NCBI RefSeq assembly: GCF_001577265.1
Contig: NZ_CP014517.1
Span: forward strand, 2,409,001-2,473,000
Direction of reading: 5' to 3'
Length of the DNA stretch: 64,000 nucleotides
Source of the DNA: Variovorax sp. PAMC 28711
GTDB lineage: Bacteria > Pseudomonadota > Gammaproteobacteria > Burkholderiales > Burkholderiaceae_C
The translations under genes and the position numbers were made by a program. Position 1 is the first letter of the stretch. The number at the start of each line of letters is the position of its first letter. Below, piece after piece: positions 1 to 64,000 of the stretch. Below the pieces are notes generated by a model, which made no database searches, had not been told where the DNA came from, and worked only from the letters and a program-made list of their open reading frames with translations.

Positions 1-20
1 GTCTTGGGTGTCGTGGTCAT
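1..20 (-). CDS. possible start of the next glg-operon gene (partial, cut by window edge)
   Basis: An ATG at 20-18 on the minus strand lies 32 nt downstream of the glgA stop and opens a frame (M-T-T-T-P-K) that runs off the window. Only six codons are visible and no convincing ribosome binding site precedes it, so the product cannot be identified. In related glg clusters a glycogen phosphorylase or another sugar gene often follows glgA; that is only a contextual guess. Confidence 0.25.
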
Positions 21-52
21 GAGAGTGCTCGCAGGTTCTTGTCGGGGGGCCG

Positions 53-1533
53 TCAAACGGCAACGTTGGGGGCGGCTTGCCGGTAGACGGCGACGTATTG
101 CGCCGCTGCGGTGGCCCAGTCGGCCGGGCGCCGCATGGCGGTGGCGCGCACCCGGCGCCAATCGGCGGGGCGCTTGTAGAGCGCGAAGGCACGGCGCACG
201 GCGCGCGCGTAGTCGGTGTCGTCGAAGTGGCCGAAGACGAAGCCGGTGGCTTCGCCGCTCGCCATGTTTTCAAGGGTGCAGTCGACCACGGTGTCGGCCA
301 GTCCGCCGACGCTGCGCACCAGGGGCAGGCTACCGTATTTGAGGCCGTACATCTGCGTCAACCCGCAGGGCTCGAACAGCGATGGCACCAGGGTCACGTC
401 GCCGGCGCCGAAGAGCTGGTGCGCGAGGTTCTCGTTGTAGCCGATGGTGACGCTGACCGATTCGGGCGTTGCCGCAGCGCGCTGGCGAAAGGCCTCTTCC
501 AGCCAGGCCTCGCCGCCGCCGAGCAGCGCGAGCTGGCCGCCTTGCGCCAACAGCGCATCGAGCCCATCGAGCACGAGGTGCAAGCCCTTTTGCTCGGTGA
601 GCCGGCTGACCACGACGAAGAGCGGCACGTCCGGCCATGCGGCCAGGCCCAGCTGCTGCCGCAGTGCCGCCTTGCAAGCCGCCTTGCCGGCCATGCGTTT
701 GCCCTCGGGCAGGCTGAACCCCTGCGGCAGCAGGGCATCGGTGCCCGGATTCCAGACCTGGTCGTCGACCGCGTTGAGGATGCCGGTGAGCACATCGCTG
801 CGCTGGCGCAGCAGGCCATCGAGGCCCTGGCCCTGCTCGGGCGTTTGGATCTCGCGCGCGTAGGTAGGGCTCACGGTCGTGAGGCGATCGGCGAACACGA
901 GCCCGCCTTTCATGAAATTGAGCTGGCCGAAGTATTCGAGCCCGTTCATCTGGAAGGCCGGGCCCGGCAGGCCGAGGTCGGCGAAATCCCAGGGCGCGAA
1001 CAGGCCCTGGTAGGCCAGGTTGTGCACGGTGAAGACGCTGCCGACGCGGGGGCCCGGTGGGCGTTGCGCGAAGGCGAGGTAGGCCGGCGCGAGCGCGGCA
1101 TGCCAGTCGTGCGCATGCACCACCGCAGGCTGCCAGGTGGGGTCGAGGCCCTGCGCGAGTTGCGCCGCGGCCCAACCGAGCAGCGCGAAGCGCCGGTGGT
1201 TGTCGCCGTAGGGCTGCCGATGTGTGTCTTCGTACGGATTGCCGGGCCGGTCGTAGAGGTGCGGCGCGTCGATCACGTAGGCGGTGACGTCGGGCGCGCC
1301 GGCGGTCGCGACCCGGCCGACCAAGAGGCGGGTGCGGTCGCCCCACGGCGCCCGCAAGTCGTGCAGCGGCACCAGATCTTCGACACCCGCGACGATGGCT
1401 GGAAAGCCCGGCAGCAGCACCCGCACGTCTTGCCCGACGGCAATCAGCGCGTGGGGCAGCGCACCGGCGATGTCTGCCAGTCCGCCGGTCTTGAGCAGGG
1501 GAAAAATCTCGGCGCTGACCTGAAGAACCCGCA

Positions 1534-1534
<1 letters not shown>
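53..1534 (-). CDS. glgA: glycogen synthase (ADP-glucose type)
   Basis: Transfers glucose from ADP-glucose to the non-reducing end of a growing alpha-1,4-glucan in the cytoplasm. The 493-residue protein has the usual length of bacterial GlgA (GT5, GT-B fold). The N-terminus carries the ADP-glucose-binding K-T-G-G-L-A-D motif, with the lysine at residue 15 as in E. coli. The C-terminal domain has the F-E-P-C-G-L-T-Q nucleotide-sugar motif and a following S-V-G-G-L-A-D-T-V segment. Its ATG overlaps the glgC stop by one base (TGATG), so the two are probably translationally coupled and the start is well supported. It is the last complete gene of the glycogen operon in this window. Confidence 0.97.
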
Positions 1535-2862
<1,328 letters not shown>

Positions 2863-2918
2863 TTTGTGTCTCCTTTTTTAGGCGTGGTCAGCGTAGCACC
2901 GGCCGGTGCCACTGGCTC

Positions 2919-4979
2919 CTACGTTCTTGCGACGCACAGACTCGAATGCGGCACCGTCAGGGTGCGCCCCAGCGGACGGGGCACCGGGCCCGGATCGTCC
3001 GCGGGGTCGCTCGACAGGCAGCCGTTCCAGTCGCCTGGCGGCAGCGTGAATTCGACCGGTGCGGCACCGGCGTTCACCAGCACCAGCCAGGCCGCCGCGT
3101 CGGGCGTCGCCGCATCGAACAGGATTGCAAGGGCCGTGCCGCGGTCCCAGTCGGACGACGCCATCGGCCGGCCTTCGGGATGCATCCAGTGAACGCCGGG
3201 TGTGCCGGAGGCGGCGGCCGCCGCGTCGGTCGGCCACCAGCGCGTGCTGCGAAGGGCAGGCGCTGCGCGGCGCAGCGCAGCCAGGCGCGCCACGAAATCG
3301 CCGAGCGCCGGGTCCGCCGCCGACCAGTCGAGCCAGGTGATCTCGTTGTCCTGGCAATAGGCGTTGTTGTTGCCCTGCTGGCTGTGGCCGAGCTCGTCGC
3401 CGGCCAGCAGCATCGGCGTGCCTTGCGAGAGCATCAGCGCGGCCAGCAGCACGCGCTGCAGGCGGGTGCGTTCGGCCAGGATCGCGGGGTCGTCGGTCGG
3501 GCCCTCGACGCCGCCATTGCGGCTCAGGTTGTCGCCGTGGCCGTCGCGGTTGTGCTCGCCGTTGGCTTCGTTGTGGCGCGCGTCGTAGCTCACCAGGTCG
3601 CGCAGCGTGAAGCCGTCGTGCGCGGCGATGAAGTTGACGCTCGCGGTGGGCGCGCGGCCGTCGTGCTGGAACTGTGCGCTCGAGCCGGTCACGCGGTGCG
3701 CGAAGTCGCCGAGCCCGGCGCCGCCTGCAAGGCCCTGCCGCAGCCAGAAGCCGCGCTGCGTGTCGCGGTAGCGGTCGTTCCATTCGAGCCATCCCGCCGG
3801 GAACGCGCCGAGCTGGTAGCCACCGGGGCCGATGTCCCACGGCTCGGCGATGAGCACGGTGCGCGAGAGCACCGGGTCTTGCAGCAGCGCGGCGAAGAAG
3901 GGCGCGCGTCGGTCGAAACCCGTCCTCGCGTTGCGCCCGAGCACCGGTGCGAGGTCGAAGCGAAAGCCATCGACGCCGAACTCGGTGACCCAGTGGCGCA
4001 GGCTGTCCATCACCAGCTGGACGACGCGCGGTTCGTCCAGCCGGAGGCAGTTGCCGGTGCCGGTCCAGTTCTCGTAGAGGGCGCGATCGTCGGGTCGCAG
4101 GTGGTAATAAAGCGTGTTGTCGATGCCGCGCATCGAGAGCGTGGGGCCGAATTCGTCGGTTTCGGCGCTGTGGTTATAGACCACGTCGATGACGAGTTCC
4201 ATGCCGCGCGCGTGCACCGCGTCGGCCATCGCGCGGAATTCGCTGGCCGGCGTGGTGCCGACCTGACCGCTCCAGTAGCGCGGCTCGGGCGCGAACCAGC
4301 CGATGGTGTTGTAGCCCCAGTAGTTGGTGAGGCCGAGCCCGAGCAGGCGCTGTTCGTCGCAGCGGTGCTGCACGGGCATGAGGCTCAGCGTCGTGACGCC
4401 CAGGTGCTGCAGGTGGTCGAGCACGGCCGGATGCGCCAGGCCGGCGTAGCGCCCGCGCAGCGCTTCGGGCACGGCCGGATGGCGCCGGGTCAGGCCGCGC
4501 ACATGGGCTTCGTAGAGCACGCGTTCACCGGCGGGAATGCGCGCGCGGCCGGCCGGTGCGGCGGGCAGCGGCATGGTGACGCGCGCCTTGAGCGCGAGCG
4601 CGGCGTTGTCGCGCCGGTCGGGCTGCATCGGGTCTGCCGCGCTGTGGCCGGCAAAGATGTCTTCGCCGCCGTAGTGGCCGACGACTTCACGCGCATACGG
4701 GTCGAGCACGACCTTCGCCGGGTTGAAGCGCTTGCCTTCGCGCGGCGCCCAGGGTCCGTGCACGCGGTAGCCGTAAACGAGGCCGGCCCGGCCGCTCGGC
4801 AGCAGGCCGTGCCACACGCCGTCGGTGCAGGCGGGCAGCGCCATGCGCTGCTGCTCGCTTTTTCCGGCGTGGTCGAAGAGGCACAGCTCGACTTTCGTCG
4901 CGTTCGGCGCGACGAGGGCGAAGTGGATGCCTTGCGCTGTCGGCGTGGCGCCAAGCGGGTGGGGGGTTCCGGGGTTCAT
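2919..4979 (-). CDS. glgX: glycogen debranching enzyme GlgX
   Basis: GH13 isoamylase-type enzyme that hydrolyses alpha-1,6 branches of phosphorylase-limited glycogen. The start is taken at 4979 (M-N-P-G-T-P-H-P-L-G), giving 686 residues; the longer frame reaching 5099 would run back into yoeB and its first 40 residues look non-coding. After the N-terminal CBM48-like region come the GH13 signatures: D-V-V-Y-N-H, G-F-R-F-D-L with the nucleophile Asp, I-A-E-P-W-D with the acid/base Glu, and A-A-H-D-G-F-T with the transition-state His-Asp. It begins 13 bp after the yoeB stop, so it is probably read both from the glgB promoter and from the toxin-antitoxin promoter. Confidence 0.95.
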   Translation of the reverse strand: MNPGTPHPLGATPTAQGIHFALVAPNATKVELCLFDHAGKSEQQRMALPACTDGVWHGLLPSGRAGLVYGYRVHGPWAPREGKRFNPAKVVLDPYAREVVGHYGGEDIFAGHSAADPMQPDRRDNAALALKARVTMPLPAAPAGRARIPAGERVLYEAHVRGLTRRHPAVPEALRGRYAGLAHPAVLDHLQHLGVTTLSLMPVQHRCDEQRLLGLGLTNYWGYNTIGWFAPEPRYWSGQVGTTPASEFRAMADAVHARGMELVIDVVYNHSAETDEFGPTLSMRGIDNTLYYHLRPDDRALYENWTGTGNCLRLDEPRVVQLVMDSLRHWVTEFGVDGFRFDLAPVLGRNARTGFDRRAPFFAALLQDPVLSRTVLIAEPWDIGPGGYQLGAFPAGWLEWNDRYRDTQRGFWLRQGLAGGAGLGDFAHRVTGSSAQFQHDGRAPTASVNFIAAHDGFTLRDLVSYDARHNEANGEHNRDGHGDNLSRNGGVEGPTDDPAILAERTRLQRVLLAALMLSQGTPMLLAGDELGHSQQGNNNAYCQDNEITWLDWSAADPALGDFVARLAALRRAAPALRSTRWWPTDAAAAASGTPGVHWMHPEGRPMASSDWDRGTALAILFDAATPDAAAWLVLVNAGAAPVEFTLPPGDWNGCLSSDPADDPGPVPRPLGRTLTVPHSSLCVART

Positions 4980-4992
4980 GAGTCTTTGCGCA

Positions 4993-5247
4993 TCAATAGT
5001 GGTATCGAAGCTGCGCCAGCAGCAGCGAGCCCCCCTCGATCTTGTAGACCATCCGGTGCTCGTCGTTGATGCGCCTGGACCAGTAGCCCGCCAGCGCATG
5101 CTTCAACGGTTCAGGCTTGCCCACGCCGGCGAACGGATCGCGCGTGACTTCGGCAATCAGCTTGTTGATTCGTTCGACCATCTTCCGGTCCTGCTTCTGC
5201 CAAGAGAGGTAGTCGTCCCACGCTTCGTCGGCGAAGATCAACTTCAC
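4993..5247 (-). CDS. yoeB: YoeB-family mRNA interferase toxin
   Basis: Ribosome-dependent mRNA endonuclease of the RelE superfamily, toxin of a type II toxin-antitoxin pair. The start is a GTG at 5247 whose codon overlaps the antitoxin stop (GTGA), giving 84 residues, exactly the E. coli YoeB length. A longer frame to 5436 only shadows the antitoxin gene. Residues matching the E. coli catalytic set are all in register: Glu46, Arg65, and the C-terminal His83-Tyr84. The sequence ends L-R-Y-H-Y as expected for this family, so the toxin looks intact. The overlap couples its translation to yefM. It is unusual in lying inside the glycogen operon. Confidence 0.95.
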   Translation of the reverse strand: MKLIFADEAWDDYLSWQKQDRKMVERINKLIAEVTRDPFAGVGKPEPLKHALAGYWSRRINDEHRMVYKIEGGSLLLAQLRYHY

Positions 5248-5495
5248 TTGGCAAGCTTTCGCTCCACGCCCTTGCCTTCGTTCAATTGGGAGGTCGCAGA
5301 AAGCAGCCGCTTGGCGTTCGAGGGGTTGCGCAACAAGTACGCCGTCTCTTCCAGGGCCTGGTAGTCGTCCAGCGAAAGCATCACCACCGCCTGCTCGCCG
5401 TTGCGGGTGATGATCAAGGCCTCGTGGTCTTCGCACACACGGTCCATCGTGCGAGCCAGGTTCGCACGAGCGGATGAGTAGGTGATGGCATCCAT
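5244..5495 (-). CDS. yefM: YefM-family antitoxin
   Basis: Phd/YefM-type antitoxin of 83 residues. The N-terminal DNA-binding half begins M-D-A-I-T-Y-S-S-A-R-A-N-L-A, followed by the D-H-E-A-L-I-I-T-R-N-G segment typical of YefM. The C-terminal half (from about residue 48) should wrap the YoeB active site. An AGG Shine-Dalgarno lies seven bases before the ATG at 5495. Family members bind their own promoter through paired TGTACA sites, and such sites lie directly upstream at 5511-5530. Its stop overlaps the GTG start of yoeB by four bases. Confidence 0.95.
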   Translation of the reverse strand: MDAITYSSARANLARTMDRVCEDHEALIITRNGEQAVVMLSLDDYQALEETAYLLRNPSNAKRLLSATSQLNEGKGVERKLAK

Positions 5496-5510
5496 AGAGA
5501 ACCTCGGTAG

Positions 5511-5550
5511 TTGTACGTTTTATTGTACAAATTCTCTGGTGGCATGTCCA
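5511..5550 (-). promoter_or_regulatory. yefM-yoeB promoter with paired YefM operators
   Basis: Reading the minus strand, TGGACA (5550-5545) and TACAAT (5527-5522) are separated by exactly 17 bp, a near-consensus sigma-70 promoter whose start would fall about 20 nt before the yefM ATG. The -10 box is embedded in TTGTACAA (5523-5530), and a second half-matching TTGTAC lies at 5511-5516. The two TGTAC(A) cores are centred 12 bp apart. This matches the long/short operator pair with TGTACA cores described for E. coli yefM-yoeB. The promoter lies between the glgB stop and yefM, so it can also drive glgX-glgC-glgA. Confidence 0.8.
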
Positions 5551-5572
5551 TGACGCAGATCGCAGGCGAGCC

Positions 5573-7744
<2,172 letters not shown>

Positions 7745-7955
7745 GGGCAGGCTCGGCAGGAAACGTCCGCGAAGGAGGGCGAGCCGCCATGATGGCACGC
7801 GACCGGCGCCCCACTTCTCCCTGCCGGCATCGGGCTCGCGTGTATCGGCTTTGTAAAGCTGACCATCAGCTGACGTGATTGCGCCCGCTGTGGTGAACTC
7901 GATGCCCCGGCTTCCACTCCATCGGCGTGCCATACCGCACGCCCGAACGCCTTCC
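7745..7955. promoter_or_regulatory. divergent intergenic region glgB / efflux adaptor
   Basis: A 211-bp non-coding stretch that must hold the start signals for both the glycogen operon (leftward) and the efflux operon (rightward). The only notable structure is a direct repeat AGCTGAC at 7857-7863 and 7868-7874, spaced 11 bp (one helical turn). It sits next to TTTGTAAAG and would suit a dimeric regulator. No clear -35/-10 pair stands out on either strand. Confidence 0.35.
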
Positions 7956-9209
7956 ATGCCCATCCCTGAATACCCGAAGACCCGTTTTTCCCTGTCGCTG
8001 CGGATCGGCTGCGGGGTCTTGCTGGCGGCGAGCGTGCTCGTCGCGGGCTGCAAGAAGACCGACGCCGCCAGTGCCGACAGCGCGGCGGCGAGCCGACCCA
8101 AGGAGATCGGCGTGGTCACCGTGAAGACGGAACGCGCGGTGTTCCAGACCGAACTGCCGGGACGCACGGTGGCGCCGGTGATCGCCGAAATCCGGCCGCA
8201 GGTGGGTGGCATCCTGCAAAAGCGGCTGTTCGTCGAGGGCTCCCAGGTCAAGGAAGGTCAGGCGCTGTACCAGCTCGACCCGGCGCCGTTCCAGGCCGTG
8301 TATGCCAGCGCGCAAGCCGGCGTGCGCAAGGCCGAATCGGCACTGGCGACGGCGCGCACGGTGGCCAAACGCAACACCGAGCTGGTCAAGATCGACGCCA
8401 TCAGCCAGCAGGTCAACGACGAGTCGCAGGCCGCCGTGCAGCAGGGCGAGGCCGAGCTGGCCGTGGCCCGCGCGACCGAGCAGACGGCCCGCATCAACCT
8501 GGGCTACACCCGCATCAATTCGCCGATCACCGGCTGGGTCGAGCTCTCGAGCGTGACGCCGGGGGCGCTCGTCACCGCCAACCAGACCATGGCGCTCACC
8601 ACCGTGCAGCAGCGCGACCCGGTGCACGTGCACGTGACGCAGTCGAGCAGCGAACTGCTGCGCCTCAAGCGCGAACTCGCCAGCGGCCGGTTGCAGCGCG
8701 GCAATGGCGACGAGGCGCGCATCCGCCTGCTGCTGGAAGACGGCACGGCCTACCCGAACGATGGCCGCCTGACCTTCAGTGGCGTCACGGTCGACGCCGG
8801 CACCGGCACGGTGACCTTGCGCGCGGTGATGCCCAATCCGGACGGCTTGCTGATGCCCGGCATGTATGTGCGCGCGGTGCTGCAGGAAGGCGTCGACGAC
8901 GCGGCGCTGCTGGTGCCGCAGCAGGCTGTGACCCGCGCCGCCGACGGCAGCGCGTCGGCGCTCGTGGTGGACGGCGAGGGCAAGCTGGCCAAGCGGCCGA
9001 TCGTCGTCGGCCGTGCGGTCGGCAGCCGATGGCAGGTGCTGAGCGGCCTGGCCGCCGGCGACCGCGTGATGGTCGAAGGCATGCAGCGCGCCCGTGCGGG
9101 CGACCTGGTCAAGGCGATCGAGGTGGCGCCCGCCAGCGGCAGCGGACCGCTGCCCGCCGGCGCGTCGCCGGGCACCGTCGCCAGCGCCGCCCCTTCCGCT
9201 GCGCGCTGA
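7956..9209 (+). CDS. RND efflux periplasmic adaptor lipoprotein (AcrA/MexA family)
   Basis: Membrane-fusion subunit linking the inner-membrane RND pump to the outer-membrane channel. The start is placed at 7956 (M-P-I-P-E-Y-P-K), 417 residues. The signal peptide ends in a lipobox L-V-A-G-C with lipidated Cys32, as in AcrA/MexA. Following are the barrel-sandwich (lipoyl-like) halves (I-R-P-Q-V-G-G near residue 74 and [12 protein letters not shown]), a coiled-coil hairpin rich in Ala/Glu/Lys between them, a beta-barrel and a membrane-proximal domain. It is the first gene of a three-gene operon, 9 bp before the pump gene. No regulator gene lies adjacent. Confidence 0.93.
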
Positions 9210-9218
9210 GGCACCGCC

Positions 9219-12200
9219 ATGGCGCAGTTCTTCATTCGCAGGCCCATCTTCGCGTGGGTGCTGTCCATCATCGTGATGCTCGCGGGGCTGATGTCGATCC
9301 GCACGCTGCCGCTGGAGCAATACCCCGACATCGCGCCGCCGCGCGTGTCGGTCGTCTCGACCTACACCGGCGCCTCGGCCAAGACGGTCGAAGATTCCGT
9401 CACCCAGGTGATCGAGCAGCAGATGACGGGGATCGACAACCTGCTGTACATGCAGGGCACCAGCAATTCGTCGGGGGTGTCGCGCCTCACGCTCACCTTC
9501 GCGCCCGGCACCAACATCGACACCGCGCAGATGCAGGTGCAGAACAAGCTGCAGCCCGCCATGGCGCGGCTGCCGCAGCAGGTGCAGACCCGCGGCGTGT
9601 TCGTGATCAAGGGCGGCAACGACTTCCTGATGATCGTGTCGATGTTCTCGGGCGACGGCAGCGCCAGCGCGGTCGACGTGGGCGACTACATCTCGAGCAA
9701 CCTGGTCGACGTCATCAGCCGGATCGACGGCGTGGGCGAAGTGCAGACGCTGGGCACCGGCTACGCGATGCGCATCTGGCTGGACCCCGACAAGCTGCGC
9801 AAGTACGCGCTGATGGCGTCGGACGTGAACAGCGCACTGCAGGCGCAGAACGCGCAGGTGTCGGCCGGCCAGCTGGGCGCGCTCCCGGCCGCCAGCGGTC
9901 AGCAGCTCAATGCCACGATCACCGCGCGCAGCAAGCTCAGGACGGTCGACCAGTTCGGCGCCGTGGTGCTGCGGGCCACGCCCGACGGCGCGGTGGTGCG
10001 GCTGCACGACGTCGCGCGCATCGAGCTCGGTGCCGAAAACCTGACGGTGCGTTCGCTGCTCAACGGCCGACCCGGCGCGGGCCTGGGCGTGGTGCTGGCC
10101 GACGGCGCCAATGCGGTGCAGGTGGCCGCGGCGGTCAACGCCAAGATCGCCGAACTCAAGCCGTTCTTTCCCAACCGGATGGAGACCTTCGTCAGCTACG
10201 ACACCACGCCGTTCGTGAGCGCGTCGATCGACGAAGTGGTCAAGGCGCTGATCGAGGCGATGGTGCTGGTCGTGCTGGTGATGTACATCTTCCTGCAGAA
10301 CTTCCGCGCCACGCTGATCCCCGCCATCGCGGTGCCGGTGGTGCTGCTGGGCACGTTCGGGGTGCTGTCCGTCTTCGGCTATTCGATCAACACGTTGACC
10401 ATGTTCGGGCTGGTGCTGGCCATCGGCCTGCTGGTGGACGACGCGATCGTCGTGGTCGAGAACGTCGAGCGGGTGATGAGCGAGGAGGGCCTGTCGCCAC
10501 GCGAGGCCACGAAGAAATCGATGGCCGAGATCACGCCGGCACTGGTCGGCATCGCGATGGTGTTGTCGGCTGTGTTCATCCCGATGGCTTTCTTCGGCGG
10601 CTCGACCGGGGTGATCTACCGGCAGTTCTCCATCACCATCGTCTCGGCCATGGTGCTGTCGGTGCTGGTGGCGGTGAGCCTCACGCCGGCACTGTGCGCC
10701 ACGTTGCTCAAGCCGGTCGCCAAGGGGGCGCACGGCCACGGCGCTCCGCGGCGCGGCCTCTTCGGCGGGGTCGACCGCTTCTTCATCGGCTTCAACCGGC
10801 GCTTCGACAGCGCGGCCGACCGTTATCAGGGCTGGGTCGGCGCCATCATCCGGCGCAGCAAGCGCAGCCTGCTGGTGTATCTCGCGCTCTGCGTGGTGAT
10901 GGCCGTGATGTTCTTGCGGCTGCCGACGTCCTTCCTGCCCGACGAAGACCAGGGCTTCGTGTCGGTGCAGATCACCTTGCCGCCAGCCTCCTCGAATGCG
11001 CGGCTACAGCCGATCATCACGCAGGTGCAGGACTATTTCGCGCGGCAGCCCGAGGTCGTGAGCATCAACGTGATCACCGGCCAGAACGGCGACCAGAGTT
11101 CCGCGCGCGCCTTCGTCAAGCTCAAGGACTGGCGCGAGCGCACCGGCAAGGACCAGTCGGCCGCCGCCATCGCGCGGCGCGGCAGCAAGGACCTGGCGGC
11201 GATCCGTGACGCGCGCATCTTCGTCGCGCTGCCGCCGGCGGTGCGCGGACTGGGCGCCAACGCGGGCTTCAATTTCTACCTGAAAGACCTCAATGCGTTG
11301 GGCCACGATGCGCTGCTCAAGGCGCGCGACGAAGCACTGCGGTTGATGGCCGAGCGCCCTGAACTGGCCAACGTGCGCACCAGCAACCTGGAAGACACGC
11401 CGGAGTTCGCGGTCGACATCGACGATGCCCGCGCCGGCGCGCAGAGCGTCCCGACCAGCGAGATCGACAGCACGCTGTCCACGGCCATGGGCGGCACCTA
11501 CGTCAACGACTTTTTGAACAACGGCCGCGTGAAGCGCGTGTACCTACAGGGCGACACGGCCTTTCGCATGCTGCCCGACGACATCGGGCGATGGAGCGTG
11601 CGCAACACGCTCGGCCAGATGGTGCCGTTCGGCGCGTTCTCGACCACGCGCTGGACGTATGGCTCGCCCCAGCTCATTCGCTACAACGGCAGTCCGAGCT
11701 ACGAGTTCGTGGGCGACGCGGCCCCGGGCGTGAGCTCCGGCGCGGCAATGCAGGCGGTAGAAGAGGTGATGCGCCAGATGCCGCAGGGCATCGGCCACGA
11801 ATGGACCGGCGCGTCCTACCAGGAGCGGCTGTCGGGCTCGCAGGCGCCCATGCTGTACGCCATTTCGATCCTGTTCGTGTTCCTGTGCCTGGCCGCGCTG
11901 TACGAAAGCTGGTCGGTGCCGTTTTCGGTGATTCTGGTGGTGCCGCTGGGCATCGTCGGCGCGCTGCTTTTCACCGGCGTGCGGGGCTTGAGCAACGACG
12001 TGTACTTCCAGGTCGGGCTGCTGACCACCGTGGGGCTGTCGTCCAAGAACGCGATCCTGATCGTCGAGTTCGCCAAGCACCTGCAGGAGCAGGGCAAGAG
12101 CGCGATCGACGCGACGCTGATGGCGGTGCGCCTGCGCTTGCGGCCGATCCTGATGACGTCGCTGGCCTTCGGCTTCGGCGTGTTGCCGCTGGCCATCGGC

Positions 12201-12386
12201 ACGGGCGCCGGTGCGGGTGGGCGTCAATCGATCGGCACCGCCGTGCTCGGCGGCATGGTGCTCGGCACGGCGCTCGGCATCTTCTTCGTGCCGCTGTTCT
12301 TCGTGATGATCCGAACGCTGCTGGAGCGCAGGCGCAAGCCGGTCCCGCCAGCGGCCGTTGGCGATGCGGCCGGGCAGGAAGGCTGA
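9219..12386 (+). CDS. RND multidrug efflux transporter (AcrB/MexB, HAE1 family)
   Basis: Proton-driven inner-membrane drug exporter of 1055 residues, the usual length for the hydrophobe/amphiphile efflux family. It shows the family opening M-A-Q-F-F-I-R-R-P-I-F-A-W-V. The TM4 proton-relay pair is in G-L-L-V-D-D-A-I-V-V-V-E-N and the TM10 lysine is in L-S-S-K-N-A-I-L-I-V-E-F-A. Two large periplasmic loops and twelve predicted membrane spans follow the duplicated RND layout. It is co-directional with the adaptor and channel genes (gaps of 9 bp and 1 bp), so the three form one tripartite pump. Substrates cannot be assigned from sequence alone. Confidence 0.95.
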   Translation: MAQFFIRRPIFAWVLSIIVMLAGLMSIRTLPLEQYPDIAPPRVSVVSTYTGASAKTVEDSVTQVIEQQMTGIDNLLYMQGTSNSSGVSRLTLTFAPGTNIDTAQMQVQNKLQPAMARLPQQVQTRGVFVIKGGNDFLMIVSMFSGDGSASAVDVGDYISSNLVDVISRIDGVGEVQTLGTGYAMRIWLDPDKLRKYALMASDVNSALQAQNAQVSAGQLGALPAASGQQLNATITARSKLRTVDQFGAVVLRATPDGAVVRLHDVARIELGAENLTVRSLLNGRPGAGLGVVLADGANAVQVAAAVNAKIAELKPFFPNRMETFVSYDTTPFVSASIDEVVKALIEAMVLVVLVMYIFLQNFRATLIPAIAVPVVLLGTFGVLSVFGYSINTLTMFGLVLAIGLLVDDAIVVVENVERVMSEEGLSPREATKKSMAEITPALVGIAMVLSAVFIPMAFFGGSTGVIYRQFSITIVSAMVLSVLVAVSLTPALCATLLKPVAKGAHGHGAPRRGLFGGVDRFFIGFNRRFDSAADRYQGWVGAIIRRSKRSLLVYLALCVVMAVMFLRLPTSFLPDEDQGFVSVQITLPPASSNARLQPIITQVQDYFARQPEVVSINVITGQNGDQSSARAFVKLKDWRERTGKDQSAAAIARRGSKDLAAIRDARIFVALPPAVRGLGANAGFNFYLKDLNALGHDALLKARDEALRLMAERPELANVRTSNLEDTPEFAVDIDDARAGAQSVPTSEIDSTLSTAMGGTYVNDFLNNGRVKRVYLQGDTAFRMLPDDIGRWSVRNTLGQMVPFGAFSTTRWTYGSPQLIRYNGSPSYEFVGDAAPGVSSGAAMQAVEEVMRQMPQGIGHEWTGASYQERLSGSQAPMLYAISILFVFLCLAALYESWSVPFSVILVVPLGIVGALLFTGVRGLSNDVYFQVGLLTTVGLSSKNAILIVEFAKHLQEQGKSAIDATLMAVRLRLRPILMTSLAFGFGVLPLAIGTGAGAGGRQSIGTAVLGGMVLGTALGIFFVPLFFVMIRTLLERRRKPVPPAAVGDAAGQEG

Positions 12387-12387
12387 C

Positions 12388-13875
12388 ATGACACGCATCG
12401 AATCTCCATCGTTTCGCCCCGTGCCGCTGGCCTGCAGCCTCGTGGCGCTCGCGTGCCTGGCCGGCTGCATCAACCTCGCGCCCGACTACGCCCGCCCGGC
12501 CGCGCCGGTGCCGGCGGCGTGGCAAAGCCGCAGCGACGCGGTGGCACCCGCCGCGGCCGGCGAGGCGACCGCGCTCGACACCCGCTGGCAGGATTTCTTC
12601 ACCGACGACAAGCTGCGCCGCACGGTGGCTTTGGCACTGGAAAGCAACCGCGACCTGCGCGTGGCGGCGCTCAACATCGAGCGCGCGCGAGCCGAGTACG
12701 GCATCACGCGCTCGGCGCTGTTCCCGGTCATCGACGCGGGCGCCGGCGGCAGCCGCTCGCGCACGCCGGGCAGCCTGTCGACCAGCGGCGCGTCGCGCGT
12801 CGCGTCGCAATACAGCGCCGACCTCGGGTTGACGAGCTACGAGCTTGACCTGTTCGGCCGGGTGCGCAACCTGGGCGAATCGGCGCTGCAGAGCTACCTC
12901 GGCACCGAAGAATCGCGGCGCAGCACGCAGATCAGCCTGGTCGCGTCGGTGGCGACCGCCTGGTTGCAGCTCGCGGCCGATGAGCAGCGCCTGCAGCTCG
13001 CGCGCAACACGCTGGAAAGCCAGCGCAAGTCCTACGACCTCATTGAGCGCAGCCACGCGCTGGGCGCGCAGTCGGGCCTGGCGCTCGCGCAGTCGCAGAG
13101 CACGGTCGATGCGGCGCGTGCCGATGCGGCCGCGTTCGACAGCCTGGTCGAGCAGGATCGCAACGCGCTGACGCTGCTGGTCGGCACCCTGCCGCCCGAC
13201 GACCTGTTGCCGCAGGGCGGCACCGTTGCCGCAGCGGCGCCGGTCGCCCGGCTGCTGGCTCCGCCGGCCGACCTGCCTTCGAGCGTGCTGCAGCAGCGGC
13301 CCGATGTGCTGGCGGCCGAGCGCGCACTGCAGGCGAGCAACGCGGACATCGGCGCGGCGCGGGCGGCCTTCTTTCCGCGCATCGCGCTCACCGCTTCGGC
13401 CGGCACCGCGAGCAGCAGCCTGTCGGGCCTGTTCAAGAGCGGCAGCAAGGCCTGGAGCTTCGCACCCTCGGTCAGCGTGCCGATCTTCGACGGCGGCTTC
13501 AACCGCGCCAACCTGCGCGTGGCCGAGGCGCAGCAGCAGATCCAGCTCGCGAACTACGAGAAGACGCTGCAGACCGCATTTCGCGAGGTTGCCGATGCGC
13601 TGGCGGAGCGTCGCACCATGGCCGAGCGGCTCAGTGCGCAGCAGTCGCTGCTGGCGGCCAGCGCGCGCAGCTTCGAGCTGTCGCAGGCCTTGTTCCGCAG
13701 CGGCCGCGCCGGCTATCTCGACGTGCTCGACGCCCAGCGCTCGCTGTATTCGGCGCAGCAGACGCTGATCGGCCTGCAACTCACCGAGCAGGCCAACCGG
13801 CTCGTCATCTACAAGGTGCTGGGCGGCGGCTGGAGCGCGTCGGCGCCTGAAACGGCGGCCCGGCCCGCGGGCTGA
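12388..13875 (+). CDS. outer-membrane efflux channel lipoprotein (OprM/NodT family)
   Basis: TolC-like outer-membrane exit duct for the RND pump. The start chosen is the ATG at 12388, one base after the pump stop, giving 495 residues; an upstream in-frame ATG at 12358 would overlap the pump gene. The signal peptide ends in L-A-G-C with lipidated Cys27, followed by the N-L-A-P-D-Y-A-R-P opening characteristic of OprM-type channels. Two internal repeats carry long Ala/Arg/Gln-rich helices, including the [12 protein letters not shown] motif. It is the last gene of the operon. Confidence 0.93.
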
Positions 13876-13885
13876 GCGCAGCCGC

Positions 13886-13891
13886 GATAAT
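13886..13891 (+). promoter_or_regulatory. putative -10 element before leuS
   Basis: GATAAT lies 43 nt before the leuS ATG in the 59-bp gap after the efflux operon, followed by a GC-rich palindrome (CCCGGCGCCGGG). A matching -35 box is not obvious. Similar TACAAT/CACAAT boxes followed by C/G-rich sequence precede several other genes here. Confidence 0.35.
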
Positions 13892-13934
13892 CCCGGGGTT
13901 CCCGGCCACCCGGCGCCGGGCTCCAGTGAACGCC

Positions 13935-16574
13935 ATGAACCCCAGCTACAAACCCAGCGAAGTCGAGTCGGCCGCCCAGGCCCAATGGACCGCTGTCGAC
14001 GCCTACCGCGTGACCGAAGACGCGAGCAAGAAGAAGTACTACGCCTGCTCGATGCTGCCCTACCCCAGCGGCAAGCTGCACATGGGCCACGTGCGCAACT
14101 ACACCATCAACGACATGCTGGCGCGCTACCTGCGCATGTCGGGCTACAACGTGCTCATGCCCATGGGCTGGGACGCTTTCGGCCTGCCCGCCGAAAACGC
14201 CGCCATCAAGAACGGTGTGCCGCCCGCGAAGTGGACCCACGAGAACATCGACTACATGCGCAGCCAGCTGCAGGCGATGGGGCTGGCGATCGACTGGAGT
14301 CGCGAGATCGCGACCTGCGATCCGGGCTACTACAAGTGGAACCAGTGGCTCTTTTTGAAGATGCTCGAAAACGGCATCGCCTACCGCAAGACGCAGGTCG
14401 TCAACTGGGACCCGGTTGACCAGACCGTGCTGGCCAACGAGCAGGTGATCGACGGTAAGGGTTGGCGCACCGGTGCCACGGTCGAGCGCCGCGAGATCCC
14501 CGGCTACTACCTCAAGATCAGCGACTACGCGCCCGAACTGCTCGAGCACACACAGACCAAGCTGCCGGGCTGGCCCGAACGCGTCAAGCTGATGCAGGAG
14601 AACTGGATCGGCAAGAGCGAAGGCGTGCGCTTCGCGTTCCCGCACGACATCCGCGGCGACGACGGCCAGGCGATCCAGGACGGCCGCATGTACGTGTTCA
14701 CCACGCGCGCCGACACGATCATGGGCGTGACCTTCTGCGCCGTCGCGCCCGAGCATCCGCTCGCGCTGCACGCCGCCAAGACGAACCCCGCCGTGGCGGC
14801 GTTCATCGAAGACGTCAAGGGCGGCGGCACGACCGAGGCCGAACTCGCCACGCAGGAAAAGAAGGGCGTCGACACCGGCCTCGTGGTGCGGCATCCGATC
14901 ACCGACGAGCCGGTCCCGCTGTGGGTCGGCAACTACGTGCTCATCGGCTACGGCGACGGCGCCGTGATGGGCGTGCCCGCGCACGACGAGCGCGACTTCG
15001 CCTTCGCGAACAAGTACGGCATCGAGATCATCCAGGTCGTGCTGGTCGACGACGAGCCGCATTTCGACTACCACCGGTGGCAGGACTGGTACGGCGACAA
15101 GACGCGCGGCGTCACCATCAACTCCGACAATTTCAGCGGCATGTCCTTCAAGGAAGCGGTCGCGGCGGTCGCCCATGCGCTGCAGCACAAGGGCCTCGGC
15201 GAACTGCAGACGACCTGGCGACTGCGCGACTGGGGCGTGAGCCGCCAGCGCTACTGGGGCACGCCGATCCCGATCATCCATTGCGACGAACACGGCGCGG
15301 TGCCGGTGCCGGAGAAAGACCTGCCGGTCGTGCTGCCGACCGATTGCGTACCCGACGGCTCGGGCAATCCGCTCCTGAAGCACGAAGGTTTCCACGCCGG
15401 CGTGGTGTGCCCGGTGTGCGGCCAACCCGCGCGCCGCGAGACCGACACGATGGACACCTTCGTCGATTCATCGTGGTACTTCATGCGCTACTGCGACCCG
15501 AAGCTGGACACGGCCATGGTCGGCGAGGGCGCGAGATACTGGATGCCGATGGACCAGTACATCGGCGGCATCGAGCACGCGATCCTGCATCTGCTCTACG
15601 CCCGTTTCTGGACCAAAGTGATGCGCGACCTCGGCCTGGTGACGGTCGACGAGCCCTTCGCCAAGCTGCTGACCCAGGGCATGGTGCTCAACCACATCTA
15701 CTACAAGCGCGGTGCGTCGGGCGGCAAGGACTACTTTCCGCCGCTCGAAGTGACGCCGGTGCTCGACGCGGCCGGCCGCATCACCGGCGGCACGCTGGCC
15801 GACGGCACGACCGTCGAATACGGCGGCGTCGGCAAGATGGGCAAGAGCGAACGCAACGGCGTCGACCCGCAGGACCTGATTGAAAAATACGGCGCCGACA
15901 CCGCGCGGCTGTACACGATGTTCACCGCGCCGCCCGAGGCCACGCTGGAGTGGAACGACGCCGCGGTCGAAGGCAGCTCGCGCTTCCTGCGCCGCGTCTG
16001 GAACTTCGGCGTCGCGCTCCAGGCGAGCGCCGCGCCCGCCGGTGGAAAGGGCGCGGCACCCGTTTTCGGCAAGGGCGCCCAGGCGCTGCGTCGCGAAGTG
16101 CACACGGTGCTGCGCCAGGTCGACTACGACTACCAGCGCATGCAATACAACACGGTGGTGTCGGGCGCGATGAAGCTGTTGAACGCGCTCGAGGGCTTCA
16201 AGCCCGATGGCAGTCCCGGCGATGCGGCCGCCGTGCGCGAAGGCTTCGGCATCCTGCTGCGCTGCCTCTATCCGGCCACGCCGCACATCACGCACCAGCT
16301 CTGGCGCGAACTCGGCTACGTCGACGCGTCGGGCGACCTGCTCGATGCGCCCTGGCCGGTGGTCGATGTCGCTGCGCTCGTGCAAGACGAGATCGACATG
16401 ATGCTGCAGATCAACGGCAAGCTGCGCGGCTCGGTGAGCGTGCCGGCCGGTGCGTCGAAGCAGGAGATCGAAGCGCTGGTGCTGGCCAGCGAGGTGTTCG
16501 CGACGCACGCCGAAGGCGCAGCCGTCAAACGCGTGATCGTCGTGCCCGGTCGTCTCGTCAACGTTGTCCTTTGA
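13935..16574 (+). CDS. leuS: leucyl-tRNA synthetase
   Basis: Charges tRNA-Leu; class I synthetase with an editing (CP1) domain. The ATG at 13935 ([10 protein letters not shown]) gives 879 residues; a GTG three codons upstream is an alternative start. The HIGH motif appears as H-M-G-H at residues 49-52 after P-Y-P-S-G-K-L. The editing domain contains the F-T-T-R-A-D-T and D-E-R-D-F segments. The signature KMSKS loop reads K-M-G-K-S, a Ser-to-Gly variant, within [13 protein letters not shown]. The C-terminus has the anticodon-binding helices and the L-Q-I-N-G-K-L-R-G motif. lptE starts 8 bp downstream. Confidence 0.97.
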
Positions 16575-16582
16575 TCGGTCCC

Positions 16583-17113
16583 ATGAAAGCCACCTCACTC
16601 CCTACGCGCCGCGGCGCGCTCGCCCTTCTCGGCGTTCCGTTGCTCGCGTTGGCGGGTTGCGGCTTCGAGCTGCGCAAGCCGCCGGTGTTCGCGTTCAAGA
16701 CCATTTCGGTGCGGGGCTCGTCGGCCACGGTGAACATGATCCGCCGCAACCTGCGCGCGGCCGGCACGGTCACCGTCGTCGATGCCGGGCCGGCGGGCAC
16801 GCTCGATACCGCGATCGCGGCGGACGCGATCGTCGAAGTGCTGGCCGAGGAGCGGGGTCGCAACGTGGTGTCGACCAACACCTCGGGGCTGGTCCGCGAC
16901 CTCGAGCTGAGCTTGCGTTTCCGCTTCAAGGTGGTGACGCCCGGCGGCAAGGAGCTGCTCGGCCCCACCACCATCGAGCAGCGCCGCGACCTGACCTACA
17001 ACGAGACCAATGCGATCGCCAAAGAGAGCGAAGCCGAATTGCTTTACCGCGACATGCAGAGCGATGTGGCGCAGCAGGTGGTGCGCCGTCTCGGTGCCGT
17101 GAAGCAACTCTGA
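16583..17113 (+). CDS. lptE: LPS-assembly lipoprotein LptE
   Basis: Outer-membrane lipoprotein that plugs the LptD barrel and helps deliver LPS to the cell surface. The start at 16583 gives 176 residues; the frame extends further upstream only as a shadow of leuS. The signal peptide ends L-A-L-A-G-C-G-F, a standard lipobox, and G-C-G-F-x-L-R is the typical LptE opening. A short N-terminal strand, a central helix (V-N-M-I-R-R-N-L-R) and a C-terminal V-A-Q-Q-V-V-R-R-L helix fit the family. Position between leuS and holA is the classic lptE location in proteobacteria. Confidence 0.92.
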   Translation: MKATSLPTRRGALALLGVPLLALAGCGFELRKPPVFAFKTISVRGSSATVNMIRRNLRAAGTVTVVDAGPAGTLDTAIAADAIVEVLAEERGRNVVSTNTSGLVRDLELSLRFRFKVVTPGGKELLGPTTIEQRRDLTYNETNAIAKESEAELLYRDMQSDVAQQVVRRLGAVKQL

Positions 17114-17125
17114 CCGCCTGAAGCG

Positions 17126-18193
17126 ATGCAACTCGCCGCAGCCCAGCTCACCGGGCACTTGCAGCAGGGACTGCGCTCGCTCTACACCCTGCACGGCGAC
17201 GAGCCGCTCCTCGCGCAAGAGGCCGCCGATGCGATTCGCGCGGTGGCGCGCACGCAGGGCTACACCGAGCGCAGCAGCTACACCGTGGCGGGTGCGCATT
17301 TCGACTGGAGCGCCGTGCTGGCCGCCGGCGGTTCGCTGAGTCTCTTCGCCGACAAGCAGATCGTCGAGATTCGCGTCCCGTCGGGCAAGCCGGGCAAGGA
17401 CGGCAGCGCGGCGCTTCAGCACATCGCCGAGCAGGCGCGCGGCAACGACAGCACGCTCACGCTCGTCATGCTGCCGCGGCTGGACAAGGCGACGCGAACC
17501 GGCGCGTGGTTTTCCGCGCTCGAGAACAACGGCGTGAGCCTGCAGGTCGATCCGGTCGAGCGCGCCGCGCTGCCGCAGTGGATCGCGCAACGTCTGGCCA
17601 CGCAGAACCAGCGCGTGAAGGCCGGCGACGAAGGACAGCGCACGCTGCAGTTCTTCGCGGACCGCGTGGAGGGCAACCTGCTGGCTGCGCACCAGGAAAT
17701 CCAGAAACTCGCGTTGCTGCATCCGGCAGGTGAGCTGAGCTGGGAACAGGTCGAAGGCGCGGTCAACAACGTGGCGCGCTACGACGTGTTCAAGCTGTCC
17801 GAAGCGGTGCTCGGCGGCAACCCGGTGCGCGTGGCGCGCATGCTCGACGGCCTGCGCGCCGAGGGCGAGGCCGAGGTGCTGGTGCACTACACGCTGGCCG
17901 AAGACATTCGCGCGCTCAAGCGCGTGAAAGACGCCATGGCCGCCGGCCGCCCGCTGCCGATGGCGCTGCGCGAGAACCGCATCTGGGGACCGCGCGAGCG
18001 CGCCTTCGAGCGGGTGCTGCCGCGCATGGACGATCGGCTGCTGGCGCGCCTGCTGCGCGCCGCGCACGTGGTCGACGGCATCGTCAAGGGCTTGAAGCAG
18101 CCCGACTGGCCGGCCAACGGCTGGCAGGCGCTGCAGCGGCTCGCGCTGATGCTGTGCCGCGCCTGCGCCAACGCACCGCCTAGCGGACGTTGA
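17126..18193 (+). CDS. holA: DNA polymerase III subunit delta
   Basis: Clamp-loader subunit that opens the beta sliding clamp. The 355-residue protein has the HolA layout: an N-terminal AAA-like domain starting with a clamp-binding region (S-L-Y-T-L-H-G-D-E-P-L-L near residue 19), a helical middle domain, and a C-terminal collar domain ending in helices with Q-P-D-W and L-A-L-M-L-C. It lies 12 bp after lptE in the same orientation. Its last 14 bases overlap the 3' end of the convergent oxidase gene, leaving no room for a conventional terminator. Confidence 0.94.
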   Translation: MQLAAAQLTGHLQQGLRSLYTLHGDEPLLAQEAADAIRAVARTQGYTERSSYTVAGAHFDWSAVLAAGGSLSLFADKQIVEIRVPSGKPGKDGSAALQHIAEQARGNDSTLTLVMLPRLDKATRTGAWFSALENNGVSLQVDPVERAALPQWIAQRLATQNQRVKAGDEGQRTLQFFADRVEGNLLAAHQEIQKLALLHPAGELSWEQVEGAVNNVARYDVFKLSEAVLGGNPVRVARMLDGLRAEGEAEVLVHYTLAEDIRALKRVKDAMAAGRPLPMALRENRIWGPRERAFERVLPRMDDRLLARLLRAAHVVDGIVKGLKQPDWPANGWQALQRLALMLCRACANAPPSGR

Positions 18194-20147
18194 TCGTCCG
18201 CGCCACGCTCGGCACGCCTTGGGCGTCGAGCGCGAACAGCATGTAGTTGCCGGGCAGCAGCACGCCGCGTTCTGTCGGGATCGTCAGCGCGTAGTCCCCC
18301 GTCGCGCCCGTGAAGCTCACCGGGATGCGCCGTTGATCGGTGTTGACCGAATGCGTCGCCGACGCCATGCGCACCAGCGCGAAATGGCTCACCGCGCGAT
18401 CCGTCTTCACCGCGATCACGCTGCCGTAGGTGGTGAGCGCGGGCGCCGCTGTGATGGCCGGTCGTTCGGCCAGCTTGCCGTTCGGCGTCAGCAGGTAGGG
18501 CGGCGTGAGGATCTCGGCGTTCGGATGGTTCGCGGCGCAGCCCGTGCCGCAGAGGCCGCCGCCGCCGGCCAGCACCCGGCCGTCGATCAGGAGCAGCGCC
18601 ACGCTGTGGTAGTTGCGCGGCACCTGCATCGGCCTCAGGGGCATGAAGGTCTCGGTGGCCGGATTCCACAGCTCGGGCGTCAGGACGGAGAAGTCGTCTG
18701 GCGTCGGACCGTGTTCGGTCATGCCGCCGATCACCACCACGTCGCCGTTGGGCAGCACCACGCTGTTCGAGAAGGTGCGGCCGTAGGCCATCGGTGCCAG
18801 TTTGCGCACCGTGGGGGGCTTCGGCGCGCCGGCTGAAATGTCGATGCTGTAGGCCGTCTTGAGCGGGATGCCGTAGTCGTGGCCCGGCGAGCCGGCCACT
18901 TTCAGGATCTTGTTCACGTCGTACATCACGGCGCCGCCGGTCATGGCGTAGGCGTCGTCGCCGCGCGGGCCGGCCTGGACGATCTTGCCGTTGCCGCGCG
19001 TGTCGATCCAGTGCATCGCCGCGCTCGGGCCGGCGTGGAACACCCAGCCGTCCGTCGAACCGAACAGCCACATGTGGTTGTCGGCGCGGAAATAGCCGCC
19101 GAGGTCGGGGCCGGCCAGCGGCGGGTCGTTGGCGTTGGCGGCCGAGGGCATGTCGGCAGGCACGTCGCTCAGCGTGCGCCAGGTCCGGGCCGACGCCGAC
19201 CAGACTTCGCCGTACTTGCCGCCCAGCGCGAGGCCGTTCCAGGAGCCGCCGACGAGGAACACCGACCCATCGGACATCGTGGTGCTGGACTGGTAGCCGC
19301 GCGCGATGTTCATCGACGACGCCCCGACCCAGCCGCCCAGCGACGGGTCGTACAGCGTGGTCTTGCCGCTGTCCCAGCCGCCGGTCACCATGAAGCTGCC
19401 ATCGGCCAGCATGCTGATGCCGGGGCACACCATGTTGTGGCCGGTTTCGGTCGCCATGCGGGGGGTGGCCGTTTGCGTCTGCGGATCGAACACGGCGGTG
19501 AGCGTGCGGCCGGTGATGTTGAGCCCGCCCATGCCGTCGTCGCTGCCCGCCGCCCACAACAGCAACTGGCCGTCGGGCAGGTTGGCGGCGGCGGCGGGGA
19601 CCAGCGTCAGCGGAATCGGGTCCGTCCACGGCTGCACGGCAGCGTTCGACTGCAGCGCCGTGTAACCGGCCGCGGTGAAGTGGTACACGACCGGCGCGAG
19701 CCACACGCCGTCCTTGCGCGTCGTGAGCGTCGCCGTCAGCGCTTCGCCTTGTGTCGGCAGGCCCTTCACGGTCGTCTCGCTGCCGGTGACGATGCCATCG
19801 TAGAGCGGGGTGGTCGACGAGGCGGATTCGATGCGCAGCGCGTAGTCGTCGCCCTCGGTCGGACCCCAGCTGAAGCGCACGTCGGCGCCGGGCAACTTGC
19901 TGTCCGCGGCGGGGCTGACGAGGGCCGCGGCGCGCGGCGCGGACGCTGCGGGGGTTGCGGGCGTGGTGGTCGGTGAGGAGGGCGACGTTGGCGCACCCGG
20001 TTCGGTGGCGGCGGGCGCGCCTGCCGTGCCGGTCGTGCCGGGGAGGAAGCCGATACCGCTGGCACCGCCGCCACCGCCGCAGGCGGCAAGAAGCAATGCG
20101 GGCAAGAGGGCGAGGACTGGCAAGCGACTCGAAGGCGATGAGGTCAT
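18180..20147 (-). CDS. galactose-oxidase-type copper-radical enzyme, lipoprotein (paralogue 1)
   Basis: Predicted exported lipoprotein of 655 residues: signal peptide with lipobox L-L-A-A-C (Cys23), a Gly run, a Pro/Thr/Ser linker to about residue 70, a fibronectin-like region, a Kelch beta-propeller, and a C-terminal DUF1929 (galactose-oxidase-like early-set) domain. All cofactor residues of Fusarium galactose oxidase are seen: Cys241 and Tyr285 for the Cys-Tyr crosslink (44 apart, as in the enzyme), Trp303 for the stacking tryptophan, copper ligands Tyr513-His514, and His599 in T-H-S-V-N-T-D-Q-R-R-I-P. The family makes aldehydes from alcohols with H2O2 release; the substrate here is unknown. 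The start at 20147 is preferred because the longer frame overlaps the SCO gene. Last gene of the four-gene operon; its end overlaps holA. Confidence 0.88.
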   Translation of the reverse strand: MTSSPSSRLPVLALLPALLLAACGGGGGASGIGFLPGTTGTAGAPAATEPGAPTSPSSPTTTPATPAASAPRAAALVSPAADSKLPGADVRFSWGPTEGDDYALRIESASSTTPLYDGIVTGSETTVKGLPTQGEALTATLTTRKDGVWLAPVVYHFTAAGYTALQSNAAVQPWTDPIPLTLVPAAAANLPDGQLLLWAAGSDDGMGGLNITGRTLTAVFDPQTQTATPRMATETGHNMVCPGISMLADGSFMVTGGWDSGKTTLYDPSLGGWVGASSMNIARGYQSSTTMSDGSVFLVGGSWNGLALGGKYGEVWSASARTWRTLSDVPADMPSAANANDPPLAGPDLGGYFRADNHMWLFGSTDGWVFHAGPSAAMHWIDTRGNGKIVQAGPRGDDAYAMTGGAVMYDVNKILKVAGSPGHDYGIPLKTAYSIDISAGAPKPPTVRKLAPMAYGRTFSNSVVLPNGDVVVIGGMTEHGPTPDDFSVLTPELWNPATETFMPLRPMQVPRNYHSVALLLIDGRVLAGGGGLCGTGCAANHPNAEILTPPYLLTPNGKLAERPAITAAPALTTYGSVIAVKTDRAVSHFALVRMASATHSVNTDQRRIPVSFTGATGDYALTIPTERGVLLPGNYMLFALDAQGVPSVARTINVR

Positions 20148-20173
20148 GTGTGCGTCCCCTGAAGAGGCGCGCT

Positions 20174-20770
20174 TCAAGCCCGGAGTTGCTGGAGCGCGCC
20201 GAGCACTTCGGCAACCGGCGGCAGCCCGCTCGTGCGCCAGGCGAGACGGCCTTCGCGGTCGAACAGATGGAGTTCGGTGGTGTGGCGGTCGCCGGTGGTC
20301 TGGCCGCGCTTTCCGAGGAAATCGAGCATGCGGTCGAGGTCGTTCGCGGCGGGTGCTGCGGCGCTCCAGCGGGCATCGGCGCCGTACTGCTTCAGCCAGG
20401 CGCGCAGTGCCGCGGGCGAGTCACCGAGCGGGTCGATGCTGAGCGAGAGCAATCGCACGTCGCCCATCGACCGCGCAGCCAACCCCGCCTGCAACGAAGC
20501 GAACAATGCGCCCTGCAATGGGCACACGGCGCTGCAACCCGTGAACATGAGCTGCACAGCCGTGACACCGCCTTTCAACTGCTCGCCCAAAGGCAGTGAG
20601 CGGCCGTCGCTGCGAAGCAACTGGAGCGACGGTGGCGCGCTTCTCGGCCGAACCGGCCCCATGCCGTCCGACAGCGCGGCGCCGGTCCGGCTGCCCAATG
20701 CGACGAGTCCGGCCGCGGCGATGAGGCGTCGGCGCCGGCCGCAAAATGAGTCGGGGACGCGCGTGTTCAT
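20174..20770 (-). CDS. SCO1/SenC-family copper chaperone (thioredoxin fold)
   Basis: Exported copper chaperone of 198 residues starting at 20770, where its ATG overlaps the cytochrome stop (ATGA). The N-terminus has an R-R-R-R-L-I-A-A-A-G-L signal that could be Sec or Tat. The copper-binding pair is Cys79-x3-Cys83 in F-T-G-C-S-A-V-C-P-L, and the third ligand is most likely His163 in D-R-H-T-T-E-L-H. SCO proteins usually metallate the CuA site of cytochrome oxidase. Here there is no oxidase subunit gene nearby, and the flanking genes encode copper-radical enzymes, so a role in loading their copper is the likelier inference. The gap to the next gene is 26 bp. Confidence 0.88.
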   Translation of the reverse strand: MNTRVPDSFCGRRRRLIAAAGLVALGSRTGAALSDGMGPVRPRSAPPSLQLLRSDGRSLPLGEQLKGGVTAVQLMFTGCSAVCPLQGALFASLQAGLAARSMGDVRLLSLSIDPLGDSPAALRAWLKQYGADARWSAAAPAANDLDRMLDFLGKRGQTTGDRHTTELHLFDREGRLAWRTSGLPPVAEVLGALQQLRA

Positions 20771-21258
20771 GTCGGTTCCTGGGTGAGGTAAGTCCACAGC
20801 GCGTCGCAGCGCGCGTCGTCGATCTCGAAGCGCGGCATGACCCGCGGCAGCGTCACGTGCGCCGGATCGATACCGATGCGCAGGGCGCGGCAAAAGCCCG
20901 GCAGGTCGTAGGCGGTGGGCGGGCCGTTGCGGCGCGACAAGGTGGCTTGCAAGTGCGCGCGATCAAGGATCGGGCCCAGCGGCTGGGCCGTGATGGCCAC
21001 GGGCGACGCCGGGCCGGGTCCCATGTGGCACTGGCTGCAGCGCATGGCGCCGGCCGGCATCGGCGCGGCGTGCCCGGCCAAGATGCCGGCCAGCGGCTCC
21101 TGGCCGTCGAACAGCTGTCCGCCACGGGTCAGTTTGGCTTGCAGTGCCGACCGCTCCCGCCAGCCGTCGACGCCTGCAACCACGGCCACCGCCAGCAGCA
21201 TGGCGATGGTCAGTGCGAGCAGACCGCGCCACGGCGAGCGTGAGAGGTTCTTCGTCAT
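20767..21258 (-). CDS. membrane-anchored c-type cytochrome (single haem)
   Basis: A 163-residue protein with one N-terminal membrane span (about residues 12-30) and a periplasmic domain with one haem-binding C-S-Q-C-H at residues 74-78. Met141 (V-M-P-R-F-E-I) is a plausible sixth haem ligand. Spacing and length fit a small monohaem cytochrome c, although the family cannot be named precisely. It starts 16 bp after the stop of the upstream oxidase gene and overlaps the SCO gene by four bases. The context suggests it accepts electrons from, or supports, the copper-radical enzymes. This is an inference; these enzymes normally use oxygen. Confidence 0.85.
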   Translation of the reverse strand: MTKNLSRSPWRGLLALTIAMLLAVAVVAGVDGWRERSALQAKLTRGGQLFDGQEPLAGILAGHAAPMPAGAMRCSQCHMGPGPASPVAITAQPLGPILDRAHLQATLSRRNGPPTAYDLPGFCRALRIGIDPAHVTLPRVMPRFEIDDARCDALWTYLTQEPT

Positions 21259-21274
21259 GCAGCAGCCTTTTTCG

Positions 21275-23251
21275 CTAGCGGATGCTGATCGTCCGCGCCA
21301 CGCTCGGCACGCCCTTGGCGTCGAGCGCGAAGAGCATGTAGTTGCCGGTCAGCAGCATCCCGCGATCGGTCGGGATCGACAGCGCGTAGTCGCCCGCGCT
21401 GCCGGTGAAGCTCACCGGGATGCGGCGCTGGTCGGTGTTGACCGAGTGCGTCGTCGAGGCCATGCGCACCAGCGAGAAGCGGGCCACGGCGCGATCGGTC
21501 TTGACCGCGATGGTGTCGCCCCATGTCGCCCTGGCGGGTGCATCGGTGAGCGCCGGGCGCGGCGCGGGCGAGCCGTCGGGTGCGAGCAGGTAGGGCGGGG
21601 TGTAGATCTCGGCATCGGGGTGGTCGCCGGCACAGCCGCACAGGCCACCCCCGCCCGACATCACGCGGCCGTCCATCAGCAGCAGCGCGATGCTGTGGTA
21701 GTTGCGCGCCTTTTGCATCGGCGGCAGCGTGACAAAGGTCTCGGTGACCGGGTTCCAGAGCTCGGCCGCGAGCACGCCGTAGGCGTCGGAGAAGCCGACC
21801 GGCTGCGTCTGTCCGCCGACGACGATCACCTCGCCGTTGGGCAGCACGACGCTGTTCAGGAACGTGCGGCCATACGCCATCGGTGCGACCTTGCGGACTG
21901 TCGCGGGCTTCGGCGGGCCGGCGTTGATGTCGACGATGTAGGCGCTCTTGAAGGCCTGACCCGAGTCATGGTTCGGTGCGCCACCCGCCTTGAGAATCTT
22001 GCCGGTGTCGTACATCACGGCGCTGCCTGTCATGGCATAGGCATCGTCGCCGCGCAGGCCCGCCTGGACGATCTTGCCGGCGCCGCGCGTGTCGATCCAG
22101 TGCATCGCGGCGCTCGGGCCCGCCTGGAACACCCAGCCGTCCGCCTGGCCGAACAACCACATGTGGTTGTCGGCGCGGTAGAAGCCGGCCGCGTCGGGGC
22201 CATTGAGCGGCGGGTCGGCCACGTTGCTGGCGTCGGGCATGTTCGACGGCACGCCGGGCAGCGTGCGCCAAGTCTTGTTGGTGACCGACCAGACCTCGCC
22301 CACCTTGCCGCCGAGGCCACCGTTCCACGACCCGCCGACCGTGAACACCGAGCCATCGGACATCGTGGTGCTGGCGTTGTAGGCCCTCGGCACGTTCAGC
22401 ATCGCGCTTTGCGTCCATTTGGCGGTGGTGCTGTCGTAGATGGACGTCTTGCCCGCATCGCTGCCGCCCGACACCATGATGGCGCCGTCCGCCAGCATGC
22501 TGAGACCTTCGCAGAACATCTCCTGGCCGGGATTGGTCGTCGTAGCCGCCGTCGCTTTTTTCGCGACCGGATCGAAGACCGAGGTGTACGTGGCAGTGCC
22601 TTCGTTCGCACCGAAATAGGTGGGCGCACGGGCCGACCAGATCAGGATCTTGCCGTCGGGCAGGTTGGCGGCGGAGGCGGGCACCAGCGGCAGGTCGATG
22701 ACTTCGCTCCACGGCTGTTTGGCGGCGGTGGACTGCGCGGCGGTGTAGCCGGCGGCGGTAAAGGTGTAGCTGACCGGATCGAGCCACGCGTCTTTCACGC
22801 GGGTTTGCAATTGCACCGTGATCGCACTGCCATCGACGGGCAGTGTCGCCACGCTCACACGGGTGTCGGTGGTCTTGCCGTCGTAGAGCGGCACCGTGGC
22901 GCCGGATGCATTGACCGTCAGCCGGTATTCATCCGCGCCGGTGGCCAGCCAATCGAACGACACGGTGGTCGCGGCGAGCTTGCTGTCGGCCTGCGGGCTC
23001 GCGAGGACGGCGGCCTTCACGGGAGCAGGCGCCGGCGCCGGGGTGGATGTGGGATCGGTGCCGGCCACAGGACCGGGCGCTGGGGCCGGTGCGGGTGCAG
23101 GTGCTGGCGAAGGGGTCGGTGTCGGTGCGCCGATGACCGGAAATCCGCTCCCGCCCCCGCCCCCGCCCCCGCCCCCACCGCAAGAAGCCAGCAATGCCAG
23201 TGCCGCGCATGCCGCGGCCACCCCTCCCCGGGGCAGGTGCCTGATTTTCAT
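21275..23251 (-). CDS. galactose-oxidase-type copper-radical enzyme, lipoprotein (paralogue 2)
   Basis: A 658-residue paralogue of the enzyme encoded at 18180-20147. The signal peptide has lipobox L-L-A-S-C (Cys24), followed by ten glycines and an Ala-Pro-rich linker to about residue 78, which should hold the catalytic part away from the membrane. The cofactor set is again complete: Cys247 and Tyr291 (44 apart), Trp309, Tyr518-His519 and His602 in T-H-S-V-N-T-D-Q-R-R-I-P. Kelch propeller and C-terminal DUF1929 domain are present. Start: ATG at 23251 with AAGG about seven bases upstream. It is the first gene of the operon and diverges from proA. Confidence 0.88.
   Translation of the reverse strand: MKIRHLPRGGVAAACAALALLASCGGGGGGGGGGSGFPVIGAPTPTPSPAPAPAPAPAPGPVAGTDPTSTPAPAPAPVKAAVLASPQADSKLAATTVSFDWLATGADEYRLTVNASGATVPLYDGKTTDTRVSVATLPVDGSAITVQLQTRVKDAWLDPVSYTFTAAGYTAAQSTAAKQPWSEVIDLPLVPASAANLPDGKILIWSARAPTYFGANEGTATYTSVFDPVAKKATAATTTNPGQEMFCEGLSMLADGAIMVSGGSDAGKTSIYDSTTAKWTQSAMLNVPRAYNASTTMSDGSVFTVGGSWNGGLGGKVGEVWSVTNKTWRTLPGVPSNMPDASNVADPPLNGPDAAGFYRADNHMWLFGQADGWVFQAGPSAAMHWIDTRGAGKIVQAGLRGDDAYAMTGSAVMYDTGKILKAGGAPNHDSGQAFKSAYIVDINAGPPKPATVRKVAPMAYGRTFLNSVVLPNGEVIVVGGQTQPVGFSDAYGVLAAELWNPVTETFVTLPPMQKARNYHSIALLLMDGRVMSGGGGLCGCAGDHPDAEIYTPPYLLAPDGSPAPRPALTDAPARATWGDTIAVKTDRAVARFSLVRMASTTHSVNTDQRRIPVSFTGSAGDYALSIPTDRGMLLTGNYMLFALDAKGVPSVARTISIR
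23152..23175. repeat. hexanucleotide tandem repeat (CGCCCC)x4
   Basis: Four perfect copies of CGCCCC on the plus strand encode the poly-glycine run behind the lipobox of the oxidase on the minus strand. Because the unit is six bases, gain or loss of copies would change linker length by two residues without shifting frame. Confidence 0.85.
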
Positions 23252-23287
23252 ATGAAACCTTAAGTACTACGATGTGTGACGGGGCGT

Positions 23288-23316
23288 AGGGTAGCCGCGA
23301 CATATCGCAATGGCAA
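23288..23316 (-). promoter_or_regulatory. putative promoter of the copper-radical oxidase operon
   Basis: On the minus strand TTGCCA (23316-23311) and TACCCT (23293-23288) are spaced by 17 bp. Transcription would begin about 30 nt before the ATG at 23251. The -35 is good, the -10 weak, so an activator is possible. The 89-bp gap must also carry the proA signals on the other strand. Confidence 0.5.
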
Positions 23317-23340
23317 GCGCAAGAGTGGGAAAATGCCCGG

Positions 23341-24618
23341 ATGAACGCGTTCAATGTCCATGAGCACATGCAAGCCTTGGGTTTGCAGGCAAAAACGGCG
23401 GCAGCCCTGATGGCGAAGGCCGACGCCGCTACCAAAACGAGAGCCCTGAAAGCGCTGGCGCGGCGGGTGCGCGACGCCGGGCCGGCGCTCGACGCGGCCA
23501 ATCGTCGCGACGTCGAGCGCGCCACGGCGGCCGGCCTGTCGGCGCCGATGGTCGATCGCTTGAAGCTCACCCCGAAAGTGCTGGCCACCGTGGCCGAGGG
23601 CTGCGACCAGCTGGCCGCCATGCCCGACGTGATCGGCGAAATCATCGGCATGCGCCAGCAGCCGAGCGGCATCCGCGTCGGCCAGATGCGCGTGCCGATC
23701 GGCGTCTTCGGCATGATCTACGAGAGCCGTCCCAACGTCACGATCGAGGCCGCCAGCCTGGCGATCAAGAGCGGCAACGCGGCCATCCTGCGCGGCGGCT
23801 CCGAAGCCATCGAGTCGAACAAGGCGTTGGCCGCGCTGGTCGGCGCCGCGCTGGACGAGGCCGGCCTGCCGCGCGATGCCGTGCAGCTCGTGCAAACCAC
23901 CGACCGCGAAGCCGTCGGCCAGCTCATCACGATGCCGCAGTTTGTCGACGTGATCATTCCGCGCGGCGGCAAGGGGCTGATCGAGCGCATCAGCCGCGAC
24001 GCGAAGGTGCCCGTCATCAAGCATCTGGACGGCAACTGCCACGTCTACGTCGACGACAGCGCCGAACTCGACATGGCGCAGAGGATCGTCGACAACGCCA
24101 AGACGCAGAAGTACAGCCCCTGCAATGCCGCCGAAGGGCTGCTCGTGACGGCGTCAGTCGCCGCCGCGTTCCTGCCGCAGATCGGGGCCGTCTTCGCAGC
24201 AAAGGGTGTCGAGATGCGTTGCGACGCGACGGCCGCGGCCGTGTTGCGCGGTGCCGGCTTCGCGGTGGTCGACGCGGTCGAATCGGACTGGTCCGAGGAA
24301 TACCTGGCGGCCGTCATCAGCATCAAGGTGGTGGCCGGCGTGGACGAGGCGATCGCGCACATCAACCACTATTCGAGCCACCACACCGACGCCATCGTCA
24401 CGCGCGACCATGTCAACGCCCAGCGTTTCCTGCGCGAGGTCGATTCGGCCAGCGTGTTGGTCAATGCGAGCACCCGCTTCGCGGACGGCTTCGAATTCGG
24501 ACTCGGCGCGGAAATCGGCATCAGCACCGACAAGTTTCATGCGCGCGGGCCGGTAGGCATCGAGGGCCTGACCTCGCTCAAATACGTGGTGTTGGGCCAG
24601 GGCGAAGTACGCACCTGA
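23341..24618 (+). CDS. proA: gamma-glutamyl phosphate reductase
   Basis: Second step of proline synthesis: NADPH reduction of gamma-glutamyl phosphate to glutamate semialdehyde. The 425-residue protein is of normal length and has the aldehyde-dehydrogenase-like fold. The catalytic cysteine is in [10 protein letters not shown], with the nucleotide-binding I-Y-E-S-R-P-N-V-T and L-R-G-G-S-E segments, and [13 protein letters not shown] near the C-terminus. In related genomes proA commonly follows holA; here the oxidase operon intervenes on the opposite strand. No proB is visible in the window. Confidence 0.96.
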
Positions 24619-24654
24619 GACAACTTGTCATTCGGGGCGGCGGCCCCAAAATCC

Positions 24655-24660
24655 TACAAT
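24655..24660 (+). promoter_or_regulatory. putative -10 element before gshA
   Basis: TACAAT followed by CCCG lies 40 nt before the gshA ATG in the 82-bp proA-gshA gap. The nearest TTGTCA lies 24 bp upstream of it, too far for a standard -35, so only the -10 is proposed. Confidence 0.4.
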
Positions 24661-24700
24661 CCCGCTCCAGTATTCAGAACACGTCCAACAAGGCCGCCGC

Positions 24701-25996
24701 ATGGTTCCGCATCTCGTCACCGCCCTGACCGGCCCGATCAATGAGCTCGAACAACGCGTGCTCGACTCGATGCCCGCCATCGAACGCTGGTTCCGGCTCG
24801 AGTGGATGGAGCACACGCCGCCGTTCTATACCTCAGTGGATGTGCGCAACGCCGGCTTCAAGCTGGCCCCCGTCGATACCAAGCTCTTTCCCGGCGGCTG
24901 GAATTTCCTGACCCCGGCCATGCTGCCGCTCGCGGTGCAGGCCGCCCAGGCGGCGATCGAGAAGATCTGTCCCGAAGCACGCAACCTGCTGGTCATCCCC
25001 GAAAACCACTCGCGCAACACCTTCTATCTGGCGAACGTCGCGCAACTGGTGCACATCTTCCAGATGGCCGGGCTGAACGTGCGGGTCGGCTCGATCGACC
25101 CGGCGATCAAGTCACCCAAGACGATCGAATTGCCGAACGGCGGCACCGTGTGTCTGGAGCCCGTGGTGCGGACCAAGCGGCGCCTCGGGCTCAAGAATTT
25201 CGATCCCTGCACGATCCTGCTGAACAACGATCTGGCGGCCGGCACGCCGGGCATCCTGGAAGACCTGCACGAGCAATACCTGCTGCCGCCGCTGCACGCG
25301 GGCAGTTCGGTGCGCCGCAAGAGCAATCACCTGCACGGCTACGAAGAGTTGTCCAAGCGCTTCGGCAAGCTGCTGGGCATCGATCCGTGGCTGATCAACC
25401 CGATGCATTCCAAAGCCGACGGCGTGAACTTCGCCGAGGGCATGGGGCTCGACGTGCTCACCAGCCATGTCGACGCGATGCTCACCAAGGTGCGCCGCAA
25501 GTACAAGGAATACGGAATCAACGAGAAGCCCTTCGTCATTGTCAAGGGCGATGCGAGCGGCTCCGGTATGGGCGTGATGACGGTGCGCGACGTGAAAGAC
25601 CTCGACGCGCTGGGCAAGAAGCCCAAGGGCAAGATGAGCAGTACCCGCACCGGCCTCGAAATCAACGAGGTGATCGTGCAGGAGGGCGTGCTCACCAACG
25701 AGCGGGTGCACAACGGCGTGGCCGAACCGGTCGTCTACATGATGGACCGCTACGTGGTCGGCGGGTTCTACCGCGTGCACGCCGAACGCAGCCCCGACGA
25801 AAGCCTGGCGTCGCCGGGTGCGAGCTTCGTGCCATTGGCTTTTTCGGAGAGTGCGCACTTGCCTCAGCCGGGCGCCAAGCCGGGTGCGAGCGCGCCGAAC
25901 CGCTTCTACATGTACGGCGTGGTCGGCCGCCTGGCGATGGTCGCGGCCAGCTACGAAATGGAAGCGACCAACCCCGACGCAGAAGTCTACGAGTGA
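24701..25996 (+). CDS. gshA: glutamate-cysteine ligase (proteobacterial gshA of the Acidithiobacillus type)
   Basis: First step of glutathione synthesis, joining glutamate and cysteine with ATP. The 431-residue protein belongs to the distinct ligase family found in betaproteobacteria and acidithiobacilli, unlike E. coli GshA. Recognisable segments are W-F-R-L-E-W-M-E-H-T-P-P-F-Y near residue 30, V-R-R-K-S-N-H-L-H-G-Y, and F-V-I-V-K-G-D-A-S-G-S-G-M-G-V-M with an ATP-grasp-like Gly-rich loop. An AAGG precedes the ATG. The partner gene gshB lies about 5 kb downstream in the same orientation, separated by kup and other genes. Confidence 0.92.
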   Translation: MVPHLVTALTGPINELEQRVLDSMPAIERWFRLEWMEHTPPFYTSVDVRNAGFKLAPVDTKLFPGGWNFLTPAMLPLAVQAAQAAIEKICPEARNLLVIPENHSRNTFYLANVAQLVHIFQMAGLNVRVGSIDPAIKSPKTIELPNGGTVCLEPVVRTKRRLGLKNFDPCTILLNNDLAAGTPGILEDLHEQYLLPPLHAGSSVRRKSNHLHGYEELSKRFGKLLGIDPWLINPMHSKADGVNFAEGMGLDVLTSHVDAMLTKVRRKYKEYGINEKPFVIVKGDASGSGMGVMTVRDVKDLDALGKKPKGKMSSTRTGLEINEVIVQEGVLTNERVHNGVAEPVVYMMDRYVVGGFYRVHAERSPDESLASPGASFVPLAFSESAHLPQPGAKPGASAPNRFYMYGVVGRLAMVAASYEMEATNPDAEVYE

Positions 25997-26017
25997 CAGG
26001 CGCCTGAGATTGGGCGG

Positions 26018-26023
26018 CACAAT
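26018..26023 (+). promoter_or_regulatory. putative -10 element before kup
   Basis: CACAAT lies 36 nt before the proposed GTG start of kup, in the 63-bp gap after gshA. It resembles the boxes before gshA, benE and the gene at 37879. No convincing -35 was found. Confidence 0.3.
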
Positions 26024-26059
26024 GTCGCACCGCGGCCTGCCGCGCTTCTCCACGAGTCT

Positions 26060-27928
26060 GTGTCAGCCCCCAAATCCACTTCTGCCGCGCTGATCCTCGC
26101 GGCCATCGGCGTCGTTTACGGCGACATCGGTACGAGCGTCCTCTATGCGGTGAAGGAGGTGTTCGGCCACGGCCACGTTCCTTTCACCGTGGAGAACGTC
26201 TACGGCATCCTGTCGATGTTCTTCTGGACGCTGACGATCATCGTGTCGATCAAGTACGTCGTGCTGGTGCTGCGGGCCGACAACGAGGGGGAAGGTGGCC
26301 TCGTCGCGATGCTGGCGTTGGCGTCCCGCGCGGTGCATGACAAACCGAAATTGCGCAGTGTGCTGCTGGTGGTGGGCATCTTCGGCACGTCGCTTTTCTA
26401 TGGCGATGGCGTCATCACGCCGGCCATCTCGGTGCTCTCGGCGGTCGAGGGCCTCGAAGTGGTCTCGCCCGCGTTCAAGCACTATGTGATCCCGATCACG
26501 CTGGTCGTGCTGTTCGGGCTGTTCGCGGTGCAAAAGCGCGGTACGGCGGGCATCGGGAAGTTCTTCGGGCCGGTCACGCTGGCCTGGTTCCTGGTGATCG
26601 CGGTGCTCGGGGTGTCGCAGATCCTGAACCATCCCGAGATCCTGAAAGCGCTGAGTCCGCACTACGCGCTCAAGTTCATCTGGGACAACCCGGGCACCAG
26701 TTTCATCATCCTGGGCGCCACGGTGCTGTGCGTGACGGGTGCCGAAGCGCTCTACGCCGACCTCGGTCATTTCGGCAAGCGCCCGATCCGCATCGCCTGG
26801 TTCTCGGTCGTCATGCCGGCGCTCACGCTCAACTATTTCGGCCAGGGGGCGCTGCTGCTGGAGAACCCCGAAGCGGTCAAGAACCCGTTCTACATGATGG
26901 CGCCCGAGTGGGCGCTCATCCCGCTGGTGCTGATGGCCACCGCGGCCACGGTGATCGCGTCGCAGGCGCTCATCACCGGCGCTTTCAGCGTCACGCGCCA
27001 GGTCATCCAGCTGGGCTACCTGCCGCGCCTGCAGATCGAGCACACCAGCGTGCGCACCGCCGGCCAGATCTACATCCCGCTGGTCAACTGGGGCCTGTTC
27101 GTGGCGATCGTGCTGGCGGTCGTGATGTTCCGCTCGTCGAGCAACCTGGCCGCGGCCTACGGCATCGCAGTGACCACCGACATGCTGATCACCACCGTGC
27201 TCACCTTCTTCGTGATCCGCTACGCCTGGAAGCTGCCGCTCGCGCTGTGCATTGGCGCGACCTCGGTCTTCTTCGTCATCGATTTCATGTTCTTCGCATC
27301 GAACCTGCTGAAGCTGTTCGAGGGGGGCTGGTTCCCGCTGATGATCGGCGGCTTCGTCTTCACGCTGATGATCACCTGGAAGGAAGGCCGTCGCCTGATG
27401 GGCGAAGTGCAGCGCGCCGATGCAATCGACCTGCGCGCGTTCCTGGGGTCGGTGTTCGTCAGCCCGCCGCTGCGCGTGGACGGCACCGCGGTGTTCCTCA
27501 CGGCCGAGCCCGGCACGGTGCCCAATGCGCTGCTGCACAACCTCAAGCACAACAAGGTGCTGCACGAGCAAAACCTGTTCGTCACGGTGCGCAACCACGA
27601 GGTGCCGTGGATCCCGATGAACAAGCGCATCGATATCGAACCGCTCGGGAACCACTGCTGGCAAGTGGTCGTGCACTACGGCTTCAAGAACGAGATCGAC
27701 CTGCCGCGCGCGCTCGAGAACGCCCGCATGCGCGGCTGCCAGCTCGAGCCGATGACGACCAGCTACTTCCTGTCGCGCGACGTCGTCATCCCGACGCTCG
27801 GCAGCGGCATGCGCCCCTGGCGCGAGAAGCTCTTCGCGCAGATGCACCACAACGCGAGCGGCGCGGCCGACTTTCTCGGGCTGCCCAACAACGCGGTGGT
27901 CGAGTTGGGATCGAAGATCAATATCTAG
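26060..27928 (+). CDS. kup: KUP-family potassium uptake transporter
   Basis: Inner-membrane K+/H+ symporter of 622 residues, standard for the family. The start is a GTG at 26060 (S-A-P-K-S-T-S-A); no ATG is available before the first conserved segment. The family signature [10 protein letters not shown] lies near residue 17, with D-N-E-G-E-G-G after the second membrane span. About twelve spans occupy the first 430 residues, followed by a cytoplasmic C-terminal domain with [11 protein letters not shown]. It follows gshA after 63 bp. Confidence 0.95.
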
Positions 27929-27973
27929 CGGTGGGCATGATCCCGTCGCTGCGACTTCGCGTGTTTTCCGTTG

Positions 27974-28756
27974 ATGCTTGACCTTCTCTTTGACCTCCCC
28001 GCTGCGGCGCAGCTCCTTTGCTTCATCGTTTACGGTGGGGTGGTGCTTGCGGTCAGCCTGGTCATTCTGAGCACCCTGCACGCGCGCTATGTGCGGAACC
28101 CGAAACTGTTGCCTGTCGGCCCGGCGTTCCAGGTGCTGACCGTTCTCTTTGCCTTGTTGCTGGGTTTTCTCGCCGCCGACATCTGGGCCCAGCAGCGACA
28201 GGCTGTGGATGCGGCATTCAAAGAGGGCGTGTCACTGCAACGCCTGCGCGATCTGGCCGGCCCCACCGCGCTGGACACGGCCGATGCCAGTCCAATGCTC
28301 GCGCAGTATCAGATGGCCGTGACCGGGCGGGAGTGGGGCCTGAATTTCAACCACGCGGCGGATCCGGCCGCGGCCGCAGCCATCAACGCGCTGCGCCTGC
28401 ATGGCGCCCAGCTGGCGCGGGATGGCAAACCTGCGGTACTCGCCGCCGAGTGGATGCGTTCGGTCAACGACCTGGAGGAAGCGCGGTATCGTCGCTTGCT
28501 GATCGGTTCCGACGCCACCGACAACAGCCAGTGGGCCATCGTGCTCCTCCTGACCTTCTTCGCAGCCGCTGCGCTTGCGGCCTGTCATATGGATCGTCCA
28601 CCGGCCGGGCGGCTGATTCTTGCGCTGTTCTGCCTGGGCGTCGCCATCGTCCTTTGGCAGTTGGCCAGGCACACGAACCCGTACAACGGCGGCAACATTC
28701 GCATCAGCATGCCGGCCTCGCTCGCCCCGCCCGCCGAGGCAGTCATTCGTCCCTGA
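27974..28756 (+). CDS. DUF4239-like four-span membrane protein
   Basis: A 260-residue inner-membrane protein of unknown function. The layout is two N-terminal membrane spans (about residues 14-34 and 51-69), a soluble middle region that includes D-I-W-A-Q-Q-R-Q-A-V-D-A-A, and two C-terminal spans (about 180-200 and 210-228). This matches bestrophin-like DUF4239 proteins, but the assignment is by pattern only. The ATG at 27974 is preferred over the TTG codon just before it. It starts 45 bp after kup and might share its transcript; the convergent deacetylase gene ends 9 bp beyond its stop. Confidence 0.7.
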   Translation: MLDLLFDLPAAAQLLCFIVYGGVVLAVSLVILSTLHARYVRNPKLLPVGPAFQVLTVLFALLLGFLAADIWAQQRQAVDAAFKEGVSLQRLRDLAGPTALDTADASPMLAQYQMAVTGREWGLNFNHAADPAAAAAINALRLHGAQLARDGKPAVLAAEWMRSVNDLEEARYRRLLIGSDATDNSQWAIVLLLTFFAAAALAACHMDRPPAGRLILALFCLGVAIVLWQLARHTNPYNGGNIRISMPASLAPPAEAVIRP

Positions 28757-28765
28757 TCCCGGCAT

Positions 28766-29668
28766 TCATGGGGCGAGCCGATCGACGTGCGCGGCGATCG
28801 CGCCTGGCGTGGTGAACCAGATCTCGCCGCGGTCACGCGCGGCGGCCAACGGCTCCAGCGCGCGCCGCAGGTGCTTGAGCCGGTAGGGCTGGCCCACGAT
28901 GTACGGATGCAGCGCGATGCCCATCACCAGCGGTTGCGCGCGCGCCTGCAACTGCATCTCGTCGAAGTTGTCGATGATCATCGTGGCGAAGTCTTTCGCA
29001 TCCATCTGGCGCGCGACGATCATTGGAATGTCGTTCAGCTCCTGCGGATACGGCACCGACCAGAGCGGCGCGTCGCTGCGGGTGCGCATGCGTGTCGGCT
29101 GGTCGTCGTGGCACCAGTTGAGCGTGTAGCGGTAGCCGGTTTCGGCGAGCAGATCGGGCGTTACCTTGCTCTCTGAAATCCACGGCGAAAGCCAGCCCGC
29201 CGGCGCCTGGCCGCATTCGGCGGCGATGCGATCGCGGCAACGTTCCAGCAAGGCGCGCTCGCCGGCTTCGCTGTAGTCGCCCTGGCGTTCGGCGTTGCTG
29301 TGGCCGTGGCCGATGATTTCGTCGCCGCGCAGCTGCACCGCGCGCAACAGATCGGGGCAATGGTCGTACAGCGCGGTGTTGACCAGCGCGCCGGTCGGCA
29401 GGCCCAGCGCATCGAACAGCGCGAGGCAACGCCATGCGCCGACGCGGTTGCCGTATTCGCGCCAGCCGTGGTTGAGCACGTCAGGCTCGGGCGACGCCGG
29501 ACCGATGCGCGCGCCGAGCCCGTCGCCGAAGGCGAAGTGCTCGAGATTGAAGCCGAGGTAGACCGCGAGCCGCGCGCCGTTCGGCCAGGTGTAGTCGGCG
29601 CGTTGCGTGATCGGCGAATAGTCGAAGCGGTCGTGGGAAGGGAGTTTGTCGGGCCAGCGTGCAGTCAT
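28766..29668 (-). CDS. polysaccharide-deacetylase-family protein (PuuE/allantoinase-like)
   Basis: A 300-residue cytoplasmic protein (no signal peptide) of the NodB-like carbohydrate esterase 4 superfamily, closest in layout to the PuuE group, which acts on allantoin or similar small amides. Seen are F-N-L-E-H-F-A-F-G, G-D-E-I-I-G-H-G-H-S-N for the metal-binding region, a G-W-L-S-P-W segment and a final A-L-H-P-Y-I-V-G. The start at 29668 (M-T-A-R-W-P-D-K) is chosen because the longer frame overlaps the divergent benE gene and its first 73 residues are non-family. No purine-catabolism genes lie nearby, so the substrate is open. Confidence 0.8.
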   Translation of the reverse strand: MTARWPDKLPSHDRFDYSPITQRADYTWPNGARLAVYLGFNLEHFAFGDGLGARIGPASPEPDVLNHGWREYGNRVGAWRCLALFDALGLPTGALVNTALYDHCPDLLRAVQLRGDEIIGHGHSNAERQGDYSEAGERALLERCRDRIAAECGQAPAGWLSPWISESKVTPDLLAETGYRYTLNWCHDDQPTRMRTRSDAPLWSVPYPQELNDIPMIVARQMDAKDFATMIIDNFDEMQLQARAQPLVMGIALHPYIVGQPYRLKHLRRALEPLAAARDRGEIWFTTPGAIAAHVDRLAP

Positions 29669-29699
29669 GTCAGGCACGCTGCAAGAGATGTGCCGCGGG

Positions 29700-29705
29700 C
29701 ACAAT
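29700..29705 (+). promoter_or_regulatory. putative -10 element immediately before benE
   Basis: CACAAT is followed by CCGGGC and then the benE ATG at 29712. If this is a real -10 box, transcription would begin at or next to the start codon, giving a leaderless or near-leaderless message. No Shine-Dalgarno is visible in front of the ATG, which fits but does not prove it. Confidence 0.3.
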
Positions 29706-29711
29706 CCGGGC

Positions 29712-30962
29712 ATGCGTTTTTTCAAGGATCTGAGCCTCTCGGCTTTCACCGCGGGCTTCGTGGCCGTGCTCGTCGGCTTCACCAGTTCGGTCGCCATCGT
29801 GTTCCAGGCGGCGCAGTCTTTCGGCGCGACGCCGGAGATGATCAGTTCGTGGATGTGGGCGCTTGGCATCGGCATGGGCCTCACCACCGCGCTGCCCTCG
29901 CTTTACTGGAAGAAGCCCGTGATGATCGCGTGGAGCACGCCCGGCGCGGCGGTGCTCGCGGTGGCCGGCGCGGGCTATTCGATGAACGAGGCGGTCGGCG
30001 CCTTCATCGTGTGCGCGGTGCTCATCACCATCGCGGGCGCGACGGGCTGGTTCGAGCGCGTGATGAACAAGATCCCGATGGCCATCGCCTCGGCGCTGCT
30101 GGCGGGCGTGCTGGCGCGCTTCGGCCTCTCGGCGTTTCTCGCGGCGCAGACCGCGTTGCCGCTGGTGCTGCTGATGCTCGCGACCTACCTGCTCGCCAAG
30201 CGCTTCTGGCCGCGCTACGCGGTGCCGCTCACCTTGCTCGTCGCGGTCGTGTACGTGGCGGCACGCGGCCAACTGGCCTGGTCGACCGTGCACTTCCATC
30301 TCGCGATGCCGGTGTTCACCATGCCCGTCTTCACGTTGCAGGCGGCGGTGAGCCTCGCGCTGCCGCTCTTCGTCGTGACGATGGCGTCGCAGAACCTGCC
30401 CGGCGTTGCCGCCATTCGCGCGGCGGGCTACGACATGCCGATCAGCAAGCTCATCACCTTGAGCGGTTTGGCCACGCTGCTGCTCGCGCCCTTCGGCGCG
30501 TATGCGCTCAACCTGAGCGCGATCACCGCCGCCATCTGCATGGGCCGCGAGGCGCACGACGATCCGGCACGGCGCTACACGGCGGCCGTGAGTTGCGGCG
30601 CGATCTACGTGGTCATCGGCCTCTTCGGCGCGGCGGTGACGGGCCTGCTCACCGCGTTTCCGAAAGAGCTGGTCGCGACCATCGCGGGCCTGGCGCTGCT
30701 CGGCACCATCGGCGGCGGACTGGCCGCGGCGGTGCGCGACGAATCGCATCGCGAAGCGGCGCTCATCACCTTCCTCGTCACGCTGTCGGGCGTCACGCTC
30801 GCGGGCATCGGCTCGGCCTTCTGGGGCGTGGTGGCTGGCGCGGTCGCGTTGGCGGTGCAGCAACTCGGCAAAAAGGCCGCTGCCGGCAAGGACATCGCGC
30901 CTGCCTGCAAGATCCGGCAAGACAGCAAGGCGGCCGACCGGGCCGCCGGAAAGACACCATGA
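29712..30962 (+). CDS. benE: BenE-family (benzoate/H+ symporter-like) transporter
   Basis: Inner-membrane transporter of 416 residues with about eleven or twelve membrane spans. The opening M-R-F-F-K-D-L-S-L-S-A-F-T-A-G-F and the segments I-A-W-S-T-P-G-A and M-A-S-Q-N-L-P-G-V-A are BenE hallmarks. No benzoate-catabolic genes are in the window, so the true substrate is uncertain. The frame extends to 29646, but the ATG at 29712 is the family start and lies clear of the divergent deacetylase gene. The stop overlaps the gshB start by four bases (ATGA). Confidence 0.88.
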   Translation: MRFFKDLSLSAFTAGFVAVLVGFTSSVAIVFQAAQSFGATPEMISSWMWALGIGMGLTTALPSLYWKKPVMIAWSTPGAAVLAVAGAGYSMNEAVGAFIVCAVLITIAGATGWFERVMNKIPMAIASALLAGVLARFGLSAFLAAQTALPLVLLMLATYLLAKRFWPRYAVPLTLLVAVVYVAARGQLAWSTVHFHLAMPVFTMPVFTLQAAVSLALPLFVVTMASQNLPGVAAIRAAGYDMPISKLITLSGLATLLLAPFGAYALNLSAITAAICMGREAHDDPARRYTAAVSCGAIYVVIGLFGAAVTGLLTAFPKELVATIAGLALLGTIGGGLAAAVRDESHREAALITFLVTLSGVTLAGIGSAFWGVVAGAVALAVQQLGKKAAAGKDIAPACKIRQDSKAADRAAGKTP

Positions 30963-31915
30963 GCCAGAACATCCTTTTCGTCGCCGACCCGCTCGACACC
31001 TTCAAGATCTACAAGGACACCACGTTCTCGATGATGCGCGAGGCGCAACGCCGCGGGCACCGCATCGCGGCCTGCCTGGCGCAGGATCTGCAGTGGAAAT
31101 CGGGCGGGCTCGTCACGGCCAACGTGCAGCAGATCACGCTGACCGGCAATCCGAAAAACTGGTATCGCGTCGACCGCGTCGAGTCCACGGCGCTGAAGGA
31201 TTTCGACGCGGTGCTGATGCGCAAGGACCCGCCCTTCGATGCCGAATACATCTACGCGACGCACCTGCTCGAGCAGTCGGAGCGCGAGGGCGCGCACGTG
31301 GTGAACTCACCGCGCGCATTGCGCGACCACCCCGAAAAACTGGCGATCATGGAATTCCCGCAGTTCGTCACGCCGACGCTCGTTACGCGCAGCCCGCAAG
31401 CCGTGCGCGACTTCCACGCCGAGCACGGCGACATCATCCTGAAGCCGCTCGACGGCATGGGCGGCATGGGCATCTTCCGCGTGAAACAGGATGCGCTGAA
31501 CCTCGGCTCGATCATCGAAACGCTCAACAAGGGCGGCGCCGAAACCATCATGGTCCAGCGCTTCGTGCCGCAGATCACCGAGGGCGACAAGCGCATCCTG
31601 ATCATCAACGGCGAGCCCGCACCCTTCGTGCTCGCGCGCATTCCGCAAGGCACCGAGGTGCGCGGCAACCTGGCCGCGGGCGGCAAGGGCGTGGCCCAAC
31701 CGCTGACCGCGCGCAACCGCGAAATCGCCGAGACCATCGGCCGGCAACTCGCGCCGCGCGGGCTGCTGCTGATCGGCCTCGACGTGATCGGCGATGCGGT
31801 CACCGAGATCAACGTGACGAGCCCGACCTGCTTTCAGGAGATCACCGAGCAGACCGGCTTCGACGTGCCGGCGATGTTCATCGATGCGCTCGAAGCGCAT
31901 CTCTCGGCCGGCTGA
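30959..31915 (+). CDS. gshB: glutathione synthetase
   Basis: Second step of glutathione synthesis; ATP-grasp ligase of 318 residues, as usual. The opening N-I-L-F-V-A-D-P-L-D, M-R-K-D-P-P-F-D, the N-S-P-R-A-L-R-D-H-P-E-K segment, and the ATP-grasp loops L-K-P-L-D-G-M-G-G-M-G and D-V-I-G-D-x-x-T-E-I-N-V-T-S-P-T identify it. The ATG at 30959 is embedded in the benE stop (ATGA), so translation is probably coupled to benE. Its last 38 bases overlap the convergent PepSY gene. Confidence 0.96.
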   Translation: MSQNILFVADPLDTFKIYKDTTFSMMREAQRRGHRIAACLAQDLQWKSGGLVTANVQQITLTGNPKNWYRVDRVESTALKDFDAVLMRKDPPFDAEYIYATHLLEQSEREGAHVVNSPRALRDHPEKLAIMEFPQFVTPTLVTRSPQAVRDFHAEHGDIILKPLDGMGGMGIFRVKQDALNLGSIIETLNKGGAETIMVQRFVPQITEGDKRILIINGEPAPFVLARIPQGTEVRGNLAAGGKGVAQPLTARNREIAETIGRQLAPRGLLLIGLDVIGDAVTEINVTSPTCFQEITEQTGFDVPAMFIDALEAHLSAG

Positions 31916-33137
31916 GCCGCGCCTTGCGCTTGCGGGCCCAGATCACGATGCCGGTGACCGACAGCATCGCCACCATCACACCCATCAGCGACATCAGGAT
32001 GCGTCCGGGCATGCCGAGGATGCGGCCCGAGTGCAGCGGGAACTGCAGCTGCACGAACACATCGGCCGCAGTGCCCTTCCACGGAATGTTCTGGCTCAGC
32101 ACGCGCCCGTCGTGGGCGTCCATGTAGAGGTTCGACAGGCCCATGCCGCCGGCGCCATGGTCGGCCCCGGGGGAAAAGAACGACACGTTGTAGAAGCCGT
32201 AGCGCGCCTCGTAGTAGATGCCGCCGAGCGGCGTGTCGAAGCCACGCGCCTTCGCTTCGCGGCCGGCGCGTTCGACGATCTCGGCAAAGCCGAGCGTCGG
32301 TGTGATCGTGGTGCCGAGCGTCGCCATCGTGCGCGTCTCGTACGGCCCCGGCGTGGTCTTCGAGACCAGGGACAGCACCGGGTAGAACACCTCGCGGTAC
32401 AGGTTGAGCGAGAACGAGGTGAAGGCCACGATGACGATGAAGACCCACACCCACAGCCCGCCCGCGCGGTGCAGGTCGAAGTTGAGTTTGTAGCCGCCGG
32501 CGCGCCAGCGAATCGCCCAGGCCGGCATCCAGCGCGCCCACCAGGTCGAGGGCGTGCGGTGCTTCGGCGCGGCATCTTTCGAGGTTTTCAAGCGGCGCGG
32601 CGTCGTCAGGTAGAAGCCGACGAAGCTGTCGATCAGCCACACCAGCGCGACCGTGCCCATGAGCCAGTAGCCGATGCGGTCGGCGCCCCACAGCGCCGGG
32701 ATGTGCAGGCTGTAGTGCACCGTTCGCAGGAAGGGCATGAGGCTCTCGCGCGACAGTGACACGGCCGTCGAATCGCGCCGGCCCCTCACCGTCGCGGTGA
32801 CGGGGTCGACGTAGACCTGGTTGTAGCCCAGGTCGTAGGGCTGCTTCGTGGCCGGGTCGATGCGCGGCTCCACGAAGTAGCCTGCGTTGTGGCCCACCTC
32901 GAAGTTGAGCGCGATGTAGCTCACCTTCGCGCGCGGGTCGGCTGCCTCGACGGCGGCCGCCAGCGCCATCGGGTCCTGGAAGGGCCCGCGGCTGTCGGTG
33001 TCGTAGAGCGCGCTGTTGAGCCACTCGTCGAGTTCGTGGTCCCACGAGGTGACCGCGCCGGTGAGTCCGGCGACGATCAGGAACAGCGCGACGGCGAGGC
33101 CGAGCCAGCGGTGGACGACGGTGAAGAACGCGCGCAT
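31878..33137 (-). CDS. PepSY-associated membrane protein (iron-siderophore operon)
   Basis: Inner-membrane protein of 419 residues with four main spans: near residues 10-30, 160-180, 230-252 and 380-400. The family opening V-H-R-W-L-G-L-A-V-A-L-F-L and an internal D-L-H-R-A-G-G-L-W-V-W match PepSY_TM proteins, several of which reduce ferric siderophores or anchor near TonB receptors. Function here is inferred from its position 18 bp behind the TonB receptor gene. The 3' end overlaps gshB. Confidence 0.85.
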   Translation of the reverse strand: MRAFFTVVHRWLGLAVALFLIVAGLTGAVTSWDHELDEWLNSALYDTDSRGPFQDPMALAAAVEAADPRAKVSYIALNFEVGHNAGYFVEPRIDPATKQPYDLGYNQVYVDPVTATVRGRRDSTAVSLSRESLMPFLRTVHYSLHIPALWGADRIGYWLMGTVALVWLIDSFVGFYLTTPRRLKTSKDAAPKHRTPSTWWARWMPAWAIRWRAGGYKLNFDLHRAGGLWVWVFIVIVAFTSFSLNLYREVFYPVLSLVSKTTPGPYETRTMATLGTTITPTLGFAEIVERAGREAKARGFDTPLGGIYYEARYGFYNVSFFSPGADHGAGGMGLSNLYMDAHDGRVLSQNIPWKGTAADVFVQLQFPLHSGRILGMPGRILMSLMGVMVAMLSVTGIVIWARKRKARLSRPRDALRAHR

Positions 33138-33155
33138 CGGCCGGGGCGTTCCCGT

Positions 33156-35372
33156 TTAGAAGTTGATGGTGCCCGACACCGCGAAGGTGCGCGGCTTGGC
33201 GAGCACGAGGTAGTTGGAGCCCGGGTAGCCGCCGACCGATTCCCAGTACGAGCGGTTGGTCAGGTTGTCGATGCGCGCGCGCAGGATCAGCGTCCGGTTG
33301 TCGCCGATGTCCATCAGGTAGCGTGCACCGATGTCGAGTCGCGTCCAGGCCTTCACGACCTGCGTGTTGGCGGCATCGGCGTATTGCTTGCCGGTGTGGA
33401 TGACGCGTGCGTTGAGGGCCAGGCCGCTCACGCCCGGCACGTCCCATTCGGCGCCGACGTTGATCTGGCGCTTGGCCACGCCGATCGCATTGTTGCCATC
33501 GGTGCTGTTGCCGGGGCTGCGCACTTCGGGGTCCATCAGCGTGACGCCGGCCAAGAGGCGAAGGCCGCGCACCGGTTCGCCGAAGCCGCTCAGTTCCAGG
33601 CCGCGGTTGCGCTGTTCGCCGTCGCGCCCGAAGACCTGGTTGGTCACGCCGTAGTTCGGCTTGCCGATGTCGAAGAAGGCTGCACTGGCGCCGAAGTTGC
33701 CGCCGTCGTATTTCACGCCCACTTCCTTCTGCCTGGACACAGAGGGTGCGAACACGGTGCCGCCGTTGAGGAGCGCGGCGCCCGTGCTGGTGAGCTGACC
33801 GGCCGTGTCGCCCTTGACCAGCCCTTCGATGTAGTTGGCATAGATCGAGACGTTCGCGGTCGGCTTGAACACGATGCCTGCGACCGGTGTCGTCCTGGAC
33901 TTGCTGTATGCGCTCGACGGCGTACCGTCGTCATAGTCGTAGGTGAAGTCTTCGATTTTCTGGCGGCGCGCGCCCAGCGAGACGCGCACGGCGTCGTTGG
34001 CGAAGCTCATCGTGTCGGCGATCGCGAAGCTGCTGTTCTTGATGCGTTCCGTGACCAGCGGGTTCGACAGCTGGCCACCGCCCGGAGAATAGGCTGGGAA
34101 GTGCGTCGGCTCGAGCGAGCCGCGCGGGGTGTAGATGTTGTCGTTCACCAGGCCGAAGCCGAAGAAGTCGTAGGCGTTGCGCGACTTCGATTCGAATTGC
34201 GAAGCCGACACGGTGGCGGTGTGCGTGACCGGGCCGGTCACGAACTTGCCGCGCAGGCCGATTTCGCCCGTGCTCACGCTGTCCTTGCGCGCGTTGTCGA
34301 AACGGTAGCCGCTGAAGTCGCCCAAGGTGTTGTCGAGGCTCGTGGGTGCCAGCACGTTGTCTTCGGTGCTGCGGCGCGCGCCCAGTGCGGCCCAGCCGGT
34401 GATGCTGTCCGTGATGTCGACCTCGCCGCGCGCGGTGGCGAAGGTGTCGCGGCTGTTGGAGTAGGTCCAGGGCTGCGCGAAATTGGTGTCGGCCCTGGGT
34501 GCATCGGGAATCGGCAGGCCCGACGCTGGCGTCACGCTGGGGCGCGGCGACTTCTGTTTGTCGTTTTGATAGCCGAAATCGGCCGACAGGCGCACGTTGC
34601 GGCTGCGCCAGTCGAGGCCGAGGGCCAGAGCGCTCAGTTCGTGCTTTTCGTTGTCGATGCCGGTGCCGCCATCACGGCGGACCGCGTTCAGGCGGATGCC
34701 GGTGGACTGGTCGGGACCGAAGCGGCGCGCGAGGTCGACGGCAGCGAAGCCCTGGCCGCCCGTCTGCGCACCGACGGTGATCTCGCTCAGCGCCTCGTTC
34801 GACGCGCGCTTGGGCAGCACATTGATCAGGCCGCCGATGCCGCTGCCGCTGACTGCGCCGCCACCGGCCCCGCTCAGAAACGCGTTCGCACCGCGGAACA
34901 CTTCCACGCGTTCGACGAACTCGGTCGCCATGTACTGGCGCGGCACCAGGCCGTACAGGCCGTTGTAGGCCACGTCGTCCGAGAACACCTGGAAGCCCCG
35001 GATGAAGTAGGCCTGCTGGAAGTTGCCGAAGCCTCGGGCCGAGCGCACCGACGCGTCGTTGAGCAGCACGTCGCCGATGCTCTGCGCCTGCTGGTTGGAG
35101 ATCAGGTCGCGGGTGTAGGTGGTGGTGTTGAACGGCGTGTCCATCATGTCCTGGTTGCCCAGCACGCCGATGCGGCTGCCGCGGGCCACCTGGCCACCGG
35201 CGAACGGCTTGCTCAAACCCTCGGCCGACGCATCGGCGCTGGCTTCGACCCGGATGGTTTCGAGTGTCGGCGCTGGCGGCGCTGCGGTCGTCTGCGCAGT
35301 AGCGCTCAGTGCGTGGAGCGCGAGGGCGCTCGCAATGGAAACGGCGCGCAGCGGATGACGAGTTGAGGCCAT
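33156..35372 (-). CDS. TonB-dependent siderophore receptor
   Basis: Outer-membrane receptor of 738 residues. Signal peptide M-A-S-T-R-H...A-L-S-A-T-A-Q, then a TonB-box-like E-T-I-R-V-E-A-S. A plug domain follows (roughly residues 60-210, with I-G-D-V-L-L-N-D-A-S-V-R and Y-F-I-R-G-F), then a 22-strand barrel ending in the C-terminal aromatic residue of T-I-N-F. The start at 35372 is preferred to one six codons earlier because AAAGAAC lies at a suitable distance. A Fur-box-like sequence lies just upstream. With the PepSY gene it forms a typical iron-repressed uptake pair. The ligand is not predictable. Confidence 0.92.
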   Translation of the reverse strand: MASTRHPLRAVSIASALALHALSATAQTTAAPPAPTLETIRVEASADASAEGLSKPFAGGQVARGSRIGVLGNQDMMDTPFNTTTYTRDLISNQQAQSIGDVLLNDASVRSARGFGNFQQAYFIRGFQVFSDDVAYNGLYGLVPRQYMATEFVERVEVFRGANAFLSGAGGGAVSGSGIGGLINVLPKRASNEALSEITVGAQTGGQGFAAVDLARRFGPDQSTGIRLNAVRRDGGTGIDNEKHELSALALGLDWRSRNVRLSADFGYQNDKQKSPRPSVTPASGLPIPDAPRADTNFAQPWTYSNSRDTFATARGEVDITDSITGWAALGARRSTEDNVLAPTSLDNTLGDFSGYRFDNARKDSVSTGEIGLRGKFVTGPVTHTATVSASQFESKSRNAYDFFGFGLVNDNIYTPRGSLEPTHFPAYSPGGGQLSNPLVTERIKNSSFAIADTMSFANDAVRVSLGARRQKIEDFTYDYDDGTPSSAYSKSRTTPVAGIVFKPTANVSIYANYIEGLVKGDTAGQLTSTGAALLNGGTVFAPSVSRQKEVGVKYDGGNFGASAAFFDIGKPNYGVTNQVFGRDGEQRNRGLELSGFGEPVRGLRLLAGVTLMDPEVRSPGNSTDGNNAIGVAKRQINVGAEWDVPGVSGLALNARVIHTGKQYADAANTQVVKAWTRLDIGARYLMDIGDNRTLILRARIDNLTNRSYWESVGGYPGSNYLVLAKPRTFAVSGTINF

Positions 35373-35389
35373 GTTCGGTTCTTTTTGCA

Positions 35390-35408
35390 AATGAGAACCG
35401 TTATTGTT
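35390..35408. promoter_or_regulatory. putative Fur box upstream of the TonB receptor
   Basis: AATGAGAACCGTTATTGTT is an imperfect 9-1-9 inverted repeat starting 18 bp before the receptor ATG. It resembles betaproteobacterial Fur boxes (AATGAGAAT-like half-sites), with six of nine half-site bases matching in the inverted repeat. The position would block transcription of the receptor-PepSY pair when iron is plentiful. Confidence 0.6.
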
Positions 35409-35483
35409 CTTGGCGGCGTCGCGTCCGCCGATACTTTCATGCGGCAGTAGGGGAATTTGACGCGTCAGTACAACGCGTGCGAC

Positions 35484-36251
35484 CTAATCGTCCTGCAGCT
35501 GACCGTCGACGAACACCTTCAACTCGCCGGGCGCGAACGCGGTCCATTGTTCGTTGGTGGTGAGCGGCGCGGTGACCACGACCGCCACCCGGTCGTTCGG
35601 CGTGGTGTGCTGCGCGAAGTCGATGGCGAGGTCTTTGTCCGACAACTGCGCGGTGACGAAAGGATGCTGGCGCTCCACATACCAGAGGTTCGTCGACGCA
35701 TGCGCCCAGAGCGCCTGGCCGTTCGACAGCATGAAGTTGAAGGTGCCGTGCTTGCCGATGCGCACCGCCAGTTCGCGCAGCGTGATCGTCAGTTCCTCGA
35801 TGCTCGGCACGTCGGCATGCGACTTGGCGAGCTCCTGCATCACAAAGCAGAAAGCGCGTTCGCTGTCGGTGCTGCCGACCGGCCGGAAGCTGCCGTGCAA
35901 GCGCGGGTTGAAGTCTTTCAAGTCGCCGTTGTGCGCGAACACCCAGTAGCGGCCCCAGAGTTCGCGCACGAACGGGTGGCAGTTCTGCAGGTTGACGGCG
36001 CCCTGCGTCGCCTTGCGAATGTGCGCGATGACATTGCGGCTCTGGATCGGGTAGCGCCGGATCAGCTCCGCCACGGGCGATTCACAAGCCGGCTGGTGGT
36101 CCACAAAGTGCCGCAGGCCGCGGTCTTCGAAAAACGCGATGCCCCAGCCGTCGGCGTGGTGGTCGGTGCGGCCACCGCGCTGCGCGAACCCCGTGAAGCT
36201 GAAGGTCACGTCGGTCGGGGTGTTGCAGTTCATCCCTAGCAATTGGCACAT
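35484..36251 (-). CDS. class II glutamine amidotransferase (YafJ-like)
   Basis: A 255-residue protein with the N-terminal nucleophile Cys2 (M-C-Q-L-L-G) of Gln amidotransferase class II enzymes, plus the H-A-D-G-W-G-I-A-F and A-H-N-G-D-L segments that bind glutamine. It has only the glutaminase domain and no synthase partner, as in YafJ; the acceptor is unknown. It lies 19 bp after the stop of the MFS gene on the same strand, so the two may be co-transcribed. Confidence 0.88.
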   Translation of the reverse strand: MCQLLGMNCNTPTDVTFSFTGFAQRGGRTDHHADGWGIAFFEDRGLRHFVDHQPACESPVAELIRRYPIQSRNVIAHIRKATQGAVNLQNCHPFVRELWGRYWVFAHNGDLKDFNPRLHGSFRPVGSTDSERAFCFVMQELAKSHADVPSIEELTITLRELAVRIGKHGTFNFMLSNGQALWAHASTNLWYVERQHPFVTAQLSDKDLAIDFAQHTTPNDRVAVVVTAPLTTNEQWTAFAPGELKVFVDGQLQDD

Positions 36252-36270
36252 GGGGGGATTAAAGCGTTTT

Positions 36271-37743
36271 TCAGGCGGCGGTTTTTTCGCGCAACTGCCA
36301 TGCGGCGCAAATGGCGAGGGCGCAGAGGCCGGCGAGCATCGCGAAGGCTTCGTCGAACGCGGCCATGCGCGCGAGGCTGGTGGTCGGGTTGGCGAGCGAA
36401 TCGCCGTGCGCGGCGAGCCGCCACTCGAGCACGATCGCGCACAGGCTGACGCCGGCCGCGCCGCCCAGCATCCGGATGAAGCTGATGGCGCTCGCGCCCT
36501 GCGGAATGAGCGGTCTGGCGAGCGGGCGCATCGAGCCGAGATTGAGCGACGGCAGGATGAAGCCCAGACCGATGCGTCCGATGATCGCGAACAGCACCAG
36601 CAACCAGATGCCGCTGTCGAGCTTGAGCACCATCATCAGCGCGAACGACAGCGCCAGAAGGCCGAGGCCGATGCTCACCAGGAGCCATGTCGGCGACCGG
36701 TCGGCGGCACGGCCGACCAGCGCGATGGTGATCGCCAGCACAATGCCGGCCGGCAGCATGATGGTCCCGACATGCGAGGCCGAGAGGTGCAGCGCGAGCT
36801 GCATGTAGACCGGCAGCAGGTAGGTCGAGCCGAACAGCGCCGTGCCGTAGATGAAGGCCACCACGCTGCCCATCGCGAACTGCCGGTAGCCGAAGAGCGC
36901 GAGGTTCATGAGCGGCTCTTTCCCGTTGGCGACCATGCGTTTTTGCCAGCCGATGAAAGCCACCACCGAGGCCAGCGCGCCGGCCAGGAGCAGCACTGCC
37001 TGCAGCGGCGCGTCGCCACGCAATTCGACCAGCCCATTCAACAGGCAGAGCGTGCCGATCGTGCCCAGCGCGAGGCCGCGCCAGTCGAGGCTGTTGCCGC
37101 GTGCCGCCACCGCGCCGCCCGGTGCCGTGGTCGGCACGAACTTCCAGGCCAGCCAGATCGAGGCGAGGCAGAACGGCACCACCATGAAGAAGATCGAGCG
37201 CCAGCCGAACAGGTCGACCAGGATGCCGCCGATGCTCGGCCCGATGGCGGGCGCCAGCACCACGCCCATGCCGAACACGCCGCTCGCGCGCCCCTGCTCG
37301 TGCGGCTCGAAGGCCCGCAGGATGATGATGGCCGGGATCGGCTGCACCACGCCCGCCGCGAGCCCTTCGACCACGCGCGCCACGAGCACCAGCGAGAAAT
37401 TGTTGGCCAGGCCACCCGCCACGCCGCCTGCGAGCAGCAGCACCATCGTGCCGACGTAGGTGCGCCGATAGCCATAGCGCGACAAGAGCCACGGCGTGGT
37501 CAGCATCGACACCGTCATCGCGACCATGAAGCCGGAGCTGACCCACTGCGCACGCTCCTGTCCCAGCGCGAAGTGATGGCTCATGTCGGGAATCGCCACG
37601 TTGACGATGGTCGAGGACATGATCGACGCCATCACGCCGACCATCACCGACAGCAGCAAATACCAGCGGTATTTCGCGCCGTAGCGCTCGCGCAGGGCGC
37701 TGAGGGCGGGCGGAGCGGGGGAGGGCGTGGAAGCGGGCGGCAT
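36271..37743 (-). CDS. MFS drug/metabolite exporter, DHA2 (14-span) family
   Basis: Inner-membrane proton antiporter of 490 residues. The start at 37743 (M-P-P-A-S-T-P-S) is preferred; the frame continues upstream without family features. The EmrB/QacA pattern is present: S-S-T-I-V-N-V-A-I-P-D-M in the first span, an R-Y-G-Y-R-R-T-Y loop-2 motif, and G-M-G-V-V-L-A-P-A-I-G-P-S-I-G-G as motif C, diagnostic of exporters. No membrane-fusion partner is adjacent. It is divergent from the metallopeptidase gene across a 135-bp gap. Confidence 0.9.
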   Translation of the reverse strand: MPPASTPSPAPPALSALRERYGAKYRWYLLLSVMVGVMASIMSSTIVNVAIPDMSHHFALGQERAQWVSSGFMVAMTVSMLTTPWLLSRYGYRRTYVGTMVLLLAGGVAGGLANNFSLVLVARVVEGLAAGVVQPIPAIIILRAFEPHEQGRASGVFGMGVVLAPAIGPSIGGILVDLFGWRSIFFMVVPFCLASIWLAWKFVPTTAPGGAVAARGNSLDWRGLALGTIGTLCLLNGLVELRGDAPLQAVLLLAGALASVVAFIGWQKRMVANGKEPLMNLALFGYRQFAMGSVVAFIYGTALFGSTYLLPVYMQLALHLSASHVGTIMLPAGIVLAITIALVGRAADRSPTWLLVSIGLGLLALSFALMMVLKLDSGIWLLVLFAIIGRIGLGFILPSLNLGSMRPLARPLIPQGASAISFIRMLGGAAGVSLCAIVLEWRLAAHGDSLANPTTSLARMAAFDEAFAMLAGLCALAICAAWQLREKTAA

Positions 37744-37836
37744 GCAAGTCGGGGGTGGCGCGGGCGCTCGGGGGCGTTTGAGCGTCCTACAAGGATATCG
37801 GCCTTTGCGCCCGCTTGCGCTCGCGGGGCCAACCCG

Positions 37837-37842
37837 CACAAT
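37837..37842 (+). promoter_or_regulatory. putative -10 element before the zinc-ribbon metallopeptidase
   Basis: CACAAT followed by CGCG lies 36 nt before the ATG at 37879 in the divergent gap with the MFS gene. It matches the box type seen before kup and benE. No good -35 is visible. Confidence 0.3.
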
Positions 37843-37878
37843 CGCGCTTTGCTGTCACGCACGCCAAGAAGAACAACC

Positions 37879-39261
37879 ATGGAATCCCACGTCAACGCCG
37901 ATCCCGCGCAGGGCATCGCGCCGGACACCGAACACTCGCTGGCCGCCGACCTCAAGGCGCCGACCATCAGCCGCGCCTACCAATGCCAGTGCGGGCGCCC
38001 CGTGTTCCTCGCCAACAGCGAATGCCTCGCTTGCCGCACACCGCTCGGCTATGTGATCGAAAGCCTCGGCGTCGTGCCGTTGCAGCCGGCCGCATTCAAT
38101 GGCGCCGAGCCCGACACCTTCACCGTGCATGGCGACACGAACGGCAGGGCCTATCGCCGCTGCAACAACCTGATGACCGCCGCCAGCTGCAACTGGATGG
38201 CGCCGGCCCCGCGTGAGGGCGATGACGATGCCTTCAACGTCGATGGCCTGGCCGCAGGCTTCTGTTTGTCGTGCAGCGTCACGCGGACCATCCCCGACCA
38301 GTCGGTCGAAGGCAACGGCCGGCAGTGGCGCAAGCTCGAGCAGGCCAAGCGGCGCCTCATCTCGCAGCTGCTGGCGCTCGGCTTGCCGGTGGTGAGCCGA
38401 CTCGCCGATCCGGTGCACGGACTGGCCTTCGATTTCCTCAGCAACGTGCCGGGCGGCCCGCACGTGCTCACCGGCCACGAGATGGGCGTGATCACGTTGA
38501 ATGCCGAGGAGGCCGAAGATGCGGTGCGCGAACGCATCCGAGCCGAAATGCGCGAGCCCTACCGCACGCTGGTCGGGCATTTTCGCCACGAGATCGGTCA
38601 CTACTACTGGGATCTGGTGGTGCTGCCGACGCCATGGATCGCGGGCTTTCGCGAGCTGTTCGGCGACGAGCGCGCCGATTACGCGGCGGCGCTCAAAACG
38701 CACTACGAACTGGGCCCGAAGCCGGACTGGGCCCTGCGCTACGTGACCAGCTACGCGAGCTCGCATCCCTGGGAAGACTGGGCCGAAACCTGGGCGCACT
38801 ACCTGCACATGGCCGACACCGCCGACACGGCGATGAGCTTCGGCGTCGATGCGACGCGCGCCGAGCTGGCCAGCGACCTGTTCGAGATGAGCGACCTGTG
38901 GCAGCCGGGCCACCCGGATGCCGCCAAGTTCCTGGACTTTCTCAATGGGTGGGTGCGGCTCACCAACGTGCTCAACGAGTTGTCGCGCAGCATGGGCCAG
39001 CCCGACTACTACCCGTTCGTGTTGCCGCATGCCGCGGTCGGAAAGCTGCAGTTCGTGCACCAGGTGATCACCGAGCAACGGCACCGCGTGACTGGCTCGG
39101 CGCCGGCGCCGGCTGCGCTCGGCGAATCGCCACCGGCTGTGCCAGCCCTGGCGCCTTCGACGGTCGGAGCGGATGCGAACGATGCGCCGGAGCCGGTGCC
39201 GCAGATGCAGCAGCAGGCGCAGAGCTTCGCCTACGACAGCGGATTTTTCTCGCGCGTCTGA
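37879..39261 (+). CDS. zinc-ribbon putative metallopeptidase (DUF2248-like)
   Basis: A 460-residue cytoplasmic protein. N-terminal cysteines at 36, 38, 49 and 52 form a zinc ribbon, with further Cys at 95, 104, 129 and 132 that may bind a second metal. The central domain carries the zincin motif H-E-I-G-H at residues 237-241, followed by E-L-F-G-D-E-R-A-D-Y-A and W-E-D-W-A-E-T-W-A-H-Y, which may supply the third ligand. The C-terminal 70 residues are Pro/Ala/Gln-rich. This layout fits the zinc-binding metallopeptidase family PF10005. The substrate is unknown. The ATG is at 37879; the open frame upstream is shadow. Its 3' end overlaps the convergent CWC gene by 31 bp. Confidence 0.82.
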   Translation: MESHVNADPAQGIAPDTEHSLAADLKAPTISRAYQCQCGRPVFLANSECLACRTPLGYVIESLGVVPLQPAAFNGAEPDTFTVHGDTNGRAYRRCNNLMTAASCNWMAPAPREGDDDAFNVDGLAAGFCLSCSVTRTIPDQSVEGNGRQWRKLEQAKRRLISQLLALGLPVVSRLADPVHGLAFDFLSNVPGGPHVLTGHEMGVITLNAEEAEDAVRERIRAEMREPYRTLVGHFRHEIGHYYWDLVVLPTPWIAGFRELFGDERADYAAALKTHYELGPKPDWALRYVTSYASSHPWEDWAETWAHYLHMADTADTAMSFGVDATRAELASDLFEMSDLWQPGHPDAAKFLDFLNGWVRLTNVLNELSRSMGQPDYYPFVLPHAAVGKLQFVHQVITEQRHRVTGSAPAPAALGESPPAVPALAPSTVGADANDAPEPVPQMQQQAQSFAYDSGFFSRV

Positions 39262-39467
39262 CCCGCGGCGCAACGGGCGCAAATGCAGGCGAGGCCGCGC
39301 GCCGATTCGGGGAGACGTGCGAGCGGCGCGCGGCTGAAGTCGGCCTGCATGCACCAGCATTCGGCTTGGGGTTCGCCGCTTTCGCGCGCCAGTTCCACTG
39401 CGCAACGATTGCGCTCGCCACACAGCGGGCACTGCGTGGCATCGACGGCGCGCAGCGTCTCGCTCAT
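39231..39467 (-). CDS. cysteine-rich CWC family protein
   Basis: A 78-residue protein with eight cysteines (13, 16, 22, 37, 39, 61, 63, 66) in the arrangement C-P-L-C-G-x3-x-C ... C-W-C ... C-I-C-x2-C, the signature of the small Cys_rich_CWC family, probably metal-binding. The function is unknown. The ATG overlaps the PPi-phosphofructokinase stop (ATGA), so it is translationally coupled to that gene. Confidence 0.85.
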   Translation of the reverse strand: MSETLRAVDATQCPLCGERNRCAVELARESGEPQAECWCMQADFSRAPLARLPESARGLACICARCAAGQTREKNPLS

Positions 39468-40720
39468 GCCACCTCGAAGGCCGCCAGCTTCTTCGGCATC
39501 GGCGCATTCTTCAGCGTGACGTACACCGGCAGGCCGTCGCGGTAAGCCGGGTAGTCCTCGCCCTGGATCAGCGGGAGCAGGTAGCGCCGGCAGGGTTCGG
39601 TGATGCCGAATCCGTCGTCGGTGATGAAGTCGCGCGGCATGAATTTCTCGGCGTTGGCCACGGCCTCGAGCGGGGCACTGCCCAGCGTGTAGGCATAGGG
39701 CGAGTCACTGGTGCGCTCGATCGTCGGCATCACGGCGTTGCGGCCTTCCAGCGCGAGTTCGACGGCGCGCTGGCCGAGTTCGTAGGCCTGACGCACGTCG
39801 GTGGCCGAAGCGATGTGCCGCGCCGCGCGCTGCAAATAATCGGCCACGGCCCAATGGAACTTGTGGCCCAGCGCGTCCTTGACCATGTTCGCCACGACCG
39901 GCGCCGCGCCGCCCAGCTGGGCATGGCCGAACGCATCGCGCGTGCCCTGCTCCGCGAGAAAGCGGCCGTCCGCATGGTGCGCACCCTCGGACACGACAAC
40001 GGTGCAGTAGCCGTGCTGCTTCACCAGCGCATCGACGCGCGCCAGGAAGGCCGCCGGGTCGAAGGCGATTTCGGGAAACAGGATCACCACCGGAATCCCG
40101 TGGTCCGCGGCCAGCCCGCCGGCCGCGGCGATCCAGCCCGCATGCCGGCCCATCACTTCGAGCACGAATACTTTGGTGGAGGTCGCGGCCATCGAGCGCA
40201 CGTCGAACGAGGCTTCCAGCGTGGCGATGGCGACGTACTTCGCGACCGAGCCGAAGCCGGGGCAGCAGTCGGTCAGCGGCAGGTCGTTGTCGATGGTCTT
40301 GGGCACGTGGATCGCCTGCAGCGGGTAGCCGAGCGACTGCGACAACTGGCTCACCTTGAAGCAGGTGTCGGCGGAGTCGCCGCCGCCGTTGTAGAAAAAA
40401 TAGCCGATGTCGTGCGCCTTGAAGACAGCGATGAGTCGCTCGTATTCGCGCCGGTTCTTCTCGAGCGACTTGAGCTTGTAACGGCACGAGCCGAAGGCGC
40501 CCGACGGCGTGCTGCGCAGCGCCGCGATCGCCTCCGCCGACTCCTGCGCGGTGTCGATCAGGTCTTCGGTCAGCGCGCCCAAGATGCCGTTGCGCCCCGC
40601 GTACACCGTGCCGATGCGGTCGGGGTGCCGACGCGCCGTCTCGATGACGCCGCAGGCCGACGCGTTGATGACAGAGGTGACGCCGCCCGACTGGGCGTAG
40701 AAGGCATTGGAGGCAGGCAT
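39464..40720 (-). CDS. pfp: 6-phosphofructokinase, pyrophosphate-dependent
   Basis: Interconverts fructose-6-phosphate and fructose-1,6-bisphosphate. The start at 40720 (M-P-A-S-N-A-F-Y) gives 418 residues, typical of PPi-PFK and longer than ATP-PFK. The phosphoryl-donor site reads G-G-G-D-S-A-D-T (residues 112-119), with Asp in the position that is Gly in ATP enzymes, and P-K-T-I-D-N-D has Lys141 where ATP enzymes have Gly; both are markers of PPi dependence. The catalytic T-I-D-N-D and M-G-R-H-A-G-W segments are intact. It begins 39 bp after the acyl-CoA dehydrogenase stop and overlaps the CWC gene. Confidence 0.93.
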   Translation of the reverse strand: MPASNAFYAQSGGVTSVINASACGVIETARRHPDRIGTVYAGRNGILGALTEDLIDTAQESAEAIAALRSTPSGAFGSCRYKLKSLEKNRREYERLIAVFKAHDIGYFFYNGGGDSADTCFKVSQLSQSLGYPLQAIHVPKTIDNDLPLTDCCPGFGSVAKYVAIATLEASFDVRSMAATSTKVFVLEVMGRHAGWIAAAGGLAADHGIPVVILFPEIAFDPAAFLARVDALVKQHGYCTVVVSEGAHHADGRFLAEQGTRDAFGHAQLGGAAPVVANMVKDALGHKFHWAVADYLQRAARHIASATDVRQAYELGQRAVELALEGRNAVMPTIERTSDSPYAYTLGSAPLEAVANAEKFMPRDFITDDGFGITEPCRRYLLPLIQGEDYPAYRDGLPVYVTLKNAPMPKKLAAFEVA

Positions 40721-40759
40721 GGGCGCATTCTCGTGCGTCGGCCAGTCCCTTGCCAAGCC

Positions 40760-41923
40760 TCAGCGCCCCGGCAAACCCATCTGCCGCGTGATCACCTCTT
40801 TCATGATCTCGTTCGTGCCGCCGTAGATGCGCTGCACCCGGGCATCGGCATACGCCCGCGTGATCGGGTACTCCCACATGAAGCCGTAGCCGCCGTGCAG
40901 CTGCACGCATGCGTCCATCACCTTGCACTGCAGGTCGGTGGTCCAGTACTTGGCCATGCTGGCGGTCGCGGTGTCGAGCTTGTCGGCCATCAACAGCTCG
41001 GTGCACTTGTCGACGAACACCTGTGCGACCTGCACCTCGGTCTGCAGTTCGGCGAGCGCGTAGCGCGTGTGCTGGTAGCTGCCGACGGGCTGGCCGAACA
41101 CCTTGCGGTCCTTCACGTACGCGACGGTCATGTCGATGGCCGCCTGCGAAGCGGCCACCGCGCTGATCGCGATCTGCAAACGCTCCCACGGCAACTGCTC
41201 CATGAGGCACACGAAGCCGCGGTTCTTCATGGCTGCGCCGCCGAGCAGCGCATCGGCGGGCAGGCGCACGTCGTGGAAGAACAGCTCCGACGTGTCCTGC
41301 GCCTTGAGCCCCAGCTTTTTCAGTCGCTTGCCTTTCTCGAAGCCCGGCGTGCCGCGCTCCACGAGGAAGAGGCTGGTGCCCTTGGCGCCGGCCGCGGGGT
41401 CGGTCTTGGCGACGACGATGACCAGGTCCGCGTGCCAGCCGTTGGTGATGAAGGTCTTGCTGCCGTTCAGCAGGTAGCTGCCGTCGGCCTGCTGCAGCGC
41501 GGTGCTCTTCACGCCCTGCAGGTCGCTGCCGGCGGCGGGTTCGCTCATCGCGATGGCGCCGATCATTTCGCCGGTCGCCAGCTTCGGCAGGTAGCGCGCC
41601 TTTTGCGCTTCGGTGCCGTAGCGTTCGATGTACGGCGCGACGATCTCGCTGTGCAGGCCGAAGCCGATGCCCGTGAAACCGCGCGCCCACAACTCCTCGA
41701 ACTGGATCACGGAATAGAGCAGGTCGGCACCGGCGCCGCCATACGCCTCCGGCAGCGCCATGCAGAGAAAGCCGTTCTCGCCGGCCCGGGTCCACACGGC
41801 GCGGTCGACGTACCCCTGCTCCTCCCACGTTTCGTGAAAAGGCGCGATCTCCTTGTCCATGAAACGGCGGAAGGCATCGCGAAAGGCCGCGTGGTCGGCG
41901 CTGAAGAGTGTGCGTTCGATCAT
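40760..41923 (-). CDS. acyl-CoA dehydrogenase (long-chain-type active site)
   Basis: FAD enzyme making the first double bond in fatty acyl-CoA oxidation. The start at 41923 (M-I-E-R-T-L-F-S) gives 387 residues. The FAD/substrate signature A-M-S-E-P-A-A-G-S-D is present. The C-terminal loop reads Y-G-G-T-N-E-I-M, where the medium-chain enzyme has its catalytic Glu (Y-E-G-T). A Glu is available at 247 in L-P-W-E-R-L, the position used by long-chain and isovaleryl-CoA dehydrogenases. The start lies 8 bp after the crotonase stop, in the same operon. Confidence 0.92.
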   Translation of the reverse strand: MIERTLFSADHAAFRDAFRRFMDKEIAPFHETWEEQGYVDRAVWTRAGENGFLCMALPEAYGGAGADLLYSVIQFEELWARGFTGIGFGLHSEIVAPYIERYGTEAQKARYLPKLATGEMIGAIAMSEPAAGSDLQGVKSTALQQADGSYLLNGSKTFITNGWHADLVIVVAKTDPAAGAKGTSLFLVERGTPGFEKGKRLKKLGLKAQDTSELFFHDVRLPADALLGGAAMKNRGFVCLMEQLPWERLQIAISAVAASQAAIDMTVAYVKDRKVFGQPVGSYQHTRYALAELQTEVQVAQVFVDKCTELLMADKLDTATASMAKYWTTDLQCKVMDACVQLHGGYGFMWEYPITRAYADARVQRIYGGTNEIMKEVITRQMGLPGR

Positions 41924-41931
41924 GGGTTCCT

Positions 41932-42735
41932 TCAACGGCCCGGGAAGACCGGTGGACGCTTCTGCAGGAAGGCCGCGACGCCTTCGCCGAAGCTGGGCTT
42001 GTCGATCAGTTCGCGCTGGCGCTCGCTCTCGTGGTGCAACTGTTCGTCGAGCGTGTGGCGCTCGCTGGCGGCGAACGCGTTGCGCGCTTCCTGCACCGCG
42101 TGCGCAGGCAGTTTGGCGAGACGCTGCGCCAGCTTGAGCGCTTCGGGCAGCAACGCGTTGTCGTCGACGCAGTCCCAGATGAGGCCCCACTGCGCGGCCT
42201 TCTCGGCGCTCACCCGCTCGTCGAGCAACGCCATGCCCATGGCGCGTGCGCGGCCGACGGCGCGCGGGATGAACCAGGTGCAGCCGAGGTCCGGCGAGAT
42301 GCCGAGCTTGGGCAAAAAGGGCAGGTAGAAGAAGGCGCTGCGGCCCGCGAGCGTGACGTCCGCTGCGAGCGCCAGGCCGACGCCCGCCCCGGCCGCCGGT
42401 CCGTTGACCGCGCACACCACCGGCACCGGCAGGTTGCGCAGGCCGGTGATGAGCGGATGGCTCAGCGACTGCATCCAGTCGGCCGTTTCGTCGCCGAGCG
42501 TTTGGCCGGCTTCGGGCGCGCCCGATCCGTTCATGGCGCTCAGGTCGGCCCCGACGCAGAACGCCTTGCCGGCACCGGTGAGCACCACGGCGCGCACCGC
42601 CTTGTCGTCGGTCACGCGGGCGAGCGCGTCGCGCAGCTCGACTTGAAGCTCCTTCGCGATCGGATTCAGTTTGGCCGGCAGGTTGAGCGTCAGCGTCGCG
42701 ACGCCGTCTTCGACCTCGTAGATCACCAGCGCCAT
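41932..42735 (-). CDS. crotonase-family enoyl-CoA isomerase/hydratase, PaaG-like
   Basis: A 267-residue crotonase. Sequence landmarks (V-N-G-P-A-A-G-A-G-V-G-L, G-I-S-P-D-L-G-C-T-W-F, then G-R-A-R-A-M-G-M-A-L-L and W-G-L-I-W-D-C-V-D-D) are closest to PaaG, an oxepin/enoyl-CoA isomerase. The two glutamates of classical enoyl-CoA hydratase are replaced, and Asp149 sits at the PaaG catalytic position. Isomerisation is therefore as likely as hydration. The ATG overlaps the thiolase stop by one base (TGATG). No other paa genes are present. Confidence 0.87.
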   Translation of the reverse strand: MALVIYEVEDGVATLTLNLPAKLNPIAKELQVELRDALARVTDDKAVRAVVLTGAGKAFCVGADLSAMNGSGAPEAGQTLGDETADWMQSLSHPLITGLRNLPVPVVCAVNGPAAGAGVGLALAADVTLAGRSAFFYLPFLPKLGISPDLGCTWFIPRAVGRARAMGMALLDERVSAEKAAQWGLIWDCVDDNALLPEALKLAQRLAKLPAHAVQEARNAFAASERHTLDEQLHHESERQRELIDKPSFGEGVAAFLQKRPPVFPGR

Positions 42736-43919
42736 CAGAGTCGCTCCACGATCGTCACGTTGGCCATGCCGCCGCCTTCGCACATCGTCTGCAGGCCATA
42801 GCGTTTGCCGCGCTGGCCGAGTGCATGGACCAGCGTGGTCATGAGCTTGGTGCCCGAGGCACCCAGCGGATGGCCCAGCGCGATCGCGCCGCCGTTCACG
42901 TTCAGCTTCGCCGGGTCGGCGTGCAGTGTTTCGAGCCAGGCGATCGGCACCGGCGCGAAGGCTTCGTTGACTTCGTAGAGGTCGATCTCGTCGATCGACA
43001 GGCCGGCCTTCTTGAGCGCGCGCTCGGTTGCGGGCAACGGCGCCTCCAGCATGATGACCGGGTCGTGCCCCATCACGCTCATGTGGTGGATGCGTGCCAG
43101 CGGGCGCGCGCCGTGGCCCAGCGCCTTCAGGCCGCGCTCGTTCACGATGAGCACGCCGCTCGCGCCGTCGCAGATCTGGCTCGCCGTCGCCGCGGTGCAG
43201 CGCCCGCCTTCGGCGATGAGCTTCACGCCCGCGATGCCTTCGAGCGTCGCTTCGAAGCGGATGCCTTCGTCGACGGTGTGTTTCTCGTCACTCGCGCTGC
43301 CATCGGCCCGCCGGATGTCGATCGGCACGATCTCGTCGTTGAACAGGCCTTCGCGCGTGGCGGCGATGGCGCGCCGGTGGCTCTCGAGCGCGTAGCGGTC
43401 GAGCGCATCCTTGTCGATGCCGTAGTTTTTCGCGATCATTTCCGCGCCCGTGAACTGGCTGAACTCGACGCCCGGATAGCGCCGCTGCATGCCGGGGCTC
43501 ATGTACGTGCCGAGGCCGGCCTTCGCGGGCAGCGCATTGGGCGTGAACATCGGCACGCGGGTCATGCTCTCGACGCCGCCGGCGATCACCGCGTCCATCG
43601 CGCCGCTCATCACGGCCTGCGCCGCGAAATGCAGCGCCTGCTGCGACGAGCCGCACTGCCGGTCGACCGAGGTGCCGGGCACCGACTCGGGCAGCGTCGA
43701 GGCGAGCACTGCGTTGCGCGCGATGTTGGTCGCCTGCTCGCCGACCTGGCTGACGCAGCCCAGGATCACATCGTCGACTGCCGCCGGATCGATGCCACTG
43801 CGCGCGATCAACGCGTTGATGACCTCGGCCGCAAGATCGGCCGGGTGCCAGCCTGCGAGCTTGCCGCCGCGGCGACCGCCTGCGGTGCGCACCGCGGCCA
43901 CGATGTATGCCTCTGCCAT
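42735..43919 (-). CDS. acetyl-CoA acyltransferase (thiolase)
   Basis: Thiolytic cleavage or condensation of acyl-CoA. The start at 43919 (M-A-E-A-Y-I-V-A) gives 394 residues, the normal thiolase length. Nucleophile Cys89 is in V-D-R-Q-C-G-S-S; the catalytic His is in A-L-G-H-P-L-G-A-S-G, and the second Cys in M-C-E-G-G-G-M-A-N. It is the first gene of a minus-strand trio with the PaaG-like and acyl-CoA dehydrogenase genes. A 3-hydroxyacyl-CoA dehydrogenase is missing from the set. Confidence 0.93.
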   Translation of the reverse strand: MAEAYIVAAVRTAGGRRGGKLAGWHPADLAAEVINALIARSGIDPAAVDDVILGCVSQVGEQATNIARNAVLASTLPESVPGTSVDRQCGSSQQALHFAAQAVMSGAMDAVIAGGVESMTRVPMFTPNALPAKAGLGTYMSPGMQRRYPGVEFSQFTGAEMIAKNYGIDKDALDRYALESHRRAIAATREGLFNDEIVPIDIRRADGSASDEKHTVDEGIRFEATLEGIAGVKLIAEGGRCTAATASQICDGASGVLIVNERGLKALGHGARPLARIHHMSVMGHDPVIMLEAPLPATERALKKAGLSIDEIDLYEVNEAFAPVPIAWLETLHADPAKLNVNGGAIALGHPLGASGTKLMTTLVHALGQRGKRYGLQTMCEGGGMANVTIVERL

Positions 43920-43989
43920 GTCGATGTGTCCTTGGGGAAAGAAGGCATCGATGGTTGGATGCGACCCGGGCAGGGTCAACCCGGATCAA

Positions 43990-44006
43990 CCCGCGGCGGT
44001 CGCGGG
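43990..44006 (-). terminator. weak hairpin after the flagellar/HDOD transcript
   Basis: CCCGCG-GCGGT-CGCGGG forms a six-pair stem with a five-base loop about 10 bp beyond the last HDOD stop. No U-run follows, so intrinsic termination is uncertain. It lies in the 97-bp gap before the thiolase gene, on the same strand. Confidence 0.3.
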
Positions 44007-44016
44007 CGTGACAGGC

Positions 44017-45252
44017 TCAGCGGTCGAGCTGGTCGGCCCACATCAGGGCCTGCAGGTGCGCCCAGTTCACCTGGTGATTCGAGAGTTGCAACTCGTCGCA
44101 GGCTTTCGCGAAGGCCACGCTGTCGCCCGTTTCGCAGGCCTTGGTGAGGCACAGGAACGGCGCGAGCTGGCCCTCGTTGCGCAGCAGCGCGTCGAGTACC
44201 GGTTCCGGCAGCGTGACCGAGCTGAGCGCCTGCGCCAGCGGCATGCCGAGCATGGTATCGAGCAGCGAGAACACGCCCACCACGAACGCGTTGTCGCAGT
44301 CTTCCTGCGGCATCAGCTCGGCAGCGAGCAGTTCCATGAGCCGGCCGCGCACCACGGCGGTGGTGCCGGCCGCCGGCGCCGCGCCGCCGGGGCGGGAGAT
44401 CGTCATCAGCAGGGTAGCCCAGCGGAACAGCCGGTTCATGCCGAGGATCATCACCGCGTGGCGGAACGAAGTGATCTCGGAACTCAGCCCGAAGCCGCAC
44501 GAATTGATCATGCGCAGCAGCTTGAAAGAGAGGGTCGGGTCGCGCTTGATCACGTCCTCGATCTCGTCGAGATCGGCTTCGCGGCGCACCAGGTTGATGA
44601 GCTGGATGATGGTCGCCTGCGACGCCTGCACCGTCTTGTCGGTGATGGTCGAGGGCTGCGAGAACCACTGGCCCTGGAACAGCGTCACGCCGAAGCGCTT
44701 CATCATTTCGTACTGCTCGACGGTGTCGACCTGCTCGGCCACCACCTGCGCCTTGCCCGAGGCGCGAGCGGCCTTGACGACGCGCTCGGCCTCTTCGTTG
44801 GAAATTCGGTCCATCTCCAGCTTGATGAAGGCGGCCATCGGGCGCCACGATGCGAAGGCCGGGCGGAGCACCGTCGGGCCGAAGGCCAGGCGAAAGCCGC
44901 TCTCGCGTATCTTCACCAGCATGAGGCGGCCACGCTCGATGTCTTCCGCGCTGCTGTTCTCCGGCGCATCGACTTCCAGCACCACCTTCTCCGGGTCCAG
45001 CAGGTCGAAGTGCAGCGCTTCCAGGTTTTCCAGCGCGCAATGGATGAACACCACCTTCTCGCCGGCGACGGCATTGGAGCCGGAGTCGGACAACGCATCG
45101 AGCACGACGGCGGAATCGTTCGCGCGGTCGCGCGGCTGTTCGAACAAGGCGTACCCGTACACAGCGCGTCGCTCGTCGACGATCGCCTGTCGCGAAAGCC
45201 CCGAAATGCCTTCGGCAGGGGTATCGGTGGCAGGGGCAAGTTCAGCAGTCAT
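44017..45252 (-). CDS. degenerate EAL - HDOD signalling protein 1
   Basis: A 411-residue cytoplasmic protein. Residues about 20-200 have the fold pattern of a YuxH-type EAL domain but lack the catalytic E-A-L and D-D-F-G motifs (F-E-Q-P replaces the first, A-F-G-P-T the second), so c-di-GMP hydrolysis is unlikely. Residues about 205-400 form an HDOD domain with R-D-P-T-L-S-F-K-L-L-R-M-I-N-S and F-R-H-A-V-M-I-L-G, without HD metal ligands. Such proteins act in motility and c-di-GMP signalling as protein- or ligand-binding modules. It follows the second HDOD gene by 38 bp and is the last gene of the flg transcript. Confidence 0.88.
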   Translation of the reverse strand: MTAELAPATDTPAEGISGLSRQAIVDERRAVYGYALFEQPRDRANDSAVVLDALSDSGSNAVAGEKVVFIHCALENLEALHFDLLDPEKVVLEVDAPENSSAEDIERGRLMLVKIRESGFRLAFGPTVLRPAFASWRPMAAFIKLEMDRISNEEAERVVKAARASGKAQVVAEQVDTVEQYEMMKRFGVTLFQGQWFSQPSTITDKTVQASQATIIQLINLVRREADLDEIEDVIKRDPTLSFKLLRMINSCGFGLSSEITSFRHAVMILGMNRLFRWATLLMTISRPGGAAPAAGTTAVVRGRLMELLAAELMPQEDCDNAFVVGVFSLLDTMLGMPLAQALSSVTLPEPVLDALLRNEGQLAPFLCLTKACETGDSVAFAKACDELQLSNHQVNWAHLQALMWADQLDR

Positions 45253-45290
45253 CGGGTTCCGGATCAGAGAGAAATTTCAGAAAAACAGGT

Positions 45291-46553
45291 TCAGGCGGTG
45301 TTGGCATTCAGGCGCCTGCTGGTCTGCAGGCTGCCACTGGCCAACGTGCGCAGCAGGGCACGGTTCACGTCCTCGGGCGCGAAGTCGCAGGTGTCGCGAA
45401 CCGCGCGCAACAGGGCCGGGTCGTCCGATTCGAAGGCCAGTGCGGCCTGCAGGCTCGGGGCGTAGGGTCCGCTGCGGTGCACGATGGCCGCCACGATGCG
45501 GTCCGACAACGGGATGCGCGCCAGGCTCGTGCGCAGCGGTTCGTCCAGCACCAGGTCGAGCTGGGCGAACAGCCCGCACAGGTACACCTCGCGGCGCAGG
45601 TCGTCCTCGATGCCGGCGTCCATCAGGTGCTCCATGAGGTGGCCGCGCAGCACCATGGTCGCGTTGACCGGGCGCAGGTCCGCGTCGTCGGTGGCCTGTG
45701 GCAACTGCTCCGCGAGCCACGCGCTGAGCGAGCGGTAGCCCAGCATCATGAAACCATGGCGCAGCGACGCGATGCCGCTGCGCAGCCCGAGGCCGGCGGA
45801 GTTGAGGTACAGCAACAGGCGGTAGGAAAGCGTCGGCTCTTCGCCCAGCATCTGTTCGACCTGGTCGAGCGAGGGTTCCTCATCGAGCGCGTTCATGATC
45901 TGCACGAGCGCGCGCCGACTCGGCGGCAGCGGCTGGCCCGCATGGCGATGCACCGCGTCCTCCACCGGCCAGCCGGCGATGGCCCAGGCGCCTTGCTGGT
46001 CGAGCGCGTGATCGGCCAGCGCACGGCTGGCCACCCCCTCGACCACCGAGTTCGGCAGCACCGGGCTGCCTTCGGCGCGCGGTGCAAGCCGCCCGAATGC
46101 GGCCGACTCGCGCGCGCGCAGGGCGGCGCGCAGTGCGTTGCCGGCATCGACCGCCGAGAGCAGCGTCATGCGCCGCTCGAAGCAGCGCGCCACGTCTTGC
46201 GGCAGGGGCTGCGTGGCGTCGCCGCGCGCCACCAGGCGCACGCCGCGCGAGCGCGCGTGGTGAACGCCGGCGCGCAGCCGGGCGTCTCCCAGCCAGTCCA
46301 GCGGGACTTCGATCAGCGGGTCGCCGGCCGAGGCGTGGTCGAGCAGACCGGCGAGCAGATCGCGCGAACGCAGCGACAGCAGCAGCTCGGGCGATTCGGC
46401 CGTGCGCAACTCCGACAAGGTGCGCAGCAGGTGCTGCCCGTCGACGCCTTCGCTGTCTTCGTGCACGAACAGCTGCACGGCCGCGAGCGTGCGCTGGCGC
46501 CCCCAGAGCGGACGGTAGCCGAGCGTGAGACTGCCAAGAACGGATTGCGCCAT
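45291..46553 (-). CDS. degenerate EAL - HDOD signalling protein 2
   Basis: A 420-residue relative of the protein encoded at 44017-45252. The N-terminal EAL-like half is even more diverged (opening L-G-S-L-T-L-G-Y-R-P-L-W-G-R) and has no catalytic motifs. The HDOD half has E-E-P-T-L-S-Y-R-L-L-L-Y-L-N-S-A and L-R-H-G-F-M-M-L-G. Its ATG lies only 5 bp after the flgL stop, which ties it to the flagellar operon. The two paralogues probably arose by duplication and may form a heteromer; this is inference. Confidence 0.85.
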   Translation of the reverse strand: MAQSVLGSLTLGYRPLWGRQRTLAAVQLFVHEDSEGVDGQHLLRTLSELRTAESPELLLSLRSRDLLAGLLDHASAGDPLIEVPLDWLGDARLRAGVHHARSRGVRLVARGDATQPLPQDVARCFERRMTLLSAVDAGNALRAALRARESAAFGRLAPRAEGSPVLPNSVVEGVASRALADHALDQQGAWAIAGWPVEDAVHRHAGQPLPPSRRALVQIMNALDEEPSLDQVEQMLGEEPTLSYRLLLYLNSAGLGLRSGIASLRHGFMMLGYRSLSAWLAEQLPQATDDADLRPVNATMVLRGHLMEHLMDAGIEDDLRREVYLCGLFAQLDLVLDEPLRTSLARIPLSDRIVAAIVHRSGPYAPSLQAALAFESDDPALLRAVRDTCDFAPEDVNRALLRTLASGSLQTSRRLNANTA

Positions 46554-46558
46554 GGCGA

Positions 46559-47758
46559 TCAGCTGATGAAGTTGAACAAGGACTGCTTCTGGATCTGGGC
46601 GTAGGAACCCAAAGCGGCCGAGTACGCGGTTTCCTGGTTCTTGAAGTCCGAGAGCCCCTTGACCATGTCGATGTCCTCCGCGCGCGAGCGGTCGGCCTCC
46701 AGCTGGATGCTGCGGTTCTCCTGCCGGCCCGAGATGTCGTCGACGCGGTTGAGCAGGTCGCCCGCGACGCCGCGCGAGGCCACCAGCCGCGCCATGCCGG
46801 CATCGACCTGAACCAGCGCCTGCGCGATGTTCTGCGCCACCGCGCCGCTGGTGGTCGCGTCGCGCACGCCCACGATCGCGCGGTCGAGCACGCCGAACAA
46901 ACTGGTGGTCGTGCTCGGGCTGATCTGCAGCGCGGCGCCGTTGGCCGGCGCGCCCTTGGCGACCAGCGAGAGGCCGTCGAACGCGATCGCCTGGCCCGCC
47001 ACGTACGGTTGCGCACTGGCCACCGCGGTGCCGGTCGTGGTGTTCATCACGTCGTAAGTGGTGACGCCCGCGGCCACGCTGAAGGTGATGCTGTAGTTGT
47101 CGCCGGTCAGCGCGGTCGGGTTGGTGACCTGGCCGGCGTCGGTGTAGACGGTGTTGGTGCCCGGTGCCTGCGCGATCACGAAAACGCCGTTGCCGGTCGG
47201 CACGTTCATCCAGGTCGCGTGGCCGTCGAGCGTGGCGGGCACCGACACGGTGCCGGTCGCGGTCTGGCCGGCGATGCCGTCGAAAGTCACGCCGCTGCCT
47301 TGGTCGACGAACGGCGCGGCCGTGCTGCCGAGGCCGCCGAAAAGGGGCTGGCCGTTGCTGTCTTTCTCGTTCGCGTAACCGAGGATCTGGTCGCGCAGCG
47401 TGGTCATCTGCTGCGCGATGCTGGCGCGGTCGGTGGCGGTCAATGCGGTGTTGCCGGCCTGCACGGCGAGCGCGCGGAAATCCTGAATGGCCTTGACCGC
47501 GTCGCCCAGCGTCGATTCGGCGGTGGCCATGGCGTTGCGCTGCACTTCGAGCGCGCGCTGGTCGGTGTCGACACGCGCCATGCGCGTGCGCGCGCGTTCG
47601 GCCTGCGCGGCGCCGGTCGGGTCGTCGCTCGGGCGCAGGATGGTCTTGCCGGCGGTGAGCTGTTCCTGCAGCTTCGAGAGCTGCGATTGCCGCGTCGTGA
47701 GTTGCCGCAGGGCGTTGTCGTAGGTGTTGGCGGAACCGAGCCGCGAGATGCTGGACAT
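46559..47758 (-). CDS. flgL: flagellar hook-filament junction protein FlgL
   Basis: Second hook-associated protein (HAP3), joining hook to filament, exported by the flagellar type III system. The 399-residue protein opens S-S-I-S-R-L-G-S-A-N-T-Y-D-N-A with a coiled-coil heptad region, as in flagellin-type N-termini. It ends with the matching helical domain (Q-E-T-A-Y-S-A-A-L-G-S-Y-A-Q-I-Q-K-Q-S-L-F-N-F). The variable middle (about residues 150-310) is Thr/Val-rich. It starts 17 bp after the flgK stop. Confidence 0.94.
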   Translation of the reverse strand: MSSISRLGSANTYDNALRQLTTRQSQLSKLQEQLTAGKTILRPSDDPTGAAQAERARTRMARVDTDQRALEVQRNAMATAESTLGDAVKAIQDFRALAVQAGNTALTATDRASIAQQMTTLRDQILGYANEKDSNGQPLFGGLGSTAAPFVDQGSGVTFDGIAGQTATGTVSVPATLDGHATWMNVPTGNGVFVIAQAPGTNTVYTDAGQVTNPTALTGDNYSITFSVAAGVTTYDVMNTTTGTAVASAQPYVAGQAIAFDGLSLVAKGAPANGAALQISPSTTTSLFGVLDRAIVGVRDATTSGAVAQNIAQALVQVDAGMARLVASRGVAGDLLNRVDDISGRQENRSIQLEADRSRAEDIDMVKGLSDFKNQETAYSAALGSYAQIQKQSLFNFIS

Positions 47759-47775
47759 GCGTCGTTCCTTCCGAT

Positions 47776-49659
47776 TCAGCGCATGCCTTGCAGCAGCGTG
47801 TCGAAGATGTTCTGGGCGATCTGGATCATCTTGGCCGAGGCCTGGTAGGCCTGCTGGTACTGCAGCAGCTTGGCGGCTTCCTCGTCGAGGTTCACGCCCG
47901 ACACGCTGGTGCGGCGGGTCTCCAGGTTGGAGGCGATCGATTCCGAAATGCCGGCCGCGTACTGCGCACTCTGCGAGCGCACGCCGACCTGCGCCATCAG
48001 CGAGGCGTAGCCGTCGGACATCGGCGCGCCGTCGAACACGGCGGCGTCGCGCAGGCCGAGCAGCGCGCCCGCGTTGCCGGCGTTGAGGTTGCTGTGCCCC
48101 GGCGTCATGGCCTGCACGGTGACGGTGTCGCCCGGCTTGGGCGTGCCCTTGAGCGTGAGTGTCCAGCCGTTGTAGCTGAGGGTCTGGCCGGCCGCGTAGG
48201 CCACGCCGGTCGGGTTGCCGGTGCCCGTGCCCGTCACATCGAAGGTGCCGGCCGCGGTGAAGGTCAGCGTGACGGGCGCCGTGAGGTTGGCGTTGGCGGC
48301 GGTCGGCGAGAGGGCCGCGACCGTCACGTTGCCGGTGTTGGTGGCGGCGGCGCGCGCCTCGACCGGGCTGGCCGCGGCCAGCGCGCGCGGCGAGGTCAGT
48401 GCGGCGCTTACCTGGCCGGCGGCTGCCGCATACGGCTTCAGCGTGAAGCTGTCGCCCGCGTTGGCCGTGCCGCTGCCGACCGCGAGCGTGAGCCCGTCGA
48501 TCTGTACCGGCAGCGGGCCGGCGAAGTTGCTGACCTGGCCGTCCGACAGCCGCGTCACCTGAAGGCTGCCGCCGGCGCCGAAGGTGAGTTGGTACGACGA
48601 CGCGGCCAGCTTGCTCGGGTCGGTCACCGAGGCGCCGATGCTCGCGTTGCCGGTGTTGGCGCCCGCGGGCAGCGCGTTCGGCAGCGCGATCGGCTGAAAG
48701 AAGTCGCCGCCGGCGTTGCCGTCGAGGTCCACGCCCAGGCGGTGCTGCGCATTGACCGTGCTCGTGATGGCGAGCGCCATGCGGCCGAGCAGGTCGCGCG
48801 CTTCGGGCAGGTCGCTGTTCTGGAAGCGCAGCAGACCGGCCACCGCGCCGCCGCCCAGCGTCTCGCCGGCGATGGTGCTGGTGAGGCTGCCGCGGGTCAG
48901 CGTCAGGTTGCGCGTGCCGCCGTCGCCGGTCGTGAGCGACGCCTGCGCGGCCGCACTGCCCAGCACCAGCGCCTGGCTGCCGATGAACACGCTCACCGAG
49001 CCGTCGTCGGCGGCCACGGTGGTGGTCTGCACCTGTCCGTTGAGCAGGCGCAGCGCTTCGTCGCGCGAATCGAGCAGGTCGTTCGGGGCCTGGCCGTTGC
49101 CTTGCGAGCGGGCGATCTGTTCGTTGAGCGCCGCGATGCGCGTGGCGAGGCTGTTGATGCTCTTGACCGCATCGCCCAGCTGCGAATTGACGCCGGCCTG
49201 CAGGTCGTCGAGCCGGCCCTGCGCGTCCCGAAAGCGCGCGGCCATTTCGTCGGCGCGGGTGAGCACCACGTTGCGCGCGGTGATGTCGCTCGGCGTACTG
49301 GCCACGTCCGACAGCGAATTCAGCATGTCCGAGACCGAGGCGCCGAGCCCGCTCGCGCCGCCGGAGAAGATGTCCTCCATCGACGCCAGCTGGTTGGCGC
49401 GCGTGCTGTCCATCGCCGACACCGACTGGGCCAGCGTGGCCTGGCGCGTGAGGAACTCGCTGTGCGCGCGCTCGATGGTCACGACCTCGACGCCCTTGCC
49501 GATGTAGCCGCTGCCGGTGAACTGGCCCGGCACCGAACCCATCACCGCGGTCTGGCGCGAATAGCCCACCGTGCTCGCGTTGGCGATGTTGTTGCCGGTG
49601 GTCTGCAAGGCGATCTGGTTCGCGAGCAGGGCGCGGGCGCCGACGTTGAGCAGGCTCAT
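47776..49659 (-). CDS. flgK: flagellar hook-associated protein 1 FlgK
   Basis: First hook-filament junction protein, 627 residues. The N-terminus has the rod/hook family helix and the L-Q-T-T-G-N-N-I-A-N-A-S-T-V-G-Y-S-R motif. The C-terminus has V-S-G-V-N-L-D-E-E-A-A-K-L-L-Q-Y-Q-Q-A-Y-Q-A-S-A, both diagnostic. The central part is a repetitive Ala/Thr/Gly-rich beta region. Its ATG overlaps the flgJ stop by four bases. Confidence 0.96.
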   Translation of the reverse strand: MSLLNVGARALLANQIALQTTGNNIANASTVGYSRQTAVMGSVPGQFTGSGYIGKGVEVVTIERAHSEFLTRQATLAQSVSAMDSTRANQLASMEDIFSGGASGLGASVSDMLNSLSDVASTPSDITARNVVLTRADEMAARFRDAQGRLDDLQAGVNSQLGDAVKSINSLATRIAALNEQIARSQGNGQAPNDLLDSRDEALRLLNGQVQTTTVAADDGSVSVFIGSQALVLGSAAAQASLTTGDGGTRNLTLTRGSLTSTIAGETLGGGAVAGLLRFQNSDLPEARDLLGRMALAITSTVNAQHRLGVDLDGNAGGDFFQPIALPNALPAGANTGNASIGASVTDPSKLAASSYQLTFGAGGSLQVTRLSDGQVSNFAGPLPVQIDGLTLAVGSGTANAGDSFTLKPYAAAAGQVSAALTSPRALAAASPVEARAAATNTGNVTVAALSPTAANANLTAPVTLTFTAAGTFDVTGTGTGNPTGVAYAAGQTLSYNGWTLTLKGTPKPGDTVTVQAMTPGHSNLNAGNAGALLGLRDAAVFDGAPMSDGYASLMAQVGVRSQSAQYAAGISESIASNLETRRTSVSGVNLDEEAAKLLQYQQAYQASAKMIQIAQNIFDTLLQGMR

Positions 49660-50513
49660 CCCTGATTCCTTTGCAGCTGCAAGCTGGTGTTGATGGCGCG
49701 GCTCAGCTTGGCCGCGTAGGCCGGATCGGTCGCATAGCCGGCGCGTTGCAGTTCGGTGGCGTAAGCCGTGACCGAGCCGGTCTGCGCACGGGCCTGCGCA
49801 TAGCGCGGGCTCTCGCCGATCAGCCGCGCATAGTCGCGGAACGAGTCCTCGAACGAGTTGTAGGCGCGGAACTTGGCCGTCACCTTCTTCGGTTCGCCGT
49901 CGATGTATTCGGTGGTGGTGATCTCGGCCACCTTGCCGGTCCAGCCGCCCGTCGCCTTGATGCCGAACAGGTTGAAGGAGTTGCTGCCGTCCGCATTGCG
50001 GATCTCGCTCTTGCCCCAGCCGGTTTCATGGCCGGCTTGGCCGATCATGAAAGCCGCCGGGATGCCAGTGGCCTGCGCCACGCGTTCGGCTGCACCGGTG
50101 TGCTGCGACACGAAGCCGCCCTGTGTCGCGCTCGGGTTCACCGCGGTCGCGCCCGCGCCCAGCGAGACGGTCGGCACCGTGCTGCGCGCGCTGCCGGTCA
50201 TCTGCTGCGTGAGCTGGCGCGTGATCGCATCGGTCAGCCCGCCCGGCATGCCGGCCAGCTGCACTGCGAACTGCTGGTCGAGCAGATCGGTGCCAAGCTT
50301 CTCGCCGTCGCTGTCCATCAGACCCGACTTCATCGTCGCCTCACGCATGCTCTTGATCAGCTCGCGCATGAAGAGCGACTCGAACTGCTTGGCTGCTTCC
50401 TTGATCGCCTTCGGATCGCTCGTGCCCGCGGCCAGCTTGAGCGAATCGAGCGAGCGCGCATCGGCGGCGAGCGCGTTGGTCGGAAGCTGCGGCGTGGAGA
50501 GCGAGATGGCCAT
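49656..50513 (-). CDS. flgJ: flagellar rod assembly protein / muramidase FlgJ
   Basis: Dual-function periplasmic protein of 285 residues: an N-terminal rod-capping domain (to about residue 105; F-E-S-L-F-M-R-E-L-I-K-S-M-R) and a C-terminal glucosaminidase domain that opens the peptidoglycan for the rod. The likely catalytic Glu163 is in G-H-E-T-G-W-G-K-S-E, followed by F-N-L-F-G-I-K-A. No signal peptide, as expected for export by the flagellar apparatus. It starts one base after the flgI stop. Confidence 0.95.
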   Translation of the reverse strand: MAISLSTPQLPTNALAADARSLDSLKLAAGTSDPKAIKEAAKQFESLFMRELIKSMREATMKSGLMDSDGEKLGTDLLDQQFAVQLAGMPGGLTDAITRQLTQQMTGSARSTVPTVSLGAGATAVNPSATQGGFVSQHTGAAERVAQATGIPAAFMIGQAGHETGWGKSEIRNADGSNSFNLFGIKATGGWTGKVAEITTTEYIDGEPKKVTAKFRAYNSFEDSFRDYARLIGESPRYAQARAQTGSVTAYATELQRAGYATDPAYAAKLSRAINTSLQLQRNQG

Positions 50514-50514
50514 G

Positions 50515-51633
50515 TCAGATCACTTCGAGTTCGGCATGCAACGCACCGGAAGCTTCGATCGCCTGCAGGATCGCCAGCAGATCCTGTGGCGTCGCGCCGA
50601 GTGCATTGAGCGCACGCACCACGTCCGACAGCAACGGCGCGTTGGGGACCTGGATCAGGATGCCCGGCTCCTGCTTGATCTGGATGCTGGCCTGTTCGGC
50701 GACCACCGTCTGGCCACGCGACAGCGGTGCCGGCTGGCTGATGACGGGTGTCGAGCTGATGGTGATCGACAGGTTGCCGTGCGCGACCGCGCAGGGGCCG
50801 AGCGTCACCGCCTGGTTCAGCACCACCGAGCCGGTGCGCGCGTTGATCACCACGCGTGCCGACGGAATGGGCTGCACGAGCGTGATCTCCTCCAACTGGG
50901 CGATGAAGCTCACGCGCGCGTTGGCATCGGTCGGTGCCTGCACCTGCACCGTGCGGCCGTCGAGCGCGCGGGCGCTGCTGCCGCCCAGCTTGCTGTTGAT
51001 CGCGGCGGCCACGCGGCGCGCCGTCTCGAAGTCGGCGGCCTTCAGGCCGAGGTTGACGCTGTCGCCTTCATTCAACGGCGTCGCCACCGCGCGTTCGACC
51101 TGCGCGCCGTTCGGCACGCGACCGGCGCTCAGGTGATTGATCTGCACCTTGCTGCCGCCGGCCGAGGCGCCCGCACCGCCGATCACCAGGTTGCCCTGCG
51201 CCAGCGCGTAGATCTCGCCGTCCGCACCGCGCAGCGGCGTGGCGATCAGCGTGCCGCCCTTGAGCGACTTGGCGTTGCCCATGGACGACACGTTGATGTC
51301 GACCATCTGCCCCGGCTGCGCGAAAGCCGGCAGCTGCGCGGTGACGATCACCGCCGCCACGTTCTTCAGCTGCAGCTGCGAGGCCTTGTTGTCCGGCAGC
51401 GTGATGCCCAGTTGTTGCAGGTAATTGGCCACGCTCTGCGTGGTGTAGGGCATCTGCGTGGTCTGGTCGCCCGTGCCGTCGAGGCCGACGACCAGGCCGT
51501 AGCCGGTCAGTTGATTGCTGCGCACGCCTTGCACGGCGGCGATTTCCTTGATGCGCACGGCGTGAGCGGGTGCGAGCAGCGCGGCACCGAGCGCGACGAC
51601 CGCGAGCAGACGATGAGAGATTGAAAGCTTCAT
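50515..51633 (-). CDS. flgI: flagellar P-ring protein FlgI
   Basis: Forms the periplasmic P ring around the rod in the peptidoglycan layer. The 372-residue protein has a cleavable Sec signal (L-A-A-L-L-A-P-A-H-A type ending), then V-R-I-K-E-I-A-A-V-Q-G-V-R-S-N-Q-L and Y-G-L-V-V-G-L-D-G-T-G-D. The C-terminus shows L-N-A-L-G-A-T-P-Q-D-L-L-A-I-L-Q-A-I-E. Starts 9 bp after flgH. Confidence 0.96.
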   Translation of the reverse strand: MKLSISHRLLAVVALGAALLAPAHAVRIKEIAAVQGVRSNQLTGYGLVVGLDGTGDQTTQMPYTTQSVANYLQQLGITLPDNKASQLQLKNVAAVIVTAQLPAFAQPGQMVDINVSSMGNAKSLKGGTLIATPLRGADGEIYALAQGNLVIGGAGASAGGSKVQINHLSAGRVPNGAQVERAVATPLNEGDSVNLGLKAADFETARRVAAAINSKLGGSSARALDGRTVQVQAPTDANARVSFIAQLEEITLVQPIPSARVVINARTGSVVLNQAVTLGPCAVAHGNLSITISSTPVISQPAPLSRGQTVVAEQASIQIKQEPGILIQVPNAPLLSDVVRALNALGATPQDLLAILQAIEASGALHAELEVI

Positions 51634-51642
51634 GGCGTGCGG

Positions 51643-52335
51643 TCAGAAAGGCAAGACGCTCATGAAAAAGCGGCCGACCCACGGCATCACCTGCGCCTCC
51701 TGCTGGGCACCGCGGCCGCGCGACTCGATGCGCACGTTCGCCACCTGCGTCGAACTGACCGTGCTGCCGGCCTGGATGGCGCGCGGATCGATCGTGCCCG
51801 AGAAGCGCAACACGTCCACGTTCTGGTTCACGCCGATCTGCTTCTCGCCGGTCACGACGAGGTGGCCGTTCGGCAGCACCTGGACGACGGTCGCGGTGAT
51901 CGATCCCTGGAAGGTGTTGGCGCTCTCGGTGCCGCCCTTGCCGGCGAAGTTGTGCTCCGACTCGGCCGCCGCGCTGGCGCGGGTGAACGAGTTCGACTTG
52001 AAGAACGGCACGGCGCTGATGCTGGTGTCGATGCCGCTCTTCTTGTCGACCGTGGACGTCGACTTCTGGCTCGCGCTCACGTTCTCCACGATGGTGATCG
52101 TGACGGTGTCGCCTTCCATGCGGGCACGCCGGTCTTCGAACAGCGGCCGGTAGCGCACCGCGTGGAACAGGCTGCCGGTGACCGGGCGCGGCGCGTTGGC
52201 GGCCGCGCTCGCGACGGGCGGTGGCGCGGCGGTCGATGGCATCTCGACCTGCGGCGTGTTGGCCAGCGTGCTGCACCCGGTGGCGACCACGCAGGCTGCT
52301 GCGGCCAGCAAGAGAGTGAAGATGCGAAGGATCAC
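51643..52335 (-). CDS. flgH: flagellar L-ring lipoprotein FlgH
   Basis: Outer-membrane ring of the flagellar basal body. The 230-residue lipoprotein has lipobox V-A-T-G-C with the lipidated Cys near residue 21. The conserved [16 protein letters not shown] and the final [12 protein letters not shown] follow. The ATG overlaps the flgG stop by four bases. Confidence 0.96.
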
Positions 52336-53114
52336 AGCTGGCCCAACTTCTGCAGCATCTGGTCGCTGGTCTGGATCGCCTTGGAGTTCATCTCGTACGC
52401 GCGCTGCGTCTGGATCATCGAGACCAGCTCCTGCACCACGTTCACGTTCGAGGTTTCGAGGAAGCCCTGCATCACGGTGCCCAGGCCGTTGGTGCCGGCG
52501 GTGCCGCCGTTGGGTTGGCCGGAGGCGGCGGTTTCGGCGTACAGGTTCTCGCCCTTGGGTTCCAGGCCGGCCGGATTCACGAAGTTGGCCAGCGCCAGCG
52601 TGCCGATGGTCTGCGGTGCGGCCTGGCCCGAGAGCGTGGCCGACACGGTGCCGTCGGTGGCGATGCTCACGTTGGTGGCGCCGGTCGGCACCGTGATGCC
52701 GTTGGCCACCGGCAGGCCCGACGAGGTGACGAGCCGGCCCTGCGCATCGACCTGGAACGAACCGTCGCGCGTGTAGCCGGTGGTGCCGTCGGGCTGCGTC
52801 ACCTGGAAGAAGCCGTTGCCCTTGATGGCGAGGTCGAGCTGGTTGTTCGTCTGCTGCATGCTGCCCTGCGTGAACGAGCGGCTGGTCGCCACCGTGCGCA
52901 CGCCCAGGCCGAGTTGCAGGCCGGTCGGCAGCTGCGACTGCTCGGTGCTGTTGGCACCGACCTGGCGCAGGTTCTGGTACATCAGGTCTTCGAACACCGC
53001 GGTGGCGCGCTTGAAGCCGGTGGTCGAGACGTTGGCCAGGTTGTGCGAGATGACGTCGAGCTGCGTCTGCTGCGCTTCCATGCCGGTCTTCGAAATCCAG
53101 AGCGAGTTGATCAT
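52332..53114 (-). CDS. flgG: flagellar distal rod protein FlgG
   Basis: Distal rod subunit, 260 residues, the exact family length. The opening [29 protein letters not shown] is the rod/hook signature. The C-terminal [15 protein letters not shown] and Y-E-M-N-S-K-A-I-Q complete the coiled-coil core. It lies 34 bp after flgF. Confidence 0.97.
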
Positions 53115-53148
53115 GGCGGTGTCCTGTCAGGGCTGAGGGGGGAGGGCG

Positions 53149-53889
53149 TCAGCCCTGCACGGAAAGCAGTTGCGAGGCCGACTTGTCGGAGGCCTCGGCG
53201 GATTGCAGCAAGCGCATCTGCGAGTCGAACTGGCGCGCGGCGGCGATCATGCCGACCATCGTTTCGACGGCGTTCACGTTCGAGCCTTCGAGCGCGCCGG
53301 TCTCCAGGCGCGCCGTGGTGTCGCTCGGCACCGGCTCCTGCGAAGCGCTGCGGAACAGGCCGTCCTCGCTGCGCTTGAGCGGGTCGTCCGGTGTCGGCGT
53401 GGCCAGCTTCAGGCGGCCCAGCGTCGACACCGGCTGGTCGCCGGTCTTGCCGGTGACGGTGCCGTCGCTGCCGATGGAAATGTCGGCACCGGGCGGCACG
53501 TCGATCGGCGCACCGCCGTCCGACATCATCATCAGGCCCGAGCTGTTGACGAGCGTGCCGGTGGGCGAGACCTGCAACGCGCCGGAGCGGCTGTACGCCT
53601 CGGTACCGTCCAGGCCCTGCACCGCGAACCAGGCGTTGCCCTGGGCCTGCACGTCGAGGCTGCGGCCGGTGCGCTGCACCGAGCCGGGCGTGCTGTCGTG
53701 GCCCGAGGTGGCTTCGAGTGCGAACACGCGGGTGCTGGCGCCGTCGCCGCGCACCGGCACCGCGCGGAAGGTCGAGAGCTCGGCGCGGAAGCCCTGCGTC
53801 GACGCGTTCGCGAGGTTGTTCGAGAGCACGGCCTGACGCTGCGCCGCCGCGTTGGCGCCGCTCATCGCGGTGTAGATCAGGTGGTCCAT
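53149..53889 (-). CDS. flgF: flagellar proximal rod protein FlgF
   Basis: Proximal rod component of 246 residues, related to FlgG. The opening L-I-Y-T-A-M-S-G-A-N-A-A-A-Q-R-Q-A-V-L-S is characteristic. The end E-G-S-N-V-N-A-V-E-T-M-V-G-M-I-A-A-A-R is as expected. It follows flgE after 31 bp. Confidence 0.95.
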   Translation of the reverse strand: MDHLIYTAMSGANAAAQRQAVLSNNLANASTQGFRAELSTFRAVPVRGDGASTRVFALEATSGHDSTPGSVQRTGRSLDVQAQGNAWFAVQGLDGTEAYSRSGALQVSPTGTLVNSSGLMMMSDGGAPIDVPPGADISIGSDGTVTGKTGDQPVSTLGRLKLATPTPDDPLKRSEDGLFRSASQEPVPSDTTARLETGALEGSNVNAVETMVGMIAAARQFDSQMRLLQSAEASDKSASQLLSVQG

Positions 53890-53920
53890 CGGGCAACGGC
53901 TCCGTTCGGGGGGTCAGCGA

Positions 53921-55135
53921 TCAGCGCAGGTTGACGAGGGTCGACATGACCTGGTCTTGCGTCTTGATGGTTTGGGCGTTGGCCTGGTAGGCGCGCTGCG
54001 TGGTCATCATGTTCACCAGCTCGGCCGTGAGGTCGACGTTCGATTCCTCCAGCGCGCCCGAGCGCAGCTGGCCGAAGGTGCCTTCGCCCGGCGCGCCGCG
54101 CACCGGCTGGCCGGAACCCGCGGTCTCGACCCAGTAGCCCGAGCCGGTCGGCGCCAGGCCCTGCGCGTTGCGAAAGTTCACCAGCGCGACCTGGCCGGCG
54201 GCCTGCGTCTGGCCATTGGAATAGGTGGCGGTCAGGATGCCGCTGTCTTCGATCTTGATGCCGGTGAGGGCGCCCGAGGTGTAGCCGTCCTGCGCCAGGT
54301 CGGCCACCGCGAAGCGCGAGTTGACCTGCGTCATCTTGCTCAGGTCGAGCGCCACGGTGAAAGTCTGGGCCGGGTTGTTCGGCGAGGCCAGCGTGAGCGG
54401 CGGGATCGGCGTGGCCGGGTCGAGCGCGCCGTTCGCCAGGAAGTTGACGGTGAAGGGCGTCGAGGCGGCCGGGTCGCTGCCGTTGACGCTGGTGCGCACC
54501 TGCCACGAGTTGTTGGCCGTCTTGGTGAAGTACATGCCGACCGGGATCTCGAGGCCTTGCGGATCGAACGCGGTGAGCGAGGTGCCATAGGTCTGCAGCG
54601 GCGTGGGCGGCACGGCGGTCGCGGCCACCGCGGCGCTCGCATCCAGCGTGATCTCGGCCGACATCTTGGTGGTCTGCTTGGCCGGGATCGGTGTGCCGGT
54701 GGGCAGCCTGAGCGGTTGCGCGTCGAAGCTCTGGCGCACGCCGGCCGAATCGGTCGGGTAGCCCATCACGGCCGAGCCGTTGTTGGTGACGATGTTGCCG
54801 TCCTTGTCGAGCTTGAAGTTGCCCGCGCGGGTGTACGAGGTGGTGCCGTCGGTGGCCTTCACCTGGAAGAAGCCCTTGCCGTTGATCGCGACGTCCAGGT
54901 CGTTGCCCGTGATGGTCAGCGTGCCCTGGGTGAACTGCTGCGCGACCGCGCCCACTTCCACGCCGAGGCCGACGTTGGTGCCGCCGATCGAGCCGGCCGA
55001 GCTGGCATAGATTTCGGCAAACTCGGCGCGCGACGACTTCATGCCGGTGGTGCCGGCATTGGCGATGTTGTGCCCGATCACGTCGAGGCTGCGGCTGGCG
55101 GCGTTGAGGCCGGAAAGTGCCTGCTGGAAACTCAT
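53921..55135 (-). CDS. flgE: flagellar hook protein FlgE
   Basis: Hook subunit, 404 residues, near the E. coli length. It has the N-terminal rod/hook helix (S-F-Q-Q-A-L-S-G-L-N-A-A-S-R and I-G-H-N-I-A-N-A-G-T-T-G), a beta-rich middle forming the hook surface, and the C-terminal E-E-S-N-V-D-L-T-A-E-L-V-N-M-M-T-T-Q-R motif. It starts 43 bp after flgD. Confidence 0.97.
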   Translation of the reverse strand: MSFQQALSGLNAASRSLDVIGHNIANAGTTGMKSSRAEFAEIYASSAGSIGGTNVGLGVEVGAVAQQFTQGTLTITGNDLDVAINGKGFFQVKATDGTTSYTRAGNFKLDKDGNIVTNNGSAVMGYPTDSAGVRQSFDAQPLRLPTGTPIPAKQTTKMSAEITLDASAAVAATAVPPTPLQTYGTSLTAFDPQGLEIPVGMYFTKTANNSWQVRTSVNGSDPAASTPFTVNFLANGALDPATPIPPLTLASPNNPAQTFTVALDLSKMTQVNSRFAVADLAQDGYTSGALTGIKIEDSGILTATYSNGQTQAAGQVALVNFRNAQGLAPTGSGYWVETAGSGQPVRGAPGEGTFGQLRSGALEESNVDLTAELVNMMTTQRAYQANAQTIKTQDQVMSTLVNLR

Positions 55136-55178
55136 GGAAGTGCTCCTTGGAAGATGGGCGGGGGGCGAATCGGGGGGG

Positions 55179-55832
55179 TCAGAGGATGGCGTGGACGTCG
55201 GTGTAGGGCTTCACGCCGGCCGACAGCAGCGTGAGCGTGAGCCCGTTGCTGTCGCTGCCGACCGCGACCACCTTGTCGCGCATCAGCGAGGTGGCCTCCA
55301 CGGCGGCGGTGCCGTTGGTCGCCACCACCTTGAACTGCAGTGCCGTGCCGGCCGGGTACTTGGCGGCGTCGAGGCTGAAGCCGTGCTGGCCGGCGTCGAG
55401 TGCGCCGAGCGACACGGTGTCGACGATCTGGCCGCCGGGCGTCATGACCTGGATCTTCACGTCGGTGGCCTTGCCGTCGAGCTCGATCGCGCCCACGCCC
55501 GTGGTGCCGTCGATCGCGATCTGGTTGCCTTCGGTCAGCACGTTGCGCCCGACCAGGTTGCCGGCGCCCAGCATCTGCGTGGCGGTGGCCTGCGCGGCCA
55601 TCGCCTTCATCGTGTCGTTGAGCTGCTGGATGCCGGTGACCGTGTTGATCTGCGCGATCTGCGTGGTCATCTGCGCGTTGTCCATCGGGTTCATCGGGTC
55701 CTGGTTGTTCAGCTGCGCGACCAGCAGCTTCAGGAAGCGGTCCTGCGCTTCGTCCGAACCCGTTTTCTTGGTCGCGCTGGCATCGGCACTGGACGTGACG
55801 GCGAGGGAGGAGGTGGCGGCGGTAACAGTCAT
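55179..55832 (-). CDS. flgD: flagellar hook-capping protein FlgD
   Basis: Scaffold that caps the growing hook and is later replaced by FlgK. The 217-residue protein has the diagnostic F-L-K-L-L-V-A-Q-L-N-N-Q-D-P-M-N-P-M-D segment near residue 33, then T-T-Q-I-A-Q-I-N-T-V, and an FlgD Ig-like/tudor C-terminal part. It follows flgC by 13 bp. Confidence 0.95.
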   Translation of the reverse strand: MTVTAATSSLAVTSSADASATKKTGSDEAQDRFLKLLVAQLNNQDPMNPMDNAQMTTQIAQINTVTGIQQLNDTMKAMAAQATATQMLGAGNLVGRNVLTEGNQIAIDGTTGVGAIELDGKATDVKIQVMTPGGQIVDTVSLGALDAGQHGFSLDAAKYPAGTALQFKVVATNGTAAVEATSLMRDKVVAVGSDSNGLTLTLLSAGVKPYTDVHAIL

Positions 55833-55845
55833 GGGGGCTTCCTGT

Positions 55846-56250
55846 TCACTGGCCGAGCTGCAGCGTCTTCAGCAGCAGGCTCTTGGCGGTGTTCATCACT
55901 TCGATGTTGTTCTGGTACGAACGCGAGGCCGAGATCATGTTGACCATCTCTTCCACGGCGTTCACGTTGGAGTGCGTCACGTAGCCCTCGGCATCCGCAG
56001 CCGGGCTGGCGGGCTCGTGCACCTTGCGGCCCGGCGTCTGGTTTTCCGTCACCGCATCGATGCGCACGCCCGCGTCGCTGCCGTTGCCGTAGGCCACGGT
56101 CTGGAACACCACCTGGCGCGCCTTGTAGGCCTGGCCGTCGGGGCCGGCCACCGCATCGACGTTGGCCAGGTTGCTGGCCACCACGTTGAGCCGCTGCGAC
56201 TGCGCGCTGACCGCGCTGCCGGAGATGCCGAAGATCGAGAACATCGACAT
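55846..56250 (-). CDS. flgC: flagellar rod protein FlgC
   Basis: Proximal rod subunit of 134 residues, the exact family length. The N-terminal Q-S-Q-R-L-N-V-V-A-S-N-L-A-N-V-D-A-V and C-terminal H-S-N-V-N-A-V-E-E-M-V-N-M-I-S-A-S-R-S-Y are signature segments. It starts 3 bp after flgB. Confidence 0.96.
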   Translation of the reverse strand: MSMFSIFGISGSAVSAQSQRLNVVASNLANVDAVAGPDGQAYKARQVVFQTVAYGNGSDAGVRIDAVTENQTPGRKVHEPASPAADAEGYVTHSNVNAVEEMVNMISASRSYQNNIEVMNTAKSLLLKTLQLGQ

Positions 56251-56253
56251 GGT

Positions 56254-56700
56254 TTATTGCCCCTGGATGGCCGCGAGCATCGTCTTGCTCTGGCCGTTGA
56301 TGAAGCGCAGCGTGGCTTCGTAGCGCACCGCGTTGTCGGCGAAGGCGGCGCGCTCGCGGTCGAGGTCCACGCTGTTGCCGTCGAGGGTGGGCTGTGTCTG
56401 CACGACGTAGCCGCGCTCGCCACCGTCGGCGCCGCTCGCGCTGCCGGCGCCCAGCGCGATGTGGCGCGCGGCACTGGCGGTGCTGTAGTCGGTGCCGGCG
56501 CTGGTGCGCATCGCGAGCGGGCTGCCGCTCGTCGTCTCGCCGGTGGCGCTGCGCATCGCATCGGCGAAGTTCATGTCGCGCGCCGCGTAGCCCGGCGTGT
56601 CGGCATTGGCAATGTTGCTGGCGATCAGGCGCTGGCGGTCGGCGCGCAGCACCAGGGCCTTCGTGTGGAAGTCCAGTGAGTTCGTCAGTTTGTCCAGCAT
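56254..56700 (-). CDS. flgB: flagellar rod protein FlgB
   Basis: Proximal rod subunit of 148 residues, slightly longer than in enterics because of a low-complexity Gly/Ser/Ala middle. The opening L-D-K-L-T-N-S-L-D-F-H-T-K-A-L-V-L-R and I-A-S-N-I-A-N-A-D-T-P-G-Y-A-A-R-D are diagnostic. It is the first gene of the long minus-strand flg operon and diverges from flgA. Confidence 0.95.
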   Translation of the reverse strand: MLDKLTNSLDFHTKALVLRADRQRLIASNIANADTPGYAARDMNFADAMRSATGETTSGSPLAMRTSAGTDYSTASAARHIALGAGSASGADGGERGYVVQTQPTLDGNSVDLDRERAAFADNAVRYEATLRFINGQSKTMLAAIQGQ

Positions 56701-56904
56701 GGTCGCCTCGCGGTCTTGGCAATGGGGGTGGGCGGCCCACCTCGGGCCGTGCGGAAATTATGGAAACCGGGCGGCTTCGGGAAGCACCGAGTAAAGGGGG
56801 GAATCGCGGCTTGTTCGGCGCTTTGTGGCGCGCGGCGGTGCCTAAAGTTCTCATCGCGGCAATGCGGCCGCCATTCCCTCTTTGCCTCTTCGGAAAGGCG
56901 CGTC
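56701..56904. promoter_or_regulatory. divergent flgB / flgA regulatory region
   Basis: A 204-bp non-coding region between the two divergent flagellar transcripts. On the minus strand CATAAT (56762-56757) is a possible -10 box for flgB with no good -35, as is common for activator (FlhDC)-dependent early promoters. On the plus strand TAAAGTTC (56843-56850) resembles a sigma-28 -35 box, but no matching GCCGATAA follows at the right distance. No other structure was seen. Confidence 0.4.
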
Positions 56905-57657
56905 ATGCCCTCTTCTCGGTTCGGTTTTTCGCTGGCCGGCGCGGTGCTGCTGGCCGCACTGCTCGCGCCTGCGCACGCGCAGCAACTGGTGCCGCAGGCG
57001 CCGTCGCAAGGCGCCGAGGTCGCGCCTGAATTCGTGAGCGCCACCCAGCAGTGGCTGGACGACGCGGTGGCCAAAGCGCAGTCGGCCTCAGCCTCGCCGC
57101 TGCGCATGGAAGTGAGCATTGGCTCGCTCGACAGCCGCCTGCGGCTCGCGCCGTGCACGCACGTCGAGCCCTACATTCCCGTCGGCATGCGGCTCTGGGG
57201 CCGCACCCGGCTCGGCCTGCGCTGCACCGATGGCGGCGGCCGCTGGAACGTGTTTTTGCCGGTCACCATCAAGGCCTTCGGGCCCGCCTGGGTGCTGCGC
57301 GACAACGTGGTGGCCGGAACGGTGCTGACGCCGGCCGATGCGGTAGAGGCGGAAGCCGATTGGGCGGCGGAAGCGTCGCCGGTGGTGGCCGAAGCAGCGC
57401 AGTGGGTGGGCCAGACCGCCTCGCGCTCGCTCGTCGCCGGACAGCCGCTGCGCCAGTCGATGGTGAAGGCGGCCCAGGTGTTCGCCGCCGGCGCACAGGT
57501 GCGGGTGGTGGCGCAGGGCCCGGGCTTCGAAGTGACGTCCGACGCGCAGGCCCTGACGCCGGGCGTGGTGGGCCAGACGGTGCGCCTGCGCATGGACAAT
57601 GGCCGGATGACCACCGGCATCGTGCAGGATTTGCGCACTGTGCGACTCTCGATGTAG
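56905..57657 (+). CDS. flgA: flagellar P-ring assembly chaperone FlgA
   Basis: Periplasmic chaperone for FlgI. The start at 56905 (M-P-S-S-R-F-G-F), with GGAAAGG upstream, gives 250 residues including a clean Sec signal ending A-P-A-H-A. The mature part has the SAF/antifreeze-like domain with L-R-D-N-V-V-A-G-T-V-L and the R-S-L-V-A-G-Q-P-L-R-Q-S-M-V segment. The longer frame from 56716 runs through the promoter region and is not family-like. Divergent from flgB. Confidence 0.93.
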   Translation: MPSSRFGFSLAGAVLLAALLAPAHAQQLVPQAPSQGAEVAPEFVSATQQWLDDAVAKAQSASASPLRMEVSIGSLDSRLRLAPCTHVEPYIPVGMRLWGRTRLGLRCTDGGGRWNVFLPVTIKAFGPAWVLRDNVVAGTVLTPADAVEAEADWAAEASPVVAEAAQWVGQTASRSLVAGQPLRQSMVKAAQVFAAGAQVRVVAQGPGFEVTSDAQALTPGVVGQTVRLRMDNGRMTTGIVQDLRTVRLSM

Positions 57658-57675
57658 AGCGGCACGAAAAAATGC

Positions 57676-57702
57676 TCAAGTTCCTTTCCGGGGTGTCGAA
57701 AC
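57676..57702 (+). promoter_or_regulatory. sigma-28 (FliA) promoter of flgM
   Basis: TCAAGTTC, then an 11-bp spacer, then GTCGAAAC, close to the FliA consensus TAAAGTTT-N11-GCCGATAA with exactly the right spacing (6/8 and 5/8 matches). It ends 43 nt before the flgM ATG, inside the flgA-flgM gap. It would allow flgM to be transcribed by the sigma factor it inhibits, the usual feedback. Confidence 0.65.
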
Positions 57703-57745
57703 TACAGGGACGATGCTTTCGCGAAGGAAGCACTGGAGTGAAAAC

Positions 57746-58057
57746 ATGAAGATTAATGCGTTGAACGATGCTGCCCTGGCAGCCGCCTCGCTCGCCACCA
57801 AGGCCGAGCGCGGTGGCGCGCCGTCCGGCACGGCTGCGCCCGACGCGGCCGGCAAGGTGCCATCGGGCGTGCCGGTCACGGTGTCGGCCACGGCCCGCTC
57901 GCTGGAAGTCTCGTCTGCCGGCACCGGCATCGACGAGGCCAAGGTGGCGGCGGTCAAGGCCGCCATTGCCGACGGCACCTTCACCGTGAACCCGGGGGCG
58001 ATCGCCGACAAGCTGTTGTCCAACGCCCAGGAAATTTTGAGCCGCGTGAGGAACTGA
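57746..58057 (+). CDS. flgM: anti-sigma-28 factor FlgM
   Basis: Binds FliA and holds back late flagellar genes until it is secreted through the finished hook. The start at 57746 (M-K-I-N-A-L-N-D), with GGAG upstream, gives 103 residues. The disordered Ala/Gly-rich N-terminal half and the C-terminal helices I-D-E-A-K-V-A-A-V-K-A-A-I-A-D-G and I-A-D-K-L-L fit the family. flgN follows after 2 bp. Confidence 0.92.
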   Translation: MKINALNDAALAAASLATKAERGGAPSGTAAPDAAGKVPSGVPVTVSATARSLEVSSAGTGIDEAKVAAVKAAIADGTFTVNPGAIADKLLSNAQEILSRVRN

Positions 58058-58059
58058 CC

Positions 58060-58416
58060 ATGCCCGATACCCGCAACTCCACCGAATCCCTCCTGGTCGA
58101 AGTCGAGCGCCAGCTCGACGTGGTCGACGCCGGCCTGCTGGCCGCCGAGCCGGCCGTGTTGCAGGGTGCCTGCAACGACCTGCGCGACGTGGCGGTGTCG
58201 TTCGCGCGCGTGCTCGAAGCGGCCCTGTCGGCCGAAGTGTTCGACCAGGCCTTCCGCCGCCGGATCGACGCGGTGGCCCAGCGCCTGGTCACCCAGCGCC
58301 AGAGCATCGCGCGCCGCAACGTGGTGGTCGAGCGCGCGCTGGCATCGATCTTCCGGCCCTCGGCCGATGCCACCTACACACGGCCGGGCGAACGGCCCGT
58401 GTTCGCGACGCACTGA
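58060..58416 (+). CDS. flgN: FlgN-like flagellar export chaperone
   Basis: A 118-residue, mostly helical protein. Position directly behind flgM, with GAGGAA before the ATG, is the standard flgN place. FlgN escorts FlgK and FlgL to the export gate. The sequence itself is weakly conserved (L-L-V-E-V-E-R-Q-L-D-V-V near the start; V-T-Q-R-Q-S-I-A-R-R-N-V-V-V-E-R-A-L late), so the call rests mainly on context, length and helical pattern. Confidence 0.75.
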   Translation: MPDTRNSTESLLVEVERQLDVVDAGLLAAEPAVLQGACNDLRDVAVSFARVLEAALSAEVFDQAFRRRIDAVAQRLVTQRQSIARRNVVVERALASIFRPSADATYTRPGERPVFATH

Positions 58417-58457
58417 GGTCGGCGAAGGGGCGGAGACGGGCGCGCGCCGACGGCGTA

Positions 58458-58669
58458 CTCCCCTCCGCGAATGTCCCCCGGCCTGCGGCCTCCTCCTTTA
58501 TTTCGCTGCGGGGAGCACGCCATCGACGTGCGCCGGCTGGGCGGTGGTCCATCGACGGAGATCGCACGCTCTGTCCAGTGCCGAGGGCATGGGGTGTCTC
58601 CCGCAGCGAAGTAAAGGAGGAGCCGAAGGCGGGGGACATGAGCGGAGGGAGACACCCCGTGGCCTCGGC
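58458..58669. repeat. nested inverted-repeat element (REP/BIME-like) between flgN and fliA
   Basis: The 282-bp gap between the convergent flgN and fliA genes contains two inverted-repeat layers. Outer arms lie at about 58458-58515 and 58597-58653; the first, reverse-complemented, matches the second over most of its length around the core GCAGCGAARTAAAGGAGGAG. An inner 23-bp pair at 58580-58602 and 58647-58669 (GGGAGACACCCC core) differs at two positions. The second outer arm lies mostly within the loop of the inner pair, so the halves can form alternative hairpins. Such elements are typically dispersed, multi-copy and placed between convergent genes. It may also terminate both transcripts. 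Open frames here are Arg/Ala-rich artefacts. Confidence 0.8.
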
Positions 58670-58698
58670 GCCCGCCCTGAAAAGCCAGACTCCGAAAC

Positions 58699-59457
58699 TC
58701 AGTGACTTCGCATCTTCGCCCGCAGCCGCGCGATCGACTGGCTGTGCAACTGGCACACGCGTGACTCGGTGATGCCGAGCACGGCGGCGATTTCCTTCAG
58801 GTTCATGTCCTGCTCGTAGTACATGCCCATGATGAAACGCTCGCGCTCGGGCAGGCCTTCGATGGCGACCACCAGGGCCTGGCGCAGGCGCTGGTCTTTC
58901 AGCACGCTGAGCGGATCGGCCTCGGTGTCGGCTGCATGGCGGTCGAGAAAACCGTCGTCGTCGTCGCTGCCGGCACCGATGTCTTCCAGGTAGACCAGCT
59001 GCGTGCCGCGCACCCGGCCCAGCAGTGCCTGGTAGTCGGCGAGCGGCATCTTGAGTTCGGTGGCGATCTCGGATTCGGCCGGCGAGCGGCCCAGCCGCTG
59101 CTCCAGCTTGTGCACGGCGCGCTCGATGTCCTTCTGGCTCTTGCGCGAACCGCGCGAGAGCCAGTCGCCTTCGCGCAGCTCGTCGAGCATGGCGCCGCGA
59201 ATGCGTTGGGTGGCGAAGGTTTCGAACTGCACGCCCTGGCTGGCTTCGTAGCGCGAGAGCGCGTCGGCCAGGCCGATCATGCCGACCTGGATCAGGTCGT
59301 CGAGTTCGACGTTGGCGGGCAGCTTCGCGATCATGTGGTGCGCGAGGCGCTGCACCAGCGGCACGTACTGGCGAATCAATCCGTCGCGGTCGAGGCGGCC
59401 CTGCGGGTTGTACATCTGGTTGGCGGCGGCAGCAGCGGTGGGAGCGGTAGCGAGCAT
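58699..59457 (-). CDS. fliA: flagellar sigma factor 28 FliA
   Basis: Directs RNA polymerase to late flagellar and chemotaxis promoters. The start at 59457 (M-L-A-T-A-P-T-A) gives 252 residues; M-Y-N-P-Q-G 14 codons on is a possible alternative. Region 2 shows L-I-Q-V-G-M-I-G-L-A-D-A-L-S-R-Y and F-E-T-F-A-T-Q-R-I-R-G-A-M-L-D. Region 4 has L-P-E-R-E-R-F-I-M-G-M-Y-Y and the helix-turn-helix L-K-E-I-A-A-V-L-G-I-T-E-S-R-V-C-Q-L-H. It follows flhF by 16 bp, with no flhG between. Confidence 0.96.
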   Translation of the reverse strand: MLATAPTAAAAANQMYNPQGRLDRDGLIRQYVPLVQRLAHHMIAKLPANVELDDLIQVGMIGLADALSRYEASQGVQFETFATQRIRGAMLDELREGDWLSRGSRKSQKDIERAVHKLEQRLGRSPAESEIATELKMPLADYQALLGRVRGTQLVYLEDIGAGSDDDDGFLDRHAADTEADPLSVLKDQRLRQALVVAIEGLPERERFIMGMYYEQDMNLKEIAAVLGITESRVCQLHSQSIARLRAKMRSH

Positions 59458-59473
59458 TGCGCGATGTCGTTTG

Positions 59474-60889
59474 TCAGGCGCCGAGACCGACCGGCGAGAA
59501 ATAGCAGGGCAGGTCGGCCGTCTTCGGGTCGAACGCCGAGCGCTGCGAGGCATGCATCGAGGCGCGCACCAGGCCGCGGGCGTCGCCGGTCTTCCAGTCG
59601 TCGGGGATGCGCTGGCCGTTGCTGATGCCGCGCACCGTGAACTCGTGGCGCATCAGCGTGTCGAGCACCGGGCCGATCTTGGCCGCTTCGTCGAGCTTGG
59701 ACACGATGGCTTCGCGCGTGCCGCCGATCTTGAAGGCGATGGCGATGTCTTCCAGCGTGTCGCCGTGGGCGCCGGCATTGAGCACCAGCACGCGCTTGAT
59801 GTTCGGGATGTCCAGCAGGTCGAGCAGGTCGCGGCGACGCGGATCGTGCGGCGCGACGCCGGCGCTGTCGATGATCACGACCTTCTTGCCGGCCAACAGA
59901 TTCAGCAGATCCTGCAGCGCCGCGCGGTCGTGCGCGAGGTGCGCCACCACGCCGAGGCTGCGGCCATGGGCGCGCAACTGTTCGTGGGCGCCAGCGCGCT
60001 GGGTGTCCAGCGTGATGAGGCCGACGCCGGCCGCACCGTGCAGCTGGGCGCCCATCGCGGCCAGCTTGGCGGCGCTCGTGGTCTTGCCGACGCCGGTGGC
60101 GCCGATGAGCGCGAAGACGCCGCCTTCTTCGGGAATCGACGGCAGCGGCGCGGTGTTGCCGAGCCGCGCTTCGAGCGCCTGCATCAGCCAGCGCACGGCA
60201 TCGCCGGCTTCCAGCGATGCGGGCATGGCTTCGAGCACCGAGCGGGCGAGACCGGGCGAGTAGCCGGCGCGCACCAGCTTGAGCATCAGGTTCGACTGGA
60301 TCGGGTCTTGCCGGGCATAGCCGAGCCAGGCCAGCGCGGAGAAGCGCTCGTCCATCATGTCCTTCATCGCCTGCAATTCGGCGATCACGCTGGTGGGCGC
60401 TTGCGGTGCGGGCGATGCCTCCACGGCAGCCACGACAACAGGCGCCACTTGTGCCGCGGGAACGGGCACGGCGACCGGCGCAGCGCGCAGCACCGGCGCC
60501 GGGGCGGGTGCAAGTGCCGGCATCGGCTGCTCGGTGGTTGCCGGCATCGCGGCTTCATGCTGGCGCCGCAGCATGCGTTCGCGCACATAGTCCTGGAACG
60601 ACAGCGTGCTCATCGCCAGCTGTTCGGTGTCGGCTTCCACGCCGATGTCGAGTGCGGGTGCCGGCACGGGCGCGACGACGACGACCGCCGCCGGCTGCGC
60701 TGCGGACACGGTCAGCGGCGCGGTGCTGCTGCCATCGATCATCGCGAGCGCGGCTTCGGTGGCGGCCATCACCTCGACGCCGTCGGGCACCTGGCGGTTC
60801 GACAGGATCAGGGTCTCGTCGCCGAAAGCGGCACGTGCCTTGGCCAGTGCCTCGCGGGCGGTCGGTGCGACAAAGCGTTGAATGTTCAT
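59474..60889 (-). CDS. flhF: flagellar biosynthesis GTPase FlhF
   Basis: SRP-type GTPase that sets flagellar position and early assembly. The 471-residue protein has an N-terminal B domain (N-I-Q-R-F-V-A-P-T-A-R-E-A-L), an Ala/Pro-rich linker (about residues 75-180), and the NG domain. P-loop: I-G-A-T-G-V-G-K-T-T; further GTPase motifs are L-I-T-L-D-T-Q-R-A-G-A, V-I-I-D-S-A-G and V-S-K-L-D-E-A-A-K-I-G. The ATG overlaps the flhA stop by four bases. Confidence 0.95.
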   Translation of the reverse strand: MNIQRFVAPTAREALAKARAAFGDETLILSNRQVPDGVEVMAATEAALAMIDGSSTAPLTVSAAQPAAVVVVAPVPAPALDIGVEADTEQLAMSTLSFQDYVRERMLRRQHEAAMPATTEQPMPALAPAPAPVLRAAPVAVPVPAAQVAPVVVAAVEASPAPQAPTSVIAELQAMKDMMDERFSALAWLGYARQDPIQSNLMLKLVRAGYSPGLARSVLEAMPASLEAGDAVRWLMQALEARLGNTAPLPSIPEEGGVFALIGATGVGKTTSAAKLAAMGAQLHGAAGVGLITLDTQRAGAHEQLRAHGRSLGVVAHLAHDRAALQDLLNLLAGKKVVIIDSAGVAPHDPRRRDLLDLLDIPNIKRVLVLNAGAHGDTLEDIAIAFKIGGTREAIVSKLDEAAKIGPVLDTLMRHEFTVRGISNGQRIPDDWKTGDARGLVRASMHASQRSAFDPKTADLPCYFSPVGLGA

Positions 60890-62958
60890 GCGGAAGCACC
60901 TCGAAGGATCGGGCCGATGCGGATCGTGTGGGTTTCAGGAATTTCGCTGTGCGCCAGCACCTGCAGACGCGGCGCTACGCGGCGCACCAGGCGCGAGATG
61001 GCGCCGCGGATCGCGTCGGGCACCAGCAGGCAGGCCGGCACGCCCTGCTCTTCCTGCTTGTTCGCCACTTCGGCGGCGGTGCGCGTGAAGAGTTCGGCCA
61101 CGCCGGGGTCGAGCGCTGGCGCCTGTGCGTTGGCCAGCGCTTGCACCAGCAGCCGCTCGAAGCCGGGCTCGATCGCGATCACGTCGAGCTCCTTGGTCGC
61201 GCCGTAGATCTGCTGCACGATGGCCGGCGACAGCGCCACGCGCACCCGGCGCGCCAGCTCGGCGGCGTCGGTGGTCTGACCGGCGTGTTCGGCCAGCGTC
61301 TCGACGATGGTGCGGATGTCGCGGATGTGCACGGATTCTTCCAGCAGCAGTTGCAGCACCTTCTGGAACGTGGCGAGCGGGACCAGCTTGGGCACGACTT
61401 CCTCGATCAGCTTGGGGGCCAGCTTGCTCACGTGTTCGACCAGTTGTTGGGTTTCGGTACGGCTCAGCAAGCGCGCTGCCTGAACCTGCATCAAGTGTGA
61501 AAGATGCGTGGCCATCACGGTGGGCGAATCAACCACGGTAAAACCGGCCATTTGCGCGGCTTCCTTCTGCCGCTCCTCGATCCAGTGCGCCGGCAGGCCG
61601 AAAGCGGGGTCGGTGGTCGGGGTGCCGATCAGCGGCGTGGTGATGCCGCCGGGATTGATCGCCAGGTGCATGCCCGGGAAGGCTTCGCCTTCGGCCACGA
61701 TCACGCCGCGCAGCGTGACGCGGTAGCCGCTCGGCTTGAGTTCGAGGTTGTCGCGCACATGCACGGCCGGCGGCAAGAAGCCGACCTCCTGCGCGAACTT
61801 GCGGCGCACGCCCTTGATGCGCGTGAGCAGGTCGCCCGCGCGGTTCTTGTCGACGAGAGCGATGAGGCGGTAGCCCAGTTCGAGGCCGAGCAGGTCGACC
61901 GGCTGCAGGTCGTCCCAGCTGGCTTCGGCATCGGCTGCAGGCGGCGGTGGCGGCGCATCGGCGGCGGGCGGCGGGCGCCGCGAGATCACCCATGCGCCGT
62001 AGCCGAGCACCCCGGCCATGGCGAGGAACACCCCGTTCGGCATGCCCGGAATCACGCCCAGCAAGGCCAGGATGCCGGCAGTGAGCCCGAGCACGCGCGG
62101 CGAGGTGAAGAGCTGTTGCACGATCTGGTGGCCGACGTCTTCTTCCTTGCCCACGCGCGAGATCACCATCGCCGCGGCGACCGAAATCAGCAGGCCGGGA
62201 ATCTGCGCGACCAGCGCGTCGCCCACGGCCAGCAGCACATAGGTATCTGCCGCCTTGCCGACCGCCAGGCCGTGCTGCAGCACGCCGATGGTGAAGCCGC
62301 CGATCACGCTGATGACGAGGATCAGGATGCCCGCGATCGCGTCGCCGCGCACGAACTTCGAGGCACCGTCCATGGCGCCGAAGAAGTTGGCTTCTTCCGC
62401 CACTTCGAGGCGGCGGCGGCGTGCTTCCTTCTCGTCGATCACGCCGGCGTTGAGGTCGGCGTCCACCGCCATCTGCTTGCCGGGCATCGCGTCCAGCGTG
62501 AAGCGGGCCGACACTTCGGCGATGCGCTCGGCGCCCTTGGTCACCACCACGAAGTTGATGACCACCAGGATCGCGAACACGATCAAGCCCACCGCGAAAT
62601 TGCCGCCGATGAGAAAGTGGCCGAACGCCTCGATCACCGCGCCGGCCGCGCCCGGGCCGGTGTGGCCTTCGAGCAGCACCACGCGCGTGGAGGCCACGTT
62701 GAGCGACAGCCGCATCAGTGTGGTGAGCAGCAGCACCGACGGAAAAGCCGCGAAGTCGAGCGGCCGGATCATGTAGGCCGCCACCATCATCACCATCAGC
62801 GCGACCGCGATGTTGATGGTGAAGAAGGTGTCGAGCAGCCAGGGCGGGATCGGCAGCACCATCAGCGCGAGGATGGCGACGACCAGCAGCGGCGCGGCAG
62901 CGCGCTGGAACATCGCGCCCTGCGTGCCGAACCACTGACGAATGGCTTGCGGGTTCAT
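60886..62958 (-). CDS. flhA: flagellar type III export gate protein FlhA
   Basis: Large inner-membrane export gate subunit of 690 residues. Eight predicted N-terminal spans enclose the FHIPEP-family segment P-S-V-L-L-L-T-T-L-M-R-L-S-L-N-V-A-S-T-R. The cytoplasmic loop has R-F-T-L-D-A-M-P-G-K-Q-M-A-V-D-A-D-L. The C-terminal half (from about residue 340) docks chaperone-substrate complexes. The ATG overlaps the flhB stop by four bases. Confidence 0.97.
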   Translation of the reverse strand: MNPQAIRQWFGTQGAMFQRAAAPLLVVAILALMVLPIPPWLLDTFFTINIAVALMVMMVAAYMIRPLDFAAFPSVLLLTTLMRLSLNVASTRVVLLEGHTGPGAAGAVIEAFGHFLIGGNFAVGLIVFAILVVINFVVVTKGAERIAEVSARFTLDAMPGKQMAVDADLNAGVIDEKEARRRRLEVAEEANFFGAMDGASKFVRGDAIAGILILVISVIGGFTIGVLQHGLAVGKAADTYVLLAVGDALVAQIPGLLISVAAAMVISRVGKEEDVGHQIVQQLFTSPRVLGLTAGILALLGVIPGMPNGVFLAMAGVLGYGAWVISRRPPPAADAPPPPPAADAEASWDDLQPVDLLGLELGYRLIALVDKNRAGDLLTRIKGVRRKFAQEVGFLPPAVHVRDNLELKPSGYRVTLRGVIVAEGEAFPGMHLAINPGGITTPLIGTPTTDPAFGLPAHWIEERQKEAAQMAGFTVVDSPTVMATHLSHLMQVQAARLLSRTETQQLVEHVSKLAPKLIEEVVPKLVPLATFQKVLQLLLEESVHIRDIRTIVETLAEHAGQTTDAAELARRVRVALSPAIVQQIYGATKELDVIAIEPGFERLLVQALANAQAPALDPGVAELFTRTAAEVANKQEEQGVPACLLVPDAIRGAISRLVRRVAPRLQVLAHSEIPETHTIRIGPILRGASA

Positions 62959-64000
62959 GCGGAGGTGCTTTCGGCAGACGGTTTCTTGTGGAGCGGATCG
63001 AGCTCGGGCGGCACGAAGGGCTCGGGCACGACCTGCGGCATCGGGGCCTCACCGCGCAGCGCGGCCTTCAGGCGATACACATAGGCCAGCACCTGCGCCA
63101 CCGCGGTGTAGAGGCTGGCGGGAATCGGCTGGTCGATCTCGGCGTGGGCATACAGCGCACGCGCCAGCATCGGCGACTGCACCACCGGGATCGAATATTC
63201 CTTCGCGATGTCGCGGATCTTCATGGCCAGCAGGTCGGCTCCCTTGGAGATGACCTGCGGCGCGCTCATTTCCTTTTCGTCGTAGCGCATCGCCACGGCA
63301 AAGTGGGTCGGGTTCATCAGGATGAAGTCGGCGCGCGGCACCGCGGTGATGCTGCTGCGCTGCGCCATGTCGCGCGCGTTGTTGCGCTGGCGTCCCTTGG
63401 TGTGCGGGTTGCCGTCGGCTTCCTTGTGTTCCTGCTGGATTTCCTGGTGCGACATCTTCAGCTTGGCGCGGTGGAAGTGGTTCTGCAGCGGCACATCGAC
63501 CAGTGCGGCGGCCAGCACCACCAGCAGCACCAGGCTCAGGCCGGTGACCAGCCAGTCGCCCATCGCGGCCAGCCCGGCCGGCGAGTGCTGCATCCCGAGT
63601 TGCGCGATGGTGTGCAGCGAGCCTGCCGCGAACAGATAGCCGACCGTGCCGAGCAGCCCCGACAGCAAGACCAGCTTGGCGACGTTCACGAGTTGCTGCT
63701 TGGAGAGCAGGTTGCCGATGCCCGAGAGCGGATTGAGCCGGTTCAGGTCGGGCGTGATCGACTTGAGGCTGGCGACCCAGCCGCCGGTAGCCACGGTGGT
63801 CGCGACGGCGGCGAACAGCACGATCGCCGCGAAGATCGCGCACGCGGTCAGCCCGACCGTGGTGTACGCGGTCAGCCGCGCGAGCATGTCGGCGGGTTGC
63901 TGCACGTTGGCGGCGTTGAAATGAAAAGCCTGGGCCAGGCCAGCGCGCATGCGCTCGAACGCGGTGGGCGCCAGCAGCAGCAATGCGACGCCGCCGGTGC
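62955..64000 (-). CDS. flhB: flagellar type III export switch protein FlhB (5' end beyond window)
   Basis: Export apparatus protein that switches specificity from rod/hook to filament substrates. The N-terminus is cut off by the window edge; the frame stays open to 64000 (reading T-G-G-V-A-L-L-L-L-A-P at the edge), so the TTG at 63983 is not a real start. Membrane spans are visible in the first part. The autocleavage motif N-P-T-H is intact in I-L-M-N-P-T-H-F-A-V-A-M-R-Y, and the cytoplasmic tail ends Pro-rich. It is the upstream member of the flhB-flhA-flhF-fliA series. Confidence 0.95.
   Translation of the reverse strand, partial: TGGVALLLLAPTAFERMRAGLAQAFHFNAANVQQPADMLARLTAYTTVGLTACAIFAAIVLFAAVATTVATGGWVASLKSITPDLNRLNPLSGIGNLLSKQQLVNVAKLVLLSGLLGTVGYLFAAGSLHTIAQLGMQHSPAGLAAMGDWLVTGLSLVLLVVLAAALVDVPLQNHFHRAKLKMSHQEIQQEHKEADGNPHTKGRQRNNARDMAQRSSITAVPRADFILMNPTHFAVAMRYDEKEMSAPQVISKGADLLAMKIRDIAKEYSIPVVQSPMLARALYAHAEIDQPIPASLYTAVAQVLAYVYRLKAALRGEAPMPQVVPEPFVPPELDPLHKKPSAESTSA

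Follow-up and report, generated by a model that had tools for sequence, protein, structure and literature searches.

Maturation of the copper radical oxidase GlxA of Streptomyces at low copper requires the Sco chaperone together with the heme peroxidase DtpA, and oxidation of Cu(I) by DtpA has been proposed as part of copper trafficking in these bacteria, as described in PMC4736821. In fungi, activation of a copper radical oxidase by a heme peroxidase has been reported, with EPR support for a one-electron oxidation, and copper radical oxidases are described as requiring added peroxidase for maximum activity in vitro (PMC9770985). A related association of genes is found in the mof operons of Leptothrix and Rubrivivax A210, connected with manganese oxidation, where a copper oxidase is encoded with mofC, a protein with a cytochrome c domain, and in A210 also with a copper metallochaperone (PMC8218464).

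The locus analyzed here resembles each of these systems in part. It shares with that of Streptomyces the combination of a copper radical oxidase, a Sco chaperone and a heme protein (PMC4736821), but GlxA belongs to a distant branch, its heme partner is a DyP peroxidase instead of a small c-type cytochrome, and the genes are here gathered in one compact operon, within which no DyP-type peroxidase was found. As in the fungal AlcOx and Tandem Peroxidase pairs, the oxidase gene lies beside that of a dedicated heme partner, which is activating in fungi (PMC9770985), although there it is a class II peroxidase and here a cytochrome c accompanied by SCO, with a fused di-heme domain in relatives. The likeness to the mof operons resides in the joint presence of a copper oxidase, a cytochrome-c-domain protein and, for A210, a copper metallochaperone (PMC8218464), whereas the oxidase encoded there has an unrelated fold, that of the multicopper oxidases. 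A search of the open-access literature found no description of a module made of such an oxidase, a cytochrome c and SCO.

The window, a stretch of 64,000 nucleotides of the Variovorax sp. PAMC 28711 genome (contig NZ_CP014517.1), contains four genes on the minus strand: GOX_A (21275-23251), which encodes a galactose-oxidase-type copper radical oxidase of 658 aa and putative lipoprotein; CYT (20767-21258), for a monoheme cytochrome c of 163 aa, predicted to have an anchor helix at its N terminus; SCO (20174-20770), for a copper chaperone of the SCO1/SenC type; and GOX_B (18180-20147, counted from an ATG start, the mechanical open reading frame beginning 30 bp earlier at TTG), for a second oxidase of the same type, also a putative lipoprotein. 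They are flanked by holA (17126-18193) and proA (23341-24618), both on the plus strand and named from their translations. The ORF coordinates bear out the four-gene operon described in the initial annotation, with gaps of 16 bp between GOX_A and CYT, -4 bp between CYT and SCO, where the SCO start codon overlaps the CYT stop by 4 bp, and 26 bp between SCO and GOX_B. The region 23200-23420 yielded no sigma-70-like promoter, so the operon is deduced solely from the spacing and shared strand of the genes.

By sequence comparison, GOX_A and GOX_B are assigned to the true galactose-oxidase branch of the copper radical oxidases (AA5). Both contain the GO-like_E_set domain PF09118 (74.6 and 69.9 bits, Pfam cut-off 25) and Kelch_6 above cut-off, and they match fungal galactose oxidase 1gof with 394.5 and 402.2 bits, the higher score being that of GOX_A. 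In the radical-copper centers of this family a Cys and a Tyr form the cross-linked radical cofactor, and a second Tyr and two His are the copper ligands. Residues C228, Y272, W290, Y495, H496 and H581 of 1gof align with C247, Y291, W309, Y518, H519 and H602 of GOX_A, and GOX_B keeps the same residues. Across 62 oxidases, Y272, Y495, H496 and H581 are present in all, C228 in 61 (the exception being a gap in a fragment) and W290 in 59. The likeness to the fungal enzyme thus covers the complete radical-copper center, the Kelch motifs and the early-set domain, while the module oxidases differ in being bacterial, putatively lipid-anchored and encoded with SCO and a cytochrome c. They also differ in the pocket: Y405 and Q406 (1gof numbering) are changed in both, F194, R330, H334 and F464 are retained in GOX_A, and GOX_B has M for F194 and T for F464. 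GlxA, brought up for comparison in the initial annotation, had to be rejected as the closest relative, given that the NCBIfam GlxA equivalog model, whose cut-off is 800 bits, gave the oxidases 137.4 and 150.8, and the chains that we take to be GlxA matched both with about 88-116 bits, versus 395-402 bits for 1gof.

Both oxidases had been predicted to be lipoproteins with long linkers, and this agrees with the two sequences themselves, in which visual inspection shows a putative lipobox (LLAS-C24 for GOX_A and LLAA-C23 for GOX_B, with GGG next in both) along with linkers rich in Pro, Ala and Thr. It does not extend to relatives in general: a strict lipobox motif was present in at least 37 of 60 oxidases, some sequences that failed appearing on inspection to have a genuine lipobox, and among the compact Variovorax oxidases 11 of 15 did not pass, which weakens the case for conserved lipid anchoring. 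Nor does the presence of two oxidases seem to be part of the design, as had been supposed. GOX_B is missing after SCO in L035, the sole syntenic relative found, and only one of 59 oxidase-bearing loci, L100, has more than one oxidase, in this case through a tandem repeat of the whole module, so that the two-oxidase layout was rejected as a conserved unit. Over the region that aligns, GOX_B shares 62% identity with GOX_A. In a tree of the 62 oxidases, two giants (L113, L119) and three outgroups, it branches outside a group of 16 compact oxidases that includes GOX_A, whose nearest relative is that of Variovorax sp. N23 (79%).

The SCO protein is identified as a SCO1/SenC copper chaperone by its domain (PF02630, 39.7 bits, Pfam cut-off 22.8), its CxxxC motif and its distal His, copper binding and transfer being predicted. 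The motif (CSAVC, 20522-20536, minus strand) corresponds to C79xxxC83, which is invariant in 8 aligned members together with D113 and H163, and the best phmmer match to solved Sco1-family chains was 46.1 bits. The same genome encodes elsewhere a separate, better-scoring SCO (156 bits), so that the one in the operon is an extra copy, which counts in favor of the dedicated copper loading previously proposed. An RR motif precedes the SCO signal in 63 of 64 sequences and could mean export through the Tat pathway.

CYT has no Pfam family match and no matching chain among solved structures, but its motif, a conserved Met and a small helical model identify it as a c-type cytochrome, class I-like. The heme-binding motif (CSQCH, 21025-21039, minus strand) is read directly from the sequence. 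In an alignment of 61 members, comprising 60 of the 63 located (L040, L042 and L065 were removed manually) plus that of the window, C74xxCH78, M141, C123, C151, R109, P113 and W155 are invariant, and M141 is probably the sixth heme ligand. The AlphaFold model is helical, with a mean pLDDT of 90.1 and an N-terminal helix at 10-51. Weak matches to PF13442 and PF00034 appear in 25 and 21 of these 61 members, respectively, the window's member having neither.

The association of oxidase, CYT and SCO was explored in several sets of genomes. In a family survey of 150 genomes, CYT at E < 1e-14 and an oxidase above 400 bits were each found in 9 genomes, and these were identical (9/9 vs 0/141; Fisher p = 1.2e-14, uncorrected for relatedness); the CYT and oxidase surveys were taken as covering the same 150 genomes from identical handles and tallies. 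A further 70 named loci were recruited by SCO, which makes the SCO rate true by construction, while the plasmid set and the oxidase set of the 150 genomes were recruited by the oxidase. Among the 63 SCO-recruited loci with CYT, an oxidase lies close by in 59, within 490 bp of the CYT/SCO block. No oxidase was found by profile in the other four, two of them near contig ends (L054, L062) and two not (L072, L088). L054 nevertheless yielded fragments of an oxidase protein by tblastn, and the genome of L088 keeps all three parts, with the oxidase unlinked to CYT and SCO (an unlinked case also listed under G076). Seven of nine plasmid matches were examined, H7 and H8, both from Streptomyces, being left out. 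The six Burkholderiales plasmid loci all carry CYT and SCO in varying gene order, and the Streptomyces plasmid oxidase (49% identity; one of three Streptomyces matches) has neither partner within 9 kb, which indicates that enzymes of this branch do not all need the partners. In the genomes G181, G499, G175, G172, G261 and G293, which gave no CYT match, there are oxidases as well, but more distant ones (about 145-265 bits).

At broader scales, where part of the first-look candidates per genome were scored, strong CYT with a close oxidase appeared among 399 genomes of the order only in G000 and G165, 16 further genomes having distant cytochrome matches only; G508 gave no CYT match beside its close oxidase, which sits on a contig of 3 kb, but this genome is 79% complete, too little for a verdict. 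Among 398 genomes of the phylum, 10 besides the own one gave matches, all to distant cytochromes (at most 60 bits). The co-occurrence that the initial annotation proposed to look for is supported by the family survey, the 59 of 63 loci and the six plasmid loci; of the conserved gene order, what stands is that the three genes stay together in many Burkholderiales, but not the second oxidase or a fixed order. From sequence comparison, a copper radical oxidase, SCO and CYT thus make a well-supported conserved module in many Burkholderiales.

Our best reading makes CYT the partner of the oxidase in maturation or activation, with the use of Sco and DtpA for GlxA and the fungal oxidase-peroxidase pairs as precedents. 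The co-occurrence and clustering of the three genes, the plasmid loci, the retained radical-copper residues, the separate SCO elsewhere in the genome and the retention of CYT with and without a fused di-heme domain also speak for it. So does the correlation between pairwise distances of the three proteins (r 0.44-0.55 in 37 thinned loci of 58; maximum of 2000 permutations, 0.31), to which shared species history contributes. The oxidase would use its Cu and Tyr-Cys radical site together with O2 to oxidize a primary alcohol, probably one belonging to a sugar or glycan located at the outer membrane or beyond it. SCO would hand copper to it in the periplasm, and CYT might accept an electron during the building of the cofactor, as Cu(I) becomes Cu(II) and the Tyr-Cys cross-link forms, or alternatively as the resting Cu(II) form becomes the active radical, passing it on to the respiratory chain. 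That SCO loads the copper and CYT is a dedicated one-electron partner is an explanation based on sequence and analogy to which we give about an even chance; we infer the one-electron role and its periplasmic timing. A cytochrome c of the His/Met type may be too low in potential to oxidize tyrosine, which counts against this explanation, as does the fact that a CYT in the inner membrane cannot meet the oxidase if the latter ends on the cell surface. The Streptomyces plasmid oxidase devoid of partners, the distant oxidases without CYT and the 4 of 63 loci without oxidase were also counted against it.

CYT could instead act on SCO, oxidizing SCO-bound Cu(I) to Cu(II) or poising the SCO thiols for copper handover, and a comparable role towards Sco has been proposed for DtpA in Streptomyces (PMC4736821). 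We regard this as rather unlikely, even if several features of gene arrangement are in its favor. Throughout the 63 loci recruited by SCO, CYT precedes SCO and shares its strand, being adjacent to it except in L082 (gap of about 0.9 kb); the 4-bp stop/start overlap recurs in 44 of 64 pairs; and in L087, whose CYT part scored lower and is not among the 63 located members, both lie within one open frame. Placement of the oxidase is variable (52 upstream, 5 downstream and 2 divergent in the 59 loci, besides the unlinked case). In addition, distant cytochrome relatives adjoin SCO genes in four of five loci inspected, two of these with multicopper-oxidase genes, the neighbors having been scanned in part, which tempers this argument. 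Against it, the oxidase sits between SCO and CYT in the plasmid loci L142, L144 and L145, so the pair is divisible; CYT and SCO as an indivisible pair is a weakened notion.

A dehydrogenase mode, suggested in the initial annotation, in which CYT would take electrons from the substrate-reduced oxidase to the respiratory chain in place of O2, appears improbable. It would fit a c-type cytochrome that is putatively anchored by its N terminus and fixed beside an oxidase, both proteins looking exported. However, all checked residues of the O2-using radical-copper center are retained, which leaves this variant with no specific support, and the adhesion-type domains on the oxidases of the two relatives scanned suggest that the enzyme acts at some distance from the inner membrane.

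In 42 of the 59 clustered oxidases, the protein is fused to a di-heme CCP/MauG-like domain, as detected with our own profile, the other 17 being compact. Pfam CCP_MauG was confirmed in the two fused oxidases scanned, one of which also matched solved di-heme peroxidases, and two or more CxxCH motifs are found in every giant (fused) oxidase examined. At the position corresponding to a Met of a solved peroxidase, a putative heme ligand, most fused members have His, as counted by eye. By this C-terminal domain the relatives resemble the bCCP/MauG superfamily (e.g. BthA of Burkholderia, PMC6405878), with the difference that the domain is fused to a galactose oxidase and occurs in relatives only: none was found in the window's genome by profile, the best match (34.5 bits) being to the propeller part. 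Disposal of peroxide, in which CYT would feed a fused peroxidase and this would clear the H2O2 that the oxidase produces, would fit these fusions, but the genome under study shows no such domain by profile and the 17 compact loci keep CYT, and we consider it quite improbable. Because CYT is kept with and without the fusion, serving the di-heme domain is not its sole job, and CYT solely as an electron donor to this domain was rejected.

That the genes are neighbors through transfer history alone, functionally unlinked, would agree with a mobile module that has plasmid copies and, within a single Burkholderia multivorans assembly, two distinct types (L090, L100), but is very hard to reconcile with the 9/9 vs 0/141 co-occurrence, with repeated reshuffling of gene order while the genes stay together and with the genome that retains all three parts unlinked.

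Returning to CYT as the partner of the oxidase, a broader statement is possible, though we hold it less likely than not: that a dedicated c-type cytochrome serves in nature as the one-electron partner by which the tyrosyl radical of a bacterial galactose oxidase is formed or regained (or links this enzyme to the respiratory chain in place of O2), often backed by a fused di-heme domain and replacing a separate secreted peroxidase. If true, it would mean that bacteria overcame the activation problem of copper radical oxidases by means of a c-type cytochrome, and activation by CYT might be an aid to galactose-oxidase biocatalysis. The module suggests that galactose-oxidase-like enzymes need a dedicated copper-loading and electron-transfer kit, and its presence in bacteria such as Variovorax makes the in-cell copper loading and activation of these enzymes testable by deletion and co-expression. 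Most of the 120 CYT relatives listed, among 510, are unnamed or annotated as 'hypothetical protein'.

Four intact minus-strand genes, GOX_A (21275-23251), CYT (20767-21258), SCO (20174-20770) and GOX_B (18180-20147), form a tight set encoding two galactose-oxidase-type copper radical oxidases, a monohaem cytochrome c and a SCO1/SenC copper chaperone; the spacings of 16, -4 and 26 bp proposed in the initial annotation were confirmed on the sequence. The set is flanked by holA and proA (names read from translations), each on the plus strand, with GOX_B and holA convergent and overlapping by 14 bp. At 0.69-0.71, the GC content of the four genes is close to the values of their surroundings (five flanking genes, 0.64-0.70) and gives no compositional hint of recent import.

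Both oxidases contain PF09118 and Kelch motifs according to Pfam. Against the fungal galactose oxidase 1gof, GOX_A scored 402.2 and GOX_B 394.5 bits, and entries labelled galactose oxidase (9g8h and 9g43) gave 463 and 472 bits. Three chains labelled 'secreted protein', which we take to be Streptomyces GlxA, reached only about 88-89 and 115-116 bits, and the NCBIfam GlxA model 137.4 and 150.8 bits, for a cut-off of 800. Residues C228, Y272, W290, Y495, H496 and H581 of 1gof align with C247, Y291, W309, Y518, H519 and H602 of GOX_A. Across 62 oxidases, the window's two included, Y272, Y495, H496 and H581 (1gof numbering) are invariant. C228 is found in 61, the remaining sequence being a fragment gapped at this position, and 59 retain W290, which is replaced by F in three. 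In the substrate pocket, R330 is conserved in 35/62, F194 in 52/62 and F464 in 55/62; GOX_A retains all three, whereas GOX_B retains R330 and has M and T in place of F194 and F464. Given these pocket differences, GOX_A and GOX_B may share one maturation kit and act on distinct substrates.

SCO scores above the PF02630 cut-off, and its C79xxxC83 motif, D113 and H163 are invariant in eight aligned members. It is an extra copy, since a second SCO elsewhere in the genome scores better (156 bits); a third match is below the cut-off. CYT itself hit neither a Pfam family nor any chain of solved structure; weak Pfam matches exist among 61 aligned members (PF13442 in 25, PF00034 in 21). The haem motif, M141, C123, C151, R109, P113 and W155 are invariant in this alignment. 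The AlphaFold model (mean pLDDT 90.1) has a long N-terminal helix, residues 10-51, read as a predicted membrane anchor. A CYT profile search returned 510 proteins at E <= 1e-5 among 7996 scored candidates; most of the 120 matches listed are unnamed or 'hypothetical protein', and two of them, P0078 and P0096, are close relatives named Polyangiaceae (Myxococcota), annotated as hypothetical proteins.

CYT and the oxidase were each searched for in 150 family genomes (141 genera), the same draw judging by the genome handles. CYT was found at E < 1e-14 in nine genomes and an oxidase above 400 bits in the identical nine, with 0/141 for either in the remainder (Fisher p = 1.2e-14, without correction for relatedness). 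Co-occurrence, which the initial annotation proposed as a check, was observed for the oxidase and CYT in 9/9 versus 0/141 family genomes. Among the negative genomes, G033 encodes a distant oxidase (159 bits) without CYT, and G091, G101 and G109 gave only weak cytochrome matches (E from 2.8e-7 to 8.9e-4). Clustering is seen in seven of the nine positive genomes; of the other two, G076 has its oxidase unlinked to the partners elsewhere on one contig, and G043 has the parts spread over different contigs.

The 70 loci recruited through SCO from a named genome collection are all Burkholderiales wherever the title gives a genus, some genera being presumed to belong to that order. CYT accompanies SCO in 63 and SCO is alone in 7. 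An oxidase is present in 59 of the 63 (52 upstream, 5 downstream, 2 divergent), always within 490 bp of the CYT/SCO block, and the CYT stop and SCO start overlap by 4 bp in 44/64 pairs; in L082 about 0.9 kb separates them. In an Aquabacterium MAG (L087:9410-10507) both matches lie within one 365-aa open frame, either a fusion or a sequencing error. CYT-SCO pairs without a neighbouring oxidase occur at L072:3180-4666 and L088:9243-11508, the next open frame in the latter being 335 aa with no Pfam match.

Seven of nine plasmid records recruited through the oxidase were inspected. CYT and SCO are present at all six Burkholderiales loci (as GOX-CYT-SCO, SCO-GOX-CYT and, once, split across both strands), and neither at the one Streptomyces locus inspected. 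Distant oxidases (~145-265 bits) without a CYT match in G181, G499, G175, G172, G261 and G293 indicate that the module is a property of the close oxidase branch. The Variovorax sp. PAMC 28711 genome itself has a third, distant copper radical oxidase (L018, G000:C1:4134107-4135501), 35% identical to GOX_A; the 18 kb examined there contain neither CYT nor SCO.

Compact oxidases occur at 17 clustered loci (Variovorax 15, Massilia 1, Burkholderia multivorans 1); the other 42 of the 59 carry a giant of about 1,690-2,510 aa, and all of these match a di-haem profile built in this analysis. Pfam scans of two giants place the oxidase first, then Ig/F5-8C/PKD domains, a propeller of YncE type (under the cut-off) and a CCP_MauG-like part, which in one of them is followed by PA14; in one giant, the propeller and di-haem part match solved propeller and di-haem peroxidase chains. 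The di-haem domain was not detected in the PAMC 28711 genome. As CYT is retained with and without this domain, its task should concern the oxidase or SCO.

Burkholderia multivorans WS-FJ9 has two adjacent tandem GOX-CYT-SCO sets (L100) and a third, fused oxidase type on another contig (L090). In Cupriavidus oxalaticus (L143:10709-12052), CYT, a 77-aa oxidase piece and SCO lie on the strand opposite a neighbouring compact oxidase and may be the remains of a decayed second copy. G076 encodes a di-haem-fused oxidase of another galactose oxidase branch, with one internal TAG in the genome match, directly 3' of its own SCO gene (L114:3678-8366). G122, of the same genus as PAMC 28711, with neither close oxidase nor CYT found, encodes two ~1,600-aa proteins (L116, G122:C20; L117, G122:C2) that carry the two-haem domain of the fused oxidases and do not match galactose oxidase; a Pfam scan of one of them showed ricin-type lectin, PKD and laminin-G domains. 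In a Rhizobacter MAG, a two-haem open frame truncated at the contig end (L099:3-1967) lies directly upstream of a fused oxidase.

The second oxidase, which the initial annotation had included in the operon, did not hold as a conserved part. In a tree of 67 oxidases both window proteins fall in the Variovorax compact clade, GOX_A next to the Variovorax sp. N23 oxidase (79% identity, support 100/99) and GOX_B outside the other 16 members. The N23 locus, alone among the 70 in sharing the holA/proA flanks, has holA directly after SCO and lacks GOX_B. This absence and the tree position indicate that GOX_B is not a fixed component; it would be an older duplicate kept here and lost in N23, or a separate acquisition.

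With regard to function, SCO would supply copper, and the anchored periplasmic CYT would act on the oxidase during its transit; this timing, like the transfer of copper and electrons and the nature of the substrate, is what we infer from the parts, motifs and co-occurrence observed. Precedents point to a role of CYT in maturation or activation. In Streptomyces, GlxA is reported to be immature in sco and dtpA mutants in liquid culture without added copper, and the haem peroxidase DtpA was suggested to oxidise the Cu(I) carried by Sco (PMC4736821). A fungal haem peroxidase has been reported to activate the oxidase encoded by the adjacent gene, with EPR evidence of one-electron oxidation without substrate (PMC9770985). 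A glycan substrate is hinted at by the exopolysaccharide genes adjoining the Paraburkholderia sprentiae plasmid copy; the two other annotated Burkholderiales plasmid copies have different neighbours. Neither an operon of galactose oxidase, SCO and cytochrome c nor a galactose oxidase/di-haem fusion was described in the open-access literature, among the titles and abstract openings of the matches listed.

SCO genes also adjoin weak CYT relatives, within longer proteins, in four of five other loci inspected, two of which (L120, L124) have multicopper-oxidase genes nearby and are possibly mof-like. The mof operons are described as combining a multicopper oxidase with cytochrome c and, in Rubrivivax A210, also a copper metallochaperone (PMC8218464); as in the module, a cytochrome c stands beside a copper oxidase, but theirs is of an unrelated fold. 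Secreted copper oxidases that differ in fold may be served by a kit of SCO and cytochrome c. The distant CYT relatives at L120, L122, L123 and L124 are proteins of ~460-590 aa with SCO adjacent, and one of them has a weak periplasmic-binding domain match.
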